DNA from: Pseudonocardiales bacterium
GTDB lineage: Bacteria; Actinomycetota; Actinomycetes; Mycobacteriales; Jatrophihabitantaceae
NCBI GenBank assembly: GCA_030840295.1
Contig: JAVEET010000115.1
Span: forward strand, 1 to 32,276
DNA: 32,276 nt
Direction of reading: 5' to 3'
The notes under the pieces were generated by a model that was given only the letters and a program-made list of their open reading frames with translations, had not been told where the DNA came from and ran no database searches. Of the stretch, positions 1 to 32,276 are shown in pieces (positions within the stretch are counted from its first letter, which is position 1; each line of letters starts with the position of its first letter). The position numbers and the translations under genes were made by a program.

Positions 1-192
1 CGAGTGTTCTTGGTGGCAGTGCCGGTCTCGGTGATCAGCATCGTCGCGGCGCTGTTCATCAGGCAGGTCCAGTTGCGGTCCAGCAACACCGGGCCGGCCG
101 ATGCGGCGGGTTCGCCCGAGCAGGACCAGTTCGATAGGTCGCAGAAGGGCGTCGGGCCCGGGGTTTCCGTCGCTCCCGGCGAGATCCACTGA
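1..192 (+). CDS. C-terminal end of an MFS (probably DHA2-type) exporter, partial
   Basis: The reading frame is already open at the first base, so this is only the last roughly 63 codons of a gene that starts outside the window. The piece contains one hydrophobic helix (VSVISIVAALFI) followed by a hydrophilic, Pro/Gly-rich tail and a TGA stop. A last helix ending in basic residues and then a disordered cytoplasmic tail is typical of 14-helix drug exporters of the EmrB/QacA kind, and the start of the piece resembles their final segment. The family call is inference from very little sequence. It lies 23 bp before the kinase-like gene on the same strand and may be co-transcribed with it. Confidence 0.5.
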   Translation, partial: RVFLVAVPVSVISIVAALFIRQVQLRSSNTGPADAAGSPEQDQFDRSQKGVGPGVSVAPGEIH

Positions 193-215
193 ACTCAGGC
201 GGAAAGGGACATCGC

Positions 216-854
216 ATGCTGGGCATCACAATCTCGGCCGGCTATGGCGCCGGTGGAAGCGCGGTCGCACCTCAGGTCGCCCGGCTGCTCGGGCTGCCGC
301 TACTGGATCGGGCGATCAGCTCGGCCATCGCGAACCAGCTGCAGGTGTCGGTGACCGAAGCCGAAACCGGCACAGTGACCCGTTCGCTGGCCGACCGCTT
401 CCTGTCACTGCTCGTCCCGCTGGCGGGGGGAGTGCTCGGCGCCGGCACCGATGCGGCCCCGCCCGACGCGGTCCCGCTGGCTGATGACGCCGCCGCGTTC
501 CGCGAGCAGGCAGAACGGATCATGCGTAACTCGATGTCGGCCGGCGCGGTCGTTCTCGGACGGGCTGGAGCCGCCGCCTTCCGGGATGATCCCGGTGTGC
601 TGCGGGTCAGGCTGTTCGGCCCGGTCGAGGCGCGGATCACCCAGGCGGCTCGGGTGGCGGGAATCGATACCGCAACCGCTCGGCAGCGTCAGCCCGAGGT
701 CGACCAGGCCCGCGAGCAGTACGTCCGCAGGCTATATCGGGTGAGCGTGGACGACCCGGCGCTGTTTCACCTGCAGTTCGACAGCACGGCACTTCCGCTG
801 GATACCTGCGCCGAACTGATCGTCCGGGCCTATCAGGCCTTCGCCCCGTCCTAA
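216..854 (+). CDS. cytidylate kinase-like family protein
   Basis: A 212-aa protein of the cytidylate-kinase-like P-loop group (PF13189 type). Near the N-terminus, ITISAGYGAGGSA (residues 4-16) is a glycine-rich phosphate-binding loop. It lacks the usual Walker lysine, which is normal for this family, where the motif reads ISxxYGSGG. LLDRAI (about 29-34) matches the usual next conserved strand, and VVLGRAGA followed by VRLFGPVEARI matches the later core. A helical region with many Arg residues follows, as in the LID/NMP-binding part of nucleotide kinases. True CMP kinase activity is not implied: family members near regulators or transporters have no settled substrate. The ATG start is preceded by an AGGGA ribosome-binding site about six bases upstream. 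The gene converges with uppP. Confidence 0.8.
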   Translation: MLGITISAGYGAGGSAVAPQVARLLGLPLLDRAISSAIANQLQVSVTEAETGTVTRSLADRFLSLLVPLAGGVLGAGTDAAPPDAVPLADDAAAFREQAERIMRNSMSAGAVVLGRAGAAAFRDDPGVLRVRLFGPVEARITQAARVAGIDTATARQRQPEVDQAREQYVRRLYRVSVDDPALFHLQFDSTALPLDTCAELIVRAYQAFAPS

Positions 855-860
855 GCAGTC

Positions 861-887
861 CCGGTCCCAGCCGGTCTGGGCTACCGG
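861..887. terminator. hairpin between convergent kinase-like gene and uppP
   Basis: CCCAG (866-870) and CTGGG (876-880) form a stem around a 5-base loop. It is extended by CCGGT (861-865) pairing with ACCGG (883-887) across a 2-base bulge. It sits between the two converging stop codons and overlaps the uppP stop. There is no clear T-run on either side, so it may be a weak bidirectional terminator. Confidence 0.4.
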
Positions 888-1843
888 TTCACCAGCACCA
901 GAGCGACGGCGCCGGCAACGACGCAGTACCAGGCGAACGGCCGCAGCGAACGGGTCTCGAAGTACCGGCTGAGGAACCGCACGCTGACGTAGGCGGCCAG
1001 CCCGGACAGCACGCTGCCGAAGACGACCTGGCCACGGATGCCGTTGCCAAGCGGACCCATCAGGTCAGGGATCTTCAACACGCCGGCAGCGAGGATGACG
1101 GGCGTGGCCAGCAGGAAGGAGAACCGGGCGGCCGATACGTGCGACAGACCCCGGTTCAGGCCGGCCGCCATGGCCGCGCCGGAGCGGCTGAAACCCGGTG
1201 CCAGCGCGATGATCTGCGCGGTGCCGATCAGCACGGCCCGCTTGATCGGCATCCTGCTCAGCTCGGCATCCACCTGGATATCTGAGTGGTTGGCCACGGT
1301 GATGACCGAGTCGCCCGAGAGGTGCCCGCCGGCTACCGCTGCGGACGCCGGGCTCGCGGCTACCGTCGCGGTCATGGCTTCCTGCCGCCGGCGCAGCCAT
1401 TCGGCACCGAAGAGGACCACGCCGTTGAGCATCAGGAAGATCGCGGCCGGTGAGGGCTTGGCGAGAACGGTACGAAAGGTGTGTTCAAGCAGCAGCCCCG
1501 TGATACCTACCGGGATGGTGGCCAGGATCAGCATCCATGCCAGTCGCTCGTCCGGGGTCCGCACCTGCCGGTGCCTGATCGAGGTGAACAGCCCGCCGAT
1601 GATGCGCAGCCAGTCACGCCAGAAATAGATGATCAGCGCGATCGCCGTCGCCACATGCAGGCCGACGATGAATGCCAGGTACGGCGATTCCGGGGCGCTC
1701 ACGTTCAGCTCCCGGGCCCAGCTGCCGCCGATGACCGCCGGGATCAGCACGCTGTGCCCGAGACTGCTGACCGGGAACAGTTCGGTGACGCCCTGCAGCA
1801 GGCCGATGACACCGGCCTCCAGCCAGCCGAGATGAGAATGCAC
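881..1843 (-). CDS. uppP: undecaprenyl-diphosphate phosphatase
   Basis: UppP/BacA dephosphorylates undecaprenyl pyrophosphate to recycle the lipid carrier for peptidoglycan and other wall polymers. It is an integral membrane enzyme and confers bacitracin tolerance when abundant. The 320-aa product has both family signatures: GVTELFPVSSLGH (residues 18-30, with the conserved Glu21 and His30) and PGFSRSGAAMAAG (216-228, with Arg220). Multiple hydrophobic helices fill the rest. The protein is about 40-50 residues longer than most UppP proteins because of an Ala/Ser/Val-rich hydrophilic insertion around residues 157-198, between two membrane helices. The GTG start at 1843 has AAGGA upstream at good spacing. 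The gene is divergent from a two-component system, with 193 bp between the two starts. Confidence 0.95.
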   Translation of the reverse strand: MHSHLGWLEAGVIGLLQGVTELFPVSSLGHSVLIPAVIGGSWARELNVSAPESPYLAFIVGLHVATAIALIIYFWRDWLRIIGGLFTSIRHRQVRTPDERLAWMLILATIPVGITGLLLEHTFRTVLAKPSPAAIFLMLNGVVLFGAEWLRRRQEAMTATVAASPASAAVAGGHLSGDSVITVANHSDIQVDAELSRMPIKRAVLIGTAQIIALAPGFSRSGAAMAAGLNRGLSHVSAARFSFLLATPVILAAGVLKIPDLMGPLGNGIRGQVVFGSVLSGLAAYVSVRFLSRYFETRSLRPFAWYCVVAGAVALVLVNR

Positions 1844-2036
1844 CTGACACGTCCTTACGGTTACCGGTGATGTTGCCAGTCATGCTCGCTCGACGAACAT
1901 GTGAACATCGTGTACGAATGACGCTGGTCACCGCCGGCCGGCGGCGCTGTGTACAGTCTCCGGCGTTGACATCTCATTCACATGTGCACGTTCATAGGGT
2001 GGCAGACCATGAGGATGTACGAGTGAGGGCCGGCCG
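1844..2036. promoter_or_regulatory. divergent promoter region of uppP and the two-component operon
   Basis: A 193-bp non-coding gap drives genes in both directions. On the plus strand there is a consensus-like -35 TTGACA at 1966-1971; I could not fix a convincing -10. GAACAT occurs twice with an 8-bp period (1895-1900 and 1903-1908) inside GAACATGTGAACAT. A related CACATGTGCACGTTCAT lies at 1979-1995. The shared ACATGTG core suggests binding sites for one regulator on both sides. A 14-bp GC-only palindrome (CCGCCGGCCGGCGG, 1931-1944) lies between them. Which site belongs to which gene is inference. Confidence 0.4.
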
Positions 2037-2738
2037 ATGAGAATCCTGGTCGCCGAGGACGATGTGCGGATGGCCAGCATGTTGCGCCGGGGACTGGCCG
2101 AGGACGGTTACGCCGTGGACATCGTCGGCGACGGCCTCGATGCCGTGTGGCAGGCCACCGAGGTGGACTACGACGCCATCGTATTGGATCTGATGCTGCC
2201 GGGAGCGGATGGTTTCGAGGTGTGCCGACGATTGCGGGCGGCCAACCGGTGGTCGCCGGTGCTGTTGCTGACGGCTCGGACCGAACTGCGGGACCGGGTC
2301 CAGGGCTTGGACAGCGGAGCAGATGATTACCTGGCCAAGCCGTTCAGTTTCAGCGAGCTCTCGGCGCGGCTGCGCGCGCTCATCCGGCGGGGCGCGCCGC
2401 GCCGGCCGGTGATATTGCGAGCCGGCAACCTCAAGCTGGATCCGGCCACCCGGATGGCCTGGCGGGCAGACACCGCGCTGGAGCTATCGGCCAAGGAATT
2501 CGCCCTGCTCGAGTTGTTCCTGCGCCATCCCGGCGAGGTCCTGACCCGGACCCGGATCCTCGAACATGTCTGGGATTTCGCCTACGACGGCGTGAGCAAC
2601 GTCGTCGATCAGTATGTGGCCTACCTGCGGCGCAAGATCGATCGGCCGTTCGACCTGGAACAACTCGAAACCGTCCGAGGTGCCGGCTACCGCCTGCTCG
2701 CCGAGCCCCGGGGCAATCCGGCACAGTCGAACGCCTGA
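2037..2738 (+). CDS. OmpR/PhoB-family response regulator
   Basis: A 233-aa two-component response regulator. The receiver domain (about 1-115) has the acidic pair in AEDD (8-9), the phosphoacceptor Asp51 in VLDLMLPGADG, the Thr/Ser position in LLLTA, and Lys101 in YLAKPF. A winged-helix DNA-binding domain of the OmpR type follows (about 128-225), with LSAKEFALLELFLRHPGEVLTR, split here only for description, as its recognition part and ETVRGAGYRL at the wing. The ATG start has GAGGG seven bases upstream. The histidine kinase begins three bases after the stop, so this is its cognate partner. The target genes are unknown; uppP across the shared promoter is a natural candidate. Confidence 0.95.
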   Translation: MRILVAEDDVRMASMLRRGLAEDGYAVDIVGDGLDAVWQATEVDYDAIVLDLMLPGADGFEVCRRLRAANRWSPVLLLTARTELRDRVQGLDSGADDYLAKPFSFSELSARLRALIRRGAPRRPVILRAGNLKLDPATRMAWRADTALELSAKEFALLELFLRHPGEVLTRTRILEHVWDFAYDGVSNVVDQYVAYLRRKIDRPFDLEQLETVRGAGYRLLAEPRGNPAQSNA

Positions 2739-2741
2739 GCA

Positions 2742-4316
2742 GTGCGCATCCGGCTGAAGCTCGCGATCCTGTTCACCGCAGCGACCCTGGTGTTGCTGGC
2801 CGGTGCGGGCCTGGTCTTTCTCACGACGTTGCATTCGGGCCTGCAGAACAGTATCGACAACTCGCTGCGCACCCGGGTCGACGAAGCGGTGTCCCAGTAC
2901 TACGGCGAGACCGACAGCCAGCCGCCGCCGTCCCTCAAATTCGCCAATAACAGCTACGGCCAGGTGCTCAGCACTGCGGGTGTCGTGCTCGCCCACACCG
3001 ACGATGCCCTGGCTGAACCGTTGCTCACGCCCGAACAGGCCAAAGCCGCCGCCAGCCACGAGCACTTCTCCGATCACGTGGTCTCGACAACCGGCCCTGG
3101 CAGCGGCGCGCCGACTACCCGAACCGAGGTGCGGGTGTTGGCCGCGCCCTCGGGGCATCCCGGGACGGTTGTCGCGGTGGCCACCAATCGGGACGTCGCC
3201 GACGAAGCCTTGGAGCGGGCGGCCAAGCAACTCCTCGTCCTCGGGGGAGCCGTGCTACTGGTTGCCGGTCCGGGGTCCTGGTTGCTGGCTCGGGGAGCGC
3301 TGCGCCCGGTCGACCGGATGCGGGCGCAGGCCGCCGAGCTCGGCGCCCGTGATGCCGGAGCTGGGCTCACGGTGCCCGGCACCCGGGACGAGATCGCCCG
3401 GCTGGGCGAGACGCTCAACGGACTGCTCGGCCGGTTGCATCAGGCTTACCAGCGGGAGCGGGCCTTCGTCGCCGACGCCGGTCACGAATTGCGCACACCG
3501 CTCACGGTCTTGCGCGGTGAGCTGGAGCTGGCGCAGCGTCCCGGACGGACTCGCGCCGAACTGGCCGAGACGGTAGAGGTAGCCGCGGCCGAGACCGAAC
3601 GCCTGATCAGACTGGCCGAGGACCTGCTGGTGTTGGCGCGTGACGACAGCGAGATCCCGACCCGGATTCAGACGTTCGACCTCGCCGAGGTGCTGGAATC
3701 GGCCGCCAACACTTTGTCAAACAGGGCCCGAGAACGAGACATCACGATTAACCTTTCCGCGGTGCAGGTTTCAGCGGTCCACGGCGACCCTGACCGGATC
3801 AGGCAGGCGGTGGAGAACGTGCTGGCGAATGCGGTGCGGTTCTCACCGACCGGCGGCGAGATCGTGGTCGAGGCCGGCCGGACCGCCGACGTGGTTGACA
3901 TCGTGGTCAGCGACTGCGGACCGGGGTTCTCGGCGGAGTTCCTGCCGGTGGCCTTCGAACGCTTCCGCCGGGGTGATTCGGCACGGGCCCGCCCGGCGCC
4001 CGGCGGCCGGCGTCCCCTGGGCGAGCCCGGACTCAGCTCCGGAATCGATGACGGCGGCAGCGGGCTCGGCTTGGCCATCGTGGCCAGCATTATGCGAGCG
4101 CACCGGGGCACCGCGACCGCCGCGAACCGCGACGGAGCAGTGGACGGTGGCGGTGCAGTCGACGGTGGCGCGGCCGCTTCGCAACGCGGCTGCTCGGGGG
4201 CTTGGGTCCGGCTGTCCTGGCCGGTCGGGCCGCCGGTCACCGCGCCCGAGTCCGAGCCCTCGGGTGCAACCGGGCCGGCAGGCTCGACGACGGACCCCCC
4301 GTACCGGGCCGGGTGA
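2742..4316 (+). CDS. sensor histidine kinase, HAMP-containing
   Basis: A 524-aa membrane histidine kinase paired with the upstream response regulator. There is one N-terminal membrane helix (about 7-29), an extracytoplasmic sensor region (about 30-160) with no domain I recognise, and a second helix (about 164-188). A HAMP segment and the dimerisation/phosphoacceptor motif GHELRTPLTVLRGE follow, with His248. The ATP-binding domain shows the N box (ENVLANAVRFSP), G1 (SDCGPGF), F box (AFERFRRGD) and G2 (GSGLGLAIV). The stretch between F box and G2 is expanded and Pro/Arg/Gly-rich. Another low-complexity insertion with repeated VDGG sits before the last strand. A disordered tail ends the protein. 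The start is GTG. The stop overlaps the next start (GTGA), so the transporter is translationally coupled. Confidence 0.93.
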   Translation: MRIRLKLAILFTAATLVLLAGAGLVFLTTLHSGLQNSIDNSLRTRVDEAVSQYYGETDSQPPPSLKFANNSYGQVLSTAGVVLAHTDDALAEPLLTPEQAKAAASHEHFSDHVVSTTGPGSGAPTTRTEVRVLAAPSGHPGTVVAVATNRDVADEALERAAKQLLVLGGAVLLVAGPGSWLLARGALRPVDRMRAQAAELGARDAGAGLTVPGTRDEIARLGETLNGLLGRLHQAYQRERAFVADAGHELRTPLTVLRGELELAQRPGRTRAELAETVEVAAAETERLIRLAEDLLVLARDDSEIPTRIQTFDLAEVLESAANTLSNRARERDITINLSAVQVSAVHGDPDRIRQAVENVLANAVRFSPTGGEIVVEAGRTADVVDIVVSDCGPGFSAEFLPVAFERFRRGDSARARPAPGGRRPLGEPGLSSGIDDGGSGLGLAIVASIMRAHRGTATAANRDGAVDGGGAVDGGAAASQRGCSGAWVRLSWPVGPPVTAPESEPSGATGPAGSTTDPPYRAG

Positions 4317-5296
4317 CTGCGGTGCACATCGGCTGGCTGGTCATTACCCTCACGCTGGGTTCCGCGTTCGCCTTCGGCACGTCCACCGCTTTGAAGCATT
4401 CCAGCGCATCGGACGTTCCCGAAGTGCATGCCTTGCAGGCCGGCGCGGTGATGCGATTCATCCGGGGCACGATCAGCCATCCGCGCTGGTTGGCCGGGAT
4501 CGTCATGGACGTCGTTGGCGTGGGTCTGCAGGTGTGGGCGCTGCACGTCGGCGCGCTGTCCATCGTGCAACCGTTGCTGGTTAGCGGGCTGTTGTTCTCG
4601 TTATTACTGCGCAGTCGGGACGGACGCGGGATCCGCGCCATAACGGTGGCCGAGATGGCCTGGGCCGGTGTCCTCTGCGCGACGCTGATCGGTTTCTACT
4701 TCCTCAGTGGATCCGGGGGCGGTACGCCGAACCACGAGCCCCCGGACCGGATGCCCGCCCTGCTGAGCGCGGCGGCTGGGCTGATCATTGCGGTGGGGTG
4801 CATCGTCATCGCCCGTCGGCACGGTTCGACCCGCTTCGGACCTGCCTTGCTGGGTGCGGCAGTGGGCGTGACCTATGCGGCTACGGCGGCCTTGATCAAG
4901 GGTGTCACGGACATCGCGGTCCGCAGTCGCTGGGACTGCCTGACCAGTTGGCAGTTGTACGCCCTGCTGGTGGTCGGCGGCTGCGGGCTGTTTCTCAGCC
5001 AGTTCGCCTTCCAATCCGGCCCACTCACAGCAAGCCTGCCGGCGACCGCCACCGTTGACCCGCTGTTGAGCATCGTCGTGGGGGTGGTCGTCTACGACGA
5101 ACATGTCCGGCACGGCCCGTTCTCAGGCGCCGGCCTGCTGGCCCTGCTCGTCGTACTCGGGGTGGCGGTGATCCAGTTGTGCCGGTTGGAGGCGCCGAAG
5201 CTGCTGCCGGATCCCGATCCTGCCGGTGCTACAGCCGGAGCACCGGTTACCCCACGCCTGGAGCCTGGCCGTAGGCGTTCTCGACATCCACGGTGA
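4313..5296 (+). CDS. DMT-superfamily (EamA/NIPA-like) membrane transporter
   Basis: A 327-aa protein with about nine to ten hydrophobic helices arranged as two related halves, as in drug/metabolite transporters. VVGVGLQVWALHVGALSIVQPLL in the first half and FLSQFAFQSGPLTASLPATATVDPLL in the second are the typical DMT helix pairs (shown by their Gln/Pro landmarks VQP and TVDPLL). The substrate cannot be read from sequence. I chose the GTG at 4313, which overlaps the kinase stop by four bases and begins just before the first helix; the frame stays open further upstream, but that part only shadows the kinase. It is the third gene of the two-component operon. Its last 50 bp overlap the 3' end of the convergent PPOX gene. 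The C-terminal tail is hydrophilic and Pro/Arg-rich. Confidence 0.85.
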   Translation: MTAVHIGWLVITLTLGSAFAFGTSTALKHSSASDVPEVHALQAGAVMRFIRGTISHPRWLAGIVMDVVGVGLQVWALHVGALSIVQPLLVSGLLFSLLLRSRDGRGIRAITVAEMAWAGVLCATLIGFYFLSGSGGGTPNHEPPDRMPALLSAAAGLIIAVGCIVIARRHGSTRFGPALLGAAVGVTYAATAALIKGVTDIAVRSRWDCLTSWQLYALLVVGGCGLFLSQFAFQSGPLTASLPATATVDPLLSIVVGVVVYDEHVRHGPFSGAGLLALLVVLGVAVIQLCRLEAPKLLPDPDPAGATAGAPVTPRLEPGRRRSRHPR

Positions 5297-5696
5297 GTAC
5301 TTGCCGCCGGTCGCGCACCATCGCGGCCCGGTACTCATCCCAGTCCGGATGTTCGCCGTTGATGGCCCGGTAGAGGTCGATCAGCTCAGCCACCGCGTCG
5401 TCATCGGGATCGGTCGCGACGTCGGTCAGGCTGGCGTGGCCGTCCAGCGCGGCCCACGACCAGAAATCGGGGCTGGACACATGCAGTGTGACTCGCGGGT
5501 CCCGCAGCGCGTTACGGGTCTTGGCTCGATCAGCCGTCACCGAGATCCTGGCTCGGCGCTGGTCCGGGTCGAAGGTGTAGATGATGTTGGACAGCTGCGC
5601 GCGGCCGTTCTGCTTGATCGTCACGAGAACGCCCTTGTGAGATTCGGCGGCGAATGCCAGCAACCGCTGCTGTTGTTCGGTGGGTTCGAAGGCCAT
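5247..5696 (-). CDS. PPOX-class F420-dependent oxidoreductase
   Basis: A 149-aa split-barrel flavin/deazaflavin-binding protein like the small mycobacterial Rv1155 group. Family features are the N-terminal helix before GVLVTIKQNGRAQLSNI, the strand pair ARISVTADRAKTRNALRDPRVTLHV (key residues TADRAKTRNLRDPR are shared by F420-type members), and a C-terminal RRQVLTVDVENAYG. Such enzymes bind F420 or FMN and reduce small aromatic or tetrapyrrole-type substrates; the substrate here is unknown. I prefer the ATG at 5696, with GGAAG about nine bases upstream, over a GTG 15 bases earlier, because that ribosome-binding site lies inside the longer version. The 3' end overlaps the convergent DMT transporter gene by 50 bp. 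Confidence 0.88.
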   Translation of the reverse strand: MAFEPTEQQQRLLAFAAESHKGVLVTIKQNGRAQLSNIIYTFDPDQRRARISVTADRAKTRNALRDPRVTLHVSSPDFWSWAALDGHASLTDVATDPDDDAVAELIDLYRAINGEHPDWDEYRAAMVRDRRQVLTVDVENAYGQAPGVG

Positions 5697-5771
5697 CCAC
5701 CGATCTTCCACCCGATCCGGGTGTTCTGCCGCCGTCGGTCGCTTGGAACATCTACGGCATCCGGTTGCCCT

Positions 5772-6920
5772 TCAGGCGATGGCGCCGTCCTGCAACGCGG
5801 CGCTGATGGCCTCCGGTGAGCGGCCTAGTTCCGCCAGGATCTCCGCGGTGTGTTCACCGGGCCAGGCCGGCGGCCGGTCCAAGGCGTTCTCGGTCCGGCT
5901 GAATCGAGGGGCCGGTGCAGCCTGGTCGACACCGTCCCGGGTGACAATGGTCTGCCGAGCCGCTAGCTGCGGGTGAGCCGGCGCTTCGTCGAGTGAGAGC
6001 ACCGGGGCTGCGCAGGTATCCCGATACTGGAGCAGTTCGGCCCATTCGTCGCGGCTGCGGGTCGCGAACAGCGCGGCCCACTTCTGGTGGCCGATCGGCC
6101 AGGTGGCTGGGTCGTCACGGCGCTCAGGGGAGACTTCGTCGCCTTCGACGCCGGTGAGTCGGACCAACTCTTCGTAGAACTGCGGCTCCAGAGCACCGAT
6201 GGCGATCTCCCGTCCGTCTGAGCACTTGTAGACGTCGTAGAACGGAGCACCGGTGTCGAGAAGGTTCTCGCCGGGCGGCCCCGGCCATAGGCCCATGGAC
6301 CGAAACCCGCGGATGAAATTCAGCAAGCTCGCGGTGCCGTCCACGATGGCAGCGTCGACCACCTGACCGCGTCCGGACTGGCGCGCCTCGAGTACCGCGG
6401 CCACTACACCGAGCGCCAGGTACAGGGCCCCGCCCCCAAGGTCGCCGAGCAGGTTCATCGGGGGAACGGGCAGTTGCCCACGGCGGCGGCTGCCGTCCAG
6501 GGCACCGGTGATCGCGATGTAGCCGAGGTCATGTCCGGCGGTCGTGGCCAGCGGCCCGGTCTGGCCCCAGCCCGTCATCCGGCCGTAGACCAGGGCCGGG
6601 TTCACGGCGAAGGCCTCGTCCGGGCCGAGGCCGAGGCGTTCGGTGACGCCGGGCCGGAATCCCTCGATCAGCACATCGGACCTGGCGACGAGATCGAGCA
6701 CGACCTGTCGTCCGGTGGCTGTCTTGAGGTCTACGGCGATCGAACGCCGGCCACGTCCGACGATGTCGGGGTGCGGGCCGGCCGGATGCGGGCCCACGTC
6801 GCGCGTGCGATCGACCCGGATCACCTCGCCGCCGAGGTCGGACAGAAGCATGCCCGCGAACGGCACCGGACCGATACCGGCAAGTTCGAGGACGCGCAAT
6901 CCGGTCAAGGGGCCGGCCAT
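5772..6920 (-). CDS. mcr: alpha-methylacyl-CoA racemase (CaiB/BaiF family III CoA-transferase fold)
   Basis: A 382-aa member of the CaiB/BaiF fold. The N-terminal GPLTGLRVLEL and the run GMLLSDLGGEVIRVDR are family hallmarks. The residues that distinguish the racemase of M. tuberculosis (His126, Asp156, Glu241) have matching positions here: His130 in TAGHDLGYI, Asp160 in LLGDLGGG, and Glu245 in GALEPQFYE. The enzyme should interconvert (2R)- and (2S)-methylacyl-CoA so that branched fatty acids or sterol side chains can enter beta-oxidation. That fits the two acyl-CoA ligases elsewhere in the window. The start is the ATG at 6920 before AGPLTG. The frame runs further upstream but only through the divergent hemerythrin gene. 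The symbol is by analogy with mycobacterial mcr. Confidence 0.9.
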   Translation of the reverse strand: MAGPLTGLRVLELAGIGPVPFAGMLLSDLGGEVIRVDRTRDVGPHPAGPHPDIVGRGRRSIAVDLKTATGRQVVLDLVARSDVLIEGFRPGVTERLGLGPDEAFAVNPALVYGRMTGWGQTGPLATTAGHDLGYIAITGALDGSRRRGQLPVPPMNLLGDLGGGALYLALGVVAAVLEARQSGRGQVVDAAIVDGTASLLNFIRGFRSMGLWPGPPGENLLDTGAPFYDVYKCSDGREIAIGALEPQFYEELVRLTGVEGDEVSPERRDDPATWPIGHQKWAALFATRSRDEWAELLQYRDTCAAPVLSLDEAPAHPQLAARQTIVTRDGVDQAAPAPRFSRTENALDRPPAWPGEHTAEILAELGRSPEAISAALQDGAIA

Positions 6921-7007
6921 CGCTGCTCCAGTTCGTCCGAGGGATTGACGAGCAAACCCTACGGGTGACCAGGCAGGGCTCGAGCCCGCGAGTGGCACAG
7001 TGAGCAC

Positions 7008-7517
7008 ATGACAGACATCACCGAGCTCATCATGGATGACCACGAGTGGTTCCGCCGCCAGTTCGCGCGGCTCGATGATGCCTCTGGGGCAGCGGAACTT
7101 GCGTCGATCTGGACGCCGTTGGCCAGCCGACTGGGAACCCACGCTGCGGCGGAGGAGAGCATCTTCTACCCGCGGCTGCTTCACCGTGGCGCAGACGCCG
7201 ATTCCGAAACCGACGACGCCATCCGCGATCACAACAAGATCCGGGACGCCGTCGCCGACGCCCAGCATCATGAGGTGGGCAGCCCGAAGTGGTTCGCCGC
7301 GGTGGCCCGGGCTCGCGCCGAGAACACCGGCCACCTCGGCGAGGAGGAGGACGAAGGCCTTCCCGACTTTCGCAAGCATGCCTCATGGGAGCTGCGGGAA
7401 CAGCTTGGCCGCCGGTGGATCGAGTTCTACGCCCAACATCAGGGCGGTCGCGGCGTCTCCGGTGCGGACGTTGATCCCGAGGACTATCTTGCCGAGCACG
7501 CTGAGGGCAACGAGTGA
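7008..7517 (+). CDS. hemerythrin HHE cation-binding domain protein
   Basis: A 169-aa four-helix-bundle protein of the HHE hemerythrin family. Metal-ligand candidates follow the family pattern: His12 in DDHEWF, His45 and Glu49 in THAAAEESIFYP, His75 in RDHNKIRDAV, and His109 and Glu113 in GHLGEEEDEGLPDF. These would hold a di-iron centre for binding O2 or NO, or for sensing. The C-terminal 40 residues are acidic and probably disordered. The ATG start follows a weak ribosome-binding region; an 12-bp palindrome (GGGCTCGAGCCC, 6976-6987) lies 20 bp upstream. The stop codon overlaps the GTG start of the DUF309 gene (GTGA), so the two are translated together. Confidence 0.9.
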   Translation: MTDITELIMDDHEWFRRQFARLDDASGAAELASIWTPLASRLGTHAAAEESIFYPRLLHRGADADSETDDAIRDHNKIRDAVADAQHHEVGSPKWFAAVARARAENTGHLGEEEDEGLPDFRKHASWELREQLGRRWIEFYAQHQGGRGVSGADVDPEDYLAEHAEGNE

Positions 7518-8059
7518 ACGGCAACTCACCAGATTCTGCCGGTGATATCCCGATTGCCGGCACTCCGGGGACTCGGGACCGGGACCGCGCCGGACGGGCT
7601 CGCAGCGGCCGCCCCAGGGATGGGCTCGGCCGGCCTTTGCCCTACGGCGTTCCTGGCGTGCAGCGGGCACCGGAAGGTGTCGTCCGACCACCGCGAGAAT
7701 CCCTGGAAACCGCCCAGCGTCTCTTGGACGACGGCAAGCCCTTTCACGCTCACGAGGTGCTGGAAGATGCCTGGAAGAGCGCGCCGGACGGCGAGCGGGA
7801 GCTGTGGCGTGGTCTGGCCCAGCTCGCGGTGGGGCTGACTCACGCCGCTCGAGGTAATCGCGCGGGTGCGGTGTCGTTGCTCAACCGAGGCGCGGCTTCG
7901 ATCGATCCCTACGCCGGCGAGCAGGTGCACGGTATGGACATCGGTCGGATTGTTGCCTGGTCCCGGGCACTGGCGGCCCAACTCGATAGCGAGGCCGTTG
8001 CTGTGCCGGTGCCATCCTTGCCCCGGCTGGCCCTGTTGAGCCGGGCCGAAGATCGATAG
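7514..8059 (+). CDS. DUF309 domain-containing protein
   Basis: A 181-aa protein. The DUF309 signature lies in the middle: FHAHEVLEDAWKSAPDGER (about residues 76-94), then ELWRGLAQLAVGLTHAARGN and a helix with LLNRGA. The His-x-x-Glu and Trp-x-x-Leu-x-Gln positions are the conserved part. The fold is a helical bundle and its biochemical role is unknown. The first 55 residues are Arg/Gly/Pro-rich and look disordered; a later start inside this part cannot be excluded. The GTG start overlaps the hemerythrin stop by four bases, which suggests a shared stress- or redox-related function, but that is only an inference from position. Confidence 0.82.
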   Translation: MNGNSPDSAGDIPIAGTPGTRDRDRAGRARSGRPRDGLGRPLPYGVPGVQRAPEGVVRPPRESLETAQRLLDDGKPFHAHEVLEDAWKSAPDGERELWRGLAQLAVGLTHAARGNRAGAVSLLNRGAASIDPYAGEQVHGMDIGRIVAWSRALAAQLDSEAVAVPVPSLPRLALLSRAEDR

Positions 8060-8746
8060 CGTGGGCTCGGGCCTAACAGTGGCCCTCCCTGCCGCCCGGT
8101 GATGTCAGACCTGGGACGTGCACCCCACTGAGGAGTGGCGAGAGCGGGTTTGGTCTTGCCGGCCAGCAGCTTCACCCGTTCCGGCGGGACCGGTGCGAGT
8201 ATCGCTGATCAGGTCGCCGACGACAAAGTTCTGGAGCAGATCGCCGGTGGCGCGACGCTGGTCTTGCAGGCGCTGCACCGGACTTGGCCGCCACTGGTCG
8301 CCTTCCGGCACCGAGCTCGGCCACCCGGTGCAGATCAACGCCTAGGGGCCGGGCGGTTTGCTGGAGAGACCGTTCGACCCGGCCGTGGCCCGGCGCTTGA
8401 TCAATTCCTTGGGCTGCAAGGGGGTTCGGGTGCTGCCGGGGGCCTAGTCGCAGCCACTGACCGCGGCGAGGTTCTTGCGGCATTCCTGCGGGGACGGATC
8501 GGGCTAGCCCCGGCGGCCCAAGCGGCGCTGTCCTATGCGCATGAGCGGTTACCGGTGTTCGGTATTGATCAGCTGCAGGTGCTGGGCACTGACGCCGCGA
8601 TCTCTGGCATACCGGCCGGTCTCGGTCGAGTTCCGCTGGTCCGGCGTGGGGCCACGCGCTCCCGCGCCACCGGGTACCGTCGGCTCCGTACGCGATGGCG
8701 CCCTGACCGTGCGGCCGGCGATCGCGACGACGAAGGAGATGTTCTC
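8060..8746. other. long gap without an intact gene
   Basis: This 687-bp stretch between the DUF309 gene and the LapA-domain gene has open frames on both strands, but none shows a convincing protein or a start with a ribosome-binding site. One plus-strand frame runs without a stop into the LapA gene, yet the LapA start is better placed at 8747. The only recognisable content is the degenerate oxidoreductase piece at 8219-8447. A GC-rich inverted arrangement (GGGCTCGGGCC ... GGCCCTCCC, about 8063-8091) near the DUF309 stop could end transcription. Confidence 0.6.
8219..8447 (+). pseudogene. decayed fragment of an FAD/NAD(P)-dependent oxidoreductase (NirB-like)
   Basis: No intact gene fills 8060-8746. 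Reading the plus strand in several frames gives pieces in the right order for the NAD-binding part of a nitrite-reductase-like or rubredoxin-reductase-like flavoprotein. VLEQIAGGATLVLQAL stands where VVGGGxLGLEAA is expected. Then, in another frame, come GTELGHPVQINA, a stop, LLERPFDPAVARRLINSL and GCKGVRVLPGA followed by a stop. The second half resembles the GHPVTVVHxxxxLMERQLDxxAxxLL pattern of this family. Several frameshifts and stops show that it cannot be functional. I recognise nothing in the remaining bases up to 8746. The assignment rests on pattern memory only. Confidence 0.4.
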
Positions 8747-9139
8747 TTGACGTACCCCATGGACCAGCCGACCGGCGATCCTCCTCCGCCGCCCGCGGTG
8801 CCGGACGGTTCCGGCGACGGCGAGCCAGCGGCGCCGCCGAGACGGCCCGCACCCGGCTTCGACCAGAAGGGGCACGTGCGACGGACCCGGGTCAGTGGCG
8901 TCTGGATCGGACTGATCGGCACTGCCCTGTTCCTCATCCTGCTGATCATCTTCGTCGCGCAGAATTCGCGGCAGGTGCCGCTGCACTTCTTCGGCTGGCA
9001 CGGCCAGTTCTCGCTGGCGCTTGCCATCCTGTTGTCCGCGGTCATAGGTGTGCTGTTGGTGGCCATCCCCGGGAGTGTGCGGATCCTGCAGCTACGTCGT
9101 GCGCTGCGCAAGAACGTGCCCAGCGGCAAGACCAGCTGA
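8747..9139 (+). CDS. LapA-domain (DUF1049) membrane protein
   Basis: A 130-aa protein. A Pro/Gly-rich cytoplasmic N-terminus (about 1-45) is followed by a membrane helix (GVWIGLIGTALFLILLIIFVA split as GVWIGLIGTALF and LILLIIFVA), the motif QNSRQVPLHFFGW, a second helix (SLALAILLSAVIGVLLVAI) and a basic tail. Helix–QN–V–hairpin–helix is the pattern of the lipopolysaccharide-assembly-protein-A domain. Actinobacteria have no LPS, so the role here is unknown. The TTG at 8747 is chosen because AAGGAG lies eight bases before it; the downstream ATG at 8759 is too far from that site. The next gene follows after 10 bp on the same strand. Confidence 0.85.
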   Translation: MTYPMDQPTGDPPPPPAVPDGSGDGEPAAPPRRPAPGFDQKGHVRRTRVSGVWIGLIGTALFLILLIIFVAQNSRQVPLHFFGWHGQFSLALAILLSAVIGVLLVAIPGSVRILQLRRALRKNVPSGKTS

Positions 9140-9149
9140 CACAGACCCG

Positions 9150-9887
9150 GTGGTTCGGTTCGCGCTGCTCGTGCTGGCAGGTTTCGGTGGTGGTCTGACC
9201 GGCAGCGTTGCCGGTCTTGCCTCGTTGGTGAGCTACCCGGCGCTGCTGGCAACCGGCCTGAACCCGGTGGGGGCGAACGTCACCAACACCGTGGCACTGA
9301 TCTTCAGCAGTGTGGGGTCGGTGTCTGGTTCGCGACCCGAATTGCGCAATCAGTCCGGCCGGCTGCGCCAGCTGGCCCCGATGGCCATTCTCGGCGGAAT
9401 CGCCGGTGGCGCGTTACTGCTGCTCACACCGGCCGATGCCTTCGCCAGGATCGTGCCGGTCCTGATCTTCGTCGCCTCATGTGGTGTGCTGATCAAGCGT
9501 GCGCCCGCGGAGCCGAATGCTGCCGGTGCCGACCCGCGGTGGTTGCCGCTGGGAGTCTTCGCGATCGGGGTCTACGGCGGTTACTTCGGAGCGGCGGCCG
9601 GGGTCCTGCTGCTCGCGCTACTGCTATTGGCGACCCATGAGCGACTGCCGCATTCGAACGCCCTGAAGAACGTGCTGCTCGGCTTGTCCAACGCCGTGGC
9701 GGCCCTCGGTTTCATCATCTTCGGCCACGTCCACTGGTACGCGGTTTTCCCCTTGGCGGTCGGGCTGTTCCTCGGTGGCCGGCTCGGGCCGATGGTGGTA
9801 CGCCGGGCGCCGGCCACGCCGCTGAAACTCATCATCGCCGCGGCCGGAGTCGGCCTGGCGGTGAAGCTCGGTCTGGACGCGTACTGA
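9150..9887 (+). CDS. TauE/SafE-family permease
   Basis: A 245-aa integral membrane protein with about eight helices. The opening GFGGGLTGSVAGLASLVSYP and the repeated internal half VYGGYFGAAAGVLLLALLLL are the paired signatures of the TauE/SafE (DUF81) family, as are the following NALKNVLLGLSNAVAALGFI residues. Members export sulfite, sulfoacetate or related anions or import small organic anions; the substrate cannot be told here. The GTG at 9150 begins directly before the first helix. The gene lies 10 bp behind the LapA-domain gene and probably shares its transcript. It converges with an acyl-CoA ligase gene. Confidence 0.88.
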   Translation: MVRFALLVLAGFGGGLTGSVAGLASLVSYPALLATGLNPVGANVTNTVALIFSSVGSVSGSRPELRNQSGRLRQLAPMAILGGIAGGALLLLTPADAFARIVPVLIFVASCGVLIKRAPAEPNAAGADPRWLPLGVFAIGVYGGYFGAAAGVLLLALLLLATHERLPHSNALKNVLLGLSNAVAALGFIIFGHVHWYAVFPLAVGLFLGGRLGPMVVRRAPATPLKLIIAAAGVGLAVKLGLDAY

Positions 9888-9890
9888 ACC

Positions 9891-9918
9891 CTCCGGCGAC
9901 CTCCGGCGACCTCCGGCG
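9891..9918. repeat. 10-bp tandem repeat, nearly three copies
   Basis: CTCCGGCGAC occurs at 9891-9900 and 9901-9910, and an eight-base partial copy follows at 9911-9918. It lies in the 43-bp gap between the converging permease and acyl-CoA ligase genes. No function is evident; copy number may vary by slippage. Confidence 0.8.
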
Positions 9919-9930
9919 GCCACCAGCGCC

Positions 9931-11457
9931 TCAGTTGACCTGTCGATCCAAGCCCTGCCAATAGGGTTGCCGCAGCTTGAACTTCTGCAGTTTGCCGGTC
10001 GCCGTCCGGGGCAGGCTGTCCACGAACTCCACTTTCTTCGGGCACTTGTAGCCGGCCAGGCTGGCTCGGCAGTGGGCGATCAGCCCAGCTTCATCGAGGT
10101 CCGATCCGTCCGTGACCACGATGGCCGTGACGAGTTCACCCCACTTGTCGTCCGGAATCCCGATCACGGCGACCTCTCGGACGGCCGGATGGGAGTTCAG
10201 CACGTCCTCGATCTCGATGGACGAGACGTTCTCACCGCCGGTGATGATCACATCCTTCTTCCGATCGGCAATGGTCAGCTGGCCGTCGCTGAAGCTACCG
10301 CCGTCGCCGGTGTGGAACCAGTCACCGGCCTGGGCCGCCGCGGTGGCCTGGGGGTTGTCCCAGTACGCCTCCAGATTGTGGTTGCTCTGCGCCAGCACTT
10401 CACCGGCTTCGTCGATCGCGATCCGCACGCCGATGGTCGGCGAACCGGCGCGTCCGAGCATGCGAGCCTGTTCGTGCGCGTCCAGCCCCTGCCACTCGGC
10501 TCGCATCCGGCTCATGGTCAGCAGGGGCGAGGTCTCGGTCAGTCCGTAGATCTGGATGAACTCCCAGCCAAGGGCGGCACGGACCCGCTCGATGGTGCGG
10601 GTAGGTGGCGGAGCGCCGGCCACGATGATTCGTACCCGATCGCGGCCCGGGACCGGGCCGGCCCAGTTCGCGGCGGCATCCAGCACGGCATTGACCACGG
10701 CCGGTGCCGCGCAGAGCAACGTAACGCCGTGGGTATCGATCCGGCGCAGGATCTCCGCGCCGTCGATCTGTCGCAAGACGATGTGGCGGCCACCCAGCCC
10801 GGTGACCGCATACGGCATGCCCCACCCGTTGGCGTGAAACATCGGCAACGTGTGCAGGTACACATCGGCATCGGATACCCCGGCATGCAGGGCGAAAGTG
10901 GTGGCGTTGAGCCAAAGGTTGCGATGCGTCAGCTGTACGCCCTTGGGTCGAGCGGTGGTGCCCGAGGTGTAGTTGATGGTGGCGGTCGCGGCCTCGTCTG
11001 CCTGCCACGGACGAGGCTCGGCGGTGCTGCCGAACAGCTCGGTGTCGTGCTCGGAGAGTACGAATTTGTGCTTGCAGTCGATCCCGGGCAGCAGCTGAGC
11101 GAGATCGGGATCGACCATCAGCATCTCGGCCCCCGAATGGCTCACGATGTAGCTGATCTCGGCTGCGGACAACCGGAAGTTGATCGGCACCAGGATCCGG
11201 CCCCAGGCGGGGACCCCGAAGAACGAGACCAGCAGCCGGGCCGAGTTGTGGGACACGATGGCGACCCGGCCTCCCACCGGCACGTCCAAGGCATCTAGAC
11301 CGGCAGCCTGGGCTCGGGCCAGCGCAGCGACCTCGGAATACCGGAGTTCGCCCCAGGACTTGCCAGGCTGATCAGGCTCGTCGATCACCCCGACCCGGTC
11401 GGGGTAGACCGTCTCGGCACGGTTCAGGAAGTCGCCTACAACAAGCGGATAGAACAT
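9931..11457 (-). CDS. acyl-CoA synthetase (AMP-binding, FadD-type)
   Basis: A 508-aa adenylate-forming ligase that activates a carboxylic acid to its CoA thioester with ATP. The phosphate-binding motif is YTSGTTARPKG (163-173). Later landmarks are the QIYGLTETSP motif, the WFHTGDGG motif, the hinge and A8 region ADRKKDVIITGGENVSSIE, and the catalytic Lys region PRTATGKLQK near the C-terminus. Length and motifs fit medium/long-chain fatty acyl-CoA ligases; chain length or aromatic substrate cannot be inferred. The ATG start has GAGGAG well placed upstream. It lies 57 bp behind the MFS gene on the same strand, so it is probably the last gene of the aldo/keto reductase–MFS–ligase transcript. Confidence 0.92.
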   Translation of the reverse strand: MFYPLVVGDFLNRAETVYPDRVGVIDEPDQPGKSWGELRYSEVAALARAQAAGLDALDVPVGGRVAIVSHNSARLLVSFFGVPAWGRILVPINFRLSAAEISYIVSHSGAEMLMVDPDLAQLLPGIDCKHKFVLSEHDTELFGSTAEPRPWQADEAATATINYTSGTTARPKGVQLTHRNLWLNATTFALHAGVSDADVYLHTLPMFHANGWGMPYAVTGLGGRHIVLRQIDGAEILRRIDTHGVTLLCAAPAVVNAVLDAAANWAGPVPGRDRVRIIVAGAPPPTRTIERVRAALGWEFIQIYGLTETSPLLTMSRMRAEWQGLDAHEQARMLGRAGSPTIGVRIAIDEAGEVLAQSNHNLEAYWDNPQATAAAQAGDWFHTGDGGSFSDGQLTIADRKKDVIITGGENVSSIEIEDVLNSHPAVREVAVIGIPDDKWGELVTAIVVTDGSDLDEAGLIAHCRASLAGYKCPKKVEFVDSLPRTATGKLQKFKLRQPYWQGLDRQVN

Positions 11458-11514
11458 CGAGGCTCCTCTCGCGTACGCCTGACAATACCCACGCCGGCCT
11501 GCGGACAGACGTCC

Positions 11515-12771
11515 TCAGACCGTGATTTCGTCGTCGACCCGGACGTCGCGGCTGGCGTACCAACCGCCGGCCGCGGACAGCAGGAGGGCTGCGAACAGCA
11601 ACACGAACGGCCAGGTCCAGTCGTCACCGGTGATGTCGAGCAGGAAACCGACCAGCAGCGGACCGGTTCCGGCGATGACGTAACCGACGGTCTGGGCAAA
11701 GGCCGAGAGGGCCGATGTGACGGCGATCAGTCGGGAGCGCAGGCCCAGCATCGTCAGCGACAGCGGAAACATGCCGGCGCCGATCCCGGTCAGTGCCATC
11801 CAGAGCCACGCGCCACCTACGGGTGCGATGACCAGCCCGCAATAGCCGACGAACGCGCACCCGACCATCACCGCGATCAGGGGTCGCTGCCGGCGCACCG
11901 CCAGTGCCGGGATCACGAGCGACACCGGTATCGACATGGCAGCGAAGAGGCCCACCAGCAGTCCGGCCCGTGTCCCGTCGAGGCCTTCGTGGCGGAAGAA
12001 CTCGGGAAACCATCCGAACGAGATGTAGGCCTGCATCGACTGGAAGGCGAACATCACGGTCAGGGCCCATGCGGTTCTGCTGCCGATCAGGCGGTTCATC
12101 GGCACCCGCGGCTCGGCGTTACGATGATCCGGGTTGTCCGCACGCAGGGTGGGCAACCACGGCAGGATCGCCAAGCCGGACAGCACGGCCCAGCACCCGA
12201 GGCCGAAGCGCCAGCTACCCGCGGCGTCCGAGATCGGAACGGTCAGGGCGGCTGAGGCGGTCATGCCCACCGCCAACGCGGTTGTGTACGCCGCGGTCAT
12301 CCGTCCGATCTGGTCCGGGAAATGTTGTTTCACCAGCGACGGCATCAGCACATTCGCGATCGCACCCCCGGCAAGGGCAAGCACGCTGAGCAGCACGAAG
12401 AGCCAGAGGGAGCCGGCGAAAGCCCGCGTCAGGACGCCGGCGGTCGCCGCCGCCAGTGCGAACACGACCACCCGGTGGAACCCGAACCGGTGCGCCAGCC
12501 GGGGCGCGTTCGATCCGATCGCGGCGAAACACAACACCGGCAAGGTGGTGACGACACCGGCGGCACCGCTGGAGATGCCCAGGCCGGACCTCAGCTCGGT
12601 GAGTACCGGGCCGACGCTGGTCACCGCGGCCCGCATGGTCAGGCCGGTCAGGATGAGCGCAACGACGATGAGCCCGCCCGCCTGCCGACGGCTCACCTGC
12701 TCGGCGCCGAGCGGGGTGGTGCGGCGGGAACGCTGAGGGGCCGATCGTCCCGGTATACCGGGCGGCGTCAC
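11515..12771 (-). CDS. MFS transporter, CynX/NimT type
   Basis: A 418-aa protein with twelve predicted membrane helices. The first helix segment LTMRAAVTSVGPVLTELRSGLG and the following GVVTTLPVLCFA are typical of the cyanate/2-nitroimidazole transporter group (CynX/NimT). The two six-helix halves are joined by a loop near LRADNPDHRNAEPRVPMNRL. The substrate is unknown. I place the start at the GTG at 12771, four bases after the aldo/keto reductase stop. An ATG at 12813 would make the gene overlap the upstream gene and add an Arg/Pro-rich lead; its GGAGG abuts the ATG without a spacer. The start is therefore uncertain, but the rest is not. Confidence 0.85.
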   Translation of the reverse strand: MTPPGIPGRSAPQRSRRTTPLGAEQVSRRQAGGLIVVALILTGLTMRAAVTSVGPVLTELRSGLGISSGAAGVVTTLPVLCFAAIGSNAPRLAHRFGFHRVVVFALAAATAGVLTRAFAGSLWLFVLLSVLALAGGAIANVLMPSLVKQHFPDQIGRMTAAYTTALAVGMTASAALTVPISDAAGSWRFGLGCWAVLSGLAILPWLPTLRADNPDHRNAEPRVPMNRLIGSRTAWALTVMFAFQSMQAYISFGWFPEFFRHEGLDGTRAGLLVGLFAAMSIPVSLVIPALAVRRQRPLIAVMVGCAFVGYCGLVIAPVGGAWLWMALTGIGAGMFPLSLTMLGLRSRLIAVTSALSAFAQTVGYVIAGTGPLLVGFLLDITGDDWTWPFVLLFAALLLSAAGGWYASRDVRVDDEITV

Positions 12772-12775
12772 GGCA

Positions 12776-13801
12776 TCAGCTCGTGGCCTGCCCACGCCAC
12801 AGGTCGATGCCACCCTCCACGGCGTGGCGGTCGATCTCGGTCAGTTCCTCGGCGGTGAAGTCCAGGTTTTGCAGAGCCGCGATATTCTGTTCCAGCTGAC
12901 TGACTGACGAAGCACCGATCAGGACTGAAGAAATCCTGGGATCACGTGCGACCCAGGCCAGCGCCAGTTGGGCCAATGACTGGCCGCGTCGTTGAGCGAT
13001 CTCGTTCAGCGCCCGGATGTGCGTCAGGTTGTCCTCGGTCAACATGTCCTTCGACAGCGAGGCGTTCTCGGCCATCCTCGAGCTTGCCGGAATGCCGTTC
13101 AGGTACCTGTCGGTCAACATCCCTTGGGCCAGCGGTGAAAAGGCGATACAGCCGGCGCCGATGCGTTCGAGGGTGTCGAGCAGGCCGCCCTCGACCCAAC
13201 GATTGAGCAGCGAGTAGGAGGGCTGGTGGATGAACAGCGGCGTGCCGAGTTCGGCCAGGATCCGGGCGGCTTCCGCCGTGCGCTCGGCGGAGTAGGACGA
13301 GATCCCGGCGTACAGCGCCTTGCCCGAGCGCACGGCGGTGTCCAGTGCGCCCATGGTCTCTTCCAGCGGCGTCTCCGGATCCGGACGGTGGGAGTAGAAG
13401 ACATCGACATAGTCGACGCCCATCCGGCTCAGTGACTGGTCCAGGCTGGCCAAGAGGTACTTGCGAGAACCGAATTCACCGTACGGGCCCGGCCACATGT
13501 CCCAACCCGCCTTGGTCGAGAGGAAGAGCTCGTCCCGGTACGGCGCAAAGTCCTGCTTCAGGATCGTGCCGAAGTTGGCCTCGGCCGAGCCGTACGGGGG
13601 TCCGTAGTTGTTGGCCAGGTCGATGTGGCAGACGCCGAGATCGAAGGCGCGGCGCAAGATGGCCCGCTGCGTCTCCAGTGGGCGGTCGCCGCCGAAGTTC
13701 TGCCACAAGCCAAGTGAGATAAGCGGAAGCTTGATCCCACTGCGACCCACTCGGCGGTAGATCATCGATTCGTAACGGTCGGCGGCGGCGACGTAGGTCA
13801 T
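12776..13801 (-). CDS. aldo/keto reductase, L-glyceraldehyde-3-phosphate reductase type
   Basis: A 341-aa NADPH-dependent TIM-barrel reductase. The catalytic tetrad is visible: Asp61 in HIDLANNYG, Tyr66, Lys97 in LFLSTKAGW and His138 in VFYSHRPDPETP. The cofactor end shows SSVLIGASSVSQLEQNI. The SHRxDxxTPxEETMGALD arrangement and the PGPYGEFGSRKYLLASLDQSL region (residues GSRKYL conserved) match the YghZ/GpsA-like subgroup, which reduces L-glyceraldehyde 3-phosphate and methylglyoxal. The exact substrate here is inference. The gene is 41 bp behind the DUF350 gene and four bases before the MFS start, so it may belong to the longer minus-strand transcript. A second Met twelve residues in is an alternative start. 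Confidence 0.92.
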   Translation of the reverse strand: MTYVAAADRYESMIYRRVGRSGIKLPLISLGLWQNFGGDRPLETQRAILRRAFDLGVCHIDLANNYGPPYGSAEANFGTILKQDFAPYRDELFLSTKAGWDMWPGPYGEFGSRKYLLASLDQSLSRMGVDYVDVFYSHRPDPETPLEETMGALDTAVRSGKALYAGISSYSAERTAEAARILAELGTPLFIHQPSYSLLNRWVEGGLLDTLERIGAGCIAFSPLAQGMLTDRYLNGIPASSRMAENASLSKDMLTEDNLTHIRALNEIAQRRGQSLAQLALAWVARDPRISSVLIGASSVSQLEQNIAALQNLDFTAEELTEIDRHAVEGGIDLWRGQATS

Positions 13802-13842
13802 GACTTCATTCTTGCAGACGGCAGGACTTCGGCCCTCGCGGG

Positions 13843-14337
13843 TCAGGTGACGGAGATGGCCACGATCAGCCCCATCGCGACGTGCGCGGCGGCCACCGCG
13901 AGCGAGGCCGGGTTGTACTCGTCCTCGTGTAGCAGCCTGCCCACGTCGATGCGCAGGACGTACTCGAGCAGCCGCACGGTGCAGACCTGGACCAGGATGC
14001 CGAGGAGCCCGTAGGAGGCGGTTGTGATGAGGCCCTCGGCGAGGTGGCCGCCGCTGGAGAAGATCGAGGTGACGACGATGAGCGAGACCGCCAGCGTGCC
14101 TCCGATGGCGATGGCAACCGCGTTGGGCATGCCCTCGCGCACCAATTCGTTGAGCTTGCCCGGTGTGGTCAGGTCGACGATCACGAAGCCGACGGCGATC
14201 AGCGCCGCTCCCACGAGCGCGTAGGCCAGAATCGCACCGAGATTGTGGGCGAGGTCATGGCCGAAGTTGGCCTGCAGCGCGAGCCGATGGACGGGTGCGC
14301 TGACAGAACTCGAGAGAGCGGCCGGGATAGCGGTCAC
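13843..14337 (-). CDS. DUF350 membrane protein (YjfL-like)
   Basis: A 164-aa protein with about four membrane helices. NLGAILAYALVGAALIAVGF starts the first helix, followed by VDLTTPGKLNELVREG, a loop that is characteristic of DUF350. NAVAIAIGGTLAVSLIVVTS and a final AAAHVAMGLIVAISVT complete it. In E. coli the DUF350 protein YjfL is encoded with a glutathionylspermidine-synthase-like protein (YjfC) and a DUF1190 protein (YjfM). The same set is present here, in the order DUF1190-like, ATP-grasp, DUF350. The start is GTG at 14337, with AGGAG six bases upstream. The gene is 57 bp behind the ATP-grasp gene. Its function is unknown. Confidence 0.88.
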   Translation of the reverse strand: MTAIPAALSSSVSAPVHRLALQANFGHDLAHNLGAILAYALVGAALIAVGFVIVDLTTPGKLNELVREGMPNAVAIAIGGTLAVSLIVVTSIFSSGGHLAEGLITTASYGLLGILVQVCTVRLLEYVLRIDVGRLLHEDEYNPASLAVAAAHVAMGLIVAISVT

Positions 14338-14394
14338 TGCGGACTCCTGGGTGTCGGTTGGACTTGGCTGACTTCGGTATGCCGAACGGCGGTG

Positions 14395-15651
14395 CTAGGA
14401 ATCGATCACATGAGGGGTGAAGGACGACGTCTGGTCGGTGACCAGGCCGGCTGACTCCCTGATGCCGAGGCCCACCGACTCGTCGCCGACGACCCAGGTA
14501 CCGAGCACCGGGTGCTGGCCCTCGAATTCGGGCAGTGGAGAAAAGGCTTGATACACATAGCCTTCCTCGCCGTACTCACCCGCCGTGCTCAATGTTCCAT
14601 CCGGTTTGACGATGGTCACGTTGGCGCCCTCGCGGCCCAGTTTCGGCTTGCGGATGTATTCGGTCAGTGGTCCGGGGTCGTCCAGGTAGGCCGGCAGCAA
14701 TGATGGATGACCGGGATTGAGTTGCCACAGCACCGCAAGAATCGCCTTGTTGGACAACAACATCTTCCACGCAGGCTCGATCCACACCATCGAGTTCCGG
14801 CCGTCGCCGGCCGAGGCGATGTTGACGCCCGCGGCCGACAGGTCCCGGTTGGAGACCCGGCCCCTGGGCAGCGTCTTGAGCGCATTGACCCCGAATGGAT
14901 CGTTGATCAACCATTCCCACGGATAGAGCTTGAACAGGGTGTCGATCGGGGTCTCGGCCAGATCCACAAAGGTCTGGAGGTCCTCGTCCCAGCCCAGGTC
15001 CTCGATGGCCAGCCCGATGGTGTCCAGGCCCGCCTCGGCCGCTGTCTCCTGCAGATAGGCCGTGGTGAGATGGTCCTCGCCGGTGGTCTCCAGATTGGTC
15101 CAGGTGAAGTGCACGGTGCTCGAGGCCGGTCCGCCGGTCGAACCCGGCAGGCTTGCGCCCATTTCACGCCAGCGGTCGACCAGCCGTTCGTGGATGGAAT
15201 TCCATTGGTCGAGTTCGGGAAACACGTCCTGCTTCCACTGCCATTGGATCACGCTGGCCTCGAGCAGGGTGGTCGGCGTGTCGGCATTGTATTCGAGCAG
15301 CTTCGCCGACCCCGAGCCGTCATAACGCAGATCGAATCGACCGTAGAGGTAGGGATCGTTGCGATTCCAGGAATCCTTGATCGGCTGCCAGCAGAACTCC
15401 GGAATCCCGAAGTCACGGTAGCGCTCGGTGGCGATCACATGGTCGATCGCGTCCAGGCACATCGAATGCAGCAGTTCGACCTGCGCTTCCAGGAGCAGTA
15501 CCTCGTCCATCTCGAAGGAGTAGTAGACCGACTCGTCCCAGTACGGGCGCCGGTTGTCGCCGGGATACAGCAAGGTGTCCTCGTACACCAGGCCCTGCTC
15601 GACGACGATGTCCAGCCAGTTGTCCCGCGGTGTCCGGTGCAATCGCTTCAT
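14395..15651 (-). CDS. glutathionylspermidine synthase-type ATP-grasp ligase
   Basis: A 418-aa protein of the GSP_synth family (PF03738): the ATP-grasp amide-bond-forming half of glutathionylspermidine synthetase, without the amidase half. The substrate/ATP region reads GRFDLRYDGSGSAKLLEYN (104-122), ADTPTTLLEAS and QWQWKQD (to 141). The C-terminal part has KPKLGREGANVTI (from 335), then GTWVVGDES, GIRESAGLVT and SSFTPHVI. These are the conserved ATP and Mg contacts of YgiC/YjfC-type proteins. The acceptor is unknown. Actinobacteria usually lack glutathione, so glutathionylspermidine itself is an unlikely product. The ATG shares one base with the stop of the upstream DUF1190-like gene (TGATG), which couples their translation. 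Confidence 0.9.
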   Translation of the reverse strand: MKRLHRTPRDNWLDIVVEQGLVYEDTLLYPGDNRRPYWDESVYYSFEMDEVLLLEAQVELLHSMCLDAIDHVIATERYRDFGIPEFCWQPIKDSWNRNDPYLYGRFDLRYDGSGSAKLLEYNADTPTTLLEASVIQWQWKQDVFPELDQWNSIHERLVDRWREMGASLPGSTGGPASSTVHFTWTNLETTGEDHLTTAYLQETAAEAGLDTIGLAIEDLGWDEDLQTFVDLAETPIDTLFKLYPWEWLINDPFGVNALKTLPRGRVSNRDLSAAGVNIASAGDGRNSMVWIEPAWKMLLSNKAILAVLWQLNPGHPSLLPAYLDDPGPLTEYIRKPKLGREGANVTIVKPDGTLSTAGEYGEEGYVYQAFSPLPEFEGQHPVLGTWVVGDESVGLGIRESAGLVTDQTSSFTPHVIDS

Positions 15652-16202
15652 CAGCTGGATCCGCTGCTACTTCGGCCACCGAAGCCGCCACGCCGGATCG
15701 TCTTACCCGAGTCGGTCGAGATCTTGCCGTTGCGCGGAGCCACGGTCGAACCTCCGGCGTACCGACCGCCGGCGACGTTGCCGCCGTAGTAGTAGTGGTA
15801 CTGCGACCCGCCGAAGAAGAAGAAGTTGCCGATGTGGGATCCGTTGTCGCAATAGCTGGCCGATACCGGCTGATCGTTGGCGCCCACGCAGTGCGCCGTC
15901 GTCGAGGACGAGGCCGCGGACCAGTACACGATTGCCGCGACGCCCACCACGCCGATCGCCACTCCGGAACCGATCAGGACGTTGCGCCGATTGCGTCGAC
16001 GCCGAGCGTCCTCGGCGTATTTCTGGTCCCGCGCGTCCTGGGCGATGAGCCGCCTGCGAACCGCGGCCGGCGAGGGAGCAGCAGCGGTGTCGCCGTCCTG
16101 AGTACGAACGCTGCCTCGCCGCGGCCGGGGTGGCGGCTGCGGCTCGGCCGAAGGCTGCTCCGCGGACTCATTCGAGGCCGAGGGGTCTGCTGGGTTCGTC
16201 AT
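15651..16202 (-). CDS. DUF1190/YgiB-like single-pass membrane protein
   Basis: A 183-aa protein. The N-terminal 70 residues are Pro/Ser/Glu-rich and then strongly basic (ARRRRNRRN), followed by one membrane helix (74-94). An extracytoplasmic part has two cysteines (Cys105 in AHCVGAND, Cys118 in SYCDNG), an aromatic run NFFFFGG, and YHYYYGG. It ends in KTIRRGGFGGRSSSGSS. The two-Cys plus aromatic plus terminal RGGFG layout resembles DUF1190 proteins (YgiB/YjfM), which accompany the same ATP-grasp partner in enterobacteria. Similarity is by layout, so the family call is tentative. The ATG at 16202 is chosen because the frame upstream is only low-complexity shadow. The stop overlaps the ligase start. 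Confidence 0.65.
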   Translation of the reverse strand: MTNPADPSASNESAEQPSAEPQPPPRPRRGSVRTQDGDTAAAPSPAAVRRRLIAQDARDQKYAEDARRRRNRRNVLIGSGVAIGVVGVAAIVYWSAASSSTTAHCVGANDQPVSASYCDNGSHIGNFFFFGGSQYHYYYGGNVAGGRYAGGSTVAPRNGKISTDSGKTIRRGGFGGRSSSGSS

Positions 16203-16314
16203 CGAGCTCGGGGGCCCTCTCGCAGTTCGGTGCAATCGGCGGACGCCAATGCAGCGTACCCATGGCGCACCGGCCGGTGAACCGCGAATTACTGGCGGCG
16301 CCGCGACCGGGGTC

Positions 16315-16368
16315 GGCTGCGGCAACCGGGTTGACGACAGCAGCGTCAGGCTGCGGCAACCGGGTTGA
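16315..16368. repeat. 20-bp direct repeat with 34-bp period at the end of the DUF4232 gene
   Basis: The same 20 bases, beginning GGCTGCGGCAACC and ending GGGTTGA, occur at 16315-16334 and 16349-16368. The second copy encodes the last residues (INPVAA) and stop region of the DUF4232 gene. The first copy lies just past the stop codon. This looks like a 34-bp tandem duplication. Confidence 0.85.
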
Positions 16369-17008
16369 TTGTCATGGTGCAGCCTCGGAAGCGCAGCGGG
16401 CGGACGACCTTCTCGGTCTGGTTCGGCACGATGATCTGCACCGAGTCGGAGTTTTCGGCGTTGCAGGTCGAGTCATTGGTCAACAATGCGGTGCCCTTGG
16501 ACCCCGGCTTCAGGTCGATGCGTTTGATGCTCTGGCCGGATCGGGTCGCTGGACGGGCGAGCGGAGCGCCGGCGATGAGGAGGGCGACGCCGGGGAAACC
16601 GGTGATGGAGCAGGCCGTCGGCGAGGCGTTCGTGAACACCAGGGAAGCGAACTGGTGCCCCGCGGCCCCGGATCCCCGCTGCACCTCGATGGTGAGCGCG
16701 CCGGTGGTGCAGGCTGGCGGACCGGCGGCCGCGGTGGCGCTGCGGGTGGGCGTCGGGGTTGCACTGACGGCGGAACCGGTGGCCGACGTCGGCGCCGTGG
16801 TCGGACCGGCCGACCCCGAGGTTGCGCCGCTCGGCGCGCTCGAGCCGGCGGATCCGGTGGCGGACGTGACGACGGTGCTAGCGGTTGCGCCGGGTGGCGG
16901 CGCCTTGGTGCAGGCCGTCGCCGCCATCAGGATCAGCGCAACCGCTGACGTCGAGCCGGCAACCGAACCGAAACCGCGGATTCGGAAGATCCGCGTGCCG
17001 CGGCTCAA
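16346..17008 (-). CDS. DUF4232 domain-containing putative lipoprotein
   Basis: A 220-aa exported protein. After a basic N-terminus, a hydrophobic segment ends in LILMAATAC, a plausible but imperfect lipobox with Cys33. A long Ser/Thr/Ala/Pro linker (about 40-95) follows. The DUF4232 domain covers the rest: CTTGALTIEVQRGSGAAGHQF, split here as CTTGALTIEV and GAAGHQF, then LVFTNASPTACSITGFPGV and a late CNAENSDSVQIIVPN with a final Cys before the end. DUF4232 proteins are secreted or surface-attached in actinobacteria and have no known role. I use the TTG at 17008, which overlaps the stop of the large secreted-protein gene (TTGA) and has AGGATC upstream. Coupling suggests a shared surface function. 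Confidence 0.78.
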   Translation of the reverse strand: MSRGTRIFRIRGFGSVAGSTSAVALILMAATACTKAPPPGATASTVVTSATGSAGSSAPSGATSGSAGPTTAPTSATGSAVSATPTPTRSATAAAGPPACTTGALTIEVQRGSGAAGHQFASLVFTNASPTACSITGFPGVALLIAGAPLARPATRSGQSIKRIDLKPGSKGTALLTNDSTCNAENSDSVQIIVPNQTEKVVRPLRFRGCTMTINPVAAA

Positions 17009-19242
17009 TTGATCCTGAGGTCGGTGCCGTGCGGCATGTCCGCCTGCCGGGTTGCGGTCGCTGATGAAATGGCCGCCCACAGCTTGTTCCACGCGTCCAC
17101 ATTAGTGATGCTGCCGCACGAACCTGCCTGCTGACACGCGGTGTACTCCGTCAACGGCCCTCCGAAGTACAGTTTCGGCTTTCTGGCGCTGACCCCGGTC
17201 AGCGAGATGAATTTCCACTGCAGCGGCATGGCGGAGTTGTAGATCTGCGGCAGGCTCAGCGATCGGGTGGGTGCCGCGCCGCCGCTGAGCCACTGCAGAT
17301 CGGCCATCGTCCAGCCGTTGTTACAGCGGCTGGCAGCGGCACCGGTCGAACAGCCGTCCGCCGAGCCGTTGAACACGAACTGCGCGCTCGTCGCGCCGAC
17401 GTACCCCGACAGCCATGACTTGGTCTCACCAGCGGTGGCCGAGAAGCCCGGTTCGATGTCGTTGGCGCCACCCACCCTGATGTTGGCGTAACGGGCCGCA
17501 TAGCTCACGACTGGGTTCACGACGCCCCTGGCCCACATCGCACCGGCGACGGAGCTCACGTCGACGTCGTTGTTCGTGCCGATCGCCAGCAGCATCGGGG
17601 CGTTGAGCTTCTGCTTGGTCACGTACCCGTCCAGGTAAGCCTTCATCGCCGTCACGACCGCTGCGTTCGAGACGTATCGCGATGTCGCTGACAGCAGGAC
17701 GCCGCCGCGGCTCTGATCCTGGCCGCCAATCTGCAACAGCACCAGATACCTGTGGCCGGACGGGTTGTAGCCGGCATCGGCAGCACCCATCTTGCGCATC
17801 AGAGCGCTGTCGGACACGGCGTTGCCGGTGATGTTGCGGATGTAGTGACTCGTCGACACCGGAGCAGGCGAGGTCTGCGGCGGAATCGCCACCGGGACCC
17901 CGGTGACGGTAGCCGGTGAACCGGTGCCCATTGTGTTCAACCCCACGATAGTGAAGGTGTACCGCTTGCCGTTGGTGAGGCCGGTGATCGCCGCCTTCAG
18001 GGTCGAACCACTCACCTTGATGATGTTGCCGGTCTCCTTGACGGTGATCTGGTATGCCGTCACCGGTGTAGTCACGGACCTGGCCGCGGCCCAGGTCAGC
18101 GTGATGCTGCCGCTGGCGGCGCCCGCCTGCAGGCCGGTCACCGGCGCCGGCACGGTGTCACCGGTGCTGGGCAGTGACTTGCAGGCCAAGGCGACGGCCG
18201 CGCCGACGCCGACATTGACCGCCGATCCACAGACGGTGTGCGGGTTGCCGTTGGCGCTGATCACCTTGGCGTAGCCGTGCCCCGGACCGTAGGCGGGGTA
18301 CACGGCGGCCACGTCGGTCCGCGTGGTGTTGGCCGGGATGTTGTTGGTCAGTTTGCCGTCGATCAGGATGTTCACCGAGGTGGCTTTGACCGTATCGGGG
18401 TCGATGACCCAGCCTGTCACCGTGATCGTGGTCGCCGACGTTCTGGTCGCCGTGTCGAGATAGCCGAACGGGTTCGGCGAAACCACATACGTCCTGCAGA
18501 TGATCTGGGAATTGGCGCCGATGCCGACATTGAACGCCGTCAGACACACCTTGTGGCTACCGGTTGCCGCCTTGAGGTTCAACACAAAGGTGTGGTTGAC
18601 GCCGTAGACGGCGTTGTACGAGGCGGGCACTGCACTCAGGCTGGCCTTGGGCGTCGCGGACGCGACCACCCTGGTGTGCACCGCGTCGACGGTGACGTCC
18701 ACGGTGACGGGCGCGCTCGCGTTGGGGTCCAAGGCCCAGCCGGCGACCCTGAGGCCGGCCGGCGTGCGGGTCACGCTTGTCATGGCGCCCACCGGATTGT
18801 TCTGCGCGAGCACTGTCTTGCAGCCCAGCGTGGTGTTCGTGCCGCCGATTCCTACGTTCATGCCCACGGCGCAGATCCGGTGGCTGCCGTTGGCGAGCCC
18901 GAAGGTCCCGCTGAACCCGTGCGCGGCACCGTAGCCGAGGGCGGCCTTGGCTACGTCGGGACGGATCTTGTCGGCCCGCCACAGCTGAGGCTTGCCATCG
19001 ATGTAGATCCGGACGCCGATCGGGGTCTTGACGTCAGGATCGATCGTCCATCCGCCCACCGTGGCCCGTCCGTTGGTGAACGACGCCACCTCCAGCACGC
19101 CGACCGGACTTCGGCCGGCCGCCGCGTTGGCCCAGGTCGGCAGATAGGAGACGAGCAAGGCGGCGAGGGCGGCGACGGACACCAGGAGGGCGATCAGGCG
19201 GCGGCGAAGCGGATGCGGAGATAGTTCGGCTGTGAGGCGCAT
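17005..19242 (-). CDS. secreted protein with three ~100-aa repeats, an FN3 domain and an unknown C-terminal domain
   Basis: A 745-aa exported protein. A basic N-terminus and hydrophobic helix (about 15-42, ending TWANAAAG) form a signal peptide. Three related repeats follow (about 46-142, 150-250, 257-355). Each has the pattern VxGWxIDPD, a short IDGK-type strand pair, RxDVAxxxxxYGxxHG, and a terminal HxxC-NVGxGxxxxxxxC with Cys pairs 124/141, 233/249 and 338/354. A fibronectin type III domain spans about 365-452. A C-terminal domain of about 265 residues (465-730) contains NDIEPGF (594-600), W610, SADGCS, and PQIYNSAMPLQW. Its strand/helix spacing recalls a TIM barrel, but I do not recognise a family. 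The ATG at 19242 has AGGA upstream. The stop overlaps the DUF4232 start. Confidence 0.85.
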   Translation of the reverse strand: MRLTAELSPHPLRRRLIALLVSVAALAALLVSYLPTWANAAAGRSPVGVLEVASFTNGRATVGGWTIDPDVKTPIGVRIYIDGKPQLWRADKIRPDVAKAALGYGAAHGFSGTFGLANGSHRICAVGMNVGIGGTNTTLGCKTVLAQNNPVGAMTSVTRTPAGLRVAGWALDPNASAPVTVDVTVDAVHTRVVASATPKASLSAVPASYNAVYGVNHTFVLNLKAATGSHKVCLTAFNVGIGANSQIICRTYVVSPNPFGYLDTATRTSATTITVTGWVIDPDTVKATSVNILIDGKLTNNIPANTTRTDVAAVYPAYGPGHGYAKVISANGNPHTVCGSAVNVGVGAAVALACKSLPSTGDTVPAPVTGLQAGAASGSITLTWAAARSVTTPVTAYQITVKETGNIIKVSGSTLKAAITGLTNGKRYTFTIVGLNTMGTGSPATVTGVPVAIPPQTSPAPVSTSHYIRNITGNAVSDSALMRKMGAADAGYNPSGHRYLVLLQIGGQDQSRGGVLLSATSRYVSNAAVVTAMKAYLDGYVTKQKLNAPMLLAIGTNNDVDVSSVAGAMWARGVVNPVVSYAARYANIRVGGANDIEPGFSATAGETKSWLSGYVGATSAQFVFNGSADGCSTGAAASRCNNGWTMADLQWLSGGAAPTRSLSLPQIYNSAMPLQWKFISLTGVSARKPKLYFGGPLTEYTACQQAGSCGSITNVDAWNKLWAAISSATATRQADMPHGTDLRIN

Positions 19243-19420
19243 GTTGCTGATTCCTGGTCGTCCGGCAGGGGCAGTGTCGGGCGGGACCCCTTGCAAATGT
19301 GATCGGATGACAGCCGTTTACCAATCACTTCAGTCACAACTGTCACACCGGAGGATAATGCGCGACACGCCGAAAGTCGCAATCCGTGAGCGGATTGTTA
19401 CATTGTGTGACTGCTGTTGG
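19243..19420. promoter_or_regulatory. promoter region of the secreted-protein operon with TGTGAC boxes and a hairpin
   Basis: This 178-bp gap lies between the acyl-CoA ligase stop and the secreted-protein start on the minus strand. GTCACA occurs at 19333-19338 and again within TGTCACAC at 19341-19348; GTTACA and TGTGTGAC lie at 19397-19411. Read together these are TGTGAC-like boxes in opposite orientations about 60 bp apart. CAATCCG (19380-19386... ending 19386) and CGGATTG (19391-19397) form a perfect 7-bp stem with a 4-base loop, possibly ending ligase transcription. The binding factor is unknown. Confidence 0.4.
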
Positions 19421-21037
19421 TCAGCCCAGCCGCCTTTCGGCGAACCGCTCGCGGAGCGCCTTCTTCGAGAACTTGCCGACACTTGTCTTGGGAATCTCGT
19501 CGATGAATTCCAGGTCGTCCGGCAGCCCCCACTTGCCGACCTGCGTGGCCAGGTAAGTCATCAGGTCGGCCTTGGTCAACTCCTGGCCTGATTTCACGAC
19601 CACGCAGGCGAAGGGCCGCTCCATCCACTTCGAATGCGGCAGGGCGATCACCGCGGCTTCGGCCACCGAGGGGTGGCCCATGATGGTGTTCTCCAGCTGC
19701 ACCGAGGAGATCCATTCGCCGCCGGACTTGATCAGATCCTTGGTGCGATCGACCAGGCGCAGGTAGCCGAGGTCGGAGATAGCACCCACATCGCCGGTAC
19801 GGAGCCAACCGTCTTCGGTGAACTGCTCGCCCGGCTCGTCGGTCCGGTAGTACTGCCGTGCGATCCAGGGGCCGCGGCATTCCAGTTCGCCGGAGGCTTG
19901 GTTGTCCCACGGCAGCGCCTGGCCGGTCTGTGGATCCACGATCCGCATCTCGACCCCTATCGGGGCGAAACCGGCCGTCGCACGCACCTCGGCCTGCTCC
20001 TCTTCAGGGGCGCCGTCGTACTCCGAGCGCAGGGTGGCGACCGATCCGATCGGTGACAGTTCGGTCATGCCCCAGGCCTGGGTGATCGGCAACCCGATGG
20101 CGTCGCGCCAGCCTTCGGACAAGGCCTTGGGCACCGCCGAGCCCCCGCAGATCACGGTGCGCAGCGCGCTCAGGTTCCGTCCAGGCAGCAGCGGCAGCAT
20201 TCCCATCCAGATCGTCGGTACTCCGGCCGTGATCGTGACCTTCTCGCGCTCGAGCAGCTCGAGCAGGCTCGGTGGGGACAGATCCGGGCCGGGCATCACG
20301 ACGTCCGCACCGGCCATCATGGCGGCGTAAGGGAGGCCCCAGGCCATCGCGTGGAACATCGGGACCACTGGCATCAGGGTGTCGGACTCGCGAAGCGCGA
20401 AGGTGGAGGGCACCTGGGTGATCAGCGAATGCAGCCAGGTCGAGCGGTGCGAATAGAGCACGCCCTTGGGGCTGCCGGTGGTCCCTGTGGTGTAGCAGAT
20501 CGCCGCCGCGGTGTTCTCGTCCTTCACCTTGCCGGCAAAGTCGAATTCGTCACCCACTACGTCCTGCCACCGCACGACCCGGGAATCGTCGGGAAGTTCG
20601 TTGGCTGAGCCGTCGTCGAAGACCACCACGTGCCGCACGGTGCTGAGGCTGGGTAGGTATTTCGCGAAAAGAGGTAACAACGAGCGGTCGACGAAGACCG
20701 CCTCGTCATTGGCGTGGCCCGCCGTGTAGATCAGCTGTTCCGGAAAGAGCCGGATGTTCAGCGTGTGCAGTACCCGCCCGGTCGCCGGCACCGCGAGGTA
20801 CATGGCCATGTGATCGGCGGTGTTCCAGCCGAAGGTGCCGACCCGGCCGCCCTCGGAGATGCCGAGAGTGTTCAGGATCCCGGCGGCCTGACGGGCGCGC
20901 ACTCCGAGGTCGGCGAAGCTGATCCGCTCGATGCCCTCGATCGTGTTCGTGGACACCGTCTTCTTGGGAAAGTACTGCTCGCCGCGCCGCAGTATTGATT
21001 CGATGGTCAGCGGGTAGTCCTGCATCAGTCCGAACAT
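19421..21037 (-). CDS. fatty acyl-CoA ligase, AlkK/medium-chain type
   Basis: A 538-aa adenylate-forming enzyme. MFGLMQDYPLTIESILRRGE at the N-terminus is typical of AlkK-like ligases of medium or long chains. The phosphate-binding motif is YTTGTTGSPKG (182-192). Further landmarks are QAWGMTELSPIG, GWLRTGDVG, RTKDLIKSGGEWISSVQLEN (key residues KSGGEWIS) and the C-terminal catalytic PKTSVGKFSKK. It would form fatty acyl-CoA from free acid, ATP and CoA on the cytoplasmic side. It differs clearly from the ligase at 9931-11457, so the two are not a recent duplication. The ATG has no clear ribosome-binding site. It stands alone between two promoter gaps, though the hydrolase gene ends 43 bp upstream on the same strand. 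Confidence 0.93.
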   Translation of the reverse strand: MFGLMQDYPLTIESILRRGEQYFPKKTVSTNTIEGIERISFADLGVRARQAAGILNTLGISEGGRVGTFGWNTADHMAMYLAVPATGRVLHTLNIRLFPEQLIYTAGHANDEAVFVDRSLLPLFAKYLPSLSTVRHVVVFDDGSANELPDDSRVVRWQDVVGDEFDFAGKVKDENTAAAICYTTGTTGSPKGVLYSHRSTWLHSLITQVPSTFALRESDTLMPVVPMFHAMAWGLPYAAMMAGADVVMPGPDLSPPSLLELLEREKVTITAGVPTIWMGMLPLLPGRNLSALRTVICGGSAVPKALSEGWRDAIGLPITQAWGMTELSPIGSVATLRSEYDGAPEEEQAEVRATAGFAPIGVEMRIVDPQTGQALPWDNQASGELECRGPWIARQYYRTDEPGEQFTEDGWLRTGDVGAISDLGYLRLVDRTKDLIKSGGEWISSVQLENTIMGHPSVAEAAVIALPHSKWMERPFACVVVKSGQELTKADLMTYLATQVGKWGLPDDLEFIDEIPKTSVGKFSKKALRERFAERRLG

Positions 21038-21080
21038 GTCGTGATCGTGCTGGAGGTGACCGGATAGGGCAAGGCAGCGG

Positions 21081-22436
21081 TCAAGGTTGCCGATCGATCT
21101 GGAAGGCGCGGGTTTCTATCCCGTCGCCGGTCAGGAATGCGCCGGCGCCGCTCACCCAGGCATCGACCGAAGGATCACCTGCCGCGTCCACGTCCCGGGC
21201 CGCGGGGAGGTAGGCGCCGGTCAGGCTGTGACGGGCTCCGAAGGTCGATGCCGTGCGGCTGGTCCGGACGGTGATCTGGTTGGGGCGCGAGCGGTTGTCG
21301 GCCGCATCGAGGCCGACCACGATATCGCCGGCATTTTCCAGAGACAGGACCTGAACCTGCGACGGGATGTCCACGAGCCCGATCGGCGCGCCGGCCGTCA
21401 GCAGGTGGGTGATCCGGAACCGGTCCGATGCGGCGAGATCGGCGGCCAGCCGCGCCCCGACCAGGCCGCCCTGGCTGTGGCCGACCAGCAGGATCGGCTC
21501 GTCGGCCCCGACGCCGCTGGCAAGCAGGGCGGCGACCACCCCGTATTCGTAGGTGGTCTGCTCGTTTCCGACCGCCCGGAGGTTCGTGGTCAGGTCCGCC
21601 ACGTTCCGATTGTGGCGATCCAGTAGATTCCAGTCCTTCGTGCCGGGCAAATCGACGATGACCGAGCGGGTGCTGGCACCGTCCGGTCGAGTGTGGGTCA
21701 CGAATCGGATGTCGATTCGCCCGCTGGTGGTGCTGTCATCGCGACAGCTCAGCCCGCGCAGCAAGTCGGCGACGCCGCGTGGCGGCCCGGCTCCATCGTC
21801 GCTCGGCTCACCGGACCGCCGGGAGACCAGCGGTCGTCCGTCTGAGTAAAAGTTCGCCAAACCGCGCGCATGACCGGCGATCGGAGACAGCGACCGATCG
21901 GGTAGGTAGAGCGCGCTACCAGGTGGCAGCGGGCCGGGCGTGGCGGAACTGAGTACGTCGAGGAGCGGTGCCGCCAGGTCCGGATCATGTTCGGCGAACA
22001 CCCGGGCACCGGCCAGCACGGCAACCGGTTCCGCACCGCCACGCGCGAGAAGAAGGTGGGGCAGGCTCGCGGCCACCGCACCCGGCAACTGGCGGATCGC
22101 CCTCATCAGGGGTGCCCACCGACCAGATAGATCGTCGGCGTTCTCGTAGCAGGTGGCCGCGGCCCGCAGGCCGGCGGCGAGCAGCGTGCATTCGGCCAGC
22201 ACTGCGCCGGTCGTCGCAATGGTGCGTCCAGCGGCGGCCGCCACCTCGGCCGCACCGAGCGGGTCGAGCAGCGCCGGCGGTGCGAGCGCCGGATCGGTCA
22301 GGGTGCGCAGGGCGCTGCGGGCGGCATCACGGATGGTCGGCAGGGCCGTCTCGAGGGCGTCAGCGAGCATCCGCAGTTGGGCGAAGTCTGCGGAGATGGA
22401 GAACCGGCCGCCGCTGACGCTGATGGAACCGGCCAT
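21081..22436 (-). CDS. alpha/beta hydrolase (PGAP1-like) with WXG100-like N-terminal helices
   Basis: A 451-aa protein. The first 115 residues are Ala-rich helices starting SISVSGGRFSISADF, with the heptad look of WXG100/EspC-like proteins but no clear WXG. A linker precedes a serine-hydrolase domain (about 240-440). The nucleophile elbow is LLVGHSQGGLVG, with Ser321 or 322 depending on start. An acid is likely in ENAGDIVVGLD and the His in FGARHSLTGAY completes a triad. GHSQGG and the preceding IVDLPGTKDW region recall PGAP1/lipase-class hydrolases. The substrate is unknown; a secreted lipase or esterase role is inference. The ATG at 22436 (or GTG at 22439) overlaps the stop of the upstream WXG100-like gene, so the two are coupled. 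Confidence 0.8.
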   Translation of the reverse strand: MAGSISVSGGRFSISADFAQLRMLADALETALPTIRDAARSALRTLTDPALAPPALLDPLGAAEVAAAAGRTIATTGAVLAECTLLAAGLRAAATCYENADDLSGRWAPLMRAIRQLPGAVAASLPHLLLARGGAEPVAVLAGARVFAEHDPDLAAPLLDVLSSATPGPLPPGSALYLPDRSLSPIAGHARGLANFYSDGRPLVSRRSGEPSDDGAGPPRGVADLLRGLSCRDDSTTSGRIDIRFVTHTRPDGASTRSVIVDLPGTKDWNLLDRHNRNVADLTTNLRAVGNEQTTYEYGVVAALLASGVGADEPILLVGHSQGGLVGARLAADLAASDRFRITHLLTAGAPIGLVDIPSQVQVLSLENAGDIVVGLDAADNRSRPNQITVRTSRTASTFGARHSLTGAYLPAARDVDAAGDPSVDAWVSGAGAFLTGDGIETRAFQIDRQP

Positions 22437-22771
22437 CACAGCAGGTCGATCAGGTGGACCGGCCGTACCAGGGCGTCCGCGGTTGCGGCCACCCGTGCTG
22501 CGGCAATCGCCCGGGAGGACGCGGTGCCTTCATGTCGTCTCAGCGCGTCCGCGGTCTTTTCCAGCCGTCCGGCGGTTACTCCGAACCCGCCCAACGCGCT
22601 CTGAAGCCGGGCGGCGAACTCGGTCGCCGCTGGTGATTGCCACTGACAGATCAGGGCCCGATCGCGCACCCGGGCGCGGGCATGCCTGAGCTGAACCGCC
22701 GCTTGATCGAGGGATCGGGCGAGGGCGCTGATGGTCTGCTCGGAAACGGTCATCCGGGGCACGGGTGTCAT
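22436..22771 (-). CDS. WXG100-like small helical protein
   Basis: An about 111-aa, almost entirely helical protein. It has the helix–turn–helix form of ESAT-6/WXG100 substrates, with Trp44 in CQWQSPAATEF as the turn (W-x-S rather than W-x-G) and a long amphipathic second helix from TAGRLEKTADALRRH. Such proteins usually pair as dimers with a partner and are exported by a type VII (ESX) secretion system; no secretion gene is visible here. Its stop is fused with the hydrolase start, so the pair is probably translated together and may form a complex. The start could also be the ATG at 22753 or a GTG at 22801; none has a good ribosome-binding site. Confidence 0.65.
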   Translation of the reverse strand: MTPVPRMTVSEQTISALARSLDQAAVQLRHARARVRDRALICQWQSPAATEFAARLQSALGGFGVTAGRLEKTADALRRHEGTASSRAIAAARVAATADALVRPVHLIDLL

Positions 22772-23108
22772 GTTTCGAGCGTTGCCGTCCCGTCGACTCA
22801 CCAGGCCGTTCGACAGTGAAATGTGGACGACGTCCGCGGTTGTGGAAACCGTCGATGCCCTAGTCTTGGCCGTAGTCTGATCCAGGTGTGCCGCTGGTCG
22901 GCTCCGAGGCGAATCGTGCTTCGGCGGTCGAGGCGGGGGACAGGGTTGGGCGGATCGGACGACACGCTCCGCTGATTCGATGTCAGTTGCCAGAGCGTGG
23001 TTGAATGACCCTGACATCGAATTACATATGTGGAATTCGCTGATAAATCTTCATCTTTTCACCACCCGGGGCGGCGAACCACCGCCCATGATGACGCTCG
23101 GAGGCCGC
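22772..23108. promoter_or_regulatory. divergent gap with a perfect 12-bp inverted repeat and a candidate promoter
   Basis: This 337-bp gap separates the WXG100-like gene (minus) from the DUF3263 gene (plus). ATTCGATGTCAG (22975-22986) and its exact reverse complement CTGACATCGAAT (23011-23022) flank a 24-base spacer. Inside lies TTGAAT (23001-23006), which with TACATA (23023-23028), 16 bases away, makes a candidate promoter for the DUF3263–LytR_C genes. The inverted repeat would then overlap the -35/-10 spacer, like a repressor operator. The rest of the gap holds nothing I recognise. Confidence 0.45.
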
Positions 23109-23447
23109 ATGGAACTCGCGCCCACCGCAACCGGCGACACTGCGGATGCAACGGCCGAGTCCGCAGCTTCGGGCGTCGAAGTCGGCGATGAACTGGGCGG
23201 TCTCACGCGTCGCGATCGCGAGATCCTGGCCTTCGAACGGCAATGGTGGAAGTACGCCGGCGCCAAGGAGCAGGCCATCCGCGAGCTGTTCGACATGTCG
23301 GCTACCAGGTACTACCAGGTACTCAACGGTCTCATCGACTCGTCGGCTGCCATGGCGGCAGACCCTATGCTGGTCAAGCGGCTGAGACGACTTCGAGCCA
23401 GTCGCCAGCGGCAGCGCTCGGCTCGCCGCTTGGGCATCGAGGTGTGA
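23109..23447 (+). CDS. DUF3263 domain-containing protein
   Basis: A 112-aa protein. The C-terminal two thirds carry the DUF3263 signature: LTRRDREILAFERQWWKYAG, then KEQAIRELFDMSATRYYQ, LNGLIDS, ADPMLVKRLRRLR and a basic tail. The pattern resembles a small DNA-binding domain in which the MSATRYYQ part would be the recognition helix, but the function is unknown. In actinobacteria this gene commonly precedes a LytR_C protein, as it does here after 10 bp. I chose the ATG at 23109 with GGAGG four bases upstream; the ATG at 23088 is an alternative. Longer versions would run into the putative promoter. Confidence 0.88.
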   Translation: MELAPTATGDTADATAESAASGVEVGDELGGLTRRDREILAFERQWWKYAGAKEQAIRELFDMSATRYYQVLNGLIDSSAAMAADPMLVKRLRRLRASRQRQRSARRLGIEV

Positions 23448-23457
23448 CCCACAATCA

Positions 23458-24012
23458 ATGTCGCATAGCGCTCCACCCTCGCCGGTCCGACGGCGCCTGG
23501 AACTCTCGATCGGCCTGATAGCCCTGTTGGTGGGCGTGCTGATCGCCGTATTCGCATTCGTAGCCCTGAATCAACCCAAGGGCCGCCAGGCGAGTCGCAT
23601 CACAAGCACGCCCAGTTCGACCGCCGAGTCGACCCCGTCCTCGGCCAAACCTTCATCCAGTGCACCCGTGAAACCGCCGGTTGCCCCCACGACGCCCAAG
23701 GCCACGCCCACCACAGCCAAACCCAGTGCCAGCCGTCCCGCGGTGATCGTCCTCAACAACTCCAACACTGCCGGCTTGGCCAACACCGCGGTCAGCCGGC
23801 TCACCCGGGGCGGGTGGGTTGCCTCCAACGGGGGCAACTTCTCCGGCGACATTCTGTCGACGGCGGCCTATTACGACCCGAACGTGTCCGGTGCCCAGGC
23901 AGCGGCGACGGCGTTGCAGGCTCAGTTTCCCGCCGTCCAGCGAGTCAGGCCACGATTTAGCGGCCTGCCCGAGGGTCCGATCGTTCTCGTTCTGACCAGC
24001 GACTACAGTTAG
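23458..24012 (+). CDS. LytR C-terminal domain membrane protein
   Basis: A 184-aa protein. A short basic cytoplasmic N-terminus precedes one membrane helix (about 17-38, LIALLVGVLIAVFAFVAL). A Ser/Thr/Pro/Lys linker (about 40-92) spans the wall. The LytR_C domain (PF13399 type) follows: AVIVLNNSNTAGLANTAVSR, then GGWVASNGGNFSGD, AYYDPN and a final GPIVLVLTSDYS. The domain occurs after LytR-CpsA-Psr transferases and on its own; it may bind wall polymers, but no activity is proven. It shares a transcript with DUF3263. A stem of CGTCGG (24021-24026) with CCGACG (24038-24043) just after the stop may end this transcript. Confidence 0.88.
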   Translation: MSHSAPPSPVRRRLELSIGLIALLVGVLIAVFAFVALNQPKGRQASRITSTPSSTAESTPSSAKPSSSAPVKPPVAPTTPKATPTTAKPSASRPAVIVLNNSNTAGLANTAVSRLTRGGWVASNGGNFSGDILSTAAYYDPNVSGAQAAATALQAQFPAVQRVRPRFSGLPEGPIVLVLTSDYS

Positions 24013-24098
24013 CGGCACAACGTCGGCTGCACGTAGCCCGACGCCCCCGGTGGTCACCGAACCCCTGGTGGGTTGGCGCTGCGTGCCGACCACATATC

Positions 24099-24258
24099 GC
24101 TCATCCAGAGGGGCAGAGGGACCGGCCCGTTGAAGCCCCGGCAACCACCGCGACAGCTCGCATCCACGTCCACGCGTCAGCGTGAACATGGGGTCGCGAG
24201 GTAGGTGCCAACTCCGGCCCGGACAGTCGCCATGACGCCCGGGAAAGATGAGGAGAGG
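24099..24258 (+). promoter_or_regulatory. SAM-I (S-box) riboswitch in the thrC leader
   Basis: The leader shows the SAM-I core in order: closing stem P1 CTCATC (24100-24105), AGAGGGGCAGAGGGACCGG for the kink-turn side (24107-24125), GCCCCGGCAACC (24135-24146), an extended P3 arm (CGCGAC... GTCGCGAGG), GGTGCCAACTCC (24204-24215), and GAAAGATGAG (24243-24252), whose GATGAG closes P1. These match the known SAM-binding aptamer very well. The 3' P1 strand runs directly into GAGGAGAGG, the ribosome-binding site of thrC, 8-11 bases before its ATG. SAM binding should thus hide the site and block translation. No terminator-like U-run follows, so translational control is likely. Confidence 0.92.
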
Positions 24259-24266
24259 CCTCGGAA

Positions 24267-25544
24267 ATGACTGCTGTAATCGATCGCCCCGCTGGTACGT
24301 CCGGCGAAACCCCCGCGTCCGGTCTGGTGTGCCGCAACTGCGGCGCGACCTACCCGCTCGGCGCCCAACATGCGTGTTTCGAGTGTTTCGGTCCCCTGGA
24401 GATCGGCTACGACGCCGAGCGGTTGGCCCGGGTGACCCGAGAGCAGATCGCGGCCGGACCGCATTCGATCTGGCGTTACGCCGGTCTGTTACCGACCGGC
24501 CAGAATGCGCAGACTCGCGTCGACTCGGGTACCGGAATGACGCCGTTGATCCGCGCGGATCGGCTCGCCGACCGGCTGGGTTTCACCGCACCGGTCTGGG
24601 TGAAGGACGATTCGGCCAACCCGACCCATTCGTTCAAGGATCGCGTGGTGTCCGTCGCGATCACTGCCGCTCGAGAACTCGGTTTCAGCCGCATCGCCTG
24701 CGCCTCGACCGGCAACCTGGCGAATTCGGTGGCGGCGCACGCTGCGCGGATCGGCATGGATTCGATCGTGTTCATCCCCACGGATCTCGAGAAGGCCAAG
24801 ATCACCCAGACCGCGGTATACGGTGGCACCCTGGTGGCCGTCCAAGGCAGTTACGACGACGTCAATCGGCTGTGCAGCGAGCTGGCCGAGACCGACGAGT
24901 TCGAGAGCACGGCCTTCGTCAATGTCAACGTTCGGCCTTACTACGCCGAGGGATCCAAGACGCTCGGCTTCGAGGTGGCTGAGCAGCTCGGCTGGCGCCT
25001 ACCCCAGCAGATCGTGGCACCGATGGCCTCGGGTTCGCTGTTGACCAAGGTGCACAAGGCCTTCAAGGAACTGCAGTCGATCGGGCTGGTCGAGGCGACG
25101 GACTACCGGGTCTACGGTGCACAGTCCAGCGGCTGCTCGCCGATCGCCCAGGCCTTCGCCGATGGCACGGACCGGGTGGTCCCGGTCAAGCCGACCGGAA
25201 TAGCCAAGTCCCTCAATATCGGTAACCCGGCCGACGGTCCATACGCCCTCGATGCCGTGCGTTCCACCGGCGGGGCGATGGCCCACGTGAGCGATGACGA
25301 GATCCGGGACGGGATCCAGCTGCTGGCCCAGACGTGTGGCGTGTTCACCGAAACCGCAGGCGGCGTCACCACGGCGGTCTTGAAGAAGCTGGTGGAAAGC
25401 GGTCAGCTCGACACCACCCGGGAGACGGTCATCTACAACACCGGTGACGGGCTGAAGACCCTGGACGCGGTCGCCGAGCGGGTCGGTCCCACCGCGGTGA
25501 TCCCGCCGACGCTCAAGGGGATGCGGTCAGCCGGATTGCTGTAG
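24267..25544 (+). CDS. thrC: threonine synthase
   Basis: A 425-aa PLP enzyme converting O-phosphohomoserine to threonine and phosphate, the last step of threonine synthesis. The PLP lysine is Lys124 in NPTHSFKDRVVSVA. The phosphate/PLP loop is STGNLANSVAAHAA, and the domain core includes YAEGSKTLGFEVAEQLGW (residues GSKTLGFE). The N-terminus carries a Cys4 zinc-ribbon-like element, CRNC (22-25) and CFEC (37-40), as in actinobacterial long-form ThrC. GVTTAVLKKLVESG and NTGDGLKTLD close the protein. The ATG is fixed by the GAGGAGAGG site. Its leader is a SAM-I riboswitch, so expression should fall as SAM rises; no other threonine or methionine gene lies nearby. Confidence 0.95.
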   Translation: MTAVIDRPAGTSGETPASGLVCRNCGATYPLGAQHACFECFGPLEIGYDAERLARVTREQIAAGPHSIWRYAGLLPTGQNAQTRVDSGTGMTPLIRADRLADRLGFTAPVWVKDDSANPTHSFKDRVVSVAITAARELGFSRIACASTGNLANSVAAHAARIGMDSIVFIPTDLEKAKITQTAVYGGTLVAVQGSYDDVNRLCSELAETDEFESTAFVNVNVRPYYAEGSKTLGFEVAEQLGWRLPQQIVAPMASGSLLTKVHKAFKELQSIGLVEATDYRVYGAQSSGCSPIAQAFADGTDRVVPVKPTGIAKSLNIGNPADGPYALDAVRSTGGAMAHVSDDEIRDGIQLLAQTCGVFTETAGGVTTAVLKKLVESGQLDTTRETVIYNTGDGLKTLDAVAERVGPTAVIPPTLKGMRSAGLL

Positions 25545-25563
25545 GTAGCGAACCCGGCCTGGT

Positions 25564-26058
25564 TCAGCTTTCGTGGGTGGCCCGGTAGTACAACGGAAGG
25601 GCGATCCACAGCAAGACGAAGATCAGGCCGAGAATCGAAGTCGTGAGGACGGCAAACGTCCGTCCCACGACATAGTCGAAGATCAGCAGGACGCCACTGA
25701 GTACCGACAGCAGCAGGAAGGTGGTGCCCGCTATGGCCAACCGGCTGGCGGTCATCACCAGTTGCTCCTTCAGCCCGTGGCGGAACACCAGGCGGTGAAA
25801 GGAAACCGGTGCCACCAGCAGTGCAACCGACAAGGTGCAGCAGATCAGGGTCAGCACGTAAACGGCACGCTGAAAGCTGTCGATGCTCTGAAATCGCTGC
25901 TGGAACGCGACCGACAGCATGAAGGCGAAGAGGATTTGCACGCCGGTCTCGGACACCCGCAGTTCCTGGAGGAGCTCTCCGTAATTGCGATCCAGCCGGT
26001 CCGCTTCGCTCTCGTTGCGGCCGTCACCCGCGGCGGTGTGCCGGGTATCCTCGGGCAT
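25564..26058 (-). CDS. DUF6328 membrane protein
   Basis: A 164-aa protein. A hydrophilic N-terminus (about 1-25) is followed by LLQELRVSETGVQILFAFML, the hallmark start of DUF6328, and then LSVAFQQRF. Four membrane helices follow (about 40-55, 66-86, 107-128 and 137-157), and a short tail ends the protein. The conserved Arg-Val-Ser-x-Thr-Gly-Val-Gln before helix one is known in many actinobacterial proteins; the function is unknown. It converges with thrC across 19 bp and is divergent from the LpqH-like gene. Confidence 0.85.
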   Translation of the reverse strand: MPEDTRHTAAGDGRNESEADRLDRNYGELLQELRVSETGVQILFAFMLSVAFQQRFQSIDSFQRAVYVLTLICCTLSVALLVAPVSFHRLVFRHGLKEQLVMTASRLAIAGTTFLLLSVLSGVLLIFDYVVGRTFAVLTTSILGLIFVLLWIALPLYYRATHES

Positions 26059-26163
26059 CAGGGCCGCCTTCCGATTGTCGGGACGATCGGTTCAGGCTAT
26101 GCCCTCGCCTAGAATCTTCCGGGCCAGTCAGACGTGACAGCGAATTCGCGGAAGGGACCCCGT

Positions 26164-26787
26164 ATGTCCAGGATCGTCCGGTACATCGCGGCCGTTGCCG
26201 TGATCGCGGCGTCCGTGTCGGCGTGTGGTTCGAAGGGCAAGAGCCCAACACCGGCCCCCGACCTCAGCGGTCTGGCGACCTCGAGTGCAGCCAAGGGCAG
26301 CGGCACCGCGACCGTCACCGTGGCCGGCACGAAGACTGCGTTCAGGGCGACCTGTACCGCATCGGACCGGGCGACTCAGGCGGTCGGCAATGAGGGAACC
26401 AACGCCGTCACACTCACCGTCAAGGGGACGCCGGTCTCCGCCGTCCTGGTGACGCATGGCAAGGACGGCAGCACCTCGATCTACCAGGCCATCAACGGAA
26501 TCCGTGACGAAACCGGCAAAGCCGTGGGGAGGCTTACGGTCACCGCTAATGGTGACAAGTACGCCGGGACGGGGACGTTTGTTCTCGTGAAGTACGACGC
26601 GAAAGGCCGACCGGTCAAGTCGAAAGGCACATCGAGCGCCGCTGGCAGCTTCGAGGTGAGCTGTAATGGTTATGCCCCGGCCCCCACGGCCAGTGCGACC
26701 CCGTCCAAGCCGTCGCCAACCGTGGGAAAGCCGTCCAAGGTTCCGCCCGGATCGAGCACCAAGCCCTCAGGGTCTGCCACCTCCTGA
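26164..26787 (+). CDS. LpqH-like secreted lipoprotein
   Basis: A 207-aa lipoprotein. The signal peptide ends in ASVSAC, with lipobox Cys21. The folded part (about 45-175) resembles the mycobacterial 19-kDa LpqH family: GSGTATVTVAGTKTAFRATC, then a second Cys near the end (FEVSCNGY), which could form a disulfide with the first, and the intervening strands GRLTVTANGDKYAGTGTF. A Pro/Ser/Lys-rich tail follows. It probably sits on the outer face of the membrane. The ATG has GGAAGGG upstream; CTTCCG (26116-26121) could pair with CGGAAG (26149-26154) and partly hide that site. TAGAAT at 26110-26115 is a possible -10. The function is unknown. Confidence 0.75.
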   Translation: MSRIVRYIAAVAVIAASVSACGSKGKSPTPAPDLSGLATSSAAKGSGTATVTVAGTKTAFRATCTASDRATQAVGNEGTNAVTLTVKGTPVSAVLVTHGKDGSTSIYQAINGIRDETGKAVGRLTVTANGDKYAGTGTFVLVKYDAKGRPVKSKGTSSAAGSFEVSCNGYAPAPTASATPSKPSPTVGKPSKVPPGSSTKPSGSATS

Positions 26788-26977
26788 GCCGGCAGGTAGC
26801 CAAGCTGATCTTGTGCAGGTAATTTCTGCCCTGGTCGCAGTACCAGGTGTTTCGCACGACGAAGGACCACAATGGCCTTGCCGGAGGCCATGCGGGGTGC
26901 GTTGATCGGGACCGACGGGACGAAGACCCCGCCCTCACGAGGTGTGAGCGACGGACGGCCCCTAGCAAGGAGCGCGC

Positions 26978-27181
26978 GTGGCACAGGGCAGCGTTAAGTG
27001 GTTCAACAACGAGAAGGGCTACGGCTTCATCGCCGTAGACGGTGGCCAGGACGTTTTCGTCCACTACAGCGCCATCGAGTCCGACGGGTACCGCTCGCTC
27101 GAGGAGGGTCAGCGGGTGGAGTTCGAGGTCGCCCAAGGCGCCAAGGGCCCACAGGCCGAGGGAGTACACATCGTCGGCTGA
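26978..27181 (+). CDS. CspA-family cold-shock protein
   Basis: A 67-aa single cold-shock domain that binds single-stranded RNA and DNA. RNP1 is KGYGFIAV and RNP2 is VFVHYSAI, both intact, and the opening [12 protein letters not shown] is family-typical. The start is GTG, with AAGGAG about six bases upstream. The 190-bp leader (26788-26977) has no gene; it includes a CTCAC–GAGGT–GTGAG hairpin (26934-26948) that might be a translation control element, as is common for cold-shock leaders. A strong hairpin terminator follows the stop. In streptomycetes a csp gene also lies beside groEL, as here. Confidence 0.96.
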
Positions 27182-27200
27182 GTTCCGATCGATCGTTGAG

Positions 27201-27242
27201 AGCCGACTGGCGCGGATCCTGGTGGATCCGGGCCGGTCGGCT
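27201..27242 (+). terminator. strong hairpin behind the cold-shock gene
   Basis: AGCCGACTGGC (27201-27211) pairs with GCCGGTCGGCT (27232-27242) with one G·U. After one mismatch, CGGATCC (27213-27219) pairs with GGATCCG (27224-27230) around a TGGT loop. The 18-bp stem begins 19 bases after the stop. There is no long T-run, as is common in GC-rich actinobacteria. Confidence 0.75.
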
Positions 27243-27346
27243 GTCTGTCCAAATCCAGCCATCGGTCCAGCGGCCGGCGATCGCGGCCAGGGAATAGCCC
27301 GCGCGGCATCACACGTTCGCCCCAGTGGGACAAGACGGAGGCAATT

Positions 27347-29564
<2,218 letters not shown>

Positions 29565-29591
29565 GTCCAATCGCCAAGTCCAATCGGTTCG

Positions 29592-29627
29592 GAAAGGGGC
29601 GGTCCCGGAAACGGGGCCGCCCCTTTC
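29592..29627 (+). terminator. groEL terminator hairpin
   Basis: GAAAGGGGCGG (29592-29602) pairs perfectly with CCGCCCCTTTC (29617-29627). Inside, CCCG–GAAA–CGGG (29604-29615) adds a stem with a GNRA tetraloop. It starts 27 bases after the stop and has a short T-run within its 3' arm. The sequence AAGTCCAATCG is repeated just before it. Confidence 0.88.
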
Positions 29628-29628
29628 G

Positions 29629-29677
29629 CGATCGTGTAACAACCGGCACGTCTAGGCCGCCGGGTGTTACACGATCG
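29629..29677. repeat. perfect 13-bp inverted repeat between groEL and the DUF2505 gene
   Basis: CGATCGTGTAACA (29629-29641) and its exact reverse complement TGTTACACGATCG (29665-29677) flank 23 bases, in which CCGGC (29643-29647) and GCCGG (29659-29663) pair again. It directly follows the groEL terminator and ends 19 bp before the next start. It may be a second terminator or an operator for a dimeric regulator. Confidence 0.85.
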
Positions 29678-29696
29678 GGCCTGGGATGATCTGGTG

Positions 29697-30194
29697 ATGA
29701 AGCTGAGTGAGACGACATCCTCGGACGCCACGGTCGAGGAGACCTTCGAGGCCCATTGCCAGCAGAGTGTCCGGGAGGACGCCTGCAAACTGTCCGGGGC
29801 GCTGAGCTGGGATGTGACGGTCGAGCCCGCTTCCGACGGTGGCGCGCGCATTCAGGTCGATCGGACGATGCCCGCCGAGGTGCCGGATTTCGCGAAGAAG
29901 TTCCTGGGCGACACCATCGAGGTACGACAGGTCGAGGAATGGAGCCCGGCTGATTCGTCCGGTGGGCGCACCGCCCGGGTGAAGGTGACCATCAAGGGTC
30001 AGCCGGCCAGCATGGTGGGATCGGCGGTGCTCCAACCGTCCGGCAGTGGTTCGGTGGAGACGGTCGAAGGGGATGTGAAGGTCGACGTCCCGTTCATCGG
30101 AAAGAAGTTCGAGCCCGAGATCGTCAGGGTGATCGCCAAGGCGATCAGGATCGAACAACAGACGGCCCTGGAGTGGATCCATTCCCGTCGGTAG
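29697..30194 (+). CDS. DUF2505 family protein
   Basis: A 165-aa protein of the actinobacterial DUF2505 family, which resembles SRPBCC/START-like lipid- or ligand-binding folds. The order is KLSETTSSDATVEETFEAHC at the start, then a strand-rich core with VDRTMPAEVPDFAKKFLGDT, VEEWSPADS, VKVTIKGQPASMVGS, and DVKVDVPFIGKKFEPEIVRV, ending in a long C-terminal helix. The DVPFIGKK(F/I)E motif is typical. No ligand is known. The ATG at 29697 is chosen; a GTG lies one codon earlier. A 13-bp inverted repeat lies directly upstream. The gene converges with galT. Confidence 0.85.
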   Translation: MKLSETTSSDATVEETFEAHCQQSVREDACKLSGALSWDVTVEPASDGGARIQVDRTMPAEVPDFAKKFLGDTIEVRQVEEWSPADSSGGRTARVKVTIKGQPASMVGSAVLQPSGSGSVETVEGDVKVDVPFIGKKFEPEIVRVIAKAIRIEQQTALEWIHSRR

Positions 30195-30205
30195 CGAGCG
30201 GACAC

Positions 30206-30218
30206 CGCCGCAGCGGCG
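30206..30218. terminator. weak hairpin between DUF2505 and galT
   Basis: CGCCG (30206-30210) pairs with CGGCG (30214-30218) around CAG, inside a GC-rich convergent gap. There is no T-run. It may help separate the two transcripts. Confidence 0.25.
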
Positions 30219-30250
30219 AGTCGCCCCGAGCGGCGGCGGCCGTAGGCGGG

Positions 30251-31333
30251 TCAGTCGCCGCGAAGCCGGGCGGCGGCGATCTCCGGTGAGATGTCGTTGA
30301 TCCACACTGCGGCGCCGGACTCCGACCCGGCCAGGTACTTGAGCTTGCCCGGCGCCCGCCGGATGGTGAAGATCTCCGCGCCGAGGTGCCACGAGTCGCG
30401 CAGTGTCCGTACCGGTGCCTGGTGCCAGCCGGCGATGTAAGGCGCGGGGGTTTCGAAGAGCCGGTCGAAGCGTCCCAGCACGTCCAGATAGATCGTTGCG
30501 AGGTCGTCCCGCTCGGTATCGGTCAGGGCTGGCAGGTCCGGCACGTGGCGGTTGGCGATGATCCGAACCTCATACGGCCAGCGAGCCGCGAACGGTACCA
30601 AGGCCGTCCAGTGCTCGGTCGCCGTGACGATCCGGTCAACCGCCTCGATCTCGCGCCGCAGCAGCTCGCAACGCAGGCAGGCACCGTGCTCCCGCTCGTA
30701 GTCGGCCGCCGTCTCGGCGGCCCGCAGCATCCTCGGTGGGACCAGCGGATAGCCGTAGATCTGCCCATGCGGGTGGGACAGCGTGACGCCGATCTCCTCG
30801 CCCCGGTTCTCGAAACAGAAGATGTACTCGATGGTAGGGATTGCGCTGAGGGCGGCGGTCCGATCGGCCAGCGCGTCGAAGACGGTTCGCGCGTGCGCGG
30901 TGTCGAGCTGGCTGAATGACGTGTTGTGGTCGCTGGTGAAACAGACGACCTCGCAGCGTCCGTCACCGGGGCCGGACTTGAACGGGAAGTCATCGACCAC
31001 CGGGACCGATTCGCCGGCTTCGGTGGTCAGGGATGGGAAGCGGTTTTCGAACACCGCCACGTCGTAATCGGCGGCAGGCACCTCGGTCAGGTTTTCGTCG
31101 TCCCGGGTCGGACACAGCGGGCACAGGCTGGTCGGCGGCCGGTAGGTGCGTGACTGGCGGTGCCCAGCGATCACCGACCATTCGCTGAACAGCGGGTCCC
31201 ATCGGATCTGCGACGAGGTCGCGGTCTGGGGTAGCTCACGTTGATCCTTGGCGCTGCGGTCGGCGCCCGGTGCGAGATCGAAGTAGAACAGATCGCGTCC
31301 GTCGGCCAGGATGATGGATTGGCGGGTGGTCAT
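30251..31333 (-). CDS. galT: galactose-1-phosphate uridylyltransferase
   Basis: A 360-aa enzyme of the Leloir pathway that exchanges galactose-1-phosphate with UDP-glucose. The catalytic HPHGQ is at 187-191 with nucleophile His189, preceded by FENRGEEIGVTLS. The zinc-binding CPLC is at 71-74, with a further SDHN motif at 135-138. The order NRFPSL, then RCEVVCFTSDHN, then ALVPFAARWPYEVRI matches family members. The usual galK partner is not next to it; it ends against the convergent DUF2505 gene. The ATG overlaps the stop of the DeoR-family regulator by four bases (ATGA), so both are translated from one message and the regulator is likely to control galT. Confidence 0.95.
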   Translation of the reverse strand: MTTRQSIILADGRDLFYFDLAPGADRSAKDQRELPQTATSSQIRWDPLFSEWSVIAGHRQSRTYRPPTSLCPLCPTRDDENLTEVPAADYDVAVFENRFPSLTTEAGESVPVVDDFPFKSGPGDGRCEVVCFTSDHNTSFSQLDTAHARTVFDALADRTAALSAIPTIEYIFCFENRGEEIGVTLSHPHGQIYGYPLVPPRMLRAAETAADYEREHGACLRCELLRREIEAVDRIVTATEHWTALVPFAARWPYEVRIIANRHVPDLPALTDTERDDLATIYLDVLGRFDRLFETPAPYIAGWHQAPVRTLRDSWHLGAEIFTIRRAPGKLKYLAGSESGAAVWINDISPEIAAARLRGD

Positions 31334-32118
31334 CGGACCAACTCGATAGTTTCGTACGAAACCACCATGAGTTCACCGACGAACTCGGCGAGCGTCGCAC
31401 GGGCCTCGGCGGGCAGGCCTTCGTCGGTGATCAGTACATCGGCCACTGAGAGAGGTCCGAAATCGGCCAGCCCGACCGTCGCCCACTTGGACGAGTCGGC
31501 GACCACGATCACCTGGCGGGCCCGGGATATCAGGGCCCGGTTGGTCTCTGCCTCGGCCAGGTTAGGGGTGGTGAATCCTGCGTGCGGGTCCATACCGTGC
31601 ACCCCGAGGAAGAGCTGATCGAAGTGCAGGGACCTGATGGTGGCATCGGCGACCGGGCCGACCAGCGCGGCGCTGGGGGTGCGCACACCACCGGTGAGGA
31701 TGACAGTTTGCTTGGTCTCGCCGGCGCTGATCGTGTCCGCCACCGTGGTGGAATTCGTTACGACAGTGAGCCCGGCGATCATGGCGACGAAGCGGCCCAG
31801 ACTCCAGGTCGTGGTACCCGCAGACAGGGCGACAGCGGTCCCCGGTGTGATGAGTTCGGCCGCTCGAGTGGCAATCGCCAGCTTGGCCGGCTGGGCCAGG
31901 GCGCTCTTGACTTCGAAACCGGGCTCCTCGGTTACGTGGCTGCCGAGGACCGCGCCACCGTGCACCTTCTGAATGGAGCCCTCGATCGACAGTTGGTCGA
32001 GGTCGCGGCGGATGGTCATGTCCGACACCCCGAGCAGCGTGGTCAACTCAGAGACCCGGACACCTCCAGCGCGGCGAACCTCGTCGAGGATTCGCGCTTG
32101 GCGCTGGCGAGCGAGCAT
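31330..32118 (-). CDS. DeoR/GlpR-family transcriptional regulator
   Basis: A 262-aa sugar-responsive repressor. The N-terminal winged helix (about 3-58) has RQARILDEVRRAG and the recognition part LLGVSDMTIRRDLDQL, then VHGGAVL, the family signature. The C-terminal effector domain binds a phosphorylated sugar and includes LSAGTTTWSLG, TNSTTVAD, ILTGGVRTPSAALVG and VVADSSKWATVGLADFGPL (residues DSSKW). Coupling to galT suggests that it senses a galactose-pathway intermediate; this is inference. The ATG has GGAGG about 12 bases and GGAAG about seven bases upstream. Confidence 0.93.
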   Translation of the reverse strand: MLARQRQARILDEVRRAGGVRVSELTTLLGVSDMTIRRDLDQLSIEGSIQKVHGGAVLGSHVTEEPGFEVKSALAQPAKLAIATRAAELITPGTAVALSAGTTTWSLGRFVAMIAGLTVVTNSTTVADTISAGETKQTVILTGGVRTPSAALVGPVADATIRSLHFDQLFLGVHGMDPHAGFTTPNLAEAETNRALISRARQVIVVADSSKWATVGLADFGPLSVADVLITDEGLPAEARATLAEFVGELMVVSYETIELVR

Positions 32119-32170
32119 GACAGCTTCCGTCCTCCTACGACCTGCTCCCCGAACAGACGGGGACGGATTC

Positions 32171-32212
32171 AGCGTTCATCATGCTCTAACAAAAGTCAAC
32201 AACATCGCCCAA
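32171..32212 (-). promoter_or_regulatory. candidate promoter/operator of the deoR–galT operon
   Basis: On the minus strand, TTGGGC (32212-32207) and TTAGAG (32189-32184), 17 bases apart, form a possible promoter. Between them lies GTTGTTGACTTTTGTTAG, in which TTGTT occurs twice, resembling the direct-repeat sites of DeoR-family repressors. Autoregulation is thus plausible but unproven. Confidence 0.3.
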
Positions 32213-32276
32213 GACTGCGCACGGTAACCGCGGCGCATGCGGTAACTACCAATCGAGATCAAACACTCTCATGATC

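Follow-up and report, generated by a model that had tools for sequence, protein, structure and literature searches.

The window, a stretch of 32,276 nucleotides from a Pseudonocardiales bacterium, carries a SAM-I (S-box) riboswitch which, with a probability of roughly 0.83, represses the metM gene directly behind it at the level of translation initiation. The arrangement most likely provides ordinary feedback control and is of a kind known from Streptomyces; it differs from the described type in that metO is missing beside metM, both in the window and in the close clade.

In the proposed scheme, MetM would use activated sulfur to convert O-phosphohomoserine to homocysteine. With ample SAM, the P1 helix of the aptamer would close, taking up the first bases of the Shine-Dalgarno (SD) sequence and setting the folded aptamer against the rest of it; little MetM would then be produced, leaving O-phosphohomoserine to be converted to threonine by a separate ThrC. 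At low SAM, P1 would open and its 3' strand could be captured by a hairpin in which 24250–24253 pairs with 24259–24262. The GAGG in the loop of this hairpin would be free for the ribosome, allowing the synthesis of homocysteine, methionine and SAM.

In Streptomyces albulus, MetM is a ThrC-related, O-phosphohomoserine-dependent homocysteine synthase; a SAM riboswitch lies upstream of its gene, and a sulfur-carrier gene has been named metO (Hasebe et al. 2024, doi 10.1128/aem.01247-24, as described in PMC12172450). As far as that account goes, the two systems are alike in that a ThrC-like gene, from one and the same clade, directly follows a SAM riboswitch, and in having a separate canonical ThrC. 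They differ in that the window and its close clade lack an adjacent metO, that the P3 insert in the window is very long, and that the window system is known from its sequence. In S. lividans TK24, an RF00162 aptamer precedes SLIV_16930-SLIV_16925, which is listed under 'Threonine biosynthesis' (PMC8079986). The aptamer family and the puzzling threonine label are the same as in the window, whereas the S. lividans operon has two genes and the riboswitch of the window precedes a single one. Beyond these two articles, literature searches yielded nothing on actinobacterial thrC genes preceded by a SAM riboswitch.

Because the genes of this clade pass the general threonine synthase model, the SAM switch preceding them seems paradoxical, and methionine synthesis seems to have a gap. 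Both difficulties disappear for many Actinomycetota once the genes are read as metM. The annotation rule offered for such genes is the combination of a SAM-I leader, a four-cysteine N-terminus and a second ThrC elsewhere.

The gene behind the riboswitch

The gene at 24267–25544 (+), of a type annotated as threonine synthase, encodes a protein of 425 amino acids which matches the PALP family (PF00291) and passes the TIGR00260 thrC model, with 258.8 bits against a cut-off of 167.1. Its relatives of known structure are all named threonine synthase or threonine dehydratase. Both observations favour a working threonine synthase, the target named in the original prediction, through which SAM would lower threonine synthesis or balance the aspartate family. 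TIGR00260 does not separate MetM from ThrC. In a tree, the window protein clusters with its Streptomyces counterparts and is separated from canonical ThrC by a split with a support of 100; the sequence of S. albulus MetM was outside this tree, and membership of its clade is assigned through the Streptomyces relatives that carry SAM-I and metO. The Streptomyces-clade proteins are 57–59% identical to the window protein. Among 296 Actinomycetota genomes surveyed, 110 carry a gene of the window type, and the 110 proteins differ from 19 ThrC at 27 positions that are fixed differently in the two groups. The former share four nearly invariant N-terminal cysteines, which the latter lack.

The window protein also falls outside the actinobacterial ThrC of the hom-thrC-thrB cluster, a role filled by a different gene of the same genome (C194). 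This canonical thrC is 37% identical to the window gene, scores 315 bits against TIGR00260 and stands in the order lysA-hom-thrC-thrB-rho, where hom and thrB are each recognised by their own model. Threonine synthesis is thus already provided for.

Standard methionine routes require the acylation of homoserine, which is the branch point in bacteria using MetA or MetX. No MetA was found in the window genome, and the best match to MetX scores 90 bits, compared with 370–480 bits for most true MetX proteins. This hydrolase (C26) was rejected as MetX on its score and on its neighbours, which by eye resemble a formamidase and an ABC transporter. There are two clear PF01053 proteins; one satisfies the cystathionine gamma-synthase model, and neither passes the models for MetY or MetZ. 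MetH (1472 bits) and MetE (1004 bits) are both present; with MetA, MetY and MetZ not found and no convincing MetX, it follows that homocysteine is used while its standard sources are missing. The assembly consists of 375 contigs with 4.65 Mb and is 98.5% complete, so that a MetX may have been overlooked, but the complete genome G192, from the same metM clade, agrees with it. Plant cystathionine gamma-synthase uses O-phosphohomoserine, and the cystathionine gamma-synthase of the window genome may likewise provide a route to homocysteine.

A working threonine synthase is very unlikely given the canonical thrC with its hom and thrB, the co-occurrence of both genes in 107 of the 110 carriers, the absence of any other homocysteine route found in the window genome, and the metO that adjoins the gene in most relatives. 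Instead, the window gene is most likely metM and, as judged from its sequence, would encode an O-phosphohomoserine-dependent homocysteine synthase. It had been noted that an OFF switch on threonine synthase would lower threonine synthesis when SAM is plentiful, so that either an ON switch or a coupling of the whole aspartate family had to be considered. With MetM as the target, the puzzle dissolves, as it is most likely its own production that SAM represses. The competition envisaged at O-phosphohomoserine is probably real, but at that branch point the gene under control belongs to the methionine arm and not to the threonine arm. Plant threonine synthase is activated by SAM through the protein. 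The plant enzyme (1e5x, 2c2b) is a distant homologue of the window protein (E 1e-28), and its control by SAM is allosteric whereas that in the window resides in the RNA.

An intermediate reading is that the enzyme is bifunctional, forming homocysteine in the presence of a sulfur donor and some threonine in its absence; the switch would still serve methionine supply. A cyanobacterial member of the group, 51.6% identical to S. albulus MetM, has threonine synthase and threonine deaminase activities in vitro (PMC12172450), and by analogy other members of the MetM group may be bifunctional. For the window enzyme this is improbable, as a second activity is unnecessary alongside a canonical ThrC and the 27 positions distinguish the two groups consistently.

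The aptamer and its expression platform

A cmscan search of the whole window returned a single Rfam match, to RF00162 at 24098–24254 (+), which scores 72.7 bits where the gathering cut-off is 44.4, with an E value of 2.2e-15. All 108 model positions are aligned, indicating a full-length aptamer, and the SAM-I aptamer first recognised from the letters of the leader is thereby confirmed by the covariance search that had been suggested as its check. There is no second RF00162 match in the 4.65 Mb assembly. In the covariance alignment, P1–P4 are present together with the conserved core stretches AGAGGGGC, GAGGGAC, UGAAGCCCCGGCAACC, GGUGCCAA and GAAAGAU, while the P3 arm is extended by an insert of 48 nt, compared with 7 in the model. 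P1 consists of six standard pairs between CTCATC (24100–24105, +) and GATGAG (24247–24252, +), the latter in a position common to 77 leaders; the two outermost pairs of the model are non-standard in the window. The folding energy of the leader is ordinary (z = -0.27), and it is the covariance score, together with the retention of the same leader in relatives, that argues against a chance match. The leader would be expected to bind SAM. Its assignment as the leader of a methionine-, cysteine- or SAM-related gene holds only if the MetM reading is correct.

As originally described, GATGAG runs into GAGGAGAGG, and AGGAG (24251–24255) overlaps P1 by 2 nt. The SD region, AGGAGAGG (24251–24258, +), ends in GAGG (24255–24258), 8 nt before the ATG at 24267. 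The start codon is separated from the end of the aptamer by 12 nt and from P1 by 14 nt, and P1 covers part of the SD region only. The linker can form a possible alternative hairpin, GAGG[AGAGG]CCUC (24250–24262, +), of -4.9 kcal/mol (z -2.3 versus shuffled linkers), which is mutually exclusive with P1, leaves GAGG in its loop and may act as the counterpart of P1 when SAM is scarce. In 44 of 56 distinct leaders, the downstream linker pairs with three or more bases of the P1 3' strand, where shuffled linkers lead to an expectation of about 22; as the leaders are related, this excess is suggestive only. In several relatives it is the SD itself that the hairpin closes off.

A P1 3' strand can be recognised in 77 leaders, the window included. 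Of these, the start codon lies within 20 nt of P1 in 76; the SD overlaps P1 in 59 and starts no more than 3 nt from it in a further 15, making 74 together. Scans of the window leader found neither a terminator nor a promoter. Control at the ribosome-binding site, as first suggested, is supported by the negative terminator scan and by the overlapping or abutting of P1 and SD in the window and in the 74 leaders, and translational OFF control is the best model for the window leader.

Transcription termination would be the alternative to control at the ribosome-binding site. In the linker between SAM-I and metM of G246, G064, G263, G288, G218 and G236 (L048, L052, L058, L062, L067 and L061, respectively), a hairpin is followed by a T-run, and these lineages seem to use termination instead of SD masking with the same aptamer and gene. 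Related leaders of this kind (e.g. G246, G064, G236) speak for termination; in the window, however, P1 and the ATG are just 14 nt apart, no terminator-like site was found in that interval, and termination is unlikely. A Rho-dependent variant may operate at the window leader.

The opposite direction of control, in which SAM would activate expression, is extremely improbable. No support for it was found; P1, the helix that SAM stabilises, takes SD bases, and the same aptamer class stands elsewhere before metX, where repression by the end product is expected. With a target other than thrC, neither the ON switch nor coupling of the whole aspartate family is retained.

Distribution among the Actinomycetota

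A survey of the leaders in relatives, proposed earlier as a check, covered 80 named loci, of which 79 have upstream DNA. RF00162 stands just before the gene in 77 of these; the two exceptions are L130 and the cyanobacterial L152. In the phylum-wide sample of 296 genomes, RF00162 occurs within 260 nt upstream of the gene in at least 66 of the 110 carriers.

Carriers of the gene tend to lack the acylation route. MetX and MetA are both absent from 75 of the 110 carriers, compared with 63 of the 186 non-carriers, and one or other enzyme is present in 35 carriers. This corresponds to an odds ratio of 0.24 (P 1e-8, 296 genomes) for the association of the gene with MetX/MetA, a statistic that ignores kinship.

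In 23 surveyed genomes, RF00162 is found 147–243 nt upstream of metX (for example G011:C1:383844-385177). These genomes belong to one family (f19) and are without metM. The same aptamer family thus precedes a step that commits carbon to homocysteine, but the enzyme is unrelated to MetM, the branch point is another one, and the aptamer lies at the distance given from its gene.

MetO, CysO and the supply of sulfur

A search with PF02597 places metO, or a metO-like gene, directly downstream of the gene in at least 26 of 29 surveyed relatives, and metO adjoins the gene in 37 of the 80 named loci. None was found beside the window gene. It is absent from all Micromonosporaceae, Geodermatophilaceae and Glycomycetaceae loci examined, which together with the window gene form one supported clade, and is also missing from some loci of Pseudonocardiaceae, Nakamurella, Nocardioidaceae and Frankiaceae. 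An adjacent metO is an accompanying feature of MetM and not a part of the enzyme. The metO-less clade raises a concrete question, namely where the sulfur of methionine comes from.

In the complete genome G192, which belongs to this clade, exactly three ThiS-family proteins were found, CysO (in mec-cysO-cysM), ThiS and MoaD, and no MetO. The nearest relative of MetO there is CysO, which is 54% identical to a Streptomyces-clade MetO. The window genome has CysO, ThiS and MoaD and, in addition, an orphan protein of 112 amino acids. The CysO-CysM-Mec system is present in the window genome, and its transfer of sulfur from a carrier to a PLP enzyme is the logic proposed for MetO-MetM; the enzyme and product are different, however, and a sharing of CysO with MetM is hypothetical.

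The CysO of the window genome (L008:1495-1770, G000:C287) ends in AVAGGSF and that of G192 (L188) in AVAGGAFGFVAAR, so that the tails run past the di-glycine as GGSF and GGAFGFVAAR, respectively. The Streptomyces-clade CysO likewise has two extra residues. As the di-glycine is masked by these residues, CysO would have to be trimmed before use, probably by Mec. The sulfur donor in the metO-less clade is probably either CysO or free sulfide. A more specific scheme, in which this metM clade lost MetO and CysO, its tail trimmed by Mec, feeds both CysM for cysteine and MetM for methionine, is put forward tentatively and is rather doubtful.

The orphan ThiS-family protein (L010:1498-1836, G000:C351) ends in SVAGG and is about 40% identical to both MetO and CysO; on its sequence it is another candidate sulfur carrier. 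By eye, its gene adjoins one for a repeat-containing, sialidase-like protein. At the site occupied by metO in other lineages, the window has a DUF6328 gene (25564–26058, -), convergent with metM. Further downstream there is a GroEL-like gene (27720–29564, +), with no groES seen adjacent to it, and the listed start of its open reading frame lies upstream of the likely true start.
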